Assembly (NCBI GenBank): GCA_025056255.1
Contig: JANWVT010000009.1
Location: forward strand, 1 to 64,000
Origin: Bernardetiaceae bacterium
GTDB taxonomy: Bacteria; Bacteroidota; Bacteroidia; Cytophagales; Thermoflexibacteraceae
Direction of reading: 5' to 3'
Length of the DNA stretch: 64,000 nt
Positions 1 to 64,000 of the stretch are shown piece by piece. A program made the position numbers and the translations under genes. How positions within the stretch are numbered: the stretch's first letter is position 1; every line of letters starts with the position of its first letter. The notes beneath the pieces are model-generated. The model was not told the DNA's origin and made no database searches. It saw only the letters and a list, made by a program, of their open reading frames with translations.

Positions 1-103
1 AACTTTGCTGATTTTGGTCTTTCTTTCGTGCCAACATAGAATATTTCCGCGTGGTTTTGTGGCATCAAATTACAAAAACCAGTCGTTTTTTACAAGCCAA
101 ATC

Positions 104-143
104 AAGGGTAAATTGTTGATAACCAATTTGTTAAACCCTTTTT
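104..143 (+). terminator. Terminator-like hairpin at window edge
   Basis: Two nested stems, AAGGGT/ACCCTT outside and AAATTG/CAATTT inside, are followed directly by a short T run. This would end a plus-strand transcript entering from left of the window. No gene is visible between base 1 and this hairpin. Confidence 0.4.
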
Positions 144-246
144 AAGGAGTGACTATGTAGCAGGTTTTTGTAAGGTTCCTTTTGCCACATTCATATTCAT
201 GCAAACATCCTTGTCGTTGTTTGTGTTCTGCTAATCAACCTCTACC

Positions 247-386
247 GTGCGTAGAAATACATGCAACAGCGAAAAGATTTTGGCGTATAGCAAAAGGAAA
301 ATTCCTCAATCCGAACTCCAAACTACAAACTCCCATAGCGAGGTTGTTTTTTAGCTACAAAATCCTGTTCATCCTGCCATCCTGTC
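247..386. repeat. Dispersed intergenic repeat, copy 1
   Basis: This 140-base stretch resembles 59257-59397. Shared blocks include GAAATACATGCAACAGC, ATTTTGGCG, CTCCCATAGCGAGG and ATCCTGT, in the same order and nearly the same spacing. Both copies lie in gene-free DNA. A short reading frame across both gives the shared peptide TPIARLFFSY, but it has no sensible start or domain and is probably chance. No terminal inverted repeats or target duplications were found, so the mobility class is unknown. Confidence 0.7.
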
Positions 387-519
387 TAAATTATTTAGGT
401 TGCAACGTTTGCCCCTGTAAAACCTGAACATATTCTAACACAGTAGTTATTTTTTCCACCTTAGAAGATTGGCAACTTTACAAGGTTTGTTTATCTTACC
501 CATTGCAAGCAATTCCAAA

Positions 520-1770
520 ATGAGAAATTTTTTTTACGGTTGGTTTGTATTGGCTGCTGCATTTATCCTTTTTGCAGTAGTTACTATTGGCGTAAACGGT
601 TTGCCATTGCTAAATGTGTCGCTCAAGGAAATTTTCGGCTGGACACACGAGCAAGTTACGCGCGGTCCTTCTATTTTGTATTTTGTAGTGGCAATAGTTT
701 CGCCTTTTGCAGGGGCACTGGTCGACAGGTTTGGTCCGCGCTTGATGATGGCAATAGGTAGCGCGCTGACTGTGATAGGGCTGCTGTTGTACCCGCTTAT
801 TACCCAACCTTGGCATTTAGTAGGCATTTACATACTCTGTGCGGGCTCTATTACACTGGGAGGCGCTATTGCTGGTGTTACCTTGCTTTCTTATTGGTTC
901 AATAAGTACAGAGGAGTGGCTGTTGGTATTTACTTAGTAGGTTCAAGCTTTGGAGGAATTGCATTACCTCAGTTCATTGCTTTTCTTACCGCTTTGCAAG
1001 GCTGGCAGCAAACAGCAGTTATTCTGGCTGCTACCGCAGCACTGTTAACCATTGTGCCACTGTTGATTATTTGCAATCATCCGTCGGAAAAAAATACTTT
1101 TCCCGATGGGCAACCTCCTAACTTAGTTTCCGAAGAAGCTGTTCAAGCAGCTGCTGCCCACCAGCTCAGCCTCGCCGATGCACTTACCACGCCTATGTTT
1201 TACTTGGTGCTTTACGTAACAGCTGCTGTATTTTTTTGTATTACAGGCGTTGTGCAAAATTTTGCTCTTTTTATGCGCGATATGGGCTTGAACGATGCTC
1301 AAACAGCCAATGCACTCAGTTTATTTTTTACTTGCAGCATTGCCGGTAAGCTTGTGTTTGGGGTGCTCAGCGACAAATTCTCCAAAAAGAGCATCCTGTT
1401 AGCTGCTGTTATCAATATGACCATTGGCTCTGTTCTCATGCGACTGATTCCGAACAATAGCCAGTTGTTTTTGCCACTATTTGCCATTATCTACGGACTG
1501 GGGTATAGCGGTGCATTTACAATGGTGCAACTTACAGTTGCCGAATACTATGCAGGCAGGCATTTCGGTAAAATATTGGGAGTAGTAACCACCGTAGATA
1601 CCCTTGCAGGAAGTGCCGGCATCTATTTGCTTGGTAGCTTGCGTACGTTGCAAGGAAATTATTTGACGGGTATTTTGCTACTTATCTGTATTAGCTTTTC
1701 TGCTGTTATATGTGCTTTGCTACTTCAAAAGCCAAGCATTCGGGTAACAGCTACTCAGCTCCAACCATAA
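520..1770 (+). CDS. MFS transporter, oxalate/formate antiporter-like (OFA/MCT type)
   Basis: Predicted 416-residue inner-membrane carrier with about 12 hydrophobic segments. It opens with FFYGWFVLAAAFILF, typical of OFA and monocarboxylate carriers, and has the MFS loop motif GALVDRFGPRLMM between segments 2 and 3. A charged central loop (near residues 190-225) separates the two six-helix halves, and the second half carries GVLSDKFSKK. Family members move small carboxylates; the substrate cannot be read from sequence. The ATG at 520 is preferred over an upstream TTG at 469, which would add 17 non-hydrophobic residues. The 3' end overlaps the convergent CHAT gene by 20 bases. Confidence 0.88.
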   Translation: MRNFFYGWFVLAAAFILFAVVTIGVNGLPLLNVSLKEIFGWTHEQVTRGPSILYFVVAIVSPFAGALVDRFGPRLMMAIGSALTVIGLLLYPLITQPWHLVGIYILCAGSITLGGAIAGVTLLSYWFNKYRGVAVGIYLVGSSFGGIALPQFIAFLTALQGWQQTAVILAATAALLTIVPLLIICNHPSEKNTFPDGQPPNLVSEEAVQAAAAHQLSLADALTTPMFYLVLYVTAAVFFCITGVVQNFALFMRDMGLNDAQTANALSLFFTCSIAGKLVFGVLSDKFSKKSILLAAVINMTIGSVLMRLIPNNSQLFLPLFAIIYGLGYSGAFTMVQLTVAEYYAGRHFGKILGVVTTVDTLAGSAGIYLLGSLRTLQGNYLTGILLLICISFSAVICALLLQKPSIRVTATQLQP

Positions 1771-4700
1771 TGAATGCTCCCCAAAATTTAGGGGAAGGAT
1801 ATTCTTTGCGCAGTTCTTTTTTAGCATAAGTAAACGATTCACGCTTGTTGCCAGTTTGTAGCCAACGAGAATAAAACAGTTCCATTAGCCGCTGCGTAGC
1901 AATATCATCCACTTTAAATAAACTCATCACTAAGGTTTTTGCTCCTGCTACGCGGAAAGCCCGTTGCAACCCATAGATTCCTTCACCAATCTTAGTGTCT
2001 CCACGAGCGGTTTCGCAAGCACTCAGTACTACTAACTCAGTGTTATCTAATGCCAAGTCCATTGCTTCGTAGGCAGTGAGCACTCCTTCTTCCCGATTGT
2101 AGGCATAAACATTCTCGCTGGCTACCAAATCTCCTCCATTGCGCAACAGCAAACCCGAGCGCAACAATGGATTGTTGATAACTTGTTTACTGCTCAGCTC
2201 ATTATCGGATAGATTAATCACCAAGTCGGGTTCAAAAAAACCGTGCGTAGCAATGTGGAATACGCGAGGATTCTGCAAACGCTTCACCTGCTCTTCTGTG
2301 GCATCAGCCAACACATACTCGCTGATGCGCGAGCTACGTGAGGCAACTAATTTTGTCAGATTTTTCACTTCGTTAAAAGCGCCGGGTAGTTGTGGTATTT
2401 TCCTACCTTGCACATTGAGCTGGTCGGGTTTTAAATCTTTGTAAAATAGAGGGTTCCCAAAAAATGCAAACTCACCTGCAATAGTAGTTTTTTCTGAACG
2501 TTCTAAAAGGTCGGCTGTATTGGTGAGCAATACTATTTCGCGATGGTCTATTACATAGCTACCGTCGGAGAGTAGCAACGCTTCTACGTTCACTTGGTTG
2601 TAAGCTCCTTCTACCGATAAATAAACTTTTTTGGCATCGGCAAGGGCTTTGTCTATGGCTTCCCAGTAGCGTCGGTAAGACAGGCGGTCTACCAGCCCAA
2701 ACTTGACTGAGTTGCGATATACTTTTAAGTAAGTATCTTCCAGCGCGTTGCCGTTGGCAATAGGCACAAATTTGGGTGCTTTTTTTTCGCCATAAGGCAG
2801 TACCAAAGCCGCATAAATAACTGAGTCGGTGAAGCCTTTTTCGTAGTAAGGATAGCGGATAATTTCAACTGCTACTTCGTAGGGCTGTAGCTGCGCAGCT
2901 ATTTCTTGCCAGCGCCTAATTTGCAACTGCTTTGCTTCGATAAATATTTTAGACCGACGGCTCAAATCTTTGTCTAAGTCGTCGATTTCCTTTTGCAGTT
3001 TGCGCAAATCGATGCCCGCTTCTTGTAATTGTTGTGGCGAGTAGGCGAGTGCTTTGGTAAGCAGTTGTTTTTTTTCTATCCAGTTCCGATAGCGGCGTAC
3101 TGTAGCGGAGTCATTAGAATTCAAAATTAGGTTGCGTAGTTTGCCCGAGTTTGTTACTAACAAAGATTTGGTAAATATCACTTGGTCATACATTGCACCT
3201 GTGAGGTTGGGGTTGTCGGGTATGCGTCGTGCTAAGAGGTTGTTGTAAAATTCGTAGTCGGCACGCACCAATCCCCAATATTTAGTTTTTTCTCGGTCGC
3301 TCAGCACAGGAAAGAACGTAGCAATATATTGTTGATAGCCTTTCAGTACATTATCCATAATTTTTTGTGCCTGTGCGTAGTTCTTTTTAGCAAAGAACAT
3401 GCGAGCATACTGAGCTTGTGCTTGTACGTAGAGCGGATGTTTTGTGCCCAGCAACTTGTTGATGATGCGCATAGCGCTTCTATATTGCTTTTCTGCATTG
3501 TTAAAATCGCTCATGCGGGTATAGGCGTTGCCTTTCAGAATAGCTATTTCCGCTGCATTGGTATTATTACCTGTTTTTAAAATGCTGTTCCATATGCGGT
3601 TAGCGCTATCTAACAGCTGTAGAGCTTGTGCGGGCTGACTACCTTCGGTGTAAATGAGTGCTAAGTCTTTCAAAGCATCGGCGTAGATAGGATTTCGGCT
3701 GCCTACGTTGCGGGCAATTATCTGCCGAGATTCATTAAAAAGTTGTTCTATGGACTTTGGCGGTTCCTTGCTGAAATAGCGAATAAGTGCTTCTTGGCGC
3801 AGTAGGTTAGCTACTGCAATATTGTTTCGTCCAAAGTTGCGCTCCTTTATTTGGCGGACGCGTGCTATCTCGGCAATTGCTTTTTCGTAGTCGCCGATAG
3901 CTGTGTTGATAAGCACTTGTGTTTCAATAACTTCTGAGGTAATAATAGAGCTATCCCCAAAAATTTGGCTTGCTAAGCTATAGGCTTTATTAGCAAAATC
4001 ATCGGCTTTTACATAGTCGCCGGTAGCCAAATAAAGCCGCGCTAACTGGTTGTAAGGATTGACCAAGAAGCGACTGTTTGCCCCGTAACGATTGCGACGC
4101 ACCTCAATGGCTTCGTTTAGCAAGCGCTCAGTTTGCGAGTAACGCTCCATAGCAATATAGAGCCCTGCCAAATCGTCGATAGTAGTAGAGCCTGCAATAG
4201 CACTGTTAGAACGTTGGAAAAGGCGGTCGGCACGCAGCAGGGCGGCTCTTGCATCGTTGAAAAGCCCCACAGTAGCGTAGTAAGAGGCTGCTGTTTCCAG
4301 TGCTTGGGCATATTCCAAATTGAGCGTGCGATTATAGGCTTTCTTGAAGATGTCTAAGATGCGCGTAATGTTCTTATCTGCATCGGAAAAGCGCCCTTGC
4401 TGCATCTGCACCTTTACCAATTTTTGCAGCTCGACTGCGTAAGATACGTCATCTTCCCCAAATCGTTTATTGGCAAGCGCTACTGCTTGGTTGAGTTGTA
4501 CCAATGCCGAGTCGTAGCGTCCAATCATTTGGTAATAATTGGCAATATCGTTCAGAAAATGGATGCGGTCTTTGTGCTCTGGCGAAATCTGTTTGGCAAT
4601 AAAGCCATGATAACTCTCTTTAATGATGCTGTCGGTGGCACTGAAACGGTTAGTAAAAGCGGCATAATAGTTTGCCAGCTGCATGCGGGCGTAATGATAA

Positions 4701-5962
4701 GGGAGCGAATTTTTGCCTAATGCTTTCTCGGCACTATTGATTTGGGCTTTTAAGTGTTCTTCGGCTTTGTTCAAATTATTAGTAGCCACGGCAAGTTCGT
4801 ATGCCTGTTGCATCAGCTTGCGATATTCTGGATGTTCTACGGGTACTTTTTCAGGAGTTTTTAGGGCATCATCTAACAGCGCTTGTGCTTCTCGGTAGTT
4901 TTGAAATTTGTATGCAGTACGTGCGTCTAAACGTTGTGAAATGGCATAGGGCATTCTGTCGCGCCCATAATATTTGAGCGTATTTTGTCGTAGTTCCCAG
5001 CGTTGTTTGCTGCTTCGGCGGATATACTTACTTTCTAAGTAGTTCTCTATCAGGGTTTCATGTATTGCCAAGTAAGTTTTGTGTACAGGAGTAAAGCGTT
5101 TTTCGGCAGTGAAAATGTGGCGGTCTAATTGTTTTTGGAGCAATTCTTTCTTGCCGCCTATATCTAAGTTGAGCAAATTGCGGTAGTGCTGATTGGTAAT
5201 GTAAGCCGGGTCGCGGGTGCTCAAATGGGTGCGAATCCAATTTTCAGCTTCTGCCAGTTTACTGGTGGCTTCGCTGTATTTTCCTGCTTGTCGTAACATG
5301 TCGCCCCACATGTTTAATAAGTCGGCATAGCGATTTTTGCGACGGCGGAGCTCAGTAGTGCTTACTTTTCTTGTGTTTTCGGTGCGTTCAATTTCATCGT
5401 AATAGGTTTCTTCGTTAAGAAAAGTGCTTTCTTGTGCTTTTAGTGCTGCTGCTATTTGTTGCTGAAAGGTTGCCAAGTCGCGGCGAAGAGCCGCTATTCG
5501 CAAGCGAGTTTGTATGATTTCGGCGCGCACCTGCAAGTGATTGTCGTTAGCTAACAAGGTTTCTGCTTTTTCTAAATAACCAGTAGCTTTATTGGCATCC
5601 CCATATTCAGCATAAGCTGCGGCGGCATGCAGCAAGCCAAGCGCATAACTGCGACTTTTGTCGCCATTGATAAGGCGCAGGGCAAGCATTTCTTGGATAG
5701 TGCGTTCAAAGTCCAAATACAGCCCCATTGCTTCCTGATATTTAGCCAGATACGGCAAGGCATAAGCTACAGCTTGCCCATATGACCCTTGCTTTAGCCT
5801 GTCAATTAATTTTTCACATTTTTCTAATGCTTTTTCATAGTCGCCGTCGTCGTAATAGCGTTCGCAAATAGCAAGCGTGGCGTAGGTTTTTTGGGCTGTT
5901 TGTGCCCACAGGCTAGCACCAACAGACAAGCAAAAAAGTAAACAAGCAATGATACGAAGCAT
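1751..5962 (-). CDS. Exported TPR-CHAT protease-like protein
   Basis: A 1403-residue protein beginning with a signal peptide (MLRIIACLLFCLSVGASLWAQ). Residues ~30-850 are a long array of TPR-like helical repeats, then a linker, then a C-terminal CHAT domain (roughly 1080-1403). The CHAT catalytic pair is visible: His in HIATHGFFE (about 1240) and Cys in LSACETARG (about 1316); the end FWGAFIMVG is also typical. CHAT domains are caspase/separase-like cysteine proteases, often regulated by TPRs. The signal peptide places it in the periplasm or at the surface, unlike cytosolic CHAT effectors. It follows an S8-like protease and a lipoprotein on the same strand, separated by a terminator and a probable own promoter. 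The ATG at 5962 is chosen over a TTG at 6025 inside the terminator hairpin. Substrate unknown. Confidence 0.9.
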   Translation of the reverse strand: MLRIIACLLFCLSVGASLWAQTAQKTYATLAICERYYDDGDYEKALEKCEKLIDRLKQGSYGQAVAYALPYLAKYQEAMGLYLDFERTIQEMLALRLINGDKSRSYALGLLHAAAAYAEYGDANKATGYLEKAETLLANDNHLQVRAEIIQTRLRIAALRRDLATFQQQIAAALKAQESTFLNEETYYDEIERTENTRKVSTTELRRRKNRYADLLNMWGDMLRQAGKYSEATSKLAEAENWIRTHLSTRDPAYITNQHYRNLLNLDIGGKKELLQKQLDRHIFTAEKRFTPVHKTYLAIHETLIENYLESKYIRRSSKQRWELRQNTLKYYGRDRMPYAISQRLDARTAYKFQNYREAQALLDDALKTPEKVPVEHPEYRKLMQQAYELAVATNNLNKAEEHLKAQINSAEKALGKNSLPYHYARMQLANYYAAFTNRFSATDSIIKESYHGFIAKQISPEHKDRIHFLNDIANYYQMIGRYDSALVQLNQAVALANKRFGEDDVSYAVELQKLVKVQMQQGRFSDADKNITRILDIFKKAYNRTLNLEYAQALETAASYYATVGLFNDARAALLRADRLFQRSNSAIAGSTTIDDLAGLYIAMERYSQTERLLNEAIEVRRNRYGANSRFLVNPYNQLARLYLATGDYVKADDFANKAYSLASQIFGDSSIITSEVIETQVLINTAIGDYEKAIAEIARVRQIKERNFGRNNIAVANLLRQEALIRYFSKEPPKSIEQLFNESRQIIARNVGSRNPIYADALKDLALIYTEGSQPAQALQLLDSANRIWNSILKTGNNTNAAEIAILKGNAYTRMSDFNNAEKQYRSAMRIINKLLGTKHPLYVQAQAQYARMFFAKKNYAQAQKIMDNVLKGYQQYIATFFPVLSDREKTKYWGLVRADYEFYNNLLARRIPDNPNLTGAMYDQVIFTKSLLVTNSGKLRNLILNSNDSATVRRYRNWIEKKQLLTKALAYSPQQLQEAGIDLRKLQKEIDDLDKDLSRRSKIFIEAKQLQIRRWQEIAAQLQPYEVAVEIIRYPYYEKGFTDSVIYAALVLPYGEKKAPKFVPIANGNALEDTYLKVYRNSVKFGLVDRLSYRRYWEAIDKALADAKKVYLSVEGAYNQVNVEALLLSDGSYVIDHREIVLLTNTADLLERSEKTTIAGEFAFFGNPLFYKDLKPDQLNVQGRKIPQLPGAFNEVKNLTKLVASRSSRISEYVLADATEEQVKRLQNPRVFHIATHGFFEPDLVINLSDNELSSKQVINNPLLRSGLLLRNGGDLVASENVYAYNREEGVLTAYEAMDLALDNTELVVLSACETARGDTKIGEGIYGLQRAFRVAGAKTLVMSLFKVDDIATQRLMELFYSRWLQTGNKRESFTYAKKELRKEYPSPKFWGAFIMVGAE

Positions 5963-5983
5963 GGATTGCGTATTTTTCTCAAC

Positions 5984-5991
5984 CAAAGTTA
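5984..5991 (-). promoter_or_regulatory. Putative -7 box for the TPR-CHAT gene
   Basis: On the minus strand TAACTTTG matches the Bacteroidota -7 consensus TAnnTTTG and lies 22-29 bases upstream of the ATG. It abuts the T tract of the upstream terminator, giving a compact terminator-promoter junction. No clear -33 element was seen; the expected position falls inside the hairpin. Confidence 0.4.
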
Positions 5992-6031
5992 AAAAAATTA
6001 GGGTTATCCTCGAAAATAAGGACAACCCTAA
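5991..6031 (-). terminator. Intrinsic terminator after the small lipoprotein
   Basis: Minus-strand hairpin with arms TTAGGGTT-g-TCCT and AGGA-t-AACCCTAA, followed by seven T. It sits 19 bases after the lipoprotein stop and just upstream of the CHAT gene, so it should separate or attenuate transcription between them. Confidence 0.75.
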
Positions 6032-6049
6032 TGTAACATATCAGTATTG

Positions 6050-6487
6050 CTACCTTACTAATTCAAAGCGATAAGTGGTAGTAGCTTTTCCCGGTAGCGT
6101 AACATCAAACTCAAACAATAAACGGTTGGGGTTTAGGGCTCCGGTAGAGATTTCTCTGGCTACAGTTACTCCGTCGTCAAAGGTGAGTAAGCGGTCGAAA
6201 GCCATATACTTACCACTGGCATTTCGCGTAAATGAAGGCGCGCCAGCAGGATTTGTTACTTGATAACTACCATCTGGGCGGAATGTAATGCGATAGTCTG
6301 CAAACATATTTAACGGAGCCTCTTCATTGCCAAAAGTGGCACTATTGACACGCCACGTACCGCCGCGCTGAGAAAGAATAGTAAAAAGCAAGTTAATTGT
6401 ATCGCTTGCATTATTCTTGTCAGCACACCCAGTTATCGACAAAACAATCAATAGTCCTGTCAAACATATGATAAATCGCTTTTTCAT
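6050..6487 (-). CDS. Small lipoprotein, lipocalin-like
   Basis: 145 residues starting MKKRFIICLTG with a lipobox ending at Cys (LSITGC), so probably a lipid-anchored envelope protein. After a short low-complexity linker the mature part has a GGTWRVNSATFG strand, then FRPDGSYQVTN and a C-terminal TTYRFELVR. This pattern resembles small lipocalin-like domains of Bacteroidota, a weak assignment. The ATG at 6487 is chosen because it puts the basic signal start in place; an upstream start would add eight residues. It lies 30 bases after the S8-like protease gene, likely cotranscribed with it, and ends at a strong terminator. Function unknown. Confidence 0.7.
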   Translation of the reverse strand: MKKRFIICLTGLLIVLSITGCADKNNASDTINLLFTILSQRGGTWRVNSATFGNEEAPLNMFADYRITFRPDGSYQVTNPAGAPSFTRNASGKYMAFDRLLTFDDGVTVAREISTGALNPNRLLFEFDVTLPGKATTTYRFELVR

Positions 6488-6517
6488 ATATGCTTTCTGT
6501 GTTTTAGTCAATTATAA

Positions 6518-8911
6518 TTACTGCATGATACTAACTTTTCGACGATGAACAGACTTATTCGTCTCAATTGATAAAATGTACACTCCGCTTGGTAAGCCAT
6601 CAGTGTCTATTGTATCGTCAATTACTCCTTGATATGGCAATTCTTTGACAAGTACTTCCTGACCTGCCGCATTGGATAATCTTACTCGTATCGTATTACC
6701 CGCATGTAATTCGCGATAAAAGATGTTTAATCTCCCTTTGCTTGGATTAGGATACACGTTGAAAGCTACTTTTGCAGCGCTATTAGCATCTACTTCTGTA
6801 GCTAAAATGATAGAAGGACGTAGCTCTACTCGATTAGTGAAAGCAGTAAAACGTCCGTTACCTGTTACTCCGCGCACACGGAACGAATAAGTTGTTCCGT
6901 TTATTAAGTTATTAACGGTAAAGTTGGATTCAGTAGTAGTGCCCACCAATGTTTCAACTGGATTACCAGAGGAAGCCACTGCATAAACTTCATAACGTAC
7001 TACCAGCTTACCTGGTACGGGAGTCCATGTTAATTCCACACTTCCACTACCCGGTCGCCCACGTAAGTTAGTGGGGTTCCCCACAGGAATAGCATCTATT
7101 GCTGCATCTGCCTGAACTAAACCTGAGCCAGAGGCAAAATCAAAACCACGGTCAAAGCCGGGAGTGCGAGGATCATCCATATCTATGGAAGTACTTTTTA
7201 GCAATTGTCGTACTATATGAGAAGGCATGCGTCCCCCGTTGGCTTCTATCATCATTGCCACTACAGCAGCTATGTTAGGTGCAGAGGCAGAAGTACCAAA
7301 GAAATTTGGAAAGGCATCAGGGTCTTGTGGGACATCTGTGCCGAAGAAAGAAGTGTTTACACCATCTACTCCGGTCATATCAGGTTTAGCGAGAATTAAT
7401 GGCTGTGCTAATCGCTTTCCTTGAGAATCAAAAAATAATGGAGTTCCTCCAATTTTACCACGGGAGGAGAAAGGTTCTAAAACAGGAGGATTGACCCCGA
7501 AGGCAGGCGTATTGAAGAATGGAGCAGCCCCGATAGTGTAACCATTTACCATAGTAGAGTTATTGCCCAACATGGTACCACTACCTGTCTGCGCCACTGT
7601 ATAAGTTAATAAAGTACTTGCTGCTATACCACTGCTCCAACCTACATATTTGACATAATTGGGTGCTGGCGTGCCGGGTATAAGCTCATAGCCAAATACT
7701 AACCCAACATTAATAGGAGAAGTAGTAAAATTATCTAAATAATAATAGTCCACGGCATCACCCCCGATTGAAGAAAGTTGAATAGCAGTAAAACTAACTC
7801 CTCCGCCTGCTACTAACAGATCTACATTATTTCTCGTACCGGGGCATCTCGGGCAGGCTGAGGCAAATGGTTCATCCCATTGTAAAATAATATCGTTAAA
7901 CCCAAAAGAGGGAATGTTTAAAATTTGGAAAATGTCTACAGCAGGACCGGGATCAAAGTCATGTAATTCGTAGGTTCTTCCAGCTACCGTAACAATAGTT
8001 CCTGATCTTCTAAAAACATCTTCATAACCATAGTCTCGTCCAAAGTTGCCAGCTGACGATAAATATATAGTTCCAGCGCCTGCCACTGCATCAGCAGCTT
8101 GTGCAATTATACCTTGTTGGAAAAATGGCTGTAAGAAATAGCTAATATCATCTACAATAACGTCGCATTTGGCTCTAAAATGAAGGCTCCTAATATTTTG
8201 GGCAAAACTGGCGTCCCCTAAAAAGGCAGTTGCAAAAGCCAGTTCAGCGTCAGGTACGATATCGTGTATTAGTTCTGCCATTGCACGACCTTCATCAATA
8301 CCTCCACTTGGTAAATCTTGAAGTACTTGCACAGGGGTTGTTTTGCCATTTGGATTACCTGGTCCGGGCAAGTTACCAGTAGCTATCCCCAAAGCTTCGC
8401 CATTCAAATTATTGTAACTGTCAGAAAGAATACCAATTTTTACACCCTTGCCAGTAAGTCCGTAGCGCTGACGAGCAATATTTACTGCTTGTGCTTGCAC
8501 AGCTTGACTTATCGGATTATTATTTTGTCTAACAAAAACAGCACGCGCTTCCAAAAGAAAGCTCATGTCATTTAATTGATTTACATTTGTGATAGGCAAA
8601 AAACCAGATACCATACGTCCTTCAACCCCTGTTTCCTCAAAGCCCACACGTGCAAGTTGTGTGCGAAGTGATTCTGTATTAGTTGTGGCAACGGCGTTAA
8701 TGAGTACTCGCCCATTATCTATCTTCAAAAAATCTGGACGATTGTGATGCAAAACAGCGGCTCTTGCGTTTAGCGCATTAATAATGTTGCCTGCTTTGCC
8801 GCTCACACCTACGGCTGCTTTTAATTCGGATAAATCTTGCGCGTACAGACTACCTCCCATCCAGAGGAAAATAGCTGCCTGCAAAAACTTGCGGTAATTT
8901 AGGTTCATCAT
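6518..8911 (-). CDS. S8-family subtilisin-like protease, T9SS cargo, His-to-Glu variant
   Basis: A 797-residue exported protein: signal peptide (to ~25), propeptide-like region (~25-150), S8 domain (~155-590), FN3 domain (~605-700) and T9SS type A sorting domain (~715-797; FNVYPNPSKG to SGVYILSIE). Visible catalytic features are Asp164 in GILSDSYNN, the oxyanion Asn289 in SSAGNF, and Ser541 in FGTSASAPN. The usual HGTxVA histidine is absent: the matching segment reads DEGRAMAELIHD, placing Glu207 there. A Ser-Glu-Asp set resembles sedolisins, so it may still be active, but that is inference. T9SS export implies outer-surface or secreted location. It precedes the lipoprotein gene and is divergent from trpA. 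Two adjacent ATGs (8911, 8908) are possible starts. Confidence 0.9.
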   Translation of the reverse strand: MMNLNYRKFLQAAIFLWMGGSLYAQDLSELKAAVGVSGKAGNIINALNARAAVLHHNRPDFLKIDNGRVLINAVATTNTESLRTQLARVGFEETGVEGRMVSGFLPITNVNQLNDMSFLLEARAVFVRQNNNPISQAVQAQAVNIARQRYGLTGKGVKIGILSDSYNNLNGEALGIATGNLPGPGNPNGKTTPVQVLQDLPSGGIDEGRAMAELIHDIVPDAELAFATAFLGDASFAQNIRSLHFRAKCDVIVDDISYFLQPFFQQGIIAQAADAVAGAGTIYLSSAGNFGRDYGYEDVFRRSGTIVTVAGRTYELHDFDPGPAVDIFQILNIPSFGFNDIILQWDEPFASACPRCPGTRNNVDLLVAGGGVSFTAIQLSSIGGDAVDYYYLDNFTTSPINVGLVFGYELIPGTPAPNYVKYVGWSSGIAASTLLTYTVAQTGSGTMLGNNSTMVNGYTIGAAPFFNTPAFGVNPPVLEPFSSRGKIGGTPLFFDSQGKRLAQPLILAKPDMTGVDGVNTSFFGTDVPQDPDAFPNFFGTSASAPNIAAVVAMMIEANGGRMPSHIVRQLLKSTSIDMDDPRTPGFDRGFDFASGSGLVQADAAIDAIPVGNPTNLRGRPGSGSVELTWTPVPGKLVVRYEVYAVASSGNPVETLVGTTTESNFTVNNLINGTTYSFRVRGVTGNGRFTAFTNRVELRPSIILATEVDANSAAKVAFNVYPNPSKGRLNIFYRELHAGNTIRVRLSNAAGQEVLVKELPYQGVIDDTIDTDGLPSGVYILSIETNKSVHRRKVSIMQ

Positions 8912-9016
8912 TATTATAATAGGTTTTATTTTGCTAGCAAATCTACTAAATAGATGTACTTGTTTGCAAGTTTTTTCAAATTATATATTCATCGTTACAA
9001 AAGCCAATCCTTTGCT

Positions 9017-9024
9017 TACCTTTG
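9017..9024 (+). promoter_or_regulatory. Putative -7 box for trpA
   Basis: TACCTTTG fits TAnnTTTG and lies only 5 bases before the trpA ATG at 9030. If used, the mRNA would be leaderless or nearly so. No convincing -33 element was found. Confidence 0.35.
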
Positions 9025-9029
9025 CAAGT

Positions 9030-9833
9030 ATGCAACATGAGTTTTTTGCAACTGCAAGCAACCGCATACATGCTCTTTTTGCTGCCAAGCGCAATATTCT
9101 CAACATTTACTTCACTGCAGGCTTTCCGCAGTTGAACGATACGGTGCGTATTATCAAGGCGCTTACTCGGGCAGGGGTAGATATGATTGAAATCGGTATG
9201 CCTTTTTCAGACCCTTTGGCAGACGGACCTACTATTCAACAAAGTAGCCAGCGGGCGTTGGAAAATGGTATGAGCATCCGATTGCTGTTTGAACAATTGC
9301 AGCACATTCGCCAACATACCAACCTGCCTTTGTTGCTAATGGGCTACTTGAACCCTGTTATGCAGTTTGGTATAGAAAATTTTTGCCAAAATGCCAGAGA
9401 AATTGGCATTGATGGGCTGATTTTGCCAGACCTGCCCATGCACGAGTATTTGACTGAGTACCGCCCTATATTCGAGCGTTATGGATTGTTGAACATATTT
9501 CTCATCACCCCCCAAACAGCCGAAGCTCGTATCAGGCAAATAGATGAGCTTTCTCAACAAAGCTTTATCTACATGGTATCTGCTGCCAGTACTACAGGTG
9601 CTAAACAAGGTTTTACCCCTGAGCAACGCACCTATTTTGAGCGCATTGCTGCCATGCACCTAAAAAGTCCTAAACTGATTGGGTTTGGTATTGCTAACAG
9701 CGCTACTTTCGAGGAGGCTTGTCGCTATGCCGAAGGTGCTATTATTGGCAGTGCCTTTATCAATTTGCTGCAACAAAGTGTCGACTTGGAGGCAGATATT
9801 TCAGCGTTTGTACATGCCTTGCGCGGAGGTTAG
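9030..9833 (+). CDS. trpA: Tryptophan synthase alpha chain
   Basis: 267 residues, the normal length for TrpA, which cleaves indole-3-glycerol phosphate to indole and glyceraldehyde 3-phosphate and channels indole to TrpB. Family motifs are present: IYFTAGFP near residue 27, IEIGMPFSDPLADGP with catalytic Glu54 and Asp65 (Glu49/Asp60 in the Salmonella enzyme), the phosphate-binding GFGI, and AIIGSAF near the end. The ATG at 9030 is chosen because 33 upstream in-frame codons show no similarity to the family. No other trp gene is nearby, so it seems detached from the usual operon. It overlaps the convergent porin gene by 4 bases. Confidence 0.96.
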   Translation: MQHEFFATASNRIHALFAAKRNILNIYFTAGFPQLNDTVRIIKALTRAGVDMIEIGMPFSDPLADGPTIQQSSQRALENGMSIRLLFEQLQHIRQHTNLPLLLMGYLNPVMQFGIENFCQNAREIGIDGLILPDLPMHEYLTEYRPIFERYGLLNIFLITPQTAEARIRQIDELSQQSFIYMVSAASTTGAKQGFTPEQRTYFERIAAMHLKSPKLIGFGIANSATFEEACRYAEGAIIGSAFINLLQQSVDLEADISAFVHALRGG

Positions 9834-11188
9834 AATCTGTAATTCACAATCCAGTTAAAGTGGTGCATATTTACTTTGTTGATGACGAATGCTTCGTTGG
9901 TTAGTTCGCCTGCATTGTTTTTAATCATGTAGAGCCATTCTATTTCCAGTCCCTTCCAAAATCCTTTGGGGCGATACTGCAATTGGATATTAAACTGTTG
10001 GTAATCGGGCATGGCATATTTATTCCGAGCAGCATTGGTAGGTGCAGGAACAGAATAGTTACCGGCAGAAAGTTGCAATTGCAGTGTTGCGTGCAACGTT
10101 GCTTGATAGTTGAAGGTAATAGCATGGGCATCTGCAAAGCCTTCGTTGCGTTCGCGGGGAATAAAGGTATAAAATGGGTCGCGCCCCCACTCGCGAGGAA
10201 AAAGCCACTGCCCGCTTGCACCCATGCGAGTGTAGTTCAATGCGAAGGTTTGTTTGCCTATGCGCCTGCCTATCCGCCCACTCATTACCCATGCCCGATG
10301 ATTTTCGGGCATATAGCGCTGTTCGGGTGTTAAACCAGTGCGTTTGTCTAATCCTTGCTGCCACGCCCATTGTACGCCCCATAGCCACTCACTTTTAGAA
10401 GTATTGTTTGCTTTGTAGCTACCTTCCCATTGTACAAGCTGTGTGTAAAAAGTTTGAGGCATGTAGTAAACCCAGTACTGCAACTCTGACTTAGGTGAAA
10501 ATGCATATGCCAACTGCCCTACTGCCAGCGGTTGGTGCGGCATGTTGCCAGCATACTCTGCCGGACGTCCCGTTACAGCCCGCGCCTGTGGATAAATGCC
10601 AAATGTTTCGGCAATGGTGTACCACTTTTCCGTAGAGCGCGGCGACATTGCCCAAAGCATGCCACCCTGACCTTTCAACTTACCTTCGCCTTTGAGGTCT
10701 AACCAAATGCCCTGCTGCATGTTAGGACGCATTCTGCCGTCTTGCGGATTGATGAAAGGGGTTTTCAACAACATGCGCCCCAGTGCCACGGATGACTTTT
10801 TGTAGTAATACATTAGCCGCAAGTGTTCAAAACGGGCGAGCGTGCCTGTATATTGGGGGCGAGTAATGTCAAAAAGTCCAATCTCGTAGCGATTAATCAC
10901 ATTGGCTTGCGGAGCAAGGTTAGAAGAAGCCAGATTATCCCACACAAAACCAGAAATAACAGCCTGAAAGCCATGCCAACGCGGACTTTCATAGCTACTG
11001 CCTATGCCTGCTCCTAAGGCGTAAAAGTCTGTTAATTTACCCTCATTAATAGTTGTCATCAAAAAAGTGCGCGCCTGTATTTCGAATTTTCCTTTTCGCA
11101 ATACGTTTTGAAGGGTGTCGGGAGGAGTTGCTCCCACTATGGAGATAAGGGAAGAATAGGCTACAAATACTAAAAATGACTTCATCAT
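9830..11188 (-). CDS. Outer-membrane porin, OprD-like (paralogue A)
   Basis: 452 residues with an N-terminal signal peptide and a beta-rich body ending in an aromatic residue (IVNYRF), as outer-membrane barrels do. The segment LLKTPFINPQDGRMRP resembles the OprD-family turn GRQ.L.TP..N..D.R..P, a family of substrate-specific channels. Its neighbour at 11267-12715 is a paralogue sharing LLKTPFINPQDGR, PRST..WY.I.E and PREWGR.PFYTF, so the pair arose by duplication. The gap between the genes is about 80 bases. Substrate unknown; the linked TsdA-like cytochrome suggests sulfur oxyanions or small organic acids, which is only inference. Confidence 0.75.
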   Translation of the reverse strand: MMKSFLVFVAYSSLISIVGATPPDTLQNVLRKGKFEIQARTFLMTTINEGKLTDFYALGAGIGSSYESPRWHGFQAVISGFVWDNLASSNLAPQANVINRYEIGLFDITRPQYTGTLARFEHLRLMYYYKKSSVALGRMLLKTPFINPQDGRMRPNMQQGIWLDLKGEGKLKGQGGMLWAMSPRSTEKWYTIAETFGIYPQARAVTGRPAEYAGNMPHQPLAVGQLAYAFSPKSELQYWVYYMPQTFYTQLVQWEGSYKANNTSKSEWLWGVQWAWQQGLDKRTGLTPEQRYMPENHRAWVMSGRIGRRIGKQTFALNYTRMGASGQWLFPREWGRDPFYTFIPRERNEGFADAHAITFNYQATLHATLQLQLSAGNYSVPAPTNAARNKYAMPDYQQFNIQLQYRPKGFWKGLEIEWLYMIKNNAGELTNEAFVINKVNMHHFNWIVNYRF

Positions 11189-11266
11189 GAGTTACTCGCT
11201 TCAAATTAATCACCTTGCTACTGCTTGTGCTGCCGTAGACGCATTTGAAATTGTCGATGTACTGTT

Positions 11267-12715
11267 TTACAGGTTTTCACTGGCATATTGATGGAACTCG
11301 TAGCGCACCACCAAATTAATCAGGTGCATATTGGCGCGGTTGTGTAGAAATGCTAAGGGTATATCTGCTGTTTCCATTGCATGCTTGTAAACATACAATA
11401 CCTGTAAACTTACTCCTTTCAAATATTTGATAAACTTATAGTTTAACTCTGCATTTATTTGCACAAAAGAAGGCATCTGGTATTTATTATAAGCAGCATT
11501 GTGTGGCGAAGGCAAGCTGTAGTAGCCTATTCCCAAACTGCTTTGTAGGCATTTGGGTAGCCAATCAGTTTGCCATTCGGTCATAAAAGCATTCACGGTA
11601 CGCAGCCCTTCGTTGCGCTCGCGCTCCATAAAAGTATAAAAAGGCTCGCGTCCCCACTCGCGCGGCATCAGGAAACGCGTTGTGCCATTAATATTGGTAT
11701 AAGCAACTTTCCACTGGTTTTTACCAAAATGATGTTGCAATTGTGCCGAAATTGCCTGACTGTGCTTACCCGTTTCAGCATAAGCAAACTCAGGTTGCGG
11801 ATTGCCTCCCTGCCCTATTACATCTTGTCGCATTAGTTGTAGTCCTATCTCCCATGTTGGTTTACAGGAGGTATGATGTACAAGCGGCACATCAGCTTGA
11901 AGTAACAAAGTATTGGTTACATTTTCAAAGTAGGTATTCCACAGTTGCATTTTACCTGTCTGTCCCTTCCAAATAAGCGCTGCAATACCAACCCCTTTTG
12001 TTTTGACGTGATGCCTGTAATTAGCCAACTGCCCATTAGGCGCAAGCCCAGCCCAATAAACGCCCAACGACTCTCCTATTTTGTACCACTCAGTAGTAGA
12101 ACGAGGAGCTACATGTGTTAGCCAACCGCCTTCGGCAAATAGCTTTTTGGCAAGTTGCATCTCTGTCCAGAAGCCGCGCACCATAGTAGGGCGCAATCTG
12201 CCATCTTGTGGGTTGATGAAAGGAGTTTTGAGTAGCAAATTGCCCAACGAAGCTGTGAATTTTTTTCCTGTGTAGCGCACAAACATTTCTTCCATTAGAG
12301 TTAGGTCAGAATGTTTGTGAGGCTCGGCAAGGTCAAAAAGCTCGCTCTCGTATCGGCTGTGCTGGTTGGCAATAGAGTCTTTCTCCCAAATATGTTTGGT
12401 TTGAAATGGATTTTCAATTAAAGCACCGCCAAAAGCAAACGAAAAGCCGTGCCACGAGGGCGAGTGGTAATCCAATGCAATAGAAACGCCATTGGCGGCA
12501 TAATCAGCCAGTAAGCCGTGATTGATAGTAGCAGAAGTAAAATTGCGCATCTCTAAGCGAAACTCATTTTTGGGCGGTGGAAAATGCAAAATGGGCTCTT
12601 CTTCAGCCTGACCAGAAAGGCTGTCGGTTTGCTGATGCTGAGCGGCAGCAGTCATTTTCGCAAGCCACAATGTTGCCAAAAGAATTGTACCAATAGCAAG
12701 CTTATTTGTTTTCAT
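11267..12715 (-). CDS. Outer-membrane porin, OprD-like (paralogue B)
   Basis: 482 residues starting MKTNKLAIGTILL with a signal peptide ending near TAAAQ, then a barrel-like sequence ending VVRYEFHQYASENL. It shares long motifs with the downstream paralogue (LLKTPFINPQDGRLRP, PRSTTEWYKIGE, PREWGREPFYTF) and so belongs to the same OprD-like group. The ATG at 12715 lies 14 bases inside the end of the TsdA-like gene, so the two are probably translationally coupled. This is the strongest contextual hint that the channel serves the cytochrome's periplasmic chemistry. An upstream start at 12847 would place 44 extra residues ahead of the signal peptide and is rejected. Confidence 0.78.
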   Translation of the reverse strand: MKTNKLAIGTILLATLWLAKMTAAAQHQQTDSLSGQAEEEPILHFPPPKNEFRLEMRNFTSATINHGLLADYAANGVSIALDYHSPSWHGFSFAFGGALIENPFQTKHIWEKDSIANQHSRYESELFDLAEPHKHSDLTLMEEMFVRYTGKKFTASLGNLLLKTPFINPQDGRLRPTMVRGFWTEMQLAKKLFAEGGWLTHVAPRSTTEWYKIGESLGVYWAGLAPNGQLANYRHHVKTKGVGIAALIWKGQTGKMQLWNTYFENVTNTLLLQADVPLVHHTSCKPTWEIGLQLMRQDVIGQGGNPQPEFAYAETGKHSQAISAQLQHHFGKNQWKVAYTNINGTTRFLMPREWGREPFYTFMERERNEGLRTVNAFMTEWQTDWLPKCLQSSLGIGYYSLPSPHNAAYNKYQMPSFVQINAELNYKFIKYLKGVSLQVLYVYKHAMETADIPLAFLHNRANMHLINLVVRYEFHQYASENL

Positions 12716-13757
12716 TTTGCTGCTTGTACCAATTTTTAATAGGGCGGAACGGACCGTATTTGTGCTGTTTTTCGCTGAAAGAGTCGGCAAAAGGACCAAA
12801 TGGATGGTCGATGGGCTTTTTACTGATGTCAGGCCAATCGCCCGCAAAACGTTTGTCGGGGCGCGGCATGGAGTTGATGTAGGCTGCTACATCCCAAGCT
12901 TCCTCGTCGGAAAGTTGTGGACGTTCCCAAGTGGCACCCAGTGGCATATTAGCTTTTACATATCCTGCCAACCGCGACATGCGATACAGCCCTGCACTCA
13001 CATTATAGCTATGTTCGCCCCACAGTGGAGGGTAAGTGTAGGTTTTGCCATTAGGGGCAAGTTGTCCCTGTCCGTCTTTGCCATGGCAAACTGCACATTT
13101 TTGTTCATAAACCTCTTTACCTGCCACAGGGTCGGCAGCTCTGTCCATGTAAGGCAGTTCCATGATACCTACTCCTTCTGGCGTGGTACCTTTGGGTACG
13201 CCTTGACCCAACCAACGCATGTAGGCAACAATAGATTTCATTTCTTTACTGTTTTCGGCTAATGGCTTTCCGTTCAAACTGCGCTCAAAACAATCGTTAA
13301 CGCGCTTTTCAATTGTTTCAATACTTCCCGAACGTGCGCGAAATTTCGGATACGTACTCCACACTGCCCCGTAATTATTCCCCCACGGACGTGTGCCAGC
13401 ATCTAAATGACAATTCTGACAATTCATTCCATTGGTAGTGTGCCCCAGTGAACCATTTGGACCAAAATAAGCCGCCGTGTTAGCAATCAGTTCTCTGCCG
13501 TAGCGAATGCTGTCGCCCAATTCGTTAGCTGGCAAGCCGCTTAAATCAGGTGCTTTCCACAAAGACACTGTTTCTGTTGGTACAGCCGTAGCCTTAGTAG
13601 TTGCTTGCAAAAAAGGATGTTCGGTAAGCGCTTGTTGAGGTGTTTGTGGATGGAGGAACAACCATATTTGCAACAAAAAAAGTATCAGTAACACAACAAT
13701 CAATGCTGTAAGTTGATAGGTAGCAGCACTCCAACGTTGTAGCCAGTCTTTTTCCAT
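12702..13757 (-). CDS. tsdA: TsdA-like dihaem cytochrome c (thiosulfate dehydrogenase/tetrathionate reductase)
   Basis: 351 residues with an N-terminal membrane helix (~14-36) rather than a cleavable signal, so it is probably tethered to the inner membrane facing the periplasm. Two haem c sites are visible: CQNCH at 113-117 and CAVCH at 221-225. NDCFERS supplies Cys156, at the position of the unusual cysteine axial ligand of haem 1 in Allochromatium TsdA, and NMPLGATW supplies Met271 as the likely haem 2 ligand. The blocks NGMNCQNCHLDAG and YPPLWGEHSYN also match this family, which interconverts thiosulfate and tetrathionate. The direction in this organism cannot be read. It overlaps porin B by 14 bases. 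The ATG at 13757 is preferred to an upstream start at 13790. Confidence 0.88.
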   Translation of the reverse strand: MEKDWLQRWSAATYQLTALIVVLLILFLLQIWLFLHPQTPQQALTEHPFLQATTKATAVPTETVSLWKAPDLSGLPANELGDSIRYGRELIANTAAYFGPNGSLGHTTNGMNCQNCHLDAGTRPWGNNYGAVWSTYPKFRARSGSIETIEKRVNDCFERSLNGKPLAENSKEMKSIVAYMRWLGQGVPKGTTPEGVGIMELPYMDRAADPVAGKEVYEQKCAVCHGKDGQGQLAPNGKTYTYPPLWGEHSYNVSAGLYRMSRLAGYVKANMPLGATWERPQLSDEEAWDVAAYINSMPRPDKRFAGDWPDISKKPIDHPFGPFADSFSEKQHKYGPFRPIKNWYKQQNENK

Positions 13758-13787
13758 ATTTTCAATAAGAGCAATCGTTTTCAAATG

Positions 13788-13795
13788 CAAATATA
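13788..13795 (-). promoter_or_regulatory. Putative -7 box upstream of tsdA-like gene
   Basis: TATATTTG on the minus strand fits TAnnTTTG and lies about 30 bases before the ATG at 13757. No matching -33 element was recognised in this very AT-rich spacer. Confidence 0.35.
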
Positions 13796-13914
13796 TACAT
13801 ATTTAAATTTGTTTATTATTGCCAATGTAAAAATTTACCATGCGATTGGAAAACAGTGCTCCGAAAGCTACAATTTGCTATTTTAGAGCAACAAAATTGC
13901 TTTTGCCTTGTATT

Positions 13915-14727
13915 ATGAAAATTAATCGAGTTGTATGTTCAATTGCACTTAGTTTACTGGCTTGCAGTCCTCAGAACAATGCCGAAACAGAAGCACTGCG
14001 TCAAGAGCTAAATGCAGTAAAAGCCGATTATCGCGCCCAGCAAGAAGCATATCGAGAAATGGACTCTTTGCTTGTTCAGGTCGGCTATGCATTAGATTCT
14101 ATTGCCTATGCCGGCAGCAAATTGCAGTCGGAGCGCCGTCAACTCAAAAAAGGAGAGTTATTAGAACGCATAGCCGCTATTGAAAATTATATGCAACAAA
14201 CCTATGCAAAAATTGCATTTGCCCAGCAACAAGCTAGTCGCTACAGAATAAAGGCGGAAGGTCTTACCAAAGCATTAGAACATCTTAAATCCGAACTGAC
14301 GTTGCAGCAAGAAAAAGTAGCTCGGTTGGAAGCTGAACTTACTGGTGCACGTGCAGAGGTACAGCGCCTACAAACAGTTAATGCCCGTAAAGACAGCATG
14401 CTAACAGTTAAAGAAGAACTTATACGCAGCCGAGAGTCGGAGCTGCTTCGCACAGAAGAAGCAAGAAAAATCGCCGAATTGACAAGCATAAAGAACAAAA
14501 TAGAAAAACTCTTGCTGCAAGCCGATGAAGATTTGGAAGATGCTAATAAGATTTGGTTAGCTATTGGTAAAAATACGCGCAAGCAGCAATTGCTTCGCCA
14601 AGCCGATGCTAACTATCGAGAAGCTCTTTCGCTTTATGATGCGCATCAGCCACCGGGGATAGACCGCAATGCCATTGAGCAAAAAATCAGTGTAGTAGCT
14701 GCCAAAATCAAAACAGTTAAGCCATAA
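13915..14727 (+). CDS. Coiled-coil lipoprotein of unknown function
   Basis: 270 residues beginning MKINRVVCSIALSLLAC, a lipoprotein signal with Cys at about 17. Residues ~25-205 are rich in Glu, Lys, Ala, Leu and Gln with heptad character (LRQELNAVKADYRAQQ, QEKVARLEAELTGARAEV), indicating long coiled coils. The C-terminal part resembles a short helical hairpin (DANYREALSLYDAH). No enzymatic motif is visible. It is divergent from the tsdA-like gene. It could be a periplasmic spacer or scaffold, but no named family was recognised. The ATG at 13915 is chosen because it starts the signal sequence; the upstream frame is untypical. Confidence 0.75.
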   Translation: MKINRVVCSIALSLLACSPQNNAETEALRQELNAVKADYRAQQEAYREMDSLLVQVGYALDSIAYAGSKLQSERRQLKKGELLERIAAIENYMQQTYAKIAFAQQQASRYRIKAEGLTKALEHLKSELTLQQEKVARLEAELTGARAEVQRLQTVNARKDSMLTVKEELIRSRESELLRTEEARKIAELTSIKNKIEKLLLQADEDLEDANKIWLAIGKNTRKQQLLRQADANYREALSLYDAHQPPGIDRNAIEQKISVVAAKIKTVKP

Positions 14728-14762
14728 GCAGATTGCCATTTTCTTTCGATTCTATTTATGTT

Positions 14763-14790
14763 GTTTGATGATACCGATGAAACATCAAAC
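14763..14790. terminator. Hairpin between convergent genes
   Basis: Perfect 8-base arms GTTTGATG/CATCAAAC with a 12-base loop, between the ends of the coiled-coil lipoprotein and the amidase. No strong T tract follows on either strand, so the terminator call is tentative. Confidence 0.4.
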
Positions 14791-14833
14791 CTCTACAAAG
14801 CTTATCGTTTTTTGCTTTATCAGGCAAGTTAAA

Positions 14834-16093
14834 TCATTCCAGCACAATTTTTTTGCTTAGTACATCTCCATTAGCATCGGTAAAACGGCAAATGTACAGT
14901 CCGCGACTCAGTCCAGTGGTTTGCCACTCTATGACAGATGAGCGAGCACCCACCTGAAAATGAGCCACTTGCCTGCCGTCAACTGTCGTAATTACTACTT
15001 CTCCTACCTGCCCCAAGGGGTATTCAATGCGCACGCGGTCAGAAGCGGGTGAGGGATAAACGGCTATTTCTTTCCGCTGCTGCTCCCCTGAGGTAGCCGC
15101 CAGCACGTTGCAGGCATTTTGCACACCGCGTCTGATTTCTTCCAAACGGCGATACACGTTTTCCCCGGGGCAGTCGGTAGAGCAACCGTCGCGATGCCCT
15201 GAAATGATGTTCAAAGTAGATTGTAGCGAAGTGCCCGGCAGGTGAACTGCCCTGCCAAAGGGATTAGGTAGGTTTTCCTTTTCCATTTTCCATGCAATCA
15301 GCCGATGCAGCGAAAGCAAGGCAGCTTGTGGTGGTTCGGCGGTCATGTAGTTGCCAAGCAGGCAGATGCCCATGGTGTTGCTGTTTTTGCCACAGAAATG
15401 TGCGCCGAGTACATTGTCGCCATCCATGCGCCCCTGCCCATCGCGTCCTTCAAAAATCACTCCGTTCTGTGCAATGACAAAGTTGTAGCCGATGTCGTTC
15501 CAGCCGTTGCTTTGGGTGTGGAAAATGTAGATGTTGCGAACGGTTTCTGTAAAATCGCGCGGGTTGTTAGAGCCTGCCTCGTGGTGAATAATGATAAAAC
15601 GCACCTGTGTAGCTTCGGGGGGATTGCGCGGTGGTGGCAAACCTGCCCGCCATTGTGCGGCAGGCACTACAGTTGGCTTTTCACAAACATTTTCTTCCCG
15701 AAAAGGTACGGGCTCGTATTCCCACCATTTACGGCTATCGGGCAGGCGCGGCACGCTCAGCAGGTGCAAGGTAACTTTGCCGCGTACTTTGCCGCTCTGA
15801 AATCGGATACTCTCTTGCGGGCTGTCAAAAACAGTCAGTTGCGAAGCATAACGCTCCTGATGGCTGTCGGCTTGTAGGGCAATGGTTGTGCCATTGTTCA
15901 GCATCAAGCGGCAGCCCGAGATGTCGGTACCGGGTGCAAATTCTACCGAAAGGCTTGTAACAGCACCGCCCAAATGCCAAACATACTCTTTGTTAGGCAC
16001 TACCTCATACGAAACCGTAGTGTATAGCGGCAGTTGCGCATAAAGCTGCGGCAACAGCGACCAAGTGAGCAAAAAACTGCACAAACGTTTCAT
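14834..16093 (-). CDS. N-acetylmuramoyl-L-alanine amidase (PGRP/amidase-2) with T9SS tail
   Basis: 419 residues: signal peptide (to ~20), a beta-rich N-terminal region (~20-125), an amidase-2/PGRP domain (~150-330) and a T9SS type A sorting domain (~340-419; IAVYPSPASDRVRIEYP to GLYICRFTD). Zinc ligands are visible in IIIHHEAG (His170/171), GHRDG (His300) and TDCPG (Cys308). The family cleaves the bond between N-acetylmuramate and L-alanine in peptidoglycan. The T9SS tail implies secretion, so it may act on other cells' walls or on released fragments. It is the last gene of a minus-strand run that starts at a cobalamin riboswitch, 55 bases after the BtuG-like gene, an unexpected partner for B12 uptake. 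Confidence 0.9.
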   Translation of the reverse strand: MKRLCSFLLTWSLLPQLYAQLPLYTTVSYEVVPNKEYVWHLGGAVTSLSVEFAPGTDISGCRLMLNNGTTIALQADSHQERYASQLTVFDSPQESIRFQSGKVRGKVTLHLLSVPRLPDSRKWWEYEPVPFREENVCEKPTVVPAAQWRAGLPPPRNPPEATQVRFIIIHHEAGSNNPRDFTETVRNIYIFHTQSNGWNDIGYNFVIAQNGVIFEGRDGQGRMDGDNVLGAHFCGKNSNTMGICLLGNYMTAEPPQAALLSLHRLIAWKMEKENLPNPFGRAVHLPGTSLQSTLNIISGHRDGCSTDCPGENVYRRLEEIRRGVQNACNVLAATSGEQQRKEIAVYPSPASDRVRIEYPLGQVGEVVITTVDGRQVAHFQVGARSSVIEWQTTGLSRGLYICRFTDANGDVLSKKIVLE

Positions 16094-16148
16094 AACTTTT
16101 TCATTTTCAGAGCTATGAAGTTACAAAAGTTTGTGCAGTCAAACGATT

Positions 16149-17219
16149 CTACCGGAACAAAAAGCCGTTGGGCGCTCTGCCGGCGGGCAGTGTGCCTATG
16201 CGCGTACCGTCGGGGCGAATGTGGATAATGGTGCCGTTGCCTTGAAAGCCGTTATTGTCTGCCAGCCAAATGCTGCCGTCTTGCGGGTCGCAGCCGATGC
16301 CGTAGAGGTTGTTTTGCGAGAAAATCGGCGTAGTAGGCATTGCGCTTGCCGTAATAGGCAGTTCGTACACACTTTGCGGCGTATTGAATCCACCCACCAA
16401 GAAATAAATCCGCGTGCGGTCGGCGTTCATGGTTGCTTTGCCGTTGGGGCGCACAGTAGCCGACGCGGCAACGGTTGCCTCTACCTGATTGGTGTTGGGA
16501 TTGATGCGGGCGAATCCGCCGCTGCAAACTGCCCAAATCCGATTGTTGGCATCCAATAGCAGCCGCTGCGGACTTTGCAGCACTTCTATGCTTGCCTCAA
16601 TCTGCGCCGTTTCGGGATTGACAACCGCTACGTTACGCGCGCCTGCCAATGCCACAAATATTTTGTTGTTTACCGCTAAAATCCCCTGCGGGAAAGCTGG
16701 CAGTCTTAGGCTGTTCACAATCTGATTGCTTTGCAAATCTATCACTGCCAGTGAGGGGTTATCACGCGAGAAAGTAGGGCTGAACGGTCCCCAGCAGCTT
16801 ACAAAGCCGCGATTGCCCACGGCGGCAAAGTCCTGCGGGTTAATTAAACGGGCTGCGTCGCTAATGGTGGCAACCGATTTCATAGAGCCAGCTTCCAGTA
16901 CTTCCACTTTGTCGGCGCGATTGGCAACGGCATACACACGGTTGTTGTGCAGCCTTGCCGATTGGATAATCCCTGCAAAAGGTCGTTGATTTTCCAATTG
17001 AAAAATTTGCTGCGTTGCTTGTTGCGTGCTGCGATTCCAGAAGGAAAGTTCGCCGTCCGAATCGCTGAAATTGCCTTCGTTGATGATAACAACGCCGTTG
17101 TCATACTTACCGGCAGGCGTAGTGTCCTTATTGCTTGAACAGGCAGCCAACAGCAGCCAAAACAGCAACAGCATGAAGCGATGTGTGAGCTTTTGAGTAG
17201 GTAGTTTTTGTGTCAGCAT
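16149..17219 (-). CDS. BtuG-like beta-propeller lipoprotein (DUF5074/YncE type)
   Basis: 356 residues with a lipoprotein signal (MLLLFWLLLAACSS) and then recurring propeller-blade strands (VVIINEGNFSDSDG, KVEVLEAGSMKSV, SLAVIDLQSNQIVNSLR, NVAVVNPETAQIEASIEV). This matches the YncE/DUF5074 propellers that sit beside BtuB in Bacteroidota. In Bacteroides such proteins (BtuG) are surface lipoproteins that bind B12 very tightly and pass it to BtuB. Here it is in the same minus-strand run as a BtuB-like receptor behind a cobalamin riboswitch, so B12 capture is the likely role. Two other genes separate it from the receptor. The ATG at 17219 is used; a start 15 codons later is also possible. Confidence 0.8.
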   Translation of the reverse strand: MLTQKLPTQKLTHRFMLLLFWLLLAACSSNKDTTPAGKYDNGVVIINEGNFSDSDGELSFWNRSTQQATQQIFQLENQRPFAGIIQSARLHNNRVYAVANRADKVEVLEAGSMKSVATISDAARLINPQDFAAVGNRGFVSCWGPFSPTFSRDNPSLAVIDLQSNQIVNSLRLPAFPQGILAVNNKIFVALAGARNVAVVNPETAQIEASIEVLQSPQRLLLDANNRIWAVCSGGFARINPNTNQVEATVAASATVRPNGKATMNADRTRIYFLVGGFNTPQSVYELPITASAMPTTPIFSQNNLYGIGCDPQDGSIWLADNNGFQGNGTIIHIRPDGTRIGTLPAGRAPNGFLFR

Positions 17220-17243
17220 AATTAAATGAATTGATGAATGATT

Positions 17244-17651
17244 TTACAATACAGAAGTCGGTTGGCGGTTATGGTCTAAGGCAACGAAGGTGAACTGCCC
17301 TACAATGGCTTGCTCGCGCCCTTCGCTGTACATTTGTTCGGTAAAAACCTCTACCGATACGCGCAGACTGGTACGCCCTACGTGCACAATGCGGGCAACC
17401 AGTTCTACAATCGTTCCGGCAGGGATAGGCTTGTTGAAGTCTATTTTGTCGCTGCAAACCGTTACCACTTTTTTGCGGGTAAACCGCGTAGCGGCAATGA
17501 ACGCCACCTCATCCATCAGCGACATGGCAGTGCCGCCAAAAAGGGTGTCGTAGTGGTTGGTCAGGTTGGGAAATACGGCTTTGAAAATGCGCGTTTCGGC
17601 ATTTGCCATGCGCTTCTGAATAGCCGATGATTCAATCAAGGGTTGGTTCAT
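17244..17651 (-). CDS. Acyl-CoA thioesterase, hotdog fold (YciA-like)
   Basis: 135 residues, a normal single-hotdog length. The family pattern PNLTNHYDTLFGGTAMSLMDE near residues 28-48 contains the active-site Asp region, followed by KIDFNKPIPAGTIVELVARI. Such cytosolic enzymes hydrolyse acyl-CoA to free acid and CoA. Its ATG overlaps the stop of the CWC/DUF5522 gene by 4 bases (ATGA), so the two are translationally coupled. It lies within the riboswitch-led run, although a thioesterase has no known step in B12 uptake. A link through B12-dependent methylmalonyl-CoA metabolism is possible but speculative. Confidence 0.9.
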   Translation of the reverse strand: MNQPLIESSAIQKRMANAETRIFKAVFPNLTNHYDTLFGGTAMSLMDEVAFIAATRFTRKKVVTVCSDKIDFNKPIPAGTIVELVARIVHVGRTSLRVSVEVFTEQMYSEGREQAIVGQFTFVALDHNRQPTSVL

Positions 17652-18010
17652 TTGCGTTTTGATTTAAATCCGTACACACAATGGCGGCAACCGCTTTGGC
17701 AGCAATAGCCGCGCTGAAAATGATACAGTTCGGTGAATACCCAATAGCTACCCTCTTTGTAGTAGTGCACGCTTTCTATCAAAGGGATGCCGCGTGTAGG
17801 CTTAGGATATCGTGAGGCTTGGCGGCTCAGGTTTTCCAAATAGGCAAGACAGTTTTTGCACAGGCAATCGTTCCAATGCGAGGCTTCCAACATTTTTCTG
17901 ACAGTTTCAGAAACCGCCACTTCGCTGCACTGGCAATTGGCTACATCACCGGGTTTGCACTCAAATAAAGTGCTGCATCGGGGGCAATATTTGGGTTCGT
18001 GGGTCGCCAT
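17648..18010 (-). CDS. Cysteine-rich CWC plus DUF5522 protein
   Basis: 120 residues with eleven or so cysteines and no signal peptide. The N-terminal half has YCPRCSTLFECKPGD and CQCSEV, then CLCKNCLAYL, as in the 'cysteine-rich CWC' family. The C-terminal part, YWVFTELYHFQRGYCCQSG with CRHCVYGF, matches DUF5522. These two are often separate small proteins, so this looks like a fusion. Spaced CxxC pairs suggest zinc or another metal; the function of both families is unknown. It starts 29 bases after the B12 receptor gene and overlaps the thioesterase start by 4 bases. Confidence 0.8.
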   Translation of the reverse strand: MATHEPKYCPRCSTLFECKPGDVANCQCSEVAVSETVRKMLEASHWNDCLCKNCLAYLENLSRQASRYPKPTRGIPLIESVHYYKEGSYWVFTELYHFQRGYCCQSGCRHCVYGFKSKRK

Positions 18011-18039
18011 GGCGATTGGGGATTTCGGATTTGCAATCG

Positions 18040-19932
18040 TTAATTATCAATTGTTACACTGATGCCTGCCTGAAAATGTCTGCCGGGCATAGCGCGCAGT
18101 TGGAAGTTCTGATAGTCGGCATTAAGCAGGTTGTTAATGCGCAGCAGCACCTGCCCCTGTACTTTTTTCAGCTGCAAGTCTTTGGAAACCATCAGGTTAC
18201 AAAGCCAAAAAGGTTTGAGCGAGGTCTCATTGTCTGCCGTTGGGTAGCGCGTGCCGGTGTAGTTGGCATCGGTTTGCAGCAGCCAGCCTTTCCATACAAT
18301 CGCCGATGAAGCCTGTGCGCGATGCAGCGGCGTATAGGGCAACTGCTTGCCCACTGAGCGGTCGTTGTCGTTAAGCGGCTGCAAGTTCAGCGATTGGTTG
18401 AGCGCATAGTGCCCGCGAAGTTCCCAATAGCCGCCTGTGATAAGGCGACGATATAATCCACTGATTTCTACACCTGTTACACGCACTTCCCGCGCATTTT
18501 CGGGCGACCAGAAACTGCCGCGCGGCAGCCATAAAATCCAGTCTTGCACCCACATGCGGAACAGCGTCGTATGGAATTGCAAGAAATTTCCTTGCTTGCG
18601 GTGTTCCCAACCCAGCGAAGTTTCGGCATTGTAGCTGTGTTCGGGGCGAATATCGGGGTTGCCACCGGGCTGCCAGAATCGGTCGTTCAGGGTAGGCACG
18701 CGGTAGCCCTTAGAAGCCTGCACTTTCCACGTAAGCATTTGATTAGCAGCTATCTTGTGCTGCCATTGGCTGCCTAAGGCGGGCGCAATTGGTGCGCTGA
18801 AACGGGGGACAAGCGTTTGCCGGACAGTTGCCGAAAGCAGCCAATTCGGGCGGACTTGCAGGCGCGACAGGACAAACCAATCGGCACGTTGTTCGGTAAC
18901 AGTGTTGCCGTAGGCGCGTACTTGTGCAGAAGTATGCTGCACATTGCCACCAATTTCAGTAGTCAATCGGCTGTTCCAGCTTTGTTCGTGCCGAGCCTGT
19001 GCCAGATAGCGCCACGTAGCCGAACGACTGCCGTTGAAAATAATTTCATCAAAAATAAATGCCGTTTTGGCGCGGAAAACGCCTATTTTGCCCGTGAGTT
19101 GCTCATAATCAGCTACAAGGCGCAGGTTTTCGTCGCGTTGCTCATCGCGGACTTCTTGTGCCGCCATAGTGGGCTGCACCTGCCGAAAATGGTTGTGATA
19201 CCAAGTTTTGAGCGACAGTTGCCGCTTGTTGTCTGGTCGGAAGTAGATTTCAGGCGTAAATCCCCAATAGTGCACGGCGGCGTTTTGTTGGCGCTCAATA
19301 GGTGCGCCCGCTTTGGCAATGTTGCGAAAAGGGAAATCATTTTGTTGCTGCAAGCGGTACAAGCCCGTTTGCACCTGCCATTTTTCGTTGCCACCACTTG
19401 CCTGCAAGCGCGTGAAATAACGCCCAAAACTGCCGAACTCCTGCTGCAAATTTGCACGTAAACCATTGTGCCATTCGGCATCAGTGCGCATATGTACTGT
19501 ACCGCCGAGCGCATCGCTGCCATAGAGCGATGAGCCGCTGCCCGGCTGTACCACCACTCGGCAGCCCGTAGCCATTGGCACCGTATTGAAGTCAATTTGT
19601 CCCAACGTAGGCAGATTCAGGTTGATGCCGTTCCAGAGCAACGCCGTTTGCGAAGGTCCTGTGCCACGCATAGAAACGGTTGCCAACATACCGCCGCCGT
19701 ATTCGCGCATATAAACCGCTGACTGCCGCATGAGCAAATCGCTGAGGGAGGCACTTGCCAACCGCGACAAAACCGCGCTATCGGGCTGCCAGACAGCAGC
19801 ACCAACGGCAAACTTACTTTCCGGAATGCCGCGCACCGTTACCTCACGCAGCGTACGCACCGAATCGGGCTGTTGCGCCTGTAAGGTATAGGTACAAGCC
19901 AACAGGATTGCCGACAAAGCAACCTTTTTCAT
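18040..19932 (-). CDS. btuB: TonB-dependent receptor, BtuB-like (cobalamin)
   Basis: 630 residues: signal peptide (MKKVALSAILLACTYTLQAQ), TonB box-like start (LREVTVRGIPE), plug domain (~25-160; MRGTGPSQTALLWNG, GSGSSLYGSDALGGTV) and a 22-strand type barrel ending FQAGISVTIDN. It transports a large substrate across the outer membrane using TonB energy. The cobalamin assignment rests on context: a cobalamin riboswitch lies about 125 bases upstream on the same strand and a BtuG-like propeller lies downstream. The ATG at 19932 starts the signal peptide; an ATG five codons upstream adds MQCFF only. Locally GC-rich compared with much of the window. Confidence 0.88.
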   Translation of the reverse strand: MKKVALSAILLACTYTLQAQQPDSVRTLREVTVRGIPESKFAVGAAVWQPDSAVLSRLASASLSDLLMRQSAVYMREYGGGMLATVSMRGTGPSQTALLWNGINLNLPTLGQIDFNTVPMATGCRVVVQPGSGSSLYGSDALGGTVHMRTDAEWHNGLRANLQQEFGSFGRYFTRLQASGGNEKWQVQTGLYRLQQQNDFPFRNIAKAGAPIERQQNAAVHYWGFTPEIYFRPDNKRQLSLKTWYHNHFRQVQPTMAAQEVRDEQRDENLRLVADYEQLTGKIGVFRAKTAFIFDEIIFNGSRSATWRYLAQARHEQSWNSRLTTEIGGNVQHTSAQVRAYGNTVTEQRADWFVLSRLQVRPNWLLSATVRQTLVPRFSAPIAPALGSQWQHKIAANQMLTWKVQASKGYRVPTLNDRFWQPGGNPDIRPEHSYNAETSLGWEHRKQGNFLQFHTTLFRMWVQDWILWLPRGSFWSPENAREVRVTGVEISGLYRRLITGGYWELRGHYALNQSLNLQPLNDNDRSVGKQLPYTPLHRAQASSAIVWKGWLLQTDANYTGTRYPTADNETSLKPFWLCNLMVSKDLQLKKVQGQVLLRINNLLNADYQNFQLRAMPGRHFQAGISVTIDN

Positions 19933-20008
19933 AAAAAAACATTGCATTCAGGTTTGAATTTTTGACAATTCAACCCAAAGCCATACAGCAAAAAACAGTC
20001 GGACTTTG

Positions 20009-20020
20009 CGGAAATTTCCG
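20009..20020. promoter_or_regulatory. Perfect palindrome in the riboswitch-receptor leader
   Basis: CGGAAATTTCCG is a 12-base perfect palindrome between the riboswitch core and the receptor start codon. It may be part of the riboswitch expression platform or an operator; which one cannot be decided from sequence. Confidence 0.3.
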
Positions 20021-20056
20021 AAGCATCCTCAGCTTTTCACCCGAAAGCCTTGAATC

Positions 20057-20248
20057 GTGCGATGTGGGCAGGTCTCCTGGCTTGCTCACCGCTAATCGCC
20101 TTCCCAAAACCCGCAGGTTTCAGTGGCATGAGGGTTGATTAGCAGCTTGGTAAATGAGCTTACAGTTGCGGGGACAGCTCCGGACTCACACCGGATTCCC
20201 TTTTAAGCCGTGCAACAGCCTGTATTGCACAGCACCCTAACATCGGTG
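20057..20248 (-). promoter_or_regulatory. Cobalamin (AdoCbl-type) riboswitch
   Basis: On the minus strand the conserved core is present in order: GGGAATCCGGTGTGAGTCCG, then the P6-side GGAGCTGTCCCCGCAACTG, then GCCACTG, then the B12-box region AAGCCAGGAGACCTGCC. GATGT near the 5' side can pair with ACATC at the 3' side to close P1. The element ends about 125 bases before the BtuB-like receptor start. By family knowledge, ligand binding represses downstream expression, so the whole run down to the amidase may be B12-repressed. Confidence 0.95.
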
Positions 20249-20365
20249 CAAATGTAGCGAAACTGAGAAGAAAAAAGAAAAACTTCTGGCAAGTTCAGAT
20301 TTTACGGACTAATTTGGCTCTCCGTTCGTTAAATAAAAAACACACTCTCTTAGATAAAATAAGCA

Positions 20366-21607
20366 ATGGCTACTAACATCACTTGTTCATTTTGCGGCGC
20401 AGGAAAAACACAGGTTTCTCTGATGGTTTCGGGTATTGATGCCCACATTTGCGATACCTGTATTGTGCAGGCATACGACTTATGGCAGCAAGAAATGCAG
20501 CCGCGTAAGAAGAGCCGCTTTCATTTGCAATTGGCAAAGCCCACCGAGATAAAACGTTTCCTCGACCAGTACATCATTGGGCAGGAAAAAGCTAAAAAAA
20601 TAATTTCCGTAGCTGTTTACAATCACTACAAACGCCTGCTACAAAAACCAAAAGATGATGAAGTAACCATTGAAAAATCTAACGTGTTATTGGTTGGCGA
20701 AACAGGAACAGGCAAAACGCTGATTGCCAGAACGTTAGCAAAGTTTCTACAAGTACCCTTTGCCATTGCCGATGCCACCTCTGTAACCGAGGCAGGCTAC
20801 GTAGGCGAAGATGTAGAAACTATTTTAACTCGGCTGTTGCAGGCTGCCAACTACGATGTGGAAGCAGCAGAACGAGGCATAGTCTACATAGATGAAATTG
20901 ACAAAATTGCTCGCAAAGGCGACAATCCGTCTATTACGCGCGATGTAAGCGGCGAAGGTGTGCAGCAGGCATTGCTCAAAATACTGGAAGGAACGATTGT
21001 AAACGTACCTCCGCAGGGTGGCAGAAAACATCCCGACGCTAAGATGGTTCAAATCAATACAGAAAATATTCTGTTCATTTGCGGTGGTGCCTTTGAGGGA
21101 ATTGAGAGAAAAATTGCCAACCGTTTGGAAACTCGCCCTATTGGCTTTGGCAGCCAATCTTACGGGGCAAAAACAGCACAGGCAAACCAAGACTTACTCG
21201 AACATCTGACCTCGCAAGACCTGCGTAGCTTTGGACTCATTCCCGAATTGATTGGTAGGCTCCCTATTGTGGCTACCTTGCAGCCTTTGGATGCCGCTGC
21301 TTTGCGCCGCATTCTGACCGAACCCAAAAATGCCATCACCAAGCAGTACAAGAAATTGTTTGAGATGGAAAAAATCAAACTGCACTTCACCGACGAGGCA
21401 CTGGATGTAATTGTAGAGCGTGCCAATGCACTTAAATTGGGTGCACGCGGACTTCGTGCCATTTGTGAGTCGATGATGCTGGAAGCTATGTATGAGTTGC
21501 CTTCTTCGGGCATCAAAGAGTTTGTAGTAGATGGTGAATATGCCCGCCGACAGATAGAGAAAGTATATTCCTTGCATGGCAAAGATACGCAAGCCAAGGC
21601 GGCATAA
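20366..21607 (+). CDS. clpX: ATP-dependent Clp protease ATP-binding subunit ClpX
   Basis: 413 residues, typical ClpX length. The N-terminal zinc-binding domain has CSFC (7-10) and CDTC (29-32). The AAA+ core shows Walker A GETGTGKT (111-118), pore loop GYVG (144-147), Walker B YIDEIDK (~174-180) and the IGF loop (RPIGFGSQ) that docks ClpP. The protein unfolds tagged substrates and feeds them to ClpP in the cytosol. clpP is not adjacent but lies at 50515-51195 on the other strand. The ATG at 20366 fits the usual N-terminus. A strong hairpin follows the stop. Confidence 0.98.
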
Positions 21608-21612
21608 ACTTT

Positions 21613-21644
21613 AAACCCGACAAAAATGTGCATTTGTCGGGTTT
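21613..21644. terminator. Bidirectional terminator after clpX
   Basis: A perfect 12-base stem AAACCCGACAAA/TTTGTCGGGTTT with an 8-base loop lies between the convergent ends of clpX and the sugar permease gene. The A and T ends serve both strands. The same CCCGACA stem core recurs in the hairpin at 50389. Confidence 0.85.
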
Positions 21645-21654
21645 GTGCAATGAA

Positions 21655-22905
21655 TCAACTGAGCTGAGGTATTGGACGCTTTACGTTGACTGCTCCGTAC
21701 CAAGCCACTACCAAGAAGCAGAACAGCGGCACAACATAGGCAATGTGAATACTCCCTGTTTGGTCGGAAACCATTCCCTGAGCAGCTGTTAGTACTGCTC
21801 CACCTAAAATTGCCATAATTAACCCCGATGCGCCTATTTTAGTGTCATCGCCCAAACCTTCTAATGCAATGCCATAGATAGTAGGAAACATAAGCGACAT
21901 GCTGCCTGAAATACCTACTAAACACCAAACAGCTGCTTGCCCTTTCAAAAATATTACTCCACAGGTGAGCGCCATTGCCAAAATTGCCATGTAAGTTAGC
22001 AAGCGTGCTGGCGTGATGAATCGCATCAGAAAAGTGCACACAAATCGCGAAATCATGAACATCACCAAAGAATAGACATAATAGTTGGAAGCCTCCTGTT
22101 CATTTACTTGCAACTCTTGCATCACGTAGCGAATAGTGAACGACCACACGCCAATTTGGGCGCCTACATAGAAAAATTGTGCCACTACTCCCCAAAAATA
22201 GCGCGGACGCTGCAACAACCGACGAAAAGTAGCTCCCAGTTGCAACTCGCCGCCTTCGTCGGAAGCAGCAGGCATAGGTGTTATCCCGATGGCTATCAGC
22301 AAAAACAGCAAGAAAACTGCCACCCCCACATATGGACCCATTACAGCGGCAAGTTCCTCAGACTGAATAGCAGCCAGTTGTTCGGCAGACATGGCAGCGC
22401 GTTCTGCTTCTGTGGCTTGGTTCAACTCCGAAAGAATAAAAAACTTGCTCAGCAACACACCGATAATAGACCCAATAGGGTTGAAAGATTGTGCAAAATT
22501 GAGGCGTTGCGTACCTGTTTCGGGTAGCCCCATGGCAATTACAAACGGATTAGCAGAGGTTTCTAAAATAGAAAGTCCACCTGCTAAGATAAACAGGGCT
22601 ATTAAAAAGTGGCTGTATTGTTGGGTTAGGCTTGCTGGATAGAACAGCAGCGCCCCTGCAATAAATAGTCCCAGACCTACCATTACGCCAAACTTGTAAG
22701 TAAACTTTTTAATGAGCAGGGCGGCGGGCAAAGCCAAACAAAAATAAGAGCCATAAAAAGCAATCTGAATCCATGAGGTTTGGAAGTCGGTCATGCTCAT
22801 AATTTTTTTAAAGGCAGCCAACAGCGTATCGGTCATATTGTTGGCAAGCCCCCACATAAAAAACAGGCTAGTGATGAGGGCAAAAGGCAGCGCAGATGTT
22901 TTCAT
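21655..22905 (-). CDS. MFS sugar permease, FucP/FHS family
   Basis: 416 residues with 12 predicted membrane segments. The N-terminus (SALPFALITSLFFMWGLANNM) and SANPFVIAMGLPETGTQRLN are characteristic of the fucose/glucose-galactose:proton symporter family. Substrate within the family (fucose, glucose, galactose, N-acetylglucosamine) is not decidable. A hydrophilic insert near residues 160-190 (NQATEAERAAMSAEQLAAIQ) resembles those seen in Bacteroidota FucP-like proteins. The ATG at 22905 is preferred over an upstream start at 22935. It stands alone, convergent with clpX, with no sugar catabolic gene adjacent. Confidence 0.88.
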   Translation of the reverse strand: MKTSALPFALITSLFFMWGLANNMTDTLLAAFKKIMSMTDFQTSWIQIAFYGSYFCLALPAALLIKKFTYKFGVMVGLGLFIAGALLFYPASLTQQYSHFLIALFILAGGLSILETSANPFVIAMGLPETGTQRLNFAQSFNPIGSIIGVLLSKFFILSELNQATEAERAAMSAEQLAAIQSEELAAVMGPYVGVAVFLLFLLIAIGITPMPAASDEGGELQLGATFRRLLQRPRYFWGVVAQFFYVGAQIGVWSFTIRYVMQELQVNEQEASNYYVYSLVMFMISRFVCTFLMRFITPARLLTYMAILAMALTCGVIFLKGQAAVWCLVGISGSMSLMFPTIYGIALEGLGDDTKIGASGLIMAILGGAVLTAAQGMVSDQTGSIHIAYVVPLFCFLVVAWYGAVNVKRPIPQLS

Positions 22906-23009
22906 TTTCAAACAAAAGGGATACAAACAGTACACAAAATTAGTTACCGCATCAAAAGAGTAGTAAAGCGCTGCGGTATAATCACTACGGCAACTGTTTT
23001 GCGAAGCTG

Positions 23010-25979
23010 CTACAATTGTACCCCTATCACCAAAATATCGTCTAACTGCGGATAGGTACCCATCCAGTCGTCTAAATAGTTGGCTAACAAGGTTTTCTGT
23101 GTTTCAGCGGGTTGTTGGTGAATATTGAACAAAAGTTGCTTGAATCTACGGGCAGTTAGCTTAGTATTGCCCTCGCCGCCAAATTGGTCTTTGTATCCAT
23201 CGGTGAAAAGATAGAACGAGGTAGGTAGTTCTACAGCAATGCGATGACAAGTAAACAAACGGTTTTTTTCACGCTGCAAGCCACCAATGGGTACATTGTT
23301 GCCTTTTATTTCTAATAATTGATTTTGCTGGCAGTAAACGAGCGAAGTTTTAGCTCCGGCAAAAGATAGTCTTTTAGCTTTAGTATCAATTACGCAGAGG
23401 GCAACATCCATGCTGTCCCGATTTTGGGTAACTTCTTGCTTCAATGCTTGCCGAATGCGGCAGTGCATCAAGTTCAAAATTTGGTCGGGTTCAGTAATGC
23501 CTTTTTGGTTGACAATCTCGTTGAGAATGTCAATACCAATCATGCTCATGAATGCCCCGGGAACGCCATGTCCTGTGCAATCTACTGCTGCAAGTAGTAT
23601 CTTATTGTCCTTTTCTTGTAACCAGTAAAAGTCGCCGCTAACAATATCGCGTGGGCGAAAAAACACAAAGGAATCGGGCAAACAACGATTAATTTCTGCC
23701 AAATCGGGCAACATGGCATTTTGGATGCGACTGGCGTAGTTCAAACTGGCTGTGATTTTTTCATTGCTTTTCTGGATACTTTCGCGCTGTCGTGCAATTT
23801 CACTGAAAGCGTTAGCATTTTCCAGTGCAATGGCTACGTAAATGGCAAGGCTGCGCAGTAGGTTGAGGTCGTAGTCGTTATAGGCATAGGGTTGAAAACT
23901 TTGCACAGTCAAAATGCCCACCATGCCATTTTTGGTTCGCAGCGGAATGTAAACCAACGACTGTGGGAGCACCTCTTTTTCAAGGAGGTCTATCATTGGG
24001 TAGTGTGCAGCTTCCTCTCGTAAAGAGTAGATAATGATTTCTTGTTCGGTCCTAACAGCATGTACAGCAAGGCTTTGGTGATTGTCTAACGAGTAGCTGA
24101 AGGGTGGCAGTGGCTCATTATTTTCTATTACATTAACAAACTCCAACAAGTTGGCTTCGCTGCGCAAAATGCCGATGCCAAACGTATCGGCATCCATGAG
24201 CTCATTAACGCGCTGATATACTTGTGCAGCAATTTTATCTACATCTAAATAGCTGCTAATGGTTTTGCCAATTTCGCTCAGGCGCTGTACGTCTGCAAAG
24301 GCTTCTTCCAACTCTTTCTTTTGGCGTTCTATTTCTTCCTTTTGTGCCAATACTTCGGCAGTGCGTTCTTGTATGGTGTCTTCCATACTTTCGTAGAGCA
24401 GGGCGTTGTCTAAGGCAATGGTGGTATACACTGCCATATTGCGAACAATGCTCAGCTGTACTTCGTTGAGAGCTTCAGGCTGTGGGCTTTGTATCACAAT
24501 GGCACCTAAGGGTTTTTCTTTGGCGTTCATGAATAAGCCCACTACTGTTTGGGGCTTCTCTTCGGGGAAGAAAGGAACAAGGCAATCGGTGTTTTCAGTT
24601 TGCCAGTGGCTGCTAATAATTTTTTTCTGTTTTTGTAACACAGCAACAGCTATGTGATTGGCATCGGCATCTATGTCGAGCAAAATGCTATCTATCCATT
24701 CTCCATTGTGGAAACCTCTGCACACCAATCGATTGTAGCGGTCTGTAATACATACCATTAGTAAGGGCAGTGGCATTTCGGTCAGTAATTCTTCGTACAG
24801 CACCTGTATGAGCGTTTCAACATCTAACACGGCACTAAGGCGCTGTCCCATTTTTCGAACGGTAATCAGCCGAGTGTTAGAGGCTTGCAATTCTTCTTTC
24901 TGCCGTTCTACCTCGTCGGTTCGCCGATAGAACATTTGCAGCAGATAAGCAAAATTTTTGGACAGAGTTCCTATTTCATCGTTGGTATTAACCTGAAAAA
25001 TTTGCTTACGGCGGTCGAAATTACTATCTACTACCACTCGGATAGAGTCAGAAAGGGCACGCAGCGGTCGGCTAATGCTTTGCATCAACAAATAACCAAG
25101 CGATAACATTAGCGCCAATAAAAGTAGGAAGAGAATAAGTTGCGTAATGCGCAAGTTTCTGCTCATATCCTCTGCTTTTTCTTCTATGGTGCGGTCTATT
25201 TGTGAAATTTTCTCCTCAATGCGAGCCGAGGTGAGCATCAAATCATTTTGCAAGCCGCTTTGCCCGGGTGCGCCAATAATAGCTTGTGTTTCAATAAGTT
25301 TGTCGAGGCTGTTGCGATATTGTTCCAGAGAACTGACCACAAACTCTCTACCCACGGGCTCGCGAATGACCTGCATGGTATTGAGCAAAAGCGAGTCAAT
25401 CAACACCTTAATGCGCCCTACATAAGCAGGATTTTTCTGCATCAAGAAATCTTTTTCCAGCTTTCGGATGTTGGCAATGGTTAGTTCGTTGAGCAAGTAG
25501 CCCGAGTTAGCAACGCGGCTAATGGCAGCTTGCACTTCGCCTTCTAAGCCGAAATTTTTAAAGCCGCGCTTTCTTTGCATGTTGACCAAGCTGTCGAACA
25601 GCGTGCGGAACAAATCTATTTCTGCTGCCACGCTATCTAACTTGCTATCCAAATCAGCATCTTGCAACATAGGATGCTGTTGCAGGTTAGCTAAGCTTTG
25701 CTTGATGTTGTCTAACAGCAAACTATGCTGACTAACTAACTCGCTTTTTCCTGTTTCATAAAAATCGGGGTTGATGGTTTCGATGATGTAGAAGTCTTTT
25801 TCCAGCTTTGCTGCTCGCTCTACCTGCAAGTTAATCTGCCGCAATACATCGGTCAGTTGGCGCACTTTGCGCTGTCTGGTATCAAACCAAAACATTACCA
25901 GTAGCATAAGCAAGGTAATAGAGGCAAAAATGCCCAGCGAGAGCCATAATCTGAAACGAATGGTAGTGCGCAAAAGCAT
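23010..25979 (-). CDS. Membrane HAMP-GAF-GAF-PP2C (SpoIIE-type) phosphatase
   Basis: 989 residues: first membrane helix (~10-30), an extracytoplasmic helical sensor region (~35-280), second helix (~280-305), HAMP (~305-355), coiled coil, two GAF-like domains (~380-540 and ~590-740), a further coiled coil and a C-terminal PP2C/SpoIIE phosphatase domain (~775-989). The metal-binding signatures SGDFYWL, DCTGHGVPGAFMSM and FLFTDGYKDQFGG-like (YLFTDGYKDQFGG) are intact. Such proteins dephosphorylate serine/threonine on partner proteins such as anti-sigma antagonists, here gated by periplasmic and GAF input. It starts 12 bases after the PstS-like gene, so the two form an operon. No anti-sigma partner is nearby. 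Confidence 0.92.
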   Translation of the reverse strand: MLLRTTIRFRLWLSLGIFASITLLMLLVMFWFDTRQRKVRQLTDVLRQINLQVERAAKLEKDFYIIETINPDFYETGKSELVSQHSLLLDNIKQSLANLQQHPMLQDADLDSKLDSVAAEIDLFRTLFDSLVNMQRKRGFKNFGLEGEVQAAISRVANSGYLLNELTIANIRKLEKDFLMQKNPAYVGRIKVLIDSLLLNTMQVIREPVGREFVVSSLEQYRNSLDKLIETQAIIGAPGQSGLQNDLMLTSARIEEKISQIDRTIEEKAEDMSRNLRITQLILFLLLLALMLSLGYLLMQSISRPLRALSDSIRVVVDSNFDRRKQIFQVNTNDEIGTLSKNFAYLLQMFYRRTDEVERQKEELQASNTRLITVRKMGQRLSAVLDVETLIQVLYEELLTEMPLPLLMVCITDRYNRLVCRGFHNGEWIDSILLDIDADANHIAVAVLQKQKKIISSHWQTENTDCLVPFFPEEKPQTVVGLFMNAKEKPLGAIVIQSPQPEALNEVQLSIVRNMAVYTTIALDNALLYESMEDTIQERTAEVLAQKEEIERQKKELEEAFADVQRLSEIGKTISSYLDVDKIAAQVYQRVNELMDADTFGIGILRSEANLLEFVNVIENNEPLPPFSYSLDNHQSLAVHAVRTEQEIIIYSLREEAAHYPMIDLLEKEVLPQSLVYIPLRTKNGMVGILTVQSFQPYAYNDYDLNLLRSLAIYVAIALENANAFSEIARQRESIQKSNEKITASLNYASRIQNAMLPDLAEINRCLPDSFVFFRPRDIVSGDFYWLQEKDNKILLAAVDCTGHGVPGAFMSMIGIDILNEIVNQKGITEPDQILNLMHCRIRQALKQEVTQNRDSMDVALCVIDTKAKRLSFAGAKTSLVYCQQNQLLEIKGNNVPIGGLQREKNRLFTCHRIAVELPTSFYLFTDGYKDQFGGEGNTKLTARRFKQLLFNIHQQPAETQKTLLANYLDDWMGTYPQLDDILVIGVQL

Positions 25980-25991
25980 AAGTAGAGGTTA

Positions 25992-26837
25992 TTATTTTCC
26001 GTTACCGGCAGGAATAAACCCTTTGTGAACCACCGCTTTCTGTCCTAATGGAGAAAGGGCAAAATCGATAAAAGGTTTTACTTTACTAAGTTGCTTTTTG
26101 GGATAGAACAAGTAGAGTGGACGCACCAATGGATAGGTTTTATTGAGCGCCGTTTTGAAAGAAGGCACTACAAAGTTGCTATTATTAGCCGCTATTGCCA
26201 ATGGTTTAACAATTTCTTCCAAGTAACCAATCCCTACAAAACCAATAGCATTAAGGTCTTGGCTTACTGTTTGAATCACCGCGGAGGTTCCTACACAAAC
26301 TTTTGCATTGGTGGGAAAAGGTTTTTTGTGAATAATGACGTCTTTCACAAACTCGTTAGTACCTGAGGTAGCCTCGCGAATAACTACTTGAATAGGGCGA
26401 TTGTCGCCTCCTACTTGCTTCCAATTAGTGATACTGCCGTTGAAAATACCTTCGAGTTGTGATTGGGAGAGCTTAGATACTTTGTTTTCCGGATGAACAA
26501 TGAACGAGAGCGCGTCGTAAGCTACTACCACAGATACGGCATCTTGACCTGACTGAGCAAGTGCGCTTTGTTCTGTTGGTTGCAAGCTGCGCGATGCCAT
26601 TGCTACATCTGCTCTTCCTTCGCGCAGTGCTTGAATGCCAGCATTACTACCTCCGCCTTCTATTTGCACTCCCTTGCCATATAAATCCGTGATTTCGTGC
26701 ATCAGCGGGTACATAGTGTCGCTGCCTTTTACTTTAATGCTTTGAGCAAGCAATATGTTTCCTAACGCAACGTATAACCCACAGAAAATTCCTGTTAGAA
26801 TTAGATTTTTGTACTTTACTACCATAGTTGCCTGCAT
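25992..26837 (-). CDS. PstS-like phosphate-binding protein
   Basis: 281 residues with an N-terminal signal/hydrophobic segment (LILTGIFCGLYVALG) ending near LLAQS. Family features of PstS are present: IKVKGSDTMYPLMHEI near residue 35, IEGGGSNAGIQALREGRADVAMASR, and VVIREATSGTNEFV. PstS binds phosphate in the periplasm for the PstCAB importer, but no pstC, pstA, pstB or phoU is in this neighbourhood. Instead it is followed after 12 bases by a HAMP-GAF-PP2C phosphatase, suggesting a sensing role. Starts at 26837 and 26825 are both possible. The ligand could be another oxyanion. Confidence 0.88.
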   Translation of the reverse strand: MQATMVVKYKNLILTGIFCGLYVALGNILLAQSIKVKGSDTMYPLMHEITDLYGKGVQIEGGGSNAGIQALREGRADVAMASRSLQPTEQSALAQSGQDAVSVVVAYDALSFIVHPENKVSKLSQSQLEGIFNGSITNWKQVGGDNRPIQVVIREATSGTNEFVKDVIIHKKPFPTNAKVCVGTSAVIQTVSQDLNAIGFVGIGYLEEIVKPLAIAANNSNFVVPSFKTALNKTYPLVRPLYLFYPKKQLSKVKPFIDFALSPLGQKAVVHKGFIPAGNGK

Positions 26838-27395
26838 TTTATTAACCGCAAAATACCGCTAAAAAAACGGCTCTATGCAGGCTTTGTATATGCGTAAAGA
26901 TGAAATTTATGTTAAGTTTGCATACAATCATTCAAAATATCCCTTGCTGGCGTTAAAAATTACACGTAGCTGTTCAATGAAGCTTTCTTGTAAAAATTTG
27001 TATTTATACCATGCCCAAAGGAGCAAGAGTGCTCAAACTAAACCAATTTTTGCTTGAAGCAACCCTACATTTATGACAAAAATTCGAGTGCCTAAGTAAA
27101 GTTCTTAGTTATTTATTGCCCATTTTATTGTCATATTCCGACAGGCAAATCAGTAAAGTTAAGATGTCTCTAATTACGTTTGCGAAAGAGTTCCTACCAT
27201 TGTTGAAGATGCCGTTCTTTGTGTCTGTCTGTTATTTTTGCTAACTTATATTCAAAAGTTTACAACAACGCCTATTCGCCATAGTAGGCATGCTAACTGC
27301 AACAGCACTCGTGCAAGTTTTTACTAATTAGGCTCGCAAGGAAATGCAGAGAGTGTAAAAAAGTTCGGCGCGTTCTGTTAAATACTTAGCAAACT
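26838..27395. other. Gene-free AT-rich spacer
   Basis: No convincing gene, RNA or repeat was seen. It holds the divergent upstream region of the PstS-like gene. A short frame from about 27164 starts MSLITFAKEFLPLLK and stops after some 26 codons; it may be a fragment of lost coding sequence together with the decayed gene that follows. Confidence 0.5.
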
Positions 27396-27945
27396 TTGCA
27401 GGAGCATTGGAAAATTATTGCAACTACTCAACTGCTAAAGAAACAACACCCTTATGCATCTGTGATAGCAAAAATATGTTGGTTGCTCAGCCTACTTTGT
27501 TTATGTACCATGCTATATACGGGTCAGCTTACCAAGGGGCATTCGGCAATGGGCAGCGGACTTTGGCTGCTATTTTTATCAGCCATGTTTGTACTCACAT
27601 TTACAGGTATTACTGTTGCATCGGCATGGCACGGCACTTTTGCATGGATACACGCTCGTGCAAGGGCGTTGTTTATGAGTAGCAGTGGGTTGGTTGATAG
27701 GCATCAGCGGGATAGCAGTTTCCGTTCTGAGTCAGGAACATGTTAATTTGCTGGCACAAACCCACGTGCGGTATCAGTAGCGTTTCGATTGGCGCCTGTG
27801 CTATTGCTGGCAAGATATGGGCTACAATGGTGCAGCAGCCATGCCACTAGCTTACTTGTTTTTGCGCGGTTTGCTGCTAATAGGACGCTTGATGTGTACA
27901 TTCACGCTGATGGTGTGGTTGCTTGGAATGGCATCGGGTAAGTGA
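27396..27945 (+). pseudogene. Decayed membrane-protein gene (frameshift plus nonsense)
   Basis: A hydrophobic reading frame starting near 27396 has segments ICWLLSLLCLCTMLYTG and LWLLFLSAMFVLTFTGI. At about 27680 the hydrophobic pattern passes to another frame (VGWLIGISGIAVSVLSQ), then meets TAG at 27778-27780. The same frame continues beyond it (PLAYLFLRGLLLIGRLM, FTLMVWLLGMASGK) to TGA at 27943-27945. This is best explained as one multi-span membrane protein broken by an indel and a stop. No family was recognised, and two small adjacent genes remain possible. Confidence 0.5.
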
Positions 27946-28015
27946 GCAAGCTATTTCGTTCGAATTGCGTAAATCTACTAATTTTACATCTACAACAACC
28001 AATAACAAAACTCAT

Positions 28016-29197
28016 ATGAACACAATAACATTTAATAATCGCCTACAAACATGCTTGTTGTGGGTAGCACTTGTTTTGTTGAATGCATGTAATAAAAAAA
28101 GTGAAGAGATAGCCCCGCAATATTTAATAGAATCAACTACGGTTGCTGAGGTAAACAGAAGTGAGATTAATCAAAGAATTCCCGGTATTCCACTAATAGC
28201 CACTCTGACTAATTTTGATGTGCGCGCTGTGCGAATTGTTTACCGCACCAAAGACCCTGATGGACAGGAAGTTCGCGCCTCTGGCATTCTGATTTTTCCT
28301 ACTAATCCTAACCGTCCGCTGGCGTTGTTAAGTCATCAACACGGCACCATTACTAACGATAACCAAGCTCCTTCTAACTACACCAACCAAAGCGAGGCTT
28401 GGTCAATTGGAACAGTATTAGCCTCAGCAGGTTATGTGGTTGCTGCTCCTGATTATTTGGGCTATGGTGTTTCTCGCAATATTCCGCATCCCTACGAGCA
28501 TGCTAAAAATACGGCGCAGGTTTGCTTAGATATGCTTCGTGCAGCTAAAGAGTATTGTCGCATCAATCGCATTCAGCTCAACGACAAACTTTTCCTGACT
28601 GGCTACTCGCAAGGTGGCAACGCTACTATGGCACTGCACAAAAAAATTGAAGAAGAAGCATCTAACGAATTTCGCGTAACAGCAAGCGCGCCTGGCGCAG
28701 GGGCTTATCACAAAACAGGATTTGCAGATTTTTTAGTCAATACCAATCAGCCTCAGCCCTCTATCAATTTGTATCTGTGGGTGTTGGATACTTATAACCG
28801 GATTTATAAAATCAATCGTCCGTGGACGGCAATGCTTACTCAGCCCTCGGCAGCAGCAGTACAAGCCAATGGCGTGTTTACATTGGTAAATCCTAACCCA
28901 CAACAATTGTTTACTGCCGAGTTTGCAGCAGGTATTCGCAACCGCACCGATGCAGCGTTTATCAACGCTTTTCGCGACAACGACGTTCATGATTGGCGCC
29001 CACAAGCTCCTGTGCGCCTTTATCATGGCACAGCAGATACCACAGTGCCAATATTTCACTCGCGCAATGCGCTCGATGCTATGCGCCGGCGAGGGGCTGC
29101 CGATGTACAGTTAGTTGAAATTCCCGGCGGCGACCACATCTCTGCCATTCAGCAATACATCTTTGGCATGTTCTTCTTCTTTGCAGGATTGCAGTAG
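28016..29197 (+). CDS. Alpha/beta hydrolase lipoprotein, lipase/esterase-like
   Basis: 393 residues. The N-terminus (LLWVALVLLNACNKK) is a lipoprotein signal with Cys near residue 21, placing it in the envelope. The hydrolase fold shows the nucleophile elbow GYSQGG (about residue 200), PVRLYHGTADTTVP with the acid Asp, and GGDHISA with the catalytic His near the C-terminus. The overall arrangement, with the early LLSHQHGT and VVAAPDYLGYGVS, resembles secreted lipases/feruloyl-type esterases. Substrate unknown. The ATG at 28016 begins the signal; an upstream start at 27923 would run through the pseudogene's 3' end. Confidence 0.88.
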   Translation: MNTITFNNRLQTCLLWVALVLLNACNKKSEEIAPQYLIESTTVAEVNRSEINQRIPGIPLIATLTNFDVRAVRIVYRTKDPDGQEVRASGILIFPTNPNRPLALLSHQHGTITNDNQAPSNYTNQSEAWSIGTVLASAGYVVAAPDYLGYGVSRNIPHPYEHAKNTAQVCLDMLRAAKEYCRINRIQLNDKLFLTGYSQGGNATMALHKKIEEEASNEFRVTASAPGAGAYHKTGFADFLVNTNQPQPSINLYLWVLDTYNRIYKINRPWTAMLTQPSAAAVQANGVFTLVNPNPQQLFTAEFAAGIRNRTDAAFINAFRDNDVHDWRPQAPVRLYHGTADTTVPIFHSRNALDAMRRRGAADVQLVEIPGGDHISAIQQYIFGMFFFFAGLQ

Positions 29198-29802
29198 CTC
29201 AGGGCAACTCCTTAGCTACACATACAGCCCCAAACACAGTGATGTGCACAGCGGCTATACAATGTTTATGCAAAAATCCTCAAATTACTGCTACCAACCG
29301 AACAGATTTATAACAAAATGCGCCGCTTCCAAGCAGTACAGCAAGCACAACCGTAAGCTGGTAAACTGCGAGAGGCGGCTCATTTTTTAGTCTTTCTCAA
29401 ACCGATTGTCAACCCAAGAAGAATGCTTTCGAAATATCGGACGAGAAAAACGGTTACACATGGCAGCACTTTTTTGCACTACCTTATCGAGCTGAAAATA
29501 TGAGTGAGAAGAGTAGTTTCACAGGCATGGTTGGGTAACGCAAATTTGTATAATTAGAGGTTGAAAAAGTATATTAGCTGAGAAAAGCATGTTCCTGTTT
29601 TGCTTTTTTCAAAGCAAGTATTTGCTGCCATGCCAAGGGCTTGCTTGTGCATACACAAACAATGGCAAGTTTACCTTCAAGTACGAATTTGACAAAACAG
29701 ACCTTACCAAAACTTAAATAACTACCAAGGGCATCGGATAGAGTTGCAACTTTGCGTTCTGTAGCCTAACCTACAGAAAACGCAAAGTTGTGCGTACAAT
29801 TA
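29198..29802. other. Gene-free spacer of about 600 bases
   Basis: No supported gene or RNA was found between the lipase-like gene and the GCS2-CBS gene. Short open frames here lack starts, domains or consistent composition. The only clear structure is the hairpin at 29747-29790. Confidence 0.5.
29747..29790 (-). terminator. Long hairpin downstream of the GCS2-CBS gene
   Basis: Arms CAACTTTGCGTTCTGTAG and CTACAGAAAACGCAAAGTTG pair over 18 bases with a two-base bulge and a 6-base loop, 13 bases past the gene's stop. No T tract follows on the minus strand, so it may act as a mRNA-end stabiliser as much as a terminator. Confidence 0.6.
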
Positions 29803-31758
29803 CTACACAAGCCCACCGTTTTCTTTCTTTTTGCTATTGCTGCGCTTTTGTGCAAGTCGTTTAAGCAAGCTCGCGGTGATATCCAAAAAGTTAGATTCGG
29901 TAATAATACCCACTAAACTATCTTTGTTAACGACGGGTAGGCAACCCAGTTGATGTTTGCGCATCAGTTCCATAGCTTCATAAATAGTAGCCTGTGGAGT
30001 AACAGTAATCGGATTTTTGACCATTAGTTCTTCTACGCGCGTATCGTTGTTGTCGGGGTAGCGGCTTTTGCGCAGGAAGTGCCGCAGCAACGCGCGCGAG
30101 GAAATAAGCCCAATAAGCCGCCCTTGGTCGTCTTCTACGGGCATGTAGCGAATGCGCTTCCAGTCAATAATATCGGCACTAAGTTCTACCAAATCATCTT
30201 TTTTGACAGTGAAAAGGTCGGTGGTCATAAATTCTTCTACGAGCATGTTGGTAGGCTCGTATTCTACAATATCGCTGGTGCTAGCATCTTTCCACTGATG
30301 CACGGGTAGGTTTTGCTGCTGATTTTTAATCATGGCAGCGGTAATAGCAGCTGTTGCTTCTTCTTTGGTGGTTTCTTTAATGAGTTTGGCATAAGAGTTC
30401 ACAATCCATCGAGAGCCAGTAATACCTGTTTCGTTGCGCGCTTCAATAATGCCAATGTATTTTTCAATATCGTCTTGGGCAATATTGGCTTTTTTGAGTC
30501 CTTCTTTGGCGAGTGGTATGAGCTCTTTGCGAATGAGTTCCATGTCAATAATTTTCTGTCCATTGAACCAAGTAAATTTAGAGCCCAGTCCCACGCGAGC
30601 AGCTGCTAAGAAGTTAGATTTTGCATCGTCAAAGTCCATAAGTTTAGTAACATCGCCGTAGGCGTCTTCAAAGCCATTCATCAACCCAATCCAAAAAGCA
30701 GCATTGGCAACCTCGTCTACTACCGTAGGTCCGGAGGGAAACACGCGATTTTCGATGCGGAGGTGAGGTTTCCCATTAGGGCTGATGCCATAGCAAGCCC
30801 TGTTCCAACGATAGACGGTCGAGTTGTGAATGTTCAACGCTCTTAGGCGTGGCGTTTGTCCGTTGCGCACACATTCCAACACATCTTCTTCAATATCGGA
30901 CATGAAAATGACGCGAAAGCGCATGATGTCTTCTTTGTACATGTCTAACAACGAACCTTTCAGCCATTGGCTACCGAAGGTTACACGGGGGCTTCGCTCG
31001 CGTAGGTGTTCGGAAGCGATGCGGGTATCGATGGACTGCCGAAACAAAGCGATGCGGGTTTCTGCCCACAAGCGCTTGCCAAATAGCATAGGAGAGTTGG
31101 TGGCAATAGCTAACACGGGCGCTGCAATTGCCTGAGCGATATTGTACTTTCTAACAAAATCTTCTGGTTTAATTTGCAAGTGTACTTGAAAGCTTGTATT
31201 GCAAGCCTCTATTAAGGCAGAATCTACCACTACGTTCAGTTCGTCGAGTCCTTCTATGCGCACCTCGTAGCGATTGCCCCGCATCATATTGATGGCTTCC
31301 ATTAAGGAATAGTAGCGGTCTACAGGGGTCAGATTTTCTAAATTGATATCAAACTTGCGAATAGTAGGCAAAATACCTGTGAGCACTGCTTGGGTGTCGT
31401 GTTCCTGAGTAACGCCTTGAAGGGTACGCATCAGCCCTAGCAGGTTGTTTTCCAGTTCAGAAAAACAGTTGCCTTCAAAAATAAGAGGCGGCACATTGGC
31501 TTCAATGTTAAACTTGGCAAGTTCAGTGACAAAATTAGGATGTTTGAGCTGTTCGAGCAGTTCCATATTTACTGGTGCAGGCTTGCAGTGCCGGTCTACT
31601 AAGCACATTTCCTGTTCTGCTCCAATGCGTATTACATCGGTTTCAAACCATCCTTCGCGAAGCATAATGTCTAATGCTTCTACGTCTTTCAGCAAATAGC
31701 GTGTAAACCGATTCAGGTCGGTATGTGTTTTAGCTAATCGTACCCTCAGATCGCCCAT
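29803..31758 (-). CDS. GCS2-type glutamate-cysteine ligase-like protein fused to a CBS pair
   Basis: 651 residues. Residues ~40-480 resemble the GCS2 carboxylate-amine ligase family (IRIGAEQEMCLVD near 45; NTSFQVHLQIKPEDF; RIENRVFPSGPTVVDEVAN). The family makes gamma-glutamyl amide bonds using ATP. Residues ~505-640 form two CBS motifs (EFMTTDLFTVKKDD, RYMPVEDDQGRLIGLIS; ELMVKNPITVTPQATI, LGCLPVVNKDSLVGIITES), which usually bind adenine nucleotides and regulate attached enzymes. A ligase gated by energy charge is therefore likely. No signal peptide, so cytosolic. The substrates are not decidable from sequence. Monocistronic, with a hairpin after the stop. Confidence 0.85.
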   Translation of the reverse strand: MGDLRVRLAKTHTDLNRFTRYLLKDVEALDIMLREGWFETDVIRIGAEQEMCLVDRHCKPAPVNMELLEQLKHPNFVTELAKFNIEANVPPLIFEGNCFSELENNLLGLMRTLQGVTQEHDTQAVLTGILPTIRKFDINLENLTPVDRYYSLMEAINMMRGNRYEVRIEGLDELNVVVDSALIEACNTSFQVHLQIKPEDFVRKYNIAQAIAAPVLAIATNSPMLFGKRLWAETRIALFRQSIDTRIASEHLRERSPRVTFGSQWLKGSLLDMYKEDIMRFRVIFMSDIEEDVLECVRNGQTPRLRALNIHNSTVYRWNRACYGISPNGKPHLRIENRVFPSGPTVVDEVANAAFWIGLMNGFEDAYGDVTKLMDFDDAKSNFLAAARVGLGSKFTWFNGQKIIDMELIRKELIPLAKEGLKKANIAQDDIEKYIGIIEARNETGITGSRWIVNSYAKLIKETTKEEATAAITAAMIKNQQQNLPVHQWKDASTSDIVEYEPTNMLVEEFMTTDLFTVKKDDLVELSADIIDWKRIRYMPVEDDQGRLIGLISSRALLRHFLRKSRYPDNNDTRVEELMVKNPITVTPQATIYEAMELMRKHQLGCLPVVNKDSLVGIITESNFLDITASLLKRLAQKRSNSKKKENGGLV

Positions 31759-31836
31759 AATGTTTGTTGATAATTTGAAGTGAATTGTTGCTTGTTAAAG
31801 TAACGCAATAGGAAAAACAAAAGCAATGGACTGGCA

Positions 31837-32686
31837 TCAAGGCAACCAGTAATTTGTTTGAAGCCACTTTTCGCACAGTTTTGTCCATGCAGCCACCGGC
31901 AGCGACAGGTTGTCTGCCATGCCATAGCCGTGCCCGCCTTGGGCAAACAGATGCATCTCTACTGGAACGCCTTTGGCTTTGAGTGCTATGTAAAACGCAA
32001 TGCTGTTTTGTGCATCTACCGGGTCATCAGTTGTATGCACTAAAAAGGTAGGAGGTGTTTGTTCGTTTACCCACAATTCAGCAGAAAAAGCCGCTATTAA
32101 CTGATTGTCAGGATGCTCACCAAGTAGTGCTGCTCGTGAGCCAATATGCACTATTGGTGCTGCCATGCTAATGACTGGATAAATGAGCATCATTAAATCT
32201 GGGCGGAGAACATTTTGCTCCCCCCATTTCACTCCTGCCATAGCTGCTAAGTGTCCGCCTGACAAGTCGGATGGCTTGTTGTAAGTCGTACAAGGGTACA
32301 AAAGCGGGCTGCTCCATTGCCCTTGCATCGGGCAGGCGATAGTGCAATACGGCTGCAGCAATCCCTAAGCTATTGAGCCACTGGGCTACAGCCGTGCCCT
32401 CGTGTTTATTTACTAAAACGCGATAACCACCTCCCGGACAGATAATGATAATAGGGTTAACATTTTTTTGTAGGGCTGGCAAAAACAATTTGAGATAGGG
32501 GCTTGTTACGCCACTGACAAGGTCAATATCGGGAGTTAGTGACTTCATAGTTTGTACAATACCGTGCCCCTCCTTAGCAAATGGTATTGGGTTGTTTGGA
32601 TAAATCGGAATAGAGTCAACGTGCTGGGCGGCTATTTGTTGGATGCCTGCTAACAATAGTAGTCCTAAAAACCAACCATTTTTCAT
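31837..32686 (-). pseudogene. Broken alpha/beta hydrolase (BD-FAE/xylan-esterase-like), internal deletion with frameshift
   Basis: The 5' part encodes a signal peptide (MKNGWFLGLLLLAGIQQIAAQ), the oxyanion motif CPGGGY and VLHYRLPDA, ending at DLQQAIRLVRR. The 3' part, in another frame, resumes at SGGHLAAMAG and keeps the acid Asp (HTTDDPVDA) and His (GGHGYGMA). In family members about 15-20 residues carrying the GxSxG elbow separate these two blocks; here they are missing and the frame changes near 32258-32266. A deletion whose length is not a multiple of three explains this. The protein should be inactive. Similar esterases are usually secreted polysaccharide- or feruloyl-esterases. Confidence 0.8.
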
Positions 32687-32747
32687 TGTTCTTCGAATAA
32701 CAAAGTGAATATGTGAATTTCTGACAACAATTTACCAGTAAAGAGTT

Positions 32748-33506
32748 ATGAAAAAATGCCTGTTTTTCCTGATTATGTTGACAGGATGGTTGATGAGGGT
32801 GCAGGCGCAATCTGTTTATCAAGATGTTATTTATTTGAAGAGTGGGGGAGTGATAAAAGGAGAGTTAGTAAGTATTGATAATGCAGTTTTGAAGGTTCGC
32901 ACACACAACGATAGCCAGACAGAACTATCTATGGAGGATGTGCAACGAATTGTCAAACAGCCATGCAATACGTTAGCAACAGATTCTATAAAGCCAAGTA
33001 GATTTAAAGGGCAAGGCATGGCTGTTTTTCATGAAATAGGTTACGGCAACAGCACGGGTATGCTACGAACCTCGCGCGGTTCATTCAACTACATCTCCCA
33101 AAGCTATACCTTTTTAACAGGCGTGGGAGTACATGTGGCTGAACACGCCCTATTGGCGTTGGGAACAGGATACGGACAGCTGACCCCAGACCGGAAAATA
33201 GTGCCCTTATTTGCAGAATTGCGTACGCACATACTACACCAACCCTTATCTCCTTATTTGCTTTTACGTACCGGCTACTCAATGGGCTGGCGCGACAGCC
33301 TTTCAGGTGCAGACTGGGGCGGTGCCATGTTTGAAGCAGCGGCAGGCATAAGGATACACCTAACATGGCAACATGCGCTCTATGCACACGTTGGTTTTCA
33401 ACAACAGCAGCAACGAATCGAGTTAATCAATTTAATCACGCGCAACATTTGGTCAGAAAAAGCCAACTATCAGTTCTGGGGCTTTCGCATAGGGGTGCTA
33501 TTTTAG
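32748..33506 (+). CDS. Exported protein with LSm/SH3-like start and barrel-like body, unknown
   Basis: 252 residues with a signal peptide (MKKCLFFLIMLTGWLMRVQAQ). Residues ~25-70 (DVIYLKSGGVIKGELVSID, LSMEDVQRIVK) match a small beta domain common in Bacteroidota envelope proteins, written as V.LK.G..I.G.... The rest has alternating aromatic/glycine strands ending FWGFRIGVLF, as in small outer-membrane barrels. No function can be named. It is divergent from the broken esterase gene and is followed 44 bases later by a DUF2147 gene. Confidence 0.75.
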   Translation: MKKCLFFLIMLTGWLMRVQAQSVYQDVIYLKSGGVIKGELVSIDNAVLKVRTHNDSQTELSMEDVQRIVKQPCNTLATDSIKPSRFKGQGMAVFHEIGYGNSTGMLRTSRGSFNYISQSYTFLTGVGVHVAEHALLALGTGYGQLTPDRKIVPLFAELRTHILHQPLSPYLLLRTGYSMGWRDSLSGADWGGAMFEAAAGIRIHLTWQHALYAHVGFQQQQQRIELINLITRNIWSEKANYQFWGFRIGVLF

Positions 33507-33550
33507 AAATGAATGAAATCGGATAACTTGCGTTTTGATTAAACCCAACT

Positions 33551-34033
33551 ATGTTGACTATGGAAATGAAAAAATGGCAACTCTTTACATGGACAGCCGT
33601 GGCAATAGTGTGTTGCTATTTGTTTTTGAACACCTATGCCAACGACAAATATGCCGATGCCATTATAGGAGTATGGAAAACAGGTTCGGGCAAAGGCATG
33701 GTGCGCATCTACAAAGAAGGAAATAAGTACTACGGAAAAATTGTGTGGCTGAAAGAACCTAACGATGAAAACGGAAAACCTAAGGTAGACAAGAACAATA
33801 GCGATGAATCGCTGCGTAATCGCCCGCTGTTAGGATTAGTCAATCTGCGCGACTTTGTTTACAAAGGCAATAAAGTATGGGAAGACGGACGCATCTACGA
33901 CCCCGAAAATGGCAACGATTACAGCTGTGAAATGAAACTCACCGACGAGAATACGCTGGAAGTACGCGGCTACATTGGGGTATCGCTGTTCGGCAGAACA
34001 GATATATGGAAACGTCAAGTAAAGAAAGATTAG
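33551..34033 (+). CDS. DUF2147 exported protein
   Basis: Up to 160 residues, with an N-terminal hydrophobic segment (LFTWTAVAIVCCYLFL) serving as signal or anchor. The mature part has the DUF2147 pattern: IIGVWKTGSGKGMVRIYKEG, YYGKIVWLKEP, then GRIYDPENGNDYSCEMKL and the closing GRTDIWKR. This family of small beta-barrel-like periplasmic proteins has no established role. Starts at 33551, 33560 and 33566 are all in frame; the outermost is given here. Its end overlaps the region just before the next gene, so cotranscription is likely. Confidence 0.85.
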   Translation: MLTMEMKKWQLFTWTAVAIVCCYLFLNTYANDKYADAIIGVWKTGSGKGMVRIYKEGNKYYGKIVWLKEPNDENGKPKVDKNNSDESLRNRPLLGLVNLRDFVYKGNKVWEDGRIYDPENGNDYSCEMKLTDENTLEVRGYIGVSLFGRTDIWKRQVKKD

Positions 34034-34038
34034 GCTCT

Positions 34039-35142
34039 ATGTTATTTAGAATCAGCTCTTTGTCAGCACAAGCAGTATGCCTTGGGGCACTGCTTGTGTG
34101 TACTTTATATACTGCTAACCCATTGGTAGCACAAACTGACACCACTAAGGTAGAAGAAGATTTTGATCAGTACAGTCAATATGGCGACGACGAGAGCGTG
34201 AAGCGCTATTGTACCCAAAAAGTACAATATCTTAGTCCAACCAAACTCATCAGCATAGGCTATGAACTGCAGCTGCCGCAGACCATTAACACCTCTTTTG
34301 CCTCTTTTGGAACAAGCACATTGCCATCAGAAGGAAACCCAACTGCTACCTTTCTTTCACACGGCTTGCGCTTAGGAGCTAATTTCCCCGTTATCTCGCG
34401 CAGCAGCATTATTATCAACTTAGGCGTCAACTATTACGAAAGTCGCATGGCGTTCGAAAACCAAGCTGCGGTGAACAACGCTATGCATCGCGCCCTGAAA
34501 GAGCGCGGGTTACGCACCACAGGGCTAATGGCAACTATTTTTAAGCCGCTGAACGAAAAAAACTTTGTTATTGTAGCAGCCAATGCCGACCTAAATGGCA
34601 ACTATAATTTTGCCGATGTGCAGCCGCTCAGCACATTGCGCTATAGCATCTTAGGTATTTACGGATGGAAAAAATCTGACAAATTGATGTGGGGCTTAGG
34701 GTGGGCACGTACTTACCGACTTGGCGAAGTAAACAATACGGTCCCCCTGTTGATGTATAACCGCACCTTTAACGACCGTTGGGGCATAGAAGCCCTGCTA
34801 CCCGCCCGCCTGAACATACGCCACAACTTTTCGCCTACTTCGCTTTTGCTATTGGGTTATGAGTTAGAAGGTAACTCGTATCACATTCGTACGACAAGTA
34901 GCGACCCTTTCAGCCAACGCATCAACGGAGCCGAAATCCGGCGCTCGGAGCTAAAAGCACGACTCACTTACGAGCGACAAATTTCAGGCTTTATTTGGCT
35001 TTCTGCACAAGCTGGTATACGGATGAATGCCAATTTCAACGTATCGGCAACAGAGCGCGCCCCTCGCCGCGACTACATTGTAACCAATACGCTTAGCAAT
35101 CCGCTGTTCTTTGCTTTTAGCATCAACTTAGTGAGTCCCTAA
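34039..35142 (+). CDS. Outer-membrane beta-barrel protein, unknown function
   Basis: 367 residues starting MLFRISSLSAQ, with a signal peptide ending near LVAQT. The body is a series of amphipathic strands (LSIGYELQLP-like, GLRLGANFPV, SIIINLGVNYYES, MWGLGWARTYRLG) and the last residues FFAFSINLVSP form a final strand. It may belong to a Bacteroidota-specific barrel family such as DUF6268, a tentative assignment. The ATG at 34039 is preferred over 34006, which lies within the DUF2147 gene and adds a charged stretch before the signal. It starts 5 bases after that gene's stop. Confidence 0.75.
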   Translation: MLFRISSLSAQAVCLGALLVCTLYTANPLVAQTDTTKVEEDFDQYSQYGDDESVKRYCTQKVQYLSPTKLISIGYELQLPQTINTSFASFGTSTLPSEGNPTATFLSHGLRLGANFPVISRSSIIINLGVNYYESRMAFENQAAVNNAMHRALKERGLRTTGLMATIFKPLNEKNFVIVAANADLNGNYNFADVQPLSTLRYSILGIYGWKKSDKLMWGLGWARTYRLGEVNNTVPLLMYNRTFNDRWGIEALLPARLNIRHNFSPTSLLLLGYELEGNSYHIRTTSSDPFSQRINGAEIRRSELKARLTYERQISGFIWLSAQAGIRMNANFNVSATERAPRRDYIVTNTLSNPLFFAFSINLVSP

Positions 35143-35225
35143 GGTAGAAATAGATGACGCTGGCAATGCACATACCAATGCAAAGAGCTATCTTGCCGAA
35201 TACTTAGACAAATGCCGATTGCATA

Positions 35226-36353
35226 ATGACCCTCTGCTTTGCCGATTACTTTGGAAAGCCCACTTGGACTGCCGATGCCATTTTGCAAATGACAAACGAA
35301 GAGGTAGCTTCTTATGAGGGCATCTATCGGGCAGCTTTGCAGTTTAGTCGCTCATGGTTACAAGGGCAGGAAACTTTTCAATTGTTTACATCTGGCTCTA
35401 CGGGAACACCTCAGCCTGTGGCAATAAGCCGCCTACAAATGCTGGCAAGTATTCGCGCTACAGCAGCTGCCTTGCAACTAAGCAGTGGACAGTCAGCATT
35501 AGTTTGTCTCAATCCTGCTTACGTAGCTGGCATCATGATGCTAGCACGCGGGTGGCAACTGGGGTTGCATATGTATTTGGTAGCCCCTACTTCGCGTCCG
35601 TTGCAACATTTTGACACCCACATGCGCTTCGACTTTGTAGCCATGGTGCCTTTGCAACTTCAACAAAGCATCTGCCATCAGCCCGACAAGTACATTTTAG
35701 ACCGCTGTGGCAACATTATTGTCGGCGGAGCGGCTATGAACGTTGCCTTAGAGCAAGCAACTCAGTCTGTTCGCGCTACCGTTTACGCTACTTTTGGAAT
35801 GACTGAAACAGTCTCGCACATTGCTTTGCGACGCATCAACGGCAAGCACCCCGAAGCTGATTATGGCTTGTTGCCCAACATAACCGCCCAAACTGATGAA
35901 CGCAGTTGTTTAATGATTTGCGGAGAGGTAACACAAGGGCGGTGGATAACTACTAACGACATAGTAACTTTTACTGCACCGCGCCGATTCCGTTTTGAAG
36001 GACGCGCTGATTTTGTCATCAATTCAGGAGGTATCAAAATCTTTCCCGAAAAATTGGAACAGCAAATTGCCGCTCTCCAAATACCTGCCTTGCAAAACAA
36101 GCGCTTTATTATTACAGCGCAGCCCGACGAGCAGTTAGGCGAACAAGTTGTATTGGTAGTAGAAACGAACCAATTGCCTAATGTGGAACAAATCGTACAA
36201 TGCTTGAAGGAGAAGCTACCGCGCTACCATGCTCCGCAGCACATTTTCTGCTTACCTCAGTTTCCGCAAACAGCTACGGGAAAAGTAAACAGGAAAGAGT
36301 TGCAGCAGCTCATTACCGATGCTTCCTCAGCAAACTCCAGTGCGAATATCTAA
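35226..36353 (+). CDS. menE: O-succinylbenzoate--CoA ligase-like AMP-binding enzyme (menaquinone synthesis)
   Basis: 375 residues, the short form typical of Bacteroidota MenE. The adenylate-forming signature LFTSGSTGTPQPVAI lies near residues 56-70, ATFGMTETVSHIALR near 195, and the hinge FEGRADFVINSGGIKIFPEKLE near 258-280. The C-terminal lysine context is TGKVNRKEL. MenE activates o-succinylbenzoate to its CoA ester in the cytosol for menaquinone synthesis. No other men gene is in view, so the assignment rests on length and motif resemblance; another acyl-CoA ligase specificity is possible. Confidence 0.82.
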   Translation: MTLCFADYFGKPTWTADAILQMTNEEVASYEGIYRAALQFSRSWLQGQETFQLFTSGSTGTPQPVAISRLQMLASIRATAAALQLSSGQSALVCLNPAYVAGIMMLARGWQLGLHMYLVAPTSRPLQHFDTHMRFDFVAMVPLQLQQSICHQPDKYILDRCGNIIVGGAAMNVALEQATQSVRATVYATFGMTETVSHIALRRINGKHPEADYGLLPNITAQTDERSCLMICGEVTQGRWITTNDIVTFTAPRRFRFEGRADFVINSGGIKIFPEKLEQQIAALQIPALQNKRFIITAQPDEQLGEQVVLVVETNQLPNVEQIVQCLKEKLPRYHAPQHIFCLPQFPQTATGKVNRKELQQLITDASSANSSANI

Positions 36354-36526
36354 TCTACATAACGCGCATGGGGCAAGAGGGCTCCAAGCAAGAATTATCC
36401 AACAACATATTTACTGCACTTGTCGAAGGAAATGTTTTGTGCATCATACTGGTTAGATAGCAAGCACGACCCACGCCGTAGCATGTGCTTTCACCAATAA
36501 ATGGCGGCAAAACCTTCGGATGCCAT

Positions 36527-38020
36527 TTATGCTTTGAATGGCTGCAAAGCATCTGCAATATTGCGGGTATTGCTCAGGCGCGGCACTTTGTTTTGTCCGC
36601 CCAGTTTTCCTTGCAACTTCATGTAAGCAATAAAGGCATCTTGTCGGAGTGGCGTAATAACCAACCGCCTGAGGATGTTGCCGGCAATCAAGTCGTCGTA
36701 GTAGGTATTGAGTTGGCGCAAATAGTCATCCAAATCTTGGGCAAACTGTTCAAGGTTGTGTGGAGGATTGGCAAAAGCAATCAGCCACTCGTGAAAAGGC
36801 TTGCCTTCAGCAGGATTGACCTGTGGCGCTACAGTAAACTCAACAACTGTAGTTTCAGGGTGTTTTTCAAGAGCATGCTGCATAGCTTTCTCTACTTCCT
36901 CGCCAATTACGTGCTCGCCAAAAGCTGAGAGAAAGTGTTTAATGCGACCAGTTACAACCAGTCGGTATGGGTTTTTGCTAACGAACTTAACCGTATCGCC
37001 AATGGAATAGCCCCAAAGTCCGGCGTTGGTACTCATAATGAGGGCATAGTTAACACCCAATTCTACCTCGCCAATGTGCAAGCGCCGTGGCTGAGGCTTA
37101 AAATACTCATCTGCGGGAATAAATTCGTAGAAAATGCCATGATTAAGCAACAGCAATAGCCCGGGTTCTGTTTGACTGTCTTGATAGGCAATGAAACCTT
37201 CAGAAGCGGGATACGTTTCTACGCTGTCTATTTTTTTACCTATCGAATCAAACAGTTTGGCGCGGTAGGGTTCGAAATTTACTCCTCCATATACAAAAAC
37301 TGAAAAATGAGGAAATACTTGGCTAATCTTTTTTCCTGTTCTTGCCTGAATGCGATCAAAGTACATTTGCACCCAAGGCGGAATGCCTGAAATCAGCGAC
37401 ATGTCGGCTGGAAGGGTTTCATCAATAATCCGCTCTAATTTTTCTTCCCAGTCTTCTATGCAATTAGTTTGGTAGCTGGGCATTTGATTGCTGCGCAACC
37501 ACGCCGGCACATGATGATTGACAATACCCGACAGTCTGCCGGTCAGAATCCCTGCCTTGCGCTCTAACAAAGGGCTGCCCGAGAGAAAAATGAGCTTGCG
37601 GTCTAAAAAATCAAAGTTGCCGGTTTGGTATGCATAGCACATCAAGGCATCGCGGGCACTGTTGATGTGGTAGGGCACCGACTCGCCAGAGAGTGGAATG
37701 TACTTTGTTCCTGATGTAGTGCCAGAGGTTTTGGCAAAATAGGCTGGTTTGCCTGTCCACAGCACATGGCTTGCCCCTTCCATGATGCGCTCAATATAGG
37801 GTTTAAACTCCTCATAGTCGCGAATGGGAACGCGCTTTTGAAAATCTTCATAGGTGCGTATGTTGGCAAAGTCGTGTTCAATGCCAAATTGCGTGTGCTG
37901 GGCTTTTCTGACAATAGCTTTCAACACTGCCATTTGTGTTTCAACAGGACGAGCTGCCCACTGTCGCTGGCGGGCAACAACATAAGCGGCAAACGGTCGA
38001 GCAAGCACAGAGCGAATCAT
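36527..38020 (-). CDS. GH3-family (auxin-responsive promoter type) acyl-adenylating protein
   Basis: 497 residues, the usual length for bacterial GH3 proteins. Family patterns are the ATP-binding FAKTSGTTSGTKYIPLS near residues 90-110, VFVYGGVNFEPYRAKL, ETYPASEGFIAYQD, and the C-terminal VTGRIKHFLSAFGEHV. In plants GH3 enzymes adenylate and conjugate hormones to amino acids; the bacterial substrate is unknown. No signal peptide. The ATG at 38020 is used rather than a TTG at 38026. It ends convergently with menE and follows the PspC-type gene after only 14 bases, so it is probably in the same transcript. Confidence 0.9.
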   Translation of the reverse strand: MIRSVLARPFAAYVVARQRQWAARPVETQMAVLKAIVRKAQHTQFGIEHDFANIRTYEDFQKRVPIRDYEEFKPYIERIMEGASHVLWTGKPAYFAKTSGTTSGTKYIPLSGESVPYHINSARDALMCYAYQTGNFDFLDRKLIFLSGSPLLERKAGILTGRLSGIVNHHVPAWLRSNQMPSYQTNCIEDWEEKLERIIDETLPADMSLISGIPPWVQMYFDRIQARTGKKISQVFPHFSVFVYGGVNFEPYRAKLFDSIGKKIDSVETYPASEGFIAYQDSQTEPGLLLLLNHGIFYEFIPADEYFKPQPRRLHIGEVELGVNYALIMSTNAGLWGYSIGDTVKFVSKNPYRLVVTGRIKHFLSAFGEHVIGEEVEKAMQHALEKHPETTVVEFTVAPQVNPAEGKPFHEWLIAFANPPHNLEQFAQDLDDYLRQLNTYYDDLIAGNILRRLVITPLRQDAFIAYMKLQGKLGGQNKVPRLSNTRNIADALQPFKA

Positions 38021-38034
38021 GCGCAAAAATATGG

Positions 38035-40434
38035 CTAATCGCGATAGCTTTGCACTACTTGTGGACTGCCTTTGTAGCTAATTTCTGCTTGCTCAGCAGC
38101 ATCCATCATGATTTTTTTGTTGGCATACACCTTTACATGGCTATTGTCATTTGCTTTGGCAATCACTTCATTTGCTTTTAGCCCGAAGGCATCACAATCA
38201 GCTCTCTGTTCAGCGTGTATCATAAAAGTATCGGTAGTACCACTTAGCTGCAAGCTAGAATGACCGTTGAGCAGTGTTTTGATGTGTTGTGCGCTTATTT
38301 TGGCTTTACAAGCAATCTCTCCCTCTAAGCTCAGGTCAAAAGATTGGGTTTTAAACTCGGCTACATGTACTTCTCCTGCTCCTTTTGCGGACAAAGCAGT
38401 AAGAGAGGGCAAGCGTACAACAATGTGCGTGCGTGGTGGCTCTTCTTCTGTAATTTTACTGATGATTTTTAATTGGTTCCCTTCCTGACGGATAGCAACT
38501 TGGGCAATAGCATCCTCACTGTCGCCATCTACTACGATTTCAAATTGTTTACTGGGCTTAATTTCAACGTAATAGTGTCCTTCTAATGCTATTTTGGTAA
38601 AATCGGAATAGTTAGAGTAGTGCTTGGCATTGGGGCTTATAACATGTGCAGCTTTGTTTTTGTTAGGACAATTGAGGCATTGAAGTCCCTCCTCAGTGAA
38701 TTTCCAGCGATGATTGGGGTCTAAGTCGCCAATATCGTAGCCATTGGGGTAAAGTGTATTGCGCAAGATATGCACCAAATTAGGATGTATAATAAACTCT
38801 TGCTCGTAAGGGATGAGCAGCTCGAGATGGACATGCTGTCCGCGAAAAACAGCATGAGCATCTAGCCCATAGCCCTTGTCAAACTGAATCAGGTTGGCTT
38901 GCTGAGTGGCATTGTAGCGCACCATGCGTGCGTTTTCTAGTGCATTTTGAGCGTTGCTACCACGTGCACGAGCCATGCGTATCAGTTTTACTTCATTGCC
39001 TTCATACCCCCTCAGCGTGAGCTCTACTATATCGAACTGGTGAACAGCTGTTGGATTCAGCCCCAATATGAGCGGCGTAGAAACAGCCGTAAATACCTGC
39101 TCGGTGCGTAAGGTTTCTTCTGCCTGCCATTGCTGCCAAATAGAAGGTATAATGGCTGAGGTGAGTGCAATGCCGAACATCCATATGCCAAACAGCGACC
39201 ATACTGCTACAGAGCCCACCACGCGACGCTTAGCCAGTAAAGACAGCCCAGCAATGCCCAGCGCCACTATGGGTATCATCAAGGTGATAAAAAAGGCAAA
39301 AATGCCTATTTTGGGAATGCTGTTGCTGAAAACTTGTAACGGAACGCTTCCAATTGCTATGTCAGTATGACTTATCCCAATTAGCAGGCTGAAAAACACT
39401 ACCATTGCAATAATGCCAACGGCTGCTATTATAGTAGCAACGATGCCCATTGCTACGCGCAACAATTGCCCCAAAAACCCAGCAAAAGGTTGAATAACGC
39501 GACTGAAAGAGGTAATCGTAAGCGACAACAAACGAAATGGGAACAACAAGATTTTGACCAACCAATGCTCTTCTTTCTGTTCGGGGTCAATATTCAGCCC
39601 TTCTTTAATTTTGCGCTCAATATTAGAAAGGGTAACCGGTTCGCCTTCCATCTGCATCTTGTCGGTGAGGGTTTTAGCTTCTGGTGTAATTGCCCAAAAA
39701 ATTAAGTAGGTGATAATACCTACACCGCCCAAAAATATACCACCTACAAACAGCAGCCGTATTACCAAAACATCTACGCCGAAGTAAGCTGCCAATCCAC
39801 TTGCCACGCCGCCTAACACGCGGTCTTCGGGGTTGCGGAATAGGCGTTTGTAACTCGTATCGTCGGGAAGGTTGTCTGAACCCGGCACCAATGCCCAAAG
39901 TACAAGGTAACTTATTAGTGCCACACCGCTCAGCGAGGTAAAATAGAACACATCTACCAAAGTAGCCATTAATGCCAAGCGAATCCACAGTGGGTCGATG
40001 CTAAGATAGTGGGCAATGCCACTTGCTACGCCACCTATTAATTTGCGTTTTAGGTCGCGGTAGAGGCGGCGGGTGCTGCGCTTGTGGGAGGCTTGCTGGT
40101 TAGTTTGCGACTCGTGCTTATCTTGCAACGGCTCTTCGGTACGGCGGAAGGAAGCGTCGCTGTTAAATTCTGCTGCTTCAAAATCCGAAACACTCCCCAT
40201 AGTGGCTATCAGGTCTTGCACATCTTCTACGGTGATAACTTGCTTATTTTCACCTAAGCGGGCAAGAAATATTTCAGCAATGCGGTTTTCTATGTCGGAA
40301 ATAATTTCGGCGCTGTCTTCATAAGAAGAGAAATAGCGATTGATGCTGAGCAGATAGTCTTTCAGTAGCGTGTAGCCATCTTCTTCTATGTGAAAAATGA
40401 TGTTGCTGATATTGATGCTGATAGTCTTTTTCAT
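38035..40434 (-). CDS. PspC-domain envelope stress protein with GIN/DUF2807 tail
   Basis: 799 residues. A soluble N-terminal region (~1-100) is followed by two PspC domains (~120-180: LKRKLIGGVASGIAHYL; ~193-250: EDRVLGGVASGLAAYFGVD) with membrane segments, then several more helices to ~450, and a C-terminal GIN/DUF2807 beta-helix-like domain (~600-780). In Bacteroidota this architecture is the standard partner of a PadR regulator. PspC homologues respond to membrane stress; the GIN domain's role is unknown. The PadR gene lies 55 bases upstream on the same strand, consistent with control by it. Confidence 0.9.
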   Translation of the reverse strand: MKKTISINISNIIFHIEEDGYTLLKDYLLSINRYFSSYEDSAEIISDIENRIAEIFLARLGENKQVITVEDVQDLIATMGSVSDFEAAEFNSDASFRRTEEPLQDKHESQTNQQASHKRSTRRLYRDLKRKLIGGVASGIAHYLSIDPLWIRLALMATLVDVFYFTSLSGVALISYLVLWALVPGSDNLPDDTSYKRLFRNPEDRVLGGVASGLAAYFGVDVLVIRLLFVGGIFLGGVGIITYLIFWAITPEAKTLTDKMQMEGEPVTLSNIERKIKEGLNIDPEQKEEHWLVKILLFPFRLLSLTITSFSRVIQPFAGFLGQLLRVAMGIVATIIAAVGIIAMVVFFSLLIGISHTDIAIGSVPLQVFSNSIPKIGIFAFFITLMIPIVALGIAGLSLLAKRRVVGSVAVWSLFGIWMFGIALTSAIIPSIWQQWQAEETLRTEQVFTAVSTPLILGLNPTAVHQFDIVELTLRGYEGNEVKLIRMARARGSNAQNALENARMVRYNATQQANLIQFDKGYGLDAHAVFRGQHVHLELLIPYEQEFIIHPNLVHILRNTLYPNGYDIGDLDPNHRWKFTEEGLQCLNCPNKNKAAHVISPNAKHYSNYSDFTKIALEGHYYVEIKPSKQFEIVVDGDSEDAIAQVAIRQEGNQLKIISKITEEEPPRTHIVVRLPSLTALSAKGAGEVHVAEFKTQSFDLSLEGEIACKAKISAQHIKTLLNGHSSLQLSGTTDTFMIHAEQRADCDAFGLKANEVIAKANDNSHVKVYANKKIMMDAAEQAEISYKGSPQVVQSYRD

Positions 40435-40489
40435 AGTTGATGTATGAATGGCACTAATTAAAAGATGAATGAAGTAATGTTAAGGTTGC

Positions 40490-40828
40490 TTATAACTGCG
40501 ATTGAGCATTAACAATGGCATTAGTAGAGGCTACAAGTTCTTCCCACGTAGTACGGAGTGCTTGCAAAAACTGATGTCCTTGTTCGGTAAGCATGTAGTA
40601 CTTCCGCGGCGGACCTAACGCCGACTCTACCCATTTGTATTCTACTAAGCCAGCTTTGCGGAGGCGGTTCAGCAAAGGGTAAAGTGTGCCTTCTACTACC
40701 ATTATCTTGGCACGGGTAAGTTCTTCCAGCATGTCAGAAGCATATATCTCTCCACGCGAGATAATACTGAGAATGCAGAACTCTAACACCCCTTTTCGCA
40801 TCTGAATTTGTGTATTTTCCAAGTTCAT
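40490..40828 (-). CDS. PadR-family transcriptional regulator
   Basis: 112 residues, a compact PadR protein. The winged helix-turn-helix region reads VLEFCILSIISRGEIYASDML and VEGTLYPLLNRLRKAGLVEY, followed by GPPRKYYMLTEQG, the typical PadR wing. A short helical dimerisation tail follows (~85-112). It probably represses its own operon, which continues with the PspC/GIN protein and perhaps the GH3 gene. The inducing signal is unknown. Confidence 0.93.
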   Translation of the reverse strand: MNLENTQIQMRKGVLEFCILSIISRGEIYASDMLEELTRAKIMVVEGTLYPLLNRLRKAGLVEYKWVESALGPPRKYYMLTEQGHQFLQALRTTWEELVASTNAIVNAQSQL

Positions 40829-41156
40829 GCACTTAGCTTTTTTACAGCTTTACTAATCATCTTTATTTTTCCTAATAAATAGGAGTTAATATGCTTGCCA
40901 GTTTTGCCAATTCTCACTTACTGGCTGTTTGCAAGTAAGCTACATAGCAATAAACGGAACTAAATTAAACAAGTTACCTTGTAATACAAAGTACTTGTTT
41001 ATGTTTTCATTTTGCTATTGGTCAAATTGGTGAACCAAGTAAAAAATTATGCTACCTCCTAAATTTTTGACTATGTGTAATATGTTGACTATCAGAGTGA
41101 TAAAAGCAGTTTAGATTTTTTTTGCTATTAAAACATTTGCTTATGCGAATAAAAGG

Positions 41157-41188
41157 TTTTGTGTTTCAAAAATGCGAATATATCTTTG
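41157..41188 (+). promoter_or_regulatory. Bacteroidota-type promoter (-33 TTTTG, -7 TATCTTTG)
   Basis: TTTTG at 41157-41161 and TATCTTTG at 41181-41188 are separated by 19 bases and match the Bacteroidota pattern TTTG-N19-TAnnTTTG. Transcription should start near 41195. No protein gene follows on this strand. Confidence 0.55.
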
Positions 41189-41194
41189 TAGCAG

Positions 41195-41271
41195 ATTTAA
41201 GAGCAAATAGTTTTTTCATTTTCATATTTACTGGTGAGACTAAAGGATGCTGCTATGCGGCATCCTTTTTT
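41195..41271 (+). ncRNA. Candidate small RNA of about 77 nt
   Basis: Bounded by a promoter match upstream and an intrinsic terminator downstream, with no open reading frame of note between and no plus-strand gene for over 4 kb upstream that would need the terminator. The 5' half is AU-rich and little structured. It does not resemble any RNA family I can name. It exists only by inference from the flanking signals. Confidence 0.35.
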
Positions 41272-41275
41272 ATTT
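41242..41275 (+). terminator. Strong plus-strand intrinsic terminator
   Basis: Stem AAAGGATGC/GCATCCTTT extends inward by T-G, G-C and C-G pairs to a three-base loop, followed by TTTTTTATTT. On the minus strand no T run follows, so it works for plus-strand transcripts. Confidence 0.8.
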
Positions 41276-41478
41276 AAACGCAAATTATGCAACCGAACCT
41301 CGAAACGAATTGGGCGAGCAATTACATCAGTTTTCAGAGAATTGGCTTTTGGCTATGCCGTTAAGAGCAATACTAAAAGCCTGATAATCAGAATGTAACG
41401 GTATTTTTCCACATGCTAATTCACTTGGCTTGCGGTTAGTAAACGGCGAGTTGGCTGCCAAATGTTTGGGCAAGCAGC

Positions 41479-41510
41479 AAAAAAGCCATCCTGAATTGGT
41501 CAGAATGGCT
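41479..41510 (-). terminator. Intrinsic terminator of tsf
   Basis: Minus-strand arms AGCCAT-t-CTGA and TCAG-g-ATGGCT around a 5-base loop, followed by six T, lie 29 bases past the tsf stop. Confidence 0.8.
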
Positions 41511-41539
41511 CATATTGAGTATGGAAATAATGCGGGCAC

Positions 41540-42373
41540 TTAACCTGCTACACTGATGCGTTTGAAGTCGGTTACAGTAAGTCCTTTTTCAACCGACTCT
41601 AAGTATTGGCTCACAGTTTTGCTGTTATCTTTTACAAAGTCTTGTTCAAGCAGGGTATTTTCTTTGTAAAACTTGTTCAGTTTGCCTATTGCAATTTTTT
41701 CCAGCATATTCTCGGGTTTTCCTTCGGCGCGAGCTTGTTCTTTGCCAATTTCGATTTCGCGCTGAATAGTGGCTGCATCTATGCCTTCGCGATTCAGTGC
41801 CAACGGGCGCATAGCGGCTATTTGCATGGCAACATCTTTACCGGCAGTGTCAGCTGCATCAGACGCCGAATTAAGGGCAACTAAAACGCCTACTTTGGCA
41901 CCAGTGTGTATGTAGGTTACCACGTGTTCGCCTGTAACGTGGGCATAGTTGGCAACTTCAATTTTTTCGCCAATTTTTCCCATCATATCAGTCAAATGCT
42001 CAGCAACCGTACGACCGTCTTCTAATTGCAAGGCATTTATAGCAGCTAAATCGGCGGGTTGGTGAGCTACCACCAAATCGGCTATCCGATTGCCCATTGC
42101 AATAAACTCATCGTTTTTGGCTACAAAGTCGGTTTCGCAGTTCAAAGAAATGGCAAAGCCTGCTTTGCGGTCAGCCGTAGTGCGCAAAAATACAGTACCT
42201 TCAGAAGACTGGCGGTCTGCACGTGAAGCAGCTACTTTCTGACCTTTTTTGCGCAAAATATCGATGGCAGCTTGGAAGTCGCCGTTAGCTTCGGTCAAAG
42301 CTTTTTTACAGTCCATCATGCCGGCGCCAGTCATTTGGCGCAGTTTGTTTACGTCAGATGCGGTAATAGACAT
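41540..42373 (-). CDS. tsf: Translation elongation factor Ts
   Basis: 277 residues, a normal EF-Ts length in Bacteroidota. The N-terminal UBA-like module contains VNKLRQMTGAGMMDCKKAL, then the TDFVAKNDEF signature near residue 80 that contacts EF-Tu. It exchanges GDP for GTP on EF-Tu. The usual upstream neighbour rpsB is absent: the next minus-strand ORF is a 49-residue coiled-coil protein, and then aroC is divergent. A terminator follows the stop. Confidence 0.97.
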   Translation of the reverse strand: MSITASDVNKLRQMTGAGMMDCKKALTEANGDFQAAIDILRKKGQKVAASRADRQSSEGTVFLRTTADRKAGFAISLNCETDFVAKNDEFIAMGNRIADLVVAHQPADLAAINALQLEDGRTVAEHLTDMMGKIGEKIEVANYAHVTGEHVVTYIHTGAKVGVLVALNSASDAADTAGKDVAMQIAAMRPLALNREGIDAATIQREIEIGKEQARAEGKPENMLEKIAIGKLNKFYKENTLLEQDFVKDNSKTVSQYLESVEKGLTVTDFKRISVAG

Positions 42374-42445
42374 AGTTTTATCAGAGATGTTTTGATGATA
42401 TAAGTGGAGAAGTAGGGCAAAATAGGGTAGTGTGCCACGTGAGCA

Positions 42446-42471
42446 AGTCGGGTTTTGGAGATTACCCGACT
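42446..42471. terminator. Hairpin downstream of the small coiled-coil ORF
   Basis: Perfect 8-base arms AGTCGGGT/ACCCGACT with a 10-base loop lie 11 bases past the stop of the 49-residue ORF and 73 bases ahead of tsf. No T tract is evident. It could terminate the small gene or sit in the tsf leader. Confidence 0.45.
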
Positions 42472-42481
42472 GTTAGTTTGA

Positions 42482-42631
42482 CTATGCTTTTAATTGCTTT
42501 TTGAGTTGATTGATTTGTTCGCGAATAGCTTTTAGCTCTTCTGCATGGCGATTTTGCTTTTTTTGGCTCATGATATTGCTTTGCTTCACATTAAGCTCGT
42601 GCAAGCGTTTTTCAATTTCGGCTTTGTTCAT
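42482..42631 (-). CDS. Small coiled-coil protein, unknown
   Basis: 49 residues starting MNKAEIEKRLHELN, strongly helical and charged (NRHAEELKAIREQINQLKK), with no signal peptide or membrane segment. It probably forms a helical hairpin or coiled coil. It is bracketed by a hairpin after its stop and is divergent from aroC. No family was recognised; codon use and the clean start support a real gene, but at this size the call is moderate. Confidence 0.55.
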   Translation of the reverse strand: MNKAEIEKRLHELNVKQSNIMSQKKQNRHAEELKAIREQINQLKKQLKA

Positions 42632-42726
42632 GGTAAAAGGCTGTTTTATCGTGAAATAATAATGATGCCGCGCTAAATTGCAGCGCAAAATTAAGCCATT
42701 TATGCACCAAAGCCAAAACTTGGTTA

Positions 42727-42734
42727 TATCTTTG
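42727..42734 (+). promoter_or_regulatory. Putative -7 box for aroC
   Basis: TATCTTTG matches TAnnTTTG and lies 20 bases before the aroC ATG. A clear -33 element was not found. Confidence 0.4.
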
Positions 42735-42753
42735 TTTGAAACCAGTTTGGCAA

Positions 42754-43878
42754 ATGAGTAACTCTTTCGGAAAAATATTTCGCATTACCACTTTCGGCGA
42801 GTCGCACGGCAAGGCAGTAGGAGTGGTGATAGACGGCTGTCCGGCAGGTATTGCTTTCGACTTAGCTTTTATTCAAAAACAGATGAACCGCCGCCGTCCG
42901 GGGCAATCTAAGATTACCACCCAACGGCAAGAAGAAGACCGGATAGAAGTACTCTCCGGCATTTTTGAAGGATATACACAAGGCACTCCTATTGCCCTAT
43001 TAGTATGGAATGAAGACCAACGCAGCAAGGACTATTCGCATATTGCAGACAAATACCGCCCTTCTCATGCCGACTATACTTGGCAATTGAAATATGGCAC
43101 GCGCGATTACAGAGGGGGGGGACGCAGTTCGGCTCGCGAAACACTTGCCCGCGTAGCTGCCGGAGCAGTAGCAAAGCTGTTCTTGAATCATATAGGTATT
43201 CGCATCACCGCTTACGTGTCGCAAGTGGGTGCTTTAAAACTTCAGCAACACTACAGCCAGTTAGACCTTTCAGAGGCAGCTATTGAAAGCAATATGGTGC
43301 GCTGCCCCGATCCAGCCATGGCAGCACAAATGATTGACCTAATAGACCACACGCGAAAAAACCGCGATACTATTGGGGGAGTAGTCAGTTGCGTTATTAG
43401 CGGTGTTCCGGTAGGTTTGGGTGAACCTGTTTTTGATAAGTTACATGCAGTGTTGGGCAAAGCCATGCTAAGCATCAACGCCGTGAAAGGATTTGAATAT
43501 GGCAGTGGTTTTGAGGGAGTTGCTATGCTGGGCTCGCAACACAACGATATTTTCTACACCGACGAGAAGGGACGTGTACGCACCCGCACCAACTACTCTG
43601 GCGGTATACAGGGCGGTATTAGCAACGGAGAAGATATTTACTTTCGCGTAGCTTTTAAGCCCGTAGCCACTATTATGCAAGATCAACCAAGCATCAACCA
43701 AAGCGGCGAACAAGTCGTTATATCTGGAAAAGGCAGGCACGACCCTTGCGTAGTGCCTCGTGCTGTGCCTATTGTAGAAGCAATGGCGGCCTTAGTACTT
43801 GCCGATTTTATTTTGCGTAACCAAGTAGTTAAATTGAACCATATTGTATCAGCCTATCCTGTAACAACTTTGTTGTAG
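42754..43878 (+). CDS. aroC: Chorismate synthase
   Basis: 374 residues, typical for AroC, which converts 5-enolpyruvylshikimate 3-phosphate to chorismate with reduced FMN, the last shared step of aromatic synthesis. Family signatures are [19 protein letters not shown] near the start, [18 protein letters not shown], the [20 protein letters not shown] block, [18 protein letters not shown], and [16 protein letters not shown] near the end. The ATG at 42754 gives the standard [10 protein letters not shown] start; a TTG 18 bases upstream is rejected. It is a single gene, with no other shikimate genes beside it. Confidence 0.98.
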
Positions 43879-43903
43879 CAGACCGCATTAAACCGAAAAT
43901 CAG

Positions 43904-46669
43904 ATGAGGAAAATATGTAGGCAGATTGCCTTGTTTTGTTTTATATGGTTGCTGTTGGCATTGTGCCAAACAGTACAAGCCACCCATATTCGGGCAGGGG
44001 ACTTAGTTGCCCGTCGCTTGCCCGGCACTTCGCTCACTTATGAGTTTACCGTAACGATATACACCGACGATGAGGGCGTACCCCCTGATGAAGAAATAGA
44101 AATGTTTTTTGGCGACGGCTCGCCTTCGCGTATGGTGCGTCGCACAGCCTTCCGCCCAATTGGCAACCTAACCACAGAAAATATCTATCGCACCACCTAT
44201 ACGTTCGCCGGTCCGGGGGAGTTTAACGTAGGAGTCGTAATTCGCAACCGAAATGCAGGTATCGTCAATATCCCTAATTCAGTTAATACAGCTTTTGCTA
44301 TTCAGTCTACTTTCCTCATTTCGCCTTTTTTAGGGTTGAACTCTTCCCCTATACTCACTAACCCACCCGTGGACTTTTTGGCATGTTCGCGACGCCGGTT
44401 TAAACACAACCCAGGTGCTTTTGACCCTGACGGCGACAGTTTGTCGTATCGTTTTACCATTTCTAAGAAAAGCCTAAACCAAAATGTAGATATTTATTAT
44501 CCTTTGAACCGCGTACCGGGTATTGATGCTACTACTGAGGCAGGCACGCAGCCTGCTACCCTTACCTTAGACCCTATCACAGGAGATTTAGTCTGGGATG
44601 CGCCTTTGCAACCGGGTGAGTACAATGTAGCATTTTTTGTAGATGAATGGCGCAATGGCATCCGCATTGGTTCGGTTAATCGCGACATGCAAATTTTAGT
44701 GCGCGAATGTGTCAACCGCCCGCCATTGTTTACCAATCGGTCAAAAGATACTTGCGTAGTGGCAGGCGCACTGGTGCAAGACCTAATCGTAGCTACCGAC
44801 CCCGACCGCAACGGCGTAGTCATATTAGGTACAGGACAAGTGTTTAACTTGACACCCCCCAGTAACCGCGCTACCTTAGATAGCATTCGCTCACAGCCTC
44901 CTCTTGGTACTGCCCGTAGCTTATTTCGCTGGCAAACTACCTGCAACGACGTAAGCCGGCAGCCTTACATTGCTACTTTCATCACACGCGACTTTCCTAC
45001 GCCTCTTCGCAATCAATTAGCCGATTACCTGACCTACCGCATCCGCGTAGTGGGTCCTCCGCCCAATTTGCAACAAGCAGCATACAACCCTGAAACACGC
45101 AGCGTTACTCTTACATGGGCAAACTATATTTGCCCCAATGCCAATAATATGCTGATTTACAGGCGTATCGGCAGCTCAGGCTGGAACCCGGGTCCTTGCG
45201 AGACTGGCATTCCCGAGTCGGCAGGGTACGAACTTGTCGGCAGGGTAGACCCCGCCACAGGTCGCTTCATAGACAACAACAACGGCAGAGGTATGCAGCC
45301 GGGTATTACCTACTGCTATCGCATTTTCGCTACTTTTCCAGAACCCAAAGGAGGCGAAAGTATTGCCTCACAGGAAGTGTGCGTAACAGTGCAAACCAAT
45401 GCTCCTTTAATTACCAACGTAAGTGTAGAACGCACCTCTACTACCAACGGAGAAATTTTTGTTCGTTGGGTAAAACCTATTGGCATTACCCCTGAGCGCT
45501 TTCCCCGTCCTTGGACCTATCAGGTTGCCCGTGCAGAGGGCTTTGGCACTACTACTAACCTGGTTCGTTTGCCCCAAACGTTCGCCGAAAATGATACCTT
45601 CTTCACAGACCGCAACTTGAATACAGAAAACCGCGTGTACAACTACCGCGTCTATTTCTTCTCGGCGGGCAGGTTGATTGATAGCTCAGCAGTTGCTTCT
45701 TCTGTACGGCTGACTGCACAACCTGCAGCGGGCGCTATTACGCTTACTTGGAACGCACAAGTGCCATGGAACAACAACTCGGCGCGTTTTCGCAGGCATC
45801 TTATCTTCCGCGAACGGCTCACGCAACGCGGCACTTTTGACCTGATAGATAGTGTAGATGTGAACGCAAACGGCTTTACTTATACCGACCGCGGACGCTT
45901 CCAAAATCAGCCTTTGCGCGAGCGGGAAGTGTATTGCTACTATGTTACCACGCGTGGCACCTACGATAACCCCAACATTTTTGAGCCTTTGCTGAACAAG
46001 TCTCAGGTGATTTGCTCCACTTTGCGCGATACCACCGCTCCCTGTCCCCCTATTTTAAGCCTTGTACCATTAGATTGCTCACGGTTTAACCCTCGCGACC
46101 CAGCTACTTGTGCCGACTCGGTGTACAAGAATGAGCTTACTTGGCGAGCTAACCTTACCCCACCTTGCGACACCCAAATTGTAAGCTACAATCTTTACTT
46201 TGCACCTTTTGAAGGCGACACCTTGCGCATCTTGCGGCGCAACATTCGCAATACGCGCTTCATCCACGAACAAATCAATACTGTAGCAGGGTGCTATGCC
46301 GTTACAGCATTAGACAGCGCCGGCAATGAAAGCCGACTGAGCAATATTGTTTGCAACGACAACTGCCCTTACTATGAACTCCCCAACGTGTTTACACCCA
46401 ACGGAGACGGGAAAAATGATACATTCCGCCCCTTAGTGTGCCCACGTTTTGTAGAGCGAGTAGAGTTTCGCGTCTTTAACCGATGGGGGGGACTGGTCTA
46501 TGAAAGTGATCGCGACATTTTCATTAATTGGCGCGGTGTTAGCAATTCAGGTGAAAGACTGCCAGCAGGTGTGTATTACTACGAAGCTGTGGTAACCTTC
46601 CGCCGACTGAGCCGCGAGGCAAGCCGCCAAACCTTAAAAGGATGGGTGCAGATTATTTTACAGGAATAA
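43904..46669 (+). CDS. Large surface protein with FN3-like repeats and T9SS type B (gliding-associated) C-terminus
   Basis: 921 residues with a signal peptide (ALFCFIWLLLALCQTVQA). The N-terminal part (~25-370) has a PKD-like start (HIRAGDLVARRLPGTSLTYE) and repeated Ig-like strands; FN3-like segments with cysteines follow (~375-820). The C-terminal ~90 residues, from LPNVFTPNGDGKNDTF through FNRWGGLVYES to LPAGVYYYEAVVTF, are the 'gliding motility-associated C-terminal' domain used for T9SS type B export. The protein should be secreted or surface attached. Adhesion is a common role for such proteins but is not shown here. It starts 25 bases after aroC; the two may share a transcript. Confidence 0.9.
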   Translation: MRKICRQIALFCFIWLLLALCQTVQATHIRAGDLVARRLPGTSLTYEFTVTIYTDDEGVPPDEEIEMFFGDGSPSRMVRRTAFRPIGNLTTENIYRTTYTFAGPGEFNVGVVIRNRNAGIVNIPNSVNTAFAIQSTFLISPFLGLNSSPILTNPPVDFLACSRRRFKHNPGAFDPDGDSLSYRFTISKKSLNQNVDIYYPLNRVPGIDATTEAGTQPATLTLDPITGDLVWDAPLQPGEYNVAFFVDEWRNGIRIGSVNRDMQILVRECVNRPPLFTNRSKDTCVVAGALVQDLIVATDPDRNGVVILGTGQVFNLTPPSNRATLDSIRSQPPLGTARSLFRWQTTCNDVSRQPYIATFITRDFPTPLRNQLADYLTYRIRVVGPPPNLQQAAYNPETRSVTLTWANYICPNANNMLIYRRIGSSGWNPGPCETGIPESAGYELVGRVDPATGRFIDNNNGRGMQPGITYCYRIFATFPEPKGGESIASQEVCVTVQTNAPLITNVSVERTSTTNGEIFVRWVKPIGITPERFPRPWTYQVARAEGFGTTTNLVRLPQTFAENDTFFTDRNLNTENRVYNYRVYFFSAGRLIDSSAVASSVRLTAQPAAGAITLTWNAQVPWNNNSARFRRHLIFRERLTQRGTFDLIDSVDVNANGFTYTDRGRFQNQPLREREVYCYYVTTRGTYDNPNIFEPLLNKSQVICSTLRDTTAPCPPILSLVPLDCSRFNPRDPATCADSVYKNELTWRANLTPPCDTQIVSYNLYFAPFEGDTLRILRRNIRNTRFIHEQINTVAGCYAVTALDSAGNESRLSNIVCNDNCPYYELPNVFTPNGDGKNDTFRPLVCPRFVERVEFRVFNRWGGLVYESDRDIFINWRGVSNSGERLPAGVYYYEAVVTFRRLSREASRQTLKGWVQIILQE

Positions 46670-46717
46670 TCCTTTTTGTAAATTCGGCACAAACACTTAT
46701 TAACCTTGTAAGCAGAT

Positions 46718-47746
46718 ATGAAAATTATTATTCCAATGGCAGGTAAAGGTACGCGGATGCGCCCACATACGCTTACCCTTCCTAAACCCTTAGTGCCGAT
46801 TGCCGGAAAACCGATTGTTCAGCGCTTGGTAGAAGACATTGCCGTAGTGTGCAACGAGCCCATTGAAGAAATAGCATTTATTATTGGTGATTTTGGGGCA
46901 CAGGTAGAGCGCGACCTTTCCACAATTGCAGAGCGCATGGGAGCAAAGGCAAAAATTTACTACCAAGACCAGCCGCTCGGAACAGCACATGCCCTACTGT
47001 GTGCCAAAGAATCTATCACCGGACCAGTAGTGATTGCCTTCGCTGATACGCTGTTCAAAGCAGACTTCACCTTAGATAAAACTCAAGATGGCATTATTTG
47101 GGTGCAGCGCGTAGATAACCCGTCTTCTTTTGGTGTTATTAAAACTAATGAGCAAGGCTACATTACCGACTTTGTTGAAAAACCAACTCACTTTGTATCT
47201 GACCTTGCCATTATTGGTATCTACTATGTGAAAAACGGTGACATGTTGCGCGAAGAGATGCAATATTTGCTCGACAACGATATAAAAGACAAGGGCGAAT
47301 ACCAACTCACCAATGCGCTTGAAAACATGAAGCGAAAAGGTGTCAAATTTGTACCCGGACGCATTACCGAGTGGTTGGACTGTGGCAATAAAGATAGCAC
47401 TGTTGCTACCAACAGCCGCTACTTAGACTATCTCTACGAGCGGCAAGCAGCTGGAAAACTGCAAGAAACCTTAATAGCTGCCTCCGTAAAAAATAACAAC
47501 AGCATCATCATTCCTCCTGCTTATATTGGAGAAAATGTACAACTGCACAATAGTGTTATCGGACCGCATGTATCTGTGGGAGCAAATACCGTTGTGAAAA
47601 ACAGCGTGATACAACATTCACTCATTCAGCAAAATACCCTGATTGAGAACGCGGTGATTGGAAACTCTATGCTGGGCAGCCATGTTAAATATCATGGACA
47701 TATTGCCGATTTGAGTATTGGCGACTATACACAAGTAAAACCGTGA
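46718..47746 (+). CDS. Sugar-phosphate nucleotidyltransferase with left-handed beta-helix tail
   Basis: 342 residues. The N-terminal Rossmann-type domain carries the nucleotide-binding loop IIPMAGKGTRMRPHTLTLPK and LGTAHALLCAKE with FADTLFK, as in glucose-1-phosphate thymidylyl/uridylyltransferases. DFVEKPTHFVSDLAIIGIYY and LTNALENM are further family features. The C-terminal ~90 residues have hexapeptide-like repeats (NVQLHNSVIGPHVSVGANT), suggesting a beta-helix. The sugar and nucleotide are not decidable. The TGA stop overlaps the ATG of the next gene by one base, so the TPR gene is coupled to it. Confidence 0.9.
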   Translation: MKIIIPMAGKGTRMRPHTLTLPKPLVPIAGKPIVQRLVEDIAVVCNEPIEEIAFIIGDFGAQVERDLSTIAERMGAKAKIYYQDQPLGTAHALLCAKESITGPVVIAFADTLFKADFTLDKTQDGIIWVQRVDNPSSFGVIKTNEQGYITDFVEKPTHFVSDLAIIGIYYVKNGDMLREEMQYLLDNDIKDKGEYQLTNALENMKRKGVKFVPGRITEWLDCGNKDSTVATNSRYLDYLYERQAAGKLQETLIAASVKNNNSIIIPPAYIGENVQLHNSVIGPHVSVGANTVVKNSVIQHSLIQQNTLIENAVIGNSMLGSHVKYHGHIADLSIGDYTQVKP

Positions 47747-49512
47747 TGAATAAAAAACATACTTGGTTTGTACCGATAGGCTTAGCACTAATGTTAAGCC
47801 TATCGATATTTTTGAATAGCGAAGCACAAAAACCTAAAAAAAATACGCCACAGCCTCCTCCTGATTCACTGGAAATGGCGCGGGAAGTAGAAGAGAATAG
47901 TGCTGAGTACTTATTTGGAGAAGCAATGCAATACTTCTTATCCGATAATTACAGCAAAGCACTGAAAACATTGGAAGAAAGCCGCAAACTGGCTCCCAAC
48001 AACTCAGCTATTCCTTATCAGATGGCTCGCGCCTACCTGAAAATGGAAGACTACAAAAATGCTGCACGCTGCGTACAACAGGCACTTACTCTTGCCAACA
48101 GTAATCCTTATTACCTAAGCCTATTGGCTGAAATTTATGAAAAACAAGACCGCTACGACGAAGCCGAAAAAATTTATACGCGCCTTATTACCCTTAAACC
48201 CAATGAGATAAATTACTACTACGACTTAGCCAATGCAATGCTCTATCAAAACAAATTCAAAGAGGCTATTCGCGTCTACGATGAACTGGAAAAGAAAGTT
48301 GGCTTAGACCCTTCGGTGATTCAGCGCAAGCAAAAGCTTTATTTGGCAATGAATCAGCAAGAAAACGCTTTGAAAGAGGGGAAAAAACTCATTGAAGCCG
48401 CCCCCGAAGACCCTGAAACCTACCTAGCGCAAATAGAGTTGCTAATAAACATGCGCAAGCACGATGAAGCCCGTAAACTTATTGCCGAAGCAGAAAATAT
48501 CTTTCCCAGCGAGCCACGTATTTTACTGCTCAGTGCCGAAGTGGCAAAAAATACTGGCAAAAAAGAAACTCAACTCAAAACGTTAGAAAAAGCTTTTGAA
48601 AACCCACAACTGGCAATTGAACAGCGCCTGCAAATACTTTCCGACTTGTATGAGCAAGCCATTGCTACCAAAGATGCGCAAATAAAAACTGCTTTGCTAT
48701 CCTTATCGGAAAAAACCATGCAGTTATATCCCGAGCATCCCCAAATGCAAGGCTTGTATGCAGATATCCTTCTGGAAAGCGGCAAACCAGCAGAAGCCAA
48801 AGGATACTACCAAAGCGTGCTCCAGCTCCACAACGACAACTACCAAGCATGGGTAGGGCTTATCCGTACCGACCTGATGCTACAACACTACCGAGACCTT
48901 GCCAAGCATACTGAGCAAGCCATAGAATATTATCCTAACAATGCTACTTTTTGGTTTTACAACGGCACAGCGCACCTGCTCAACCGAGACTACGACGAAG
49001 CTGTAACTGCCTTGGAACAAAGCAGACTGCTTGCCTTTGGCAATAAAGAACTCTTGCAAAATATCTATTCACAATTGGGCGATGCTTACAACGGGCAAAA
49101 ACAATACGATAAGTCAGACAAAGCCTATGAAGAAGCACTTACATACGACGCAAACAATCGTTATGTTCTGAACAACTACAGCTACTATCTTGCTCTTCGC
49201 CGCGAAAACTTAGATAAAGCAAAAGAAATGTCGGCGCGGCTTGTCAAATTAGAGCCAGAAAACGCCACTTATTTAGATACATACGGGTGGGTGTTGTATA
49301 TGCGTGGCGAATATCAAGAGGCATTGCCGCTATTAGAAAAAGCAGCCAAACTAAACCCTACCAACGGAACTATTTTAGAGCACTACGGCGACGTTTTGTA
49401 CAAAACAGGAAAAAGTGAGGAAGCCTTCAAATACTGGCACTTGGCTAAAAAAAATGGTGCTGCCAGCCAATGGTTAGACCGTAAAATTGCAGAAAAAAAA
49501 CTCTTTGAATAA
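47746..49512 (+). CDS. Exported tetratricopeptide-repeat protein
   Basis: 588 residues starting MNKKHTWFVPIGLALMLSLSIFLNSEA, a signal peptide. From ~45 to the end there are about a dozen TPR-type helix pairs (SDNYSKALKTLEESRKLAPN, DRYDEAEKIYTRLITLKPN, GEYQEALPLLEKAAKLNPT). In Bacteroidota this protein is regularly followed by a DUF4292 lipoprotein, as here 7 bases later, which supports an envelope assembly or scaffolding role. No catalytic domain is visible. The ATG at 47746 overlaps the stop of the nucleotidyltransferase gene. Confidence 0.92.
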   Translation: MNKKHTWFVPIGLALMLSLSIFLNSEAQKPKKNTPQPPPDSLEMAREVEENSAEYLFGEAMQYFLSDNYSKALKTLEESRKLAPNNSAIPYQMARAYLKMEDYKNAARCVQQALTLANSNPYYLSLLAEIYEKQDRYDEAEKIYTRLITLKPNEINYYYDLANAMLYQNKFKEAIRVYDELEKKVGLDPSVIQRKQKLYLAMNQQENALKEGKKLIEAAPEDPETYLAQIELLINMRKHDEARKLIAEAENIFPSEPRILLLSAEVAKNTGKKETQLKTLEKAFENPQLAIEQRLQILSDLYEQAIATKDAQIKTALLSLSEKTMQLYPEHPQMQGLYADILLESGKPAEAKGYYQSVLQLHNDNYQAWVGLIRTDLMLQHYRDLAKHTEQAIEYYPNNATFWFYNGTAHLLNRDYDEAVTALEQSRLLAFGNKELLQNIYSQLGDAYNGQKQYDKSDKAYEEALTYDANNRYVLNNYSYYLALRRENLDKAKEMSARLVKLEPENATYLDTYGWVLYMRGEYQEALPLLEKAAKLNPTNGTILEHYGDVLYKTGKSEEAFKYWHLAKKNGAASQWLDRKIAEKKLFE

Positions 49513-49519
49513 AAAACAC

Positions 49520-50338
49520 ATGTCCACTTATTCTCATTTGTTACGTTTTCATGCTTTGGTATGTGCAACTGCTATACTAGCAAACCTGTTATTGTTCTCG
49601 TGCCAAAAACCACCAGCAAGTTCTGCTCCTAATACCAGTGGAAGCAACGCTCCCTCCCCTGCTCGAAAAGAGGAAGCCACGTATCATTTTAATCCATTTA
49701 ACTTCACTTATCTGACCGCGAAAGGACGTTTAATTTTTAGCAATAATGGTCGTGATGTAAATACCAATGCCGACCTCCGGATGAAAAAAGACAGCGCTAT
49801 TTGGATTTCTTTGCGTCCCGGGCTGGGCATCGAGGCGGCTCGCATCTTTATTACCCCCGACTCGGTGCGTATATTAGACAAACTCAACAACGACTTTTTG
49901 GGCTTTACTTTCGACTCGCTCAGTAAACGCCTAGATATTCCTGTCGATTTTCAAGTATTGCAAAATACGTTATTAGGCAACTTGCCCTATCAGTTAGAAA
50001 CAGCTACTCCTATTGCCGAGGGCGAACAATTCATTTTGCGCAAGCAACACGCCAATGTGGATGTAGTAGGGTATGTAGGCAAACAAACTGCTCGGCTAGA
50101 AAAACTTGCTCTGAAAGATAGAAATGCTCCTAATAGTTTGAACGCCTCCTACGGCAATTTTACCAATGTAGAAGGCATGCTTTTCCCTTTTGTCTGCAAT
50201 GCTGACCTGAGTTTTGAACCACCCGGAGGAAACAGAACTAATCTTACTTTTCGCTTTACTCACAGCAAAGTAGAACTGAGCAAAGAACCGCTAACATTTC
50301 CGTTTAGCAGAGGAAGCAGTACAACAACCGACAAGTAA
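49520..50338 (+). CDS. DUF4292 lipoprotein
   Basis: 272 residues with a lipoprotein signal (ATAILANLLLFSCQK) and then a Ser/Ala/Pro-rich linker. The folded part matches DUF4292: FTYLTAKGRLIFSNNGRD, DSAIWISLRPGLGIEAARI, FITPDSVRILDKLNNDF. The fold is related to LolA/LolB-like lipoprotein carriers by general resemblance only; the role is unproven. It starts 7 bases after the TPR gene and belongs to the same operon. A hairpin with a T run follows the stop. Confidence 0.9.
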   Translation: MSTYSHLLRFHALVCATAILANLLLFSCQKPPASSAPNTSGSNAPSPARKEEATYHFNPFNFTYLTAKGRLIFSNNGRDVNTNADLRMKKDSAIWISLRPGLGIEAARIFITPDSVRILDKLNNDFLGFTFDSLSKRLDIPVDFQVLQNTLLGNLPYQLETATPIAEGEQFILRKQHANVDVVGYVGKQTARLEKLALKDRNAPNSLNASYGNFTNVEGMLFPFVCNADLSFEPPGGNRTNLTFRFTHSKVELSKEPLTFPFSRGSSTTTDK

Positions 50339-50388
50339 TAGAATGTAGGTTGTAGGTGTCAATAGTTTGTTTGCGTATGTGTTGATGT

Positions 50389-50423
50389 AAAACCCGACAA
50401 GTTTGGAGAACCTGTCGGGTTTT
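50389..50423. terminator. Bidirectional terminator between DUF4292 and clpP genes
   Basis: Perfect 11-base arms AAAACCCGACA/TGTCGGGTTTT around a 13-base loop. The A and T flanks suit both strands. The stem core is the same as in the clpX terminator at 21613. Confidence 0.8.
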
Positions 50424-50475
50424 ATTGTTGCTTTTATGGGTGTTTCTATGTGCAACAAAGCACTTGTTTGTGAAG

Positions 50476-50507
50476 GTGTGGCAACCGCCAAGTGTGGCAA
50501 CCGCCAA
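50476..50507. repeat. Perfect 16-bp tandem duplication
   Basis: GTGTGGCAACCGCCAA occurs twice head to tail, just past the clpP stop. It looks like a simple local duplication in non-coding DNA. Confidence 0.9.
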
Positions 50508-50514
50508 ATTTGCT

Positions 50515-51195
50515 TCATTGCTTGGCTTTGGGCGTTAATATTTCGTCAATTAAGCCATAAGCTTTTGCTTCTTCCGACATCATCCAATAGTCGCGGTCAG
50601 CATCTGCCCATATTTTTTCATAGGGTTGTCCGCTGTGTTTAGAAATGATTTCGTAGAGTTCTTTTTTAATTTTTTGAATCTCTCGGTGTGTAATTTCTAT
50701 ATCGGAGGCTTGTCCTTGGGCACCGCCCAGTGGCTGGTGAATCATTACACGGGCATGTGGCAGGCTGGCTCGTTTTCCAGCGGCTCCTGCACAAAGCAAT
50801 ACTGCCCCCATAGAAGCAGCTAAGCCAGTACATACAGTTGCCACATCGGGGCTTACAATTTGCATGGTATCGTAAATGGCTAAACCAGCATATACCGACC
50901 CGCCCGGTGTATTGACGTACATCACCACATCTTTAGCTGGGTCTACCGACTGGAGGAATAATAGCTGCGCCACTACTACATTGGCTACTTGGTCGTCTAT
51001 GGGTACTCCCAAAAAAATGATGCGGTCTTTCATTAGTCGGGAGAAAACGTCCATCTGAATCAGATTCATCGGACGCTCTTCCATAATGTAAGGAGTAAAA
51101 TTGGTAATGGAAGCATCAATATATTGGTCTACTACTATGCTGCTGATGCCTTGTCCTTTAACAGCATATTTTCTGAATTCGTGCGCGTAATTCAT
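50515..51195 (-). CDS. clpP: ATP-dependent Clp protease proteolytic subunit
   Basis: 226 residues. The catalytic triad is visible: Ser128 in GLAASMGAVLL, His153 in MIHQPLGG and Asp202 in DADRDYWMM. The substrate-channel motif YVNTPGGSVYAGLAIYD is intact. It forms the double-ring peptidase that works with ClpX. Here it is alone, about 29 kb from clpX in this window. The N-terminal ~30 residues (MNYAHEFRKYAVKG) are longer than in E. coli and are similar in kind to Bacteroidota ClpP. Confidence 0.97.
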   Translation of the reverse strand: MNYAHEFRKYAVKGQGISSIVVDQYIDASITNFTPYIMEERPMNLIQMDVFSRLMKDRIIFLGVPIDDQVANVVVAQLLFLQSVDPAKDVVMYVNTPGGSVYAGLAIYDTMQIVSPDVATVCTGLAASMGAVLLCAGAAGKRASLPHARVMIHQPLGGAQGQASDIEITHREIQKIKKELYEIISKHSGQPYEKIWADADRDYWMMSEEAKAYGLIDEILTPKAKQ

Positions 51196-51282
51196 GATGA
51201 AAACGATTTGGTTAGCGGTTGGAATTGTACATAAAAGTAACGAAAATTAGTCCAAAACCATCAGCCTGACAAAATGACGGCT

Positions 51283-53244
51283 CTAACGCTGTGTCTGTTG
51301 CAGTCGTTCCAATTCTTTGCGAAGGCGGATGTATTCTTTTTCTTTTTTAATTTGTTCATCTATATCGCGAATGTAAACAATACGCTCTTCTTCGCCGAGT
51401 TGGTGGAAAGTCAGTTGTGCCATAAATACTGAGCGGTCTTTGCGAGTGATTTCTTGTACATAGTTAACACCGAATTTTACAGCGGCCGGATTGAGCTGCT
51501 TGGCAAAGCGTACAATATTGCTACCTAATAGCGTTTCGCGCGAGTAGCCCGTCATTTTGCAGAAATTATTGTTGACTTTTATAATATGCCATTCGGCGTC
51601 TACTTGTATCACCCCATCGGGCAGGCTCTCGATAATTTGTTCGAGTATTTGCGTAGAGGTTTTGGCTATTTCCATGTTGCGCATCGATTGTTCTTGTGTA
51701 GAAAGCAACTCTTCGAGGTTTTGCCGCATTTCTTCTTCTTGTACGCGCAACTGTTCAGAAATACTTTGCGACTCTTGCAACAACCGCTGCGTGCGTTCAT
51801 TGACAAAAGTGGCAGCTAAGGTAGAGGCTATATTCTCGGAAATGCGCCTGAGGAAATCTATTTTGTAAGATGGCAGTATGTCGAAGGAGGCCAGTTCGAT
51901 GACGCCATACACTTCATCATTAAAAATAAGTGGCACCACTACGATGTTTTTAGGGTTGGCGTCGCCTAAACCTGAACCAATTTCTATGTATTGCTGCGGT
52001 ATTTCGGTAAGAAACAAAATGTCTTTTTCTATCCATGCCTGCCCTACCAAACCTTCGCCCCATCTAACAGTTTTTTGTCGGATGCGATGGCGACTCCATG
52101 CAAATGTTGCCATTAGTTGCAACTGGGGCTCTTGGCTTTGTTGGTCAACTATGAAAAAAGACCCTTGATTGGCTCCTACATAGTTTACCAACTCAGAAAG
52201 AACCACTTTGGTTAAATGAGGAATGGAGCTACTGTTTGCTCGCAGAATATCCGCAAATTTGGCAGCACCTTCATTAGCCCAATTGCGCCGTGCATCTTCT
52301 TCTGCTACTTTTTTCAGGTTGTCGCGCATGTTGAGCAAACTGTTGCCCAAAGTATCGTTATGGCTGAGTTTTTCATAAGAAGCATCATAGTTACCCTTGC
52401 CAATCTGCGCGGCAAAGTCCGATAGTTTGCCTAAGCCTCCTATCAGTTGATTGACCGCCACACTGATTTCGCCCAGTTCGTCGTTTGCTATGTCGGCAAT
52501 AAGGGGTGGAATCTCACCGATACTCAGCCTGCTGAGAGCTTGTTGGATGGCTTGAATATTTTGGGTGATTTGCCTTGCCGAAAATTGCCAAGTTAGTACA
52601 GCAATCATGATAACAAGCATGGCTGCAATTACCTGAAACGACCTTTCATAGCGCAGATAATCAATAGCAGTGGTAAACGAGTTGTTGCGTGCGCGTCTTT
52701 CTCCTGCAATAATTGGGTCGAGGCGTCGAACAATATCGTTTAATAGCGGCACTATTTTAGTATTCAGCAAAGTTTCTGACTCAAAACGTTTGATAGGGTC
52801 TTCATAGTCGGCTTCGGTGTTGAGAGTTTGCATCAATGTTTTTTGGATACTAAAAAGCGTGTCTACCTGACGCAGCACGTTGTCTAATTGCTGCGACTTT
52901 TCAATCTGATTTTCTTTTTCCAGATTAGCTGAAATTTGTTTTAATTCTATTTGGAGTGTAGGGAAGTTGTCGCTATGGATGTTGCGCAATGCCAGTTTAC
53001 TGTCAGTGTCTTTCTCGCGAAAAATCCAGTCGCCGGCGTACACTTTCGATTCCAGTACCATGGTGCGCAATTCGGAAAGTTTCCAAGCAATCCGGTCATT
53101 AGCCTGATAGTCTTTGACAAGTAAGTCAGTAACCTGCTGAGAAAATAGGTAAGCAATAATAGCGTTGAGTAAGAACAGCAGCGTAATAACCAGCAACCCT
53201 GCTGCAATTTTCAGTTGGATGCTGAAAAAAGTTTTGTTCATCAT
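51283..53244 (-). CDS. Membrane HAMP-GAF-PAS sensor without output domain
   Basis: 653 residues: first helix (~10-33), extracytoplasmic four-helix-type sensor (~35-205), second helix (~205-225), HAMP (~225-280) with a second HAMP-like stretch (LSDFAAQIGKGNYD), GAF (~345-490), coiled coil (~495-540), PAS (~545-630; LPDGVIQVDAEWHIIKVNNN) and a short coiled tail ending RKELERLQQTQR. No histidine-kinase, cyclase, phosphatase or methyl-accepting domain follows, and only 87 bases separate its stop from clpP, so no kinase fragment is hidden downstream. It may signal through a partner. MMNK offers starts at 53244 and 53241. Confidence 0.85.
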   Translation of the reverse strand: MMNKTFFSIQLKIAAGLLVITLLFLLNAIIAYLFSQQVTDLLVKDYQANDRIAWKLSELRTMVLESKVYAGDWIFREKDTDSKLALRNIHSDNFPTLQIELKQISANLEKENQIEKSQQLDNVLRQVDTLFSIQKTLMQTLNTEADYEDPIKRFESETLLNTKIVPLLNDIVRRLDPIIAGERRARNNSFTTAIDYLRYERSFQVIAAMLVIMIAVLTWQFSARQITQNIQAIQQALSRLSIGEIPPLIADIANDELGEISVAVNQLIGGLGKLSDFAAQIGKGNYDASYEKLSHNDTLGNSLLNMRDNLKKVAEEDARRNWANEGAAKFADILRANSSSIPHLTKVVLSELVNYVGANQGSFFIVDQQSQEPQLQLMATFAWSRHRIRQKTVRWGEGLVGQAWIEKDILFLTEIPQQYIEIGSGLGDANPKNIVVVPLIFNDEVYGVIELASFDILPSYKIDFLRRISENIASTLAATFVNERTQRLLQESQSISEQLRVQEEEMRQNLEELLSTQEQSMRNMEIAKTSTQILEQIIESLPDGVIQVDAEWHIIKVNNNFCKMTGYSRETLLGSNIVRFAKQLNPAAVKFGVNYVQEITRKDRSVFMAQLTFHQLGEEERIVYIRDIDEQIKKEKEYIRLRKELERLQQTQR

Positions 53245-53298
53245 ACAGCTTATATGTATCCTCTAAGTTACACTTTTAGACATAACTTTTATCATGTT

Positions 53299-54042
53299 TC
53301 AGATAGCAAAAGGCAGAAAAGCAAGCCACTGATAATCCCATTGCATCATCCTCCCCCACTTAGAGAATCGGTGATACTCGCGTGAGGGGTGATAAATGTA
53401 CAAGCAAGTACCTTCTTTAATGGTGTGGATAATGTCTGCTGCCAGATTTTCAGGAACAGCCGGACAGCCTTGACTGCGCCCAATGCGCCCCATAGCTGCA
53501 ACGTGTGTCCAGCTGACGTATGCTGCCCCGTGCATTACAATAGCTCGCCGGCGGGCATTGCTATTAAATCGAGCCTCTTGCCCGTTTAAGTATAGCGAAA
53601 GACCGTGCTTACCTTGATAGGTTGCTCCGGTAATGTAAAAACCAAGACTGCTTTGTTGCGACCCTTCCCGATTAGAAAATTTCTGCGCATAGTGCAAACC
53701 ACTATTAACACCATGAGCTACCAAACAGTGAAATAGCACTTGCTGTTTGGCTAAATCGATTACCCACAAGCGCTGCCGATTGGAAGGAAGCGAGAAGTCG
53801 ATAATAGAAAGCACAGGTTTAGCTGATAACTTGCCAAGTTGTCGAAATTGTAAATAGCCCATCAACGCTTTCTGAAATGCTTCTGGATGCATGCCTTGTT
53901 GGGCAAGTCCCATTCTGTTATACAATAAGCGTACTATTTCTTCTACATGCAGCAACCGAAATGAGGAGGCAACCTGATGTGCTGAAAGTGACCAAACCAA
54001 ACAAACTGAAAAGCAAATCAGCAGAAAAATTCTCCGAAACAT
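53299..54042 (-). CDS. L,D-transpeptidase-like protein (YkuD_2 family)
   Basis: 247 residues with a signal peptide (IFLLICFSVCLVWSLSAHQ). The C-terminal part carries the catalytic signature: His171 in VMHGAAYVS and Cys193 in GRSQGCPAVP. LGFYITGATYQGKHGLSLYLN is characteristic of this variant family, annotated as murein L,D-transpeptidase-like. Such enzymes act on peptidoglycan in the periplasm, cross-linking or attaching proteins. The exact reaction of YkuD_2 members is not established. It appears monocistronic, 54 bases before the neighbouring sensor gene. Confidence 0.88.
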   Translation of the reverse strand: MFRRIFLLICFSVCLVWSLSAHQVASSFRLLHVEEIVRLLYNRMGLAQQGMHPEAFQKALMGYLQFRQLGKLSAKPVLSIIDFSLPSNRQRLWVIDLAKQQVLFHCLVAHGVNSGLHYAQKFSNREGSQQSSLGFYITGATYQGKHGLSLYLNGQEARFNSNARRRAIVMHGAAYVSWTHVAAMGRIGRSQGCPAVPENLAADIIHTIKEGTCLYIYHPSREYHRFSKWGRMMQWDYQWLAFLPFAI

Positions 54043-54410
54043 TATCTTGTAACTAACAATTGCATTTACTCTGATAAGGTGTGAGTCGAAAAAAATCAGC
54101 AGGGGTTTTCTAACTTATCAACTCAGCTTGTTAAAAGTTCATACTCTCAACGACTGTCGAGAGAAATTTATTACATATTCGTCAAAAAACAACTATTCTC
54201 AGAAGCGTCATTTGCACTGTGCTATTGGCTGCACAACCACATGTTGAACAAATGAAGTGGTATTAAATGGTCTTAATAGTGCTGTTTGTGCCTGCACACA
54301 TGACAACTTGTTGCATGTGCTACGGCAGCATAACATTTTTCAGATTGCATGGCTTGTGTTGTTTAATGCCACCCTTCAAGCAAAATGCCCATTTTAGATA
54401 GCTTGTTCGT
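54043..54410. other. Gene-free spacer of about 370 bases
   Basis: No gene or RNA was recognised. A small imperfect hairpin (CTCTC-aa-CGAC-t-GTCG-AGAG) near 54146-54164 could mark transcript ends; otherwise nothing is seen. Confidence 0.5.
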
Positions 54411-55196
54411 TTACACTTTCGTTACCACTGCAAACAAGTCTAAACAAAGTGCAGGGTTGCTTTCTAAGGAGAAATCCTCTAAACCAATGCTACTGACAAG
54501 TTCATTGTCTTGGCGCATTAGCCGGTTTCGATTGATGCGATTGAGAATATCATATGGAATTTGCAGCAGCTTGCGTGGCAGTTTGTGCTGTAAATCAAAG
54601 ATATCCCATCGCATAATGCGTTGTACGGAGCGTCGGTTCTGTTCGTGATATGCCATAACGGCTGGGCTACCTTTCACTCCTTGGAGTGTTACCTGTCCGG
54701 GAAAATATTTTTCTAATAGTTTCTCAAATTGTTCAGGGGTATATTCACGCACGTGCCATGGATTGCGCGAAAGTGTGTAATGGATATTAGGTGTGGTGAG
54801 GATAGCTTTACCGCCGGGTTTCAACACCCGTACGATTTCCTGCAAAAAACCATGGTCGTCTTCAATGTGTTCTATTACTTGCAAACTAACTACTACGTCA
54901 AAAGCATTGCTTGGCACGCCCTTCAAAGGAGGGATAAAACAATCAATAAAGGTAAAACGCGGGTAGAGTTTAGACAGGTGATTAAGCAGTTTTGTATTCT
55001 TGTCGATAGCAGTGTAGTGTTCACAGCGCTCGGCAAATACGGTAAGTCCTTTGCCTGTGCCACATCCTACCTCAAGTACATTGCCATGCACCATTTCAGC
55101 AGCTTTTTTGTAAGCAAAGAAAAGCCTGTTGTTTAGCACATTATCACTGGCAATTTCATAAGAGGTAACCTCGGAGGTTTTAAACATTTTTTCCAT
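54411..55196 (-). CDS. Class I SAM-dependent methyltransferase
   Basis: 261 residues. The SAM-binding motif I is VLEVGCGTGKGLTVFA (about 40-55), followed by the acidic loop TAIDKNTKLL and the post-motif FDVVVSLQVIEHIEDD, then LKPGGKAILTTPN. These place it in the Methyltransf_11/UbiE-like group, but the acceptor is not decidable. The C-terminal ~100 residues are less conserved. It is cytosolic with no linked biosynthetic genes. The ATG at 55196 is preferred; an upstream ATG at 55229 is possible. Confidence 0.88.
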   Translation of the reverse strand: MEKMFKTSEVTSYEIASDNVLNNRLFFAYKKAAEMVHGNVLEVGCGTGKGLTVFAERCEHYTAIDKNTKLLNHLSKLYPRFTFIDCFIPPLKGVPSNAFDVVVSLQVIEHIEDDHGFLQEIVRVLKPGGKAILTTPNIHYTLSRNPWHVREYTPEQFEKLLEKYFPGQVTLQGVKGSPAVMAYHEQNRRSVQRIMRWDIFDLQHKLPRKLLQIPYDILNRINRNRLMRQDNELVSSIGLEDFSLESNPALCLDLFAVVTKV

Positions 55197-55349
55197 CAGC
55201 AGCTCTAAAAAGGGGCTAACATTGTACAAAATTACACAGCTTTTCCGTTTGTCGGTTCGAGTTTAATTTTTGAAAACACAAACACGTATTTGAGCGAAAA
55301 AAATGTTAATTTTCAGACATCAGTGAAACAGTATTGCAAAACATTGAAT

Positions 55350-56693
55350 ATGACATTGAAAAAACATTCTCGCCGTAGTTTTGTGAAAACCTCAGCACTG
55401 GCTTCGGGCGGTCTGCTGGCTATGTCTATGCCTTGGGGTGCCTATGCCCGATATGCGGATGACACTATCAAAGTTGCCCTTGTGGGTTGTGGCGGCAGAG
55501 GAACAGGAGCCGCAGCCCAAGCCCTTTCTGTAAAGCAAAATACCCGCTTGGTAGCAATGGCAGATGCCTTTGCCGACCGCTTAGAAGAGTCTTACAAAGC
55601 GCTTACTGCCAAATCGTTCAAAGATTGGAGTGGGGAAGCTGTAAGCGTTGCTACCAAAGTGGATGTGCCCCCTGAACGGCGTTTTGTAGGCTTTGATGCA
55701 TATTTGAAAGCTATTGAACTGGCTGATGTAGTGATTTTAGCCACTCCGCCCGGCTTCCGCCCTGCCCATTTTGAGGCTTGTATCAAAGCAGGCAAGCACG
55801 TGTTTATGGAAAAACCAGTTGCTACTGATGCCCCAGGGGTGCGCAAAGTGTTAGAAACAGCTGAGCTTGCCAAACAGAAAAAACTCAACGTAGTAGTAGG
55901 CTTACAGCGGCGCTATGAAACCAGTTACAAAGAGATGATGCAACGCCTTCACAATGGCGAAATTGGAGACATCATAGCCGGACAAGTTTACTGGAACAGC
56001 GACGGGGTGTGGGTGGTAGAACGCAAACCAGAATGGACTGAAATGGAGTACCAAATGCGCAACTGGTACTATTTCAACTGGTTGTGTGGCGACCATATCG
56101 TAGAGCAACACATTCACAACATAGATGTGTTCAACTGGGCAAAAAACGCCTACCCAGTGCGTGCACAAGGCATGGGTGGCAGAGAAGTGCGCGATGGCAA
56201 GCAATATGGCGAAATCTACGACCACCACTTCGTAGAATTTGAATATGCCGACGGTACTATCTTGAACAGCCAGTGCCGACACATTCCCGGTACCATGAAC
56301 CGCGTTTCAGAGACTATTGTCGGCACCAAAGGACGGGCTTTTACTCATAACGGACACGTAATTACTGACCTAAAAGGCAACCGCGTGTGGAGCTATCGCA
56401 AAAAGGAAAAAGAACTCAACCCCTATCAGGTAGAACACGACGAGCTGTTCGATGCAGTTGCCAAAGGCGAGTTCAAGTTTCAAGATGCAGAATTTGGTGC
56501 TAAAAGTACTATGACAGCCATTATGGGGCGCATGGCAACCTATTCGGGACAAGTGGTTACTTGGGAGGAAGCCTTGAATTCTAACATCAACTTGATGCCC
56601 GACAAACTGGCATGGGACGCACTGCCCAAAGTACTACCTGATGCTAACGGATTGTATCCTATCGCCATTCCGGGAAAAACTAAAGCTGTTTGA
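55350..56693 (+). CDS. Gfo/Idh/MocA-family oxidoreductase, Tat-exported
   Basis: 447 residues. The N-terminus MTLKKHSRRSFVKTSALASG is a twin-arginine signal (SRRSFVK), so the folded, cofactor-loaded enzyme is sent to the periplasm. The Rossmann motif VALVGCGGRGTGAAAQAL follows at ~40, and HVFMEKPVATDAPGV holds the conserved EKP lysine region. DHIVEQHIHNIDVFNW is typical of the Tat-exported subgroup that acts on sugars or sugar derivatives. The substrate is unknown. The ATG at 55350 starts the Tat signal; an upstream start adds 20 residues. alkB begins 25 bases downstream. Confidence 0.92.
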   Translation: MTLKKHSRRSFVKTSALASGGLLAMSMPWGAYARYADDTIKVALVGCGGRGTGAAAQALSVKQNTRLVAMADAFADRLEESYKALTAKSFKDWSGEAVSVATKVDVPPERRFVGFDAYLKAIELADVVILATPPGFRPAHFEACIKAGKHVFMEKPVATDAPGVRKVLETAELAKQKKLNVVVGLQRRYETSYKEMMQRLHNGEIGDIIAGQVYWNSDGVWVVERKPEWTEMEYQMRNWYYFNWLCGDHIVEQHIHNIDVFNWAKNAYPVRAQGMGGREVRDGKQYGEIYDHHFVEFEYADGTILNSQCRHIPGTMNRVSETIVGTKGRAFTHNGHVITDLKGNRVWSYRKKEKELNPYQVEHDELFDAVAKGEFKFQDAEFGAKSTMTAIMGRMATYSGQVVTWEEALNSNINLMPDKLAWDALPKVLPDANGLYPIAIPGKTKAV

Positions 56694-56718
56694 AACAACA
56701 GCCAGCAACCAGTAAATT

Positions 56719-57813
56719 ATGAAAACTGCTAAAAAAGTCGGCTTTTTCTCCGCTTTCATCATTCCTACGTTGGTGATAGCCGGATTTTACGCCGGTGGAT
56801 GGTGGAATTACGCCGCCGCTATTTTTGTATTTGTTCTAATCCCCTTGATAGATTTACAAGTGGGATTGGACGATGAAAATGTGCCCGACAGTCAGGTCAA
56901 AATTGTTTCCGAAGCATTCTACTATCGCTTCATTACTTATTTGTGGAGTTATTTCCAAATAGCTTTTGTGCTGTGGGCACTTTGGCAAATAGCCGTTTAC
57001 CCTTTCACTGCTGCCGAGTTGATAGGTTTTACTATTGGTGTTCCTTTGGTAACGGGCGGTATTGGCATCACGGTAGCACATGAATTAGGGCATAAAAAAT
57101 CGGCTATTGAGCGGCTATATGCACAGGTGTTGCTCATGACCGTATGCTACATGCACTTTTACATTGAGCACAATAAAGGGCATCATGTTTATGTAGGCAC
57201 GCCATTAGACCCAGCAACAAGCCGCCGAGGAGAAAACTTCTACGCCTTTTGGTGGCGCTCTGTTAGCAGAGGATACTTACATGCATGGCAGTTGGAGATT
57301 GAGCGCCTGCGCAAAAAAGGTATTTCGCCTTATAGCTTGCAAAATATGATGCTATGGTACGCCATACTGCCAATTATTTTTGTATGCTTGGTAGCAGCTA
57401 TTTACAGCGCAATCCTGCATCAGCATGTTTGGCTGCCTGTTATCGGTTTTTTCATGGTACAAAGTGTACTTGCCTTTACCTTGTTGGAGCTGGTGAATTA
57501 CATTGAACACTACGGCATTGAACGCCGCCAGATAGCGCCCGGACGCTACGAAAAAGTCAACACGCTGCACTCTTGGAACGCTAACCAGTTGATTAGCAAC
57601 TTTTTCTTGTTTCAGTTACAACGCCACTCCGACCACCATGCTTATGCACACAAGCGCTACCAAGTACTGCGGCATATTCCTGAAAGCCCACAATTGCCGG
57701 CAGGTTACCCCGCTATGATTTTGCTTGCCTTAGTGCCGCCGCTTTGGTTTGCTGTGATGGATAAAAAATTAGACCAGTGGCAGCAAGCTCAAAAACAAGC
57801 GTTGGGCATGTAA
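56719..57813 (+). CDS. alkB: Alkane 1-monooxygenase
   Basis: 364 residues, an integral membrane di-iron hydroxylase with about six helices. All histidine boxes are present: HELGHKK (121-127), EHNKGHH (150-156), NYIEHYG (260-266) and LQRHSDHH (300-307). They match AlkB, which oxidises terminal carbons of alkanes or similar chains using oxygen and electrons from rubredoxin. No rubredoxin or rubredoxin reductase gene is nearby. It follows the Gfo/Idh/MocA gene by 25 bases, an unusual partner. A hairpin lies downstream. Confidence 0.93.
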   Translation: MKTAKKVGFFSAFIIPTLVIAGFYAGGWWNYAAAIFVFVLIPLIDLQVGLDDENVPDSQVKIVSEAFYYRFITYLWSYFQIAFVLWALWQIAVYPFTAAELIGFTIGVPLVTGGIGITVAHELGHKKSAIERLYAQVLLMTVCYMHFYIEHNKGHHVYVGTPLDPATSRRGENFYAFWWRSVSRGYLHAWQLEIERLRKKGISPYSLQNMMLWYAILPIIFVCLVAAIYSAILHQHVWLPVIGFFMVQSVLAFTLLELVNYIEHYGIERRQIAPGRYEKVNTLHSWNANQLISNFFLFQLQRHSDHHAYAHKRYQVLRHIPESPQLPAGYPAMILLALVPPLWFAVMDKKLDQWQQAQKQALGM

Positions 57814-58117
57814 TCAAGCCATTTGAGAAGGGTTTTTACTTTATGATGTGTTATTGGAAAAAATAACAATAGGCAGACTCCGAAAAGCTGTTCTTGTAGA
57901 ACAGTTTTTCATGGCTTTTTCAAGAGCCACTTCTGCAAGCCACTATGCAGTAGCAGCCTGATGGATGTTATTACTAAAAACAAATCAGTCAAATTTGCTT
58001 GCTGTTATGCCACTTGAATTTCTCAAATTGTAACTAGCCAAATAATCAACAAAGCGATAAGCCTCACAGCTATGTAATTGCTCCAGATAGGTTCATTAGT
58101 TTGTTGTTAAACTGAGT
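57814..58117. other. Spacer between alkB and the HhH gene
   Basis: About 300 bases with one hairpin (57882-57910) and no gene. The AT-rich part from 58020 to 58117 should contain the promoter of the next gene, but no consensus element was recognised. Confidence 0.5.
57882..57910 (+). terminator. Terminator after alkB
   Basis: Arms GAAAAGCTGTTCT and AGAACAGTTTTTC pair over 13 bases with one G-T wobble around a 3-base loop; the T-rich arm serves as the U tract. It lies 69 bases past the stop. Confidence 0.7.
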
Positions 58118-59083
58118 ATGGCGCGTCGTTTTTTTCAGTCTCGCTTAGCAGCATGGATAGGACTTTCCACCCAAGAAATGAAAGGCTTTGTGCTGATGCT
58201 GCTGGCAATGACCCTTGTACTGTCGTTGCCTGTTGTTTTCGATGCTATGCAAGAAAATCGCGCCTACAATCGCACGGCTGACGAGGCGCTATTAGACAGC
58301 CTGCTCAGTGCAATGCCGCCTGTTCGCACAGATCCAGAACAGGAAACCACATTGCAAATTACTATGGCAAATGAACAACGCCCTGTTGAACCGTTCAATC
58401 CTAACGAACTAGATGCAAAGGCTTGGGAAGCACTTGGGCTGAAACCTTATTTGGCTATGCGCATGGTCAAATACCGCGAAAAGGTTAGCCCTTTCCGAAC
58501 CAAAAAGGATTTATTGAAGGTGTATGGTTTTCCAGAGCCATTGTACCGAAAGTTAGCACCTTTTATTCTGTTGCCGGAGCAAGAAGTTACACTATCGGCA
58601 GCAGTTCCGGCACCTCAGCACGTGTTGGAAGATAAAACTTCTAAGCAAGCAGCATTGGGGGTGGGCAAGCAGCCCTCGACATTTGACCTCAACACTGCCG
58701 ACACTACTCAACTAATTGCTTTGAAAGGTATTGGAGCAGTTATGGCTGGGCGGATTATCCGATTTCGGGATGCGCTGGGCGGATTTTACAGTACAGAACA
58801 ACTCAACGAGGTGTATGGCATTACGCCTGAGGCATTAGCCTCGTTGGCAAGCTACACCGTTCTCCAGCCCGATTCGCATCGCAAAATCCGCATCAACACT
58901 GCCGATGTGGAAACACTCAAAAGACATCCTTACATTGGCTACAAATTGGCACAAGTGCTTGTTAATTACCGACAACAGCATGGCAGCTACAAAACTGCCG
59001 AAGACTTGCAAGCCATTCGCATACTCACACCTGAAAAACTGCAAAAACTTCTGCCATACATAGACTTTTCCACAACAAATTAA
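58118..59083 (+). CDS. Helix-hairpin-helix protein, ComEA-like
   Basis: 321 residues with an N-terminal membrane helix or signal (GFVLMLLAMTLVLSLPVVF, ~24-43). Four helix-hairpin-helix segments follow: FNPNELDAKAWEALGLKPYL (~95), FDLNTADTTQLIALKGIGAV (~190), an adjoining TEQLNEVYGITPEALASL (~230) and INTADVETLKRHPYIGYKLA (~265). HhH motifs bind DNA non-specifically. The arrangement resembles ComEA-type proteins that hold DNA at the envelope during uptake, but other Bacteroidota proteins share it. No competence genes are near. Confidence 0.82.
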   Translation: MARRFFQSRLAAWIGLSTQEMKGFVLMLLAMTLVLSLPVVFDAMQENRAYNRTADEALLDSLLSAMPPVRTDPEQETTLQITMANEQRPVEPFNPNELDAKAWEALGLKPYLAMRMVKYREKVSPFRTKKDLLKVYGFPEPLYRKLAPFILLPEQEVTLSAAVPAPQHVLEDKTSKQAALGVGKQPSTFDLNTADTTQLIALKGIGAVMAGRIIRFRDALGGFYSTEQLNEVYGITPEALASLASYTVLQPDSHRKIRINTADVETLKRHPYIGYKLAQVLVNYRQQHGSYKTAEDLQAIRILTPEKLQKLLPYIDFSTTN

Positions 59084-59595
59084 ACCTCAATGGCACAGGC
59101 ACTTAGAATATTGGAAGGTTCACACTTGGATGGCAAAGTTTGTATGAGCAGGTAGCTGTTTTAGTGATGATAGAGGGTTTTGTAGGGTTGAATTTTGCTC
59201 AATACATGTTCATCTATACAGACAAATTCGCCGTTGTTCGCCTTCTGCCCCCTATGGCGCGCAGAAATACATGCAACAGCAAAAAAATTTTGGCGCGTAG
59301 CAGGAGGAAAAATCCGAAATCCGAAATCCAAACTCCCATAGCGAGGCTGTTTTTCAGCTACTCGATACCGAACCCCTTTTTACCCTGCTATCCTGTACTG
59401 GTATCTTCCCAACCCATAAGGAGTTGTTCCTGAGCCAATGCGTAGAGAGAACGCTTACCAAGTATCATGTACCACAACTCTAACACTTCTCTGTAACTCC
59501 TCCGGTAAAAAATTGGAGAAATCATTCTGTTTTTTTAGCTTGGTTAACTATGCTAACTATTTTAGTTGGTTGCAAAACTTTAACATTCATTTCGT
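59084..59595. other. Spacer with repeat copy 2
   Basis: About 510 bases without a supported gene. It contains the second copy of the dispersed repeat (59257-59397) and the susC upstream region. No consensus promoter was recognised before susC. Confidence 0.55.
59257..59397. repeat. Dispersed intergenic repeat, copy 2
   Basis: A 141-base stretch resembling 247-386, in the same orientation. It contains an internal hairpin-capable GAGGCTGTTTTTCAGCTACTC and a small tandem CCGAAAT/CCGAAAT. Differences from copy 1 are mostly single substitutions plus a short indel zone in the middle and a more diverged 3' end. Confidence 0.7.
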
Positions 59596-62500
59596 ATGCA
59601 GCAATTTCACTATCTGAAAAAGACGCTTTTGTTGGTCTTTTTCTCGGCAGCCACTTCGCTGTGGGCACAGGAACGCGTCATCAGTGGACGCGTAAGTTCC
59701 TCAGAAGACGGTTCGGGTATTCCGGGCGTAAATGTAGTAGTGAAAGGGTCTACACAAGGCACAGTAACCGACGCTTCGGGTAACTATCGCATTTCTGTTG
59801 GAGGAGACGCTAAATTCTTAGTATTTTCTTCGGTCGGATTTATTCGTCAGGAAGTAGAAATAGGCAATCGCACTACCATAGACGTATTGTTGCAAGTAGA
59901 CACCCGCCAATTAGATGAGGTAGTAGTTACGGCTTTGGGCTTGACACAGCAGAAAAAATCCCTGACTTATTCGGTTCAGGAAGTAAAAGGTACCGAACTG
60001 CAACAATCGCGGGAGGCAAATATTGTCAATGCACTCAATAGCAAGGTGGCAGGCGTGCAAGTGATTAGCAATGGCGGTACGCCCGGAGCTGGCGCTTCCA
60101 TCAACATTCGCGGCAAAAATTCTTTTACAGGAGCCAGTCAGCCGCTTTTTGTGGTAGACGGCGTGCCTATTAACAATGCCTTTCGCGGTGGCGGCGGAGC
60201 GGGGGTAGATGTGCCCAACCGTGCAGTAGATATTAATCCTGACGACATCGAGTCTATTTCTGTATTGAAAGGACCGGCGGCAGCAGCTTTGTATGGCATT
60301 CAAGGAGGAAACGGCGTGGTATTGATTACTACCAAAAAAGGTGCGAAGAGCGAAAAACGCACTACAACAGTCAATTTCAACACATCCTATGCCATAGAAA
60401 ACATCAACAAGATGTTTCAGTTGCAGCAAGAATTTGCACAAGGAAGCGGCGGCGTATTTTCTGATGCACCTACTCAAACTTTTCTGTTCGGACCTCGCCT
60501 GAGTGAGTTGCGCTACAATGGCATTCCCGATGTGCTGAGTCCTCTGGGAAGGATTGTGCCTGCCACTGACCCCTCTGCCCGACAAGATTTGTTGGTGCTA
60601 CCGTTCGATAACCAAGGTAACTTTTGGCAAACAGGCACCTCTTGGAATAACCATGTGAGCATTACCAGTGGCAATAAAGATGGCAATCTATACTTTTCTA
60701 TTGGGCATTTAGACCAAAAGGGCATTATTCCCAACAATACTTTCAGCCGTACGTCAGTCAAACTTTCAGGTGAATCGGCACTGGGCGATAAGTTTCGCAT
60801 TTCTTCTTCGGCTACCTATACGCGCTCGGGGGGCAATCGTGTAGGTCGTGGAGACAATTTTACAGGGGTAGTACAAGGGCTTTATCGCACGCCCGTTCAT
60901 TTTGATATTTTCAACGGGCAAAAAGACCCGCGCAACCCTATTGCTTATCAGTTCCCTAACGGTTCGCAACGCAATTTCCGCAACCGCAACCAAATTGATG
61001 GTATGAACCCCGCCGATTTGGGACTAGGACCCGACAGCCCCCTTTGGACGGTCAATCAAAACCCCTTTATAGATGAAGTAAATCGTTTGAATGGCTATGT
61101 GCAACTCAATGGACAAATTTTACCTTGGTTGAAAGCACTATGGCGCGGCGGCGTGGATATATTCTCCGACAATCGGATCCAAACTTTTAACATTGGCTCC
61201 TTCGGAGGCGACGGACGCTATGGACGTGTGTTTGAGGAAACCTATTTAGACAAAACATTTAACTCCGATTTGGTAATTACGGCGGAGAAAAAAGTAGGCG
61301 ATTTTAATCTCTCAGCTTTGGTAGGGCACAACCATTTTGCTACACAGTCCACTTTTCGCCGCATAGATGGCAATACATTCAACCAGCCCGATTTTTTCAA
61401 CATTTCTAATGCCACTATTTACGCCAATCCGCAACAAACCCTTACCCGCCGGGCTACTTATGCAGCATTTGCCAGCTTAAAAGCCGACTACAAGGACATG
61501 ATTTTTTTGGAACTAACTGGCAGAAACGAATGGGCATCTACGCTTCCTAAGAACAACAATTCATTTTTCTTTCCTTCTGCCAGCCTAAGTGCTTCCTTAA
61601 CCGATATGCTGGGTTTGCAGGATAACAAAAACTTTTCATTAGCCAAAGTGCGGCTGTCTTATGCAAGTGCTGCACAAATTCCAGCGGCATACTCCACAGA
61701 AACGTTTTACTTCCGTGCCAGTGCTGTCAATGGTTTTGGCAATGGCATCAGCTTTCCTATTCAGGGCAGCAATATTGGCGGGGTAACGCTCAGCAACACT
61801 TTGGGCAATCCTGACCTGAAACCTGAAACCAACAACACTTTTGAGGTAGGCACTAACTTGCACTTTCTCAGCGACCGCATTACACTGGATTTGACCTACT
61901 ATAACTCATTGAGCCGCAACCTGCTCACACCCCTGCAAATAGCTGCTTCATCGGGTTTTACCACGCGCAATGTAAACGCTGGTGAGGTTCGCAATCGAGG
62001 TATTGAGGCAGTTCTCACGTTAACTCCTTTCAAGCAGGAAGCCCTCCGTTGGGATATGACTTTTAACTTTACCCGCAACCGCAACATTGTAGAATCACTT
62101 CCCGAGGGGCTTGCTTTTATCAACTTGCCCGGCTTTGGCACTATTTTCACGCCGCGCTTGGTACCCGGGCAAGAATTTGGTGTTTTTTACGGCACTGGCT
62201 GGTTGCGCGACGAGCAAGGGCGGCGCATTATTGGCGACAATGGCTTTCCCATTCGCCAAGACAATATCCTAATTGGCAACCCCAACCCACGTTATTTGCT
62301 TGGCATCCGAAACACGGTTGCTTGGAAAGGACTTAGCTTATCGTTCCTGTTCGATATTCGCAAAGGGGGCGATGTATGGAATGGAACAGAAGCAGTGCTG
62401 ACTAACATTGGCGCTACTATGCGCACACTGCAGCGCGGTCAGCAGGTTGTGTTTGAAGGCGTGCGCCGCGACGGTACCCCCAATACGCAAGCTGTAACGC

Positions 62501-62820
62501 TTACGCAACAAAACTGGTTCCAACAAGACGGGCGGGCAACAGGTGCTGCTGGTGTGCATGAGCAATTTGTAGAAGATGCCAGTTGGGTACGTCTCCGCGA
62601 CCTCACTCTGAGCTATACCTTGCCAAAAGCATTTGCACAAAAGCTAAAAATGAAATCGTTAGACGTAGCTCTTTTTGGTAGAAACCTGTGGTTGCTCACC
62701 AATTACAGCGGCGTTGACCCAGAAAATAACTTGTATGGTGTAAGCCCAGCACAGGGATTAGACTATTTCGGCAACCCCAATACGCGCAGCATGGGTATTA
62801 GCCTGAACGCCTCTTTCTAA
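59596..62820 (+). CDS. SusC/RagA-family TonB-linked outer-membrane protein
   Basis: 1074 residues: signal peptide (KKTLLLVFFSAATSLWAQ), carboxypeptidase-like regulatory domain (~24-105; ISGRVSSSEDGSGIPGVNV), TonB box/plug (LDEVVVTALGLTQQ; plug ~115-235 with SINIRGKNSF and GPAAAALYG), then a large beta-barrel ending GISLNASF. SusC proteins pull large nutrients, usually glycans or peptides, through the outer membrane together with a SusD lipoprotein lid. A susD gene begins 32 bases downstream, so the pair is an operon. The substrate is undetermined; no glycoside hydrolase lies within the window. Confidence 0.95.
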   Translation: MQQFHYLKKTLLLVFFSAATSLWAQERVISGRVSSSEDGSGIPGVNVVVKGSTQGTVTDASGNYRISVGGDAKFLVFSSVGFIRQEVEIGNRTTIDVLLQVDTRQLDEVVVTALGLTQQKKSLTYSVQEVKGTELQQSREANIVNALNSKVAGVQVISNGGTPGAGASINIRGKNSFTGASQPLFVVDGVPINNAFRGGGGAGVDVPNRAVDINPDDIESISVLKGPAAAALYGIQGGNGVVLITTKKGAKSEKRTTTVNFNTSYAIENINKMFQLQQEFAQGSGGVFSDAPTQTFLFGPRLSELRYNGIPDVLSPLGRIVPATDPSARQDLLVLPFDNQGNFWQTGTSWNNHVSITSGNKDGNLYFSIGHLDQKGIIPNNTFSRTSVKLSGESALGDKFRISSSATYTRSGGNRVGRGDNFTGVVQGLYRTPVHFDIFNGQKDPRNPIAYQFPNGSQRNFRNRNQIDGMNPADLGLGPDSPLWTVNQNPFIDEVNRLNGYVQLNGQILPWLKALWRGGVDIFSDNRIQTFNIGSFGGDGRYGRVFEETYLDKTFNSDLVITAEKKVGDFNLSALVGHNHFATQSTFRRIDGNTFNQPDFFNISNATIYANPQQTLTRRATYAAFASLKADYKDMIFLELTGRNEWASTLPKNNNSFFFPSASLSASLTDMLGLQDNKNFSLAKVRLSYASAAQIPAAYSTETFYFRASAVNGFGNGISFPIQGSNIGGVTLSNTLGNPDLKPETNNTFEVGTNLHFLSDRITLDLTYYNSLSRNLLTPLQIAASSGFTTRNVNAGEVRNRGIEAVLTLTPFKQEALRWDMTFNFTRNRNIVESLPEGLAFINLPGFGTIFTPRLVPGQEFGVFYGTGWLRDEQGRRIIGDNGFPIRQDNILIGNPNPRYLLGIRNTVAWKGLSLSFLFDIRKGGDVWNGTEAVLTNIGATMRTLQRGQQVVFEGVRRDGTPNTQAVTLTQQNWFQQDGRATGAAGVHEQFVEDASWVRLRDLTLSYTLPKAFAQKLKMKSLDVALFGRNLWLLTNYSGVDPENNLYGVSPAQGLDYFGNPNTRSMGISLNASF

Positions 62821-62852
62821 CCTTCTTGTTAACTAAAAACCTGAAAATCAGT

Positions 62853-64000
62853 ATGAAACGCAATATATGCTGTTTTATTGCCACTATAACACTGGCTATT
62901 AGTGCCTGCGATTTTGGCAATACCAATGTAAACCCCAATGCCGCCACCGATGCACCCATGAATGTATTGCTGCCAGCTGCACAAGCTAACTTGGTGTACG
63001 GTTTACATGGCGATATTTCACAGTTTAACAGCTTGTTGGTGCAGCATCTTGCTGGCGTAGAAAACATCTACATCAGCATTGGGCAATACGATTTAAACGC
63101 CAACGTAGCGGCTCGTGTATGGAATGGCAACCTTTATCCGGGAGCTATGCAAGACCTGAGCATCGTTATCCGCAAATCTTTTCAGAACAACTCACCGCAC
63201 TACCGTGGTGTGAGCCGCATCTTGATGGCAAATGCCTTAGGACAAATCGTAGATTTGTGGAACAATGCTCCTTACGATGAAGCCTTTCGTGGCAACGACC
63301 CTACAAATCCGATATTTACGCCGCGCTATCAGCCCGGGGCAGTATTATACGACTCGGTGAATGCGTTGCTCAACAATGCCATTAATGATTTGAACAGCCC
63401 CACCAGTTTCCAATCGCCCGGGCGCGACGATTTGGTGTACGGAGGCAATCGCGCTAACTGGATACGGGCTGCACGCTCTTTGCAAGCTCGCTACGCCAAC
63501 CACCTGAGCAAGATAGACCCACAAGGTTCTGCACAACGGGCACTGGCGGCTATTGACGCTGGTGCTATCACTTCCAATGCTCAAGATGCCCGAATTGTGT
63601 TTGGAACAGCTGTTAATACGCCTACTCCTTGGTTTGCAGCACTTAACAGCAGTTTTGGCAATGCTTTTCGCCTTTCTACCTTTATGGTGAACCTGATGCA
63701 AAGCCGCCAAGACCCACGCTTGCCTTTTTACGCTCGCACTACTGCAGCGGGTACTTTTGTAGGCTCGCCGGCAGGCGGTCCGCAAAACTTGAATGCCTCT
63801 TTGCCCGGACCGTATTTCAACCGCCCCGAGTCGCCAGCTAATTTGATTACTTATGTAGAAGTGAAATTTATTGAAGCCGAAGCAGCCTTGCGACTGGGCA
63901 ATCGTGAACGGGCGGCAGCAGCCTACAACGAAGCAGTACGTGCCTCTATCGCTAAAATTACGGCTCCTATTCCTACCGTTGGGCTCACCACTAACACTGC
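62853..64000 (+). CDS. SusD/RagB-family nutrient-binding lipoprotein, cut by window end
   Basis: 382 complete codons are visible before the window ends, with no stop. The start MKRNICCFIATITLAISAC is a lipoprotein signal with Cys at 19. The body has SusD-type helical and TPR-like features (LMANALGQIVDLWNNAPYDE, WIRAARSLQARYANHLSKID, TYVEVKFIEAEAALRLGNRE). It forms the hinged lid on the preceding SusC barrel and binds the nutrient at the cell surface. It resembles the SusD_2 subgroup. Perhaps a quarter of the protein remains beyond the window. Confidence 0.93.
   Translation, partial: MKRNICCFIATITLAISACDFGNTNVNPNAATDAPMNVLLPAAQANLVYGLHGDISQFNSLLVQHLAGVENIYISIGQYDLNANVAARVWNGNLYPGAMQDLSIVIRKSFQNNSPHYRGVSRILMANALGQIVDLWNNAPYDEAFRGNDPTNPIFTPRYQPGAVLYDSVNALLNNAINDLNSPTSFQSPGRDDLVYGGNRANWIRAARSLQARYANHLSKIDPQGSAQRALAAIDAGAITSNAQDARIVFGTAVNTPTPWFAALNSSFGNAFRLSTFMVNLMQSRQDPRLPFYARTTAAGTFVGSPAGGPQNLNASLPGPYFNRPESPANLITYVEVKFIEAEAALRLGNRERAAAAYNEAVRASIAKITAPIPTVGLTTNT

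Follow-up and report, generated by a model that had tools for sequence, protein, structure and literature searches.

Why should an operon for vitamin B12 uptake carry an acyl-CoA thioesterase? In the window, the 64,000-nucleotide stretch of DNA analysed here, five tightly packed minus-strand genes stand behind one cobalamin riboswitch. They encode, in order, a BtuB-like receptor, a protein with CWC and DUF5522 domains (CWC/DUF5522, or CWC), a hotdog acyl-CoA thioesterase (TE throughout), a BtuG-like propeller and an amidase with a T9SS tail. The intergenic distances computed from ORF coordinates are 29 bases, a 4-base overlap, 24 bases and 55 bases, exactly the values of the original prediction, which had also described unusual passengers in this operon and proposed that all five genes may be B12-regulated.

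The riboswitch, the uptake genes and the amidase

The aptamer (20050–20254, minus strand) is a cobalamin riboswitch by covariance model: RF00174 scores 107.6 bits in cmscan against a gathering score of 31.5 (E 5.7e-26), model positions 1–189 are complete, and the match was also recovered by whole-genome search. It is the sole Rfam match in the window at the gathering threshold, extends 6 bases past the end coordinate first assigned to it, and is predicted to bind cobalamin and to mediate repression. At its 5' edge, a pattern scan placed a promoter-like −7 element, TACATTTG (20249–20256, minus strand), for which the alignment with three genomes of the same genus shows either TACATTTG or TATCTTTG; a clear −33 element was not recognised. 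The −7 element is one of six minus-strand sites between 14700 and 20700 that match TAnnTTTG, which we take to be the Bacteroidota −7 motif. The other five lie within genes and none in the gene gaps, and both minus-strand terminator-like sites of the pattern scan also fall within genes. The leader between aptamer and receptor gene (19933–20049, minus strand) is the candidate expression platform region. The fold of 19930–20260 has z = −1.96 (a single fold), and an alignment of four leaders shows partial conservation of a hairpin region and of a T-rich stretch in two relatives (G002, G003), with less in a third (G001).

The receptor gene (18040–19932, minus strand) encodes 630 aa from an ATG at 19932, with an ORF that can start at 19947. 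The protein has a Plug domain (PF07715), and its top NCBIfam model is TIGR01779 (TonB-B12) at 85.3 bits, under the cut-off of 599.7, so that it is BtuB-like and not an equivalog. Its four PDB matches at E ≤ 1e-10 are all receptors from BtuB–BtuG type entries, among them 8bmx_C (E 6.1e-61) and 8p98_A, "Vitamin B12 transporter BtuB" (E 6.3e-57). The propeller (16149–17219, minus strand; 356 aa) matches PF16819 (DUF5074) at 59 bits, 8bmx_D at E 3.4e-13 and 3dsm_A at E 6.7e-13, and its translation carries a lipobox-like LLAAC. It is a BtuG homologue in the same operon as btuB, not directly adjacent to it, with a predicted surface location and predicted B12 binding. BtuB–BtuG complexes have reportedly been the subject of a structural study, and the receptor and propeller match the solved complexes 8bmx and 8p97. 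The RF00174, Pfam and PDB matches thus bear out the view that a cobalamin riboswitch heads a BtuB-like/BtuG-like operon. As in the Bacteroides BtuB–BtuG loci that serve B12 uptake, described in PMC6143338, a corrinoid riboswitch heads a BtuB-type receptor and a BtuG-type seven-bladed lipoprotein; unlike those loci, the window has CWC/DUF5522 and an acyl-CoA thioesterase between btuB and btuG. The word "thioesterase" is absent from the main text of that paper by text search.

The last gene (14834–16093, minus strand; 419 aa) encodes an Amidase_2 domain of PGRP type (PF01510, 62.1 bits) with a T9SS sorting tail (Por_Secre_tail, PF18962, 33.3 bits). Among 59 genomes, made up of the window genome and 58 relatives, it is linked to the operon only in the window genome, G002 and G003, and linkage beyond the genus was not found. 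The identical position and strand in these three genomes, the 55-base gap and the T9SS-tailed proteins in other B12 operons (L022, L109) are what one would expect if the amidase were a functional part of B12 scavenging, for example by opening the cell walls of neighbours and freeing cobamides. This is quite improbable, however: G001 has kept the rest of the operon with no amidase match at E ≤ 1e-3, full-length homologs in G004, G009, G011 and G054 lie on contigs other than the riboswitch's (three of these assemblies are in >300 contigs), and the homolog in G020 is >60 kb from the riboswitch. The amidase is probably a lineage-local passenger confined to part of the genus.

Recurrence of the thioesterase and the CWC protein

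The TE (17244–17651, minus strand; 135 aa) belongs to the 4HBT hotdog family by PF03061 (71.2 bits, gathering score 20.6) and is predicted to hydrolyse acyl-CoA. It shares this domain and its PDB relatives (2gvh, 2eis and several acyl-CoA hydrolases) with the YciA/ACOT-type thioesterases, and it is YciA-like only, since it scores 58 bits against the YciA equivalog NF007970, where the cut-off is 162. Unlike those enzymes, it forms a close subfamily (62–79% identity between the window TE and 15 other aligned orthologs) that is riboswitch-linked and, in three families, carries a fused CWC domain.

How general is the linkage? Among the 59 genomes, a riboswitch lies ≤8 kb upstream on the same strand for 11/20 TE orthologs versus 0/97 paralogs. 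It lies up to 5.6 kb upstream in 70 of 80 named loci, 49 of them from Chryseobacterium; 15 of these calls are by Rfam and 55, nearly all in Chryseobacterium, by regex, which is also the only basis for L114 and L115. Rfam scores close to the threshold of 31.5 bits were taken as present (L102 33.0, L108 35.1, L150 32.7, L156 33.6). The ten unlinked named loci were all Rfam-scanned, and two of them (L054, L062) have <3 kb upstream of the TE. In a phylum sample of 198 evenly drawn genomes, 9/15 TE-bearing genomes have a riboswitch-linked TE, and in the family of G069 12/21 do; all samples are without kinship correction. No riboswitch was found near 9/20 orthologs in the relatives set, near the TE of any of the five phylum-sample genomes that belong to a single genus, g51 (G253 by regex only), near the adjacent CWC and TE genes of G039, or, by Rfam, at the metE–CWC–TE locus L103 of Larkinella. 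A tree of 86 TE rows is poorly resolved (40/81 inner branches open). Cross-phylum transfer was considered for "Glaciecola amylolytica" (L069, riboswitch–CWC–TE) and rejected, since this locus shares a search family with the Crocinitomicaceae MAG of L062; because the label is doubtful, no gammaproteobacterial case is claimed. The Saccharibacteria label of L113 is doubtful as well.

The genes around the TE vary. In each of the 49 Chryseobacterium loci retrieved (mostly by regex), the TE leads the genes behind a riboswitch of its own; the same first-gene placement occurs in Pontibacter, by Rfam in L035, L058 and L086, and with an RF01482 riboswitch in L143 and L158. Elsewhere it is found in metE, nrdAB, btuB and cobT/BtuH-type operons, the nrdB–nrdA context occurring with RF00174 (L116, L117, L126) and, in one genus, with the AdoCbl-II class RF01689 (L124, and L125 by layout), so that three Rfam cobalamin-riboswitch families precede it. 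For the Chryseobacterium-type first-gene placement, the downstream genes covered are those of L114 and L115, where no long same-strand ORF lies close behind the TE.

The CWC/DUF5522 protein (17648–18010, minus strand; 120 aa) matches PF14375 at 38.8 bits (gathering 24) and PF17653 at 66.6 (25). It is cysteine-rich, probably binds metal, and shows an invariant Cys pattern in a ten-sequence alignment that includes the window. A profile search of the PDB gave no relatives (best E 0.42), and Foldseek gave no significant fold match (best E 1.6) from a weak AlphaFold2 model of mean pLDDT 63. CWC and 4HBT domains share one ORF in L022, L023 and L026, from three families. CWC adjoins the TE in just 9/80 named loci and is not beside it in 71/80, and G041 has riboswitch–btuB–btuG–CWC with no close TE ortholog anywhere in the genome. 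CWC is a non-obligatory partner, and the 9/80 count lowers our confidence that the two work together where both occur, which we still consider probable.

Membership of TE and CWC in the cobalamin-riboswitch regulon is, by genomic context, close to certain, and the varied surroundings together with the excess of orthologs over paralogs mark the TE as a conserved member. To call these two genes unusual passengers was therefore mistaken; the comparative genomics that had been suggested as a check found a conserved association in relatives for both. Since cobalamin riboswitches precede CWC and TE in many contexts, the proposal that the whole operon may be B12-regulated very likely holds for its first four members; the amidase is probably a passenger.

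What the thioesterase may do when B12 is scarce

Why would a thioesterase be placed under B12 control? Cobalamin riboswitches let expression proceed when cobalamin is low, and, judged by its class, the one in the window would do the same. The cell would then make the outer-membrane uptake pair BtuB–BtuG along with CWC/DUF5522 and TE, both presumably intracellular. B12-dependent acyl-CoA mutases (methylmalonyl-CoA mutase, IcmF-like) left without cofactor would cause acyl-CoA to accumulate, and the TE would most likely cleave short or branched acyl-CoA of propionyl, methylmalonyl or isobutyryl type, freeing CoA while the acid leaves the cell. The TE would be a third B12-sparing arm, next to the replacement of MetH by MetE and of B12-dependent NrdJ by NrdAB. 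To this explanation as a whole, a B12-scarcity operon whose TE drains the acyl-CoA of cofactor-starved mutases, we assign a probability of about 0.5; that the TE acts on mutase-related acyl-CoA has, taken by itself, slightly less than an even chance. A bolder version, in which the TE is a dedicated drain for stalled mutases and CWC/DUF5522, in loci that have it, gates its activity in response to metal or cobamide, would put CoA release under B12 control at both RNA and protein level; we hold it only tentatively and think it unlikely.

In human methylmalonic and propionic acidaemia, acyl-CoA hydrolysis occurs as a side-reaction of disease. The proposed logic is analogous, in that acyl-CoA would be removed upon failure of a B12 mutase, except that the TE would be a B12-regulated bacterial response. 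Another parallel is with the B12-independent isozymes (metE, nrd) as treated in PMC2211319 and PMC8620254: the TE occurs in metE and nrdAB operons behind the same switch classes and is therefore expected when B12 is short. Unlike them, it is no isozyme of a known B12 enzyme, and it would relieve a block, not replace a reaction.

The distribution of mutases fits the drain but does not discriminate. A mutase match is present in 35/35 tested genomes with a riboswitch-linked TE versus 21/23 unlinked (not significant, p ~0.15), and in the relatives set in 20/20 genomes with TE versus 27/39 without (p 0.005, without kinship correction). In the phylum sample (TE-bearing 14/15, TE-lacking 179/183) the comparison is uninformative because mutases are almost universal (193/198), and 179 of the 193 mutase-bearing genomes have no TE. 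Two single cases agree with the drain. G001 has a linked TE, no MetH match and one mutase match, IcmF-like by its 1151-aa frame; G063 has MetH, an unlinked TE and no mutase match at E ≤ 1e-60. Against it, G085 keeps the TE with no match to a mutase (E ≤ 1e-80) or to MetH (E ≤ 1e-20), which means that this enzyme is of some use even in their absence.

Might the TE serve something other than stalled mutases? Its task under B12 shortage could instead be to remodel membrane lipids or the acyl pools, for example with a B12-regulated KASIII or desaturase. In Pedobacter L041 the order is riboswitch–metE–KASIII–TE, and L064 has an ORF of KASIII size in the corresponding place. KASIII takes acyl-CoA primers, and its position beside the TE also counts for the drain, as a link to acyl-CoA. 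A fatty-acid desaturase under a cobalamin riboswitch has also been reported from metagenomes (PMC2211319). However, the Pfam identification of KASIII covers a single Pedobacter locus, and the TE needs no upstream lipid gene in the Chryseobacterium loci, where it comes first; a purely lipid role is thus not what we would expect. About as doubtful is a role of the CWC/TE pair in handling cobamides, through salvage or through processing of the lower ligand or the cofactor; the substrate of the hotdog protein would then be a thioester of non-CoA or unknown type. It would suit the L109 operon, with CWC/DUF5522, TE, a DUF4465 (BtuH-type) protein, DUF6580 and CobT, the order riboswitch–TonB receptor–DUF6580–diphthamide-synthase-like–TE in G014, and the DUF5522 that, without TE, follows btuB in G030 or shares one ORF with BtuG in G022. 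A "cysteine-rich CWC protein" between CbiA and precorrin-2 dehydrogenase in a Sulfurospirillum cobamide cluster (PMC7755780) shares the name and may be related. Yet no cobamide-processing gene was identified between switch and TE in the metE and nrdAB operons examined, and the PDB relatives of the TE are mostly acyl-CoA hydrolases.

Both genes could also be housekeeping genes that drifted into B12 operons by chance or by hitchhiking, as the amidase seems to have done. The nine orthologs without a linked riboswitch would agree with this, as would L118, where the TE stands beside ribBA-, LptF/G-, LolA- and FtsK-type genes. Drift is nevertheless very improbable, given the contrast between orthologs and paralogs, the three riboswitch families that lead the TE, its place in metE, nrdAB, btuB and CobT operons, and a first-gene placement right behind the switch that is hard to explain in this way.

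In the open-access literature searched, no thioesterase is described as controlled by a cobalamin riboswitch; subscription journals lay mostly outside this scope and may contain such a report. In the available part of PMC8620254, an acyl-ACP thioesterase is only named, in a gene list in a figure legend. Uptake, synthesis and B12-independent isozymes are what a cobalamin riboswitch regulon is usually taken to cover. The presence of a conserved TE under these switches suggests a target of a third type, the management of acyl-CoA upon failure of the mutase branch, and gives the little-known CWC and DUF5522 domains and an anonymous hotdog enzyme a testable role. How bacteria survive a stalled methylmalonyl-CoA mutase becomes testable in laboratory Bacteroidota. 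In many Bacteroidota, then, a B12-sensing RNA appears to control, besides B12 uptake, a thioesterase and a small cysteine-rich protein that may help when B12-dependent enzymes stall.

The operon frame and what is added to it

The operon lies entirely on the reverse strand, where a complete cobalamin riboswitch (Rfam family RF00174; 20254-20050, 107.6 bits) precedes a BtuB-like receptor (19932-18040), a small cysteine-rich CWC/DUF5522 protein (18010-17648), a hotdog acyl-CoA thioesterase (TE; 17651-17244), a BtuG-like DUF5074 lipoprotein (17219-16149) and a T9SS-tailed Amidase_2 protein (16093-14834). The ORF coordinates reproduce exactly the spacings of the original prediction: 29 bases, a 4-base overlap, 24 and 55 bases. 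A TAnnTTTG element, which we take to be the Bacteroidota -7 motif, sits at the aptamer's 5' edge (20256-20249, reverse strand); a pattern scan found it in none of the intergenic gaps of the operon, and three genomes of the same genus keep it, with much of the aptamer, in alignment. The genome's second cobalamin riboswitch, on contig C19, directly leads metE (locus L013, about 6143-8811); MetH is encoded as well. (Elsewhere in the window, at 11267-13790 on the reverse strand, a two-domain cytochrome c with a SoxA/TsdA-like part is followed by a weakly matching OprD-like porin gene.)

The receptor and the propeller match solved BtuB-BtuG complexes, and the riboswitch-BtuB-BtuG frame is already known. 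What is new is a conserved acyl-CoA thioesterase that recurs as a cobalamin-riboswitch target and that, outside Chryseobacterium, is often accompanied by a cysteine-rich partner. No report of a thioesterase under such a riboswitch was found in the open-access literature searched, and the main texts of PMC2211319, PMC2258182, PMC6143338 and PMC9600662 never use the word thioesterase.

Riboswitch linkage and operon contexts of the thioesterase

The riboswitch, TE, CWC protein, BtuG and amidase were searched for across 59 genomes, comprising the source genome and 58 others from its genus, family and order. Of the TE matches, 20 are close orthologs (E <= 3.1e-28) and the other 97 are distant paralogs; a cobalamin riboswitch lies within 8 kb upstream, on the same strand, of 11 of the orthologs and of none of the paralogs (Fisher p 2e-10, uncorrected for kinship). 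The 20 include more divergent relatives in genomes G044 and G058 (loci L127 and L128; 42-47% identity), which have no riboswitch nearby and may form a separate subfamily. A similarity search with the TE confirmed at least 587 loci; of the best 80, the named loci, 70 have a same-strand riboswitch no more than 5.6 kb upstream. Chryseobacterium supplies 49 of these 70, and one of the 80, L034, is apparently the related genome G003 counted again. In an even sample of the phylum, the TE occurs in 15 of 198 genomes (E<=1e-25) and is linked in nine (G000, G040, G095, G175, G100, G113, G185, G227 and G273); no riboswitch was found near it in the other six, which are five genomes of a single genus, g51, and G085 (of the six, G253 was scanned only with a regex and the others with Rfam). 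The family of genome G069 shows the TE in 21 of 80 genomes, with linkage in 12, two through RF01482 (loci L143 and L158) and one with a 413-aa ORF between riboswitch and TE (L146), while scans of the remaining nine were riboswitch-negative. We put the probability that the TE and the CWC protein belong to the cobalamin-riboswitch regulon at about 95%. (A Bacteroidota-type CWC-TE unit also appears in L069, a record titled Glaciecola amylolytica, in the same search family as a Crocinitomicaceae MAG; the species label is probably wrong.)

The linked genes occur in several settings. The TE can be the first gene, its match beginning 189 and 166 bases past its own riboswitch in G040 and G056, as it is in all 49 fetched Chryseobacterium loci (L050, from Chryseobacterium sp. 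Leaf180, among them) and three Pontibacter loci (riboswitches identified mostly by regex). It lies in a btuB operon in the window, in G001-G003, in G035 and in G019. The order riboswitch-btuB-CWC-TE-btuG is retained in G001, G002 and G003, of the same genus, and G035, from a different family, keeps it with CWC and TE fused (locus L026). Outside the window, the amidase follows btuG in G002 and G003 only; a homology search found it nowhere in the G001 genome, and G004, G009, G011, G020 and G054 carry a full-length homolog elsewhere.

Behind riboswitch and metE, the layouts are CWC-PAS-TE (G008), a fused CWC-TE (G025), CWC-TE (Flexithrix dorotheae DSM 6795, L112, and Taibaiella L104), KASIII-TE (Pedobacter L041), PAS-TE (Echinicola L107) and TE alone (Mucilaginibacter L074); Larkinella L103 has metE-CWC-TE without an Rfam riboswitch match. 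The KASIII-like gene was identified by Pfam (L041, 7011-8024), and L064 has an ORF of the same size (6982-7995); the small PAS-domain protein lies between metE and TE in riboswitch operons of two different families (L017, 7133-7693; L107, 7495-7986). The nrdAB contexts come mostly from other classes of the phylum: riboswitch-nrdB-nrdA-TE in L116, L126 (with an extra 72-aa ORF) and L108 (riboswitch score marginal), and riboswitch-nrdB-TE-nrdA in L117. In L124, the AdoCbl-II class, RF01689, precedes nrdB-nrdA-TE, and L125, of the same genus, has RF01689 and the same arrangement, its ORFs judged by layout. In G014, the TE is accompanied by a TonB receptor, DUF6580 and a diphthamide-synthase-like gene, and L109 reads riboswitch-CWC/DUF5522-TE-DUF4465 (a BtuH-type domain)-Dph-DUF6580-T9SS protein-CobT. 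DUF6580 is paired with a diphthamide-synthase-like gene in two cobalamin-riboswitch operons (L021, 5380-6618; L109, 6207-7478); our guess is that it is part of a membrane transporter. In L022 (9626-12928, reverse strand), two T9SS-tailed proteins and an FGE-sulfatase-like protein open the cobalamin operon, ahead of btuB.

The cysteine-rich partner

In three families, frame inspection of L022, L023 and L026 showed a single ORF of 191-192 aa carrying both the CWC and 4HBT domains. No stop separates the domains, and internal ATGs are present, so a second start is possible. The cysteine pattern of the CWC part is invariant in alignment. A CWC ORF adjoins the TE in just nine of the 80 named loci, mostly because Chryseobacterium has no CWC there, and in G039 the two genes are adjacent with no riboswitch found nearby; the partnership is therefore not obligatory, and we consider it probable. 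Operons without the TE also occur, reading riboswitch-btuB-btuG-CWC/DUF5522 in G041 and riboswitch-btuB-DUF5522 in G030. A Sulfurospirillum cobamide cluster, as listed in PMC7755780, has a CWC protein inside it. In G022, an ORF of 382 aa (L159, 2331-3479, reverse strand) joins a BtuG-like propeller to DUF5522 in a riboswitch-btuB operon without the TE. The combination is odd: the propeller family consists of surface lipoproteins, and DUF5522 is otherwise found here in small proteins.

A possible role in B12 scarcity

Why would a thioesterase be controlled by cobalamin? Riboswitches of this class turn genes off when B12 is ample, so the window operon is expected to be expressed when B12 is scarce. 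MetE and NrdAB, with whose genes the TE shares operons, stand in for the B12-dependent MetH and NrdJ. The remaining major B12-dependent enzymes are acyl-CoA mutases, for which we know of no B12-independent isozyme. The TE would clear acyl-CoA backed up at these mutases and release CoA. (For corrinoid repression, PMC6143338 gives a measured value of about 70-fold.)

A mutase is present in all 35 linked-TE genomes tested (11 from the relatives set, 7 further ones from the phylum sample and 17 named genomes). G001 retains the linked TE with a single, IcmF-like mutase match and no MetH match, and G063 retains MetH with no mutase match and an unlinked TE. KASIII takes acyl-CoA primers, and the Pedobacter KASIII gene, placing an acyl-CoA-using enzyme beside the TE, is consistent with mutase relief. 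Against this role count the mutases in 21 of 23 unlinked-TE genomes (not significantly different from 35/35; p about 0.15, hand calculation), their near universality (193 of 198 phylum-sample genomes), and G085, which has the TE and neither a mutase nor a MetH match; the TE is absent from 179 of the 193 mutase-bearing genomes. We regard relief of a B12-dependent mutase block, with acyl-CoAs as candidate substrates, as a tentative proposal, a little short of even odds. An acyl-CoA-draining TE would complete a B12-sparing set beside MetE and NrdAB.
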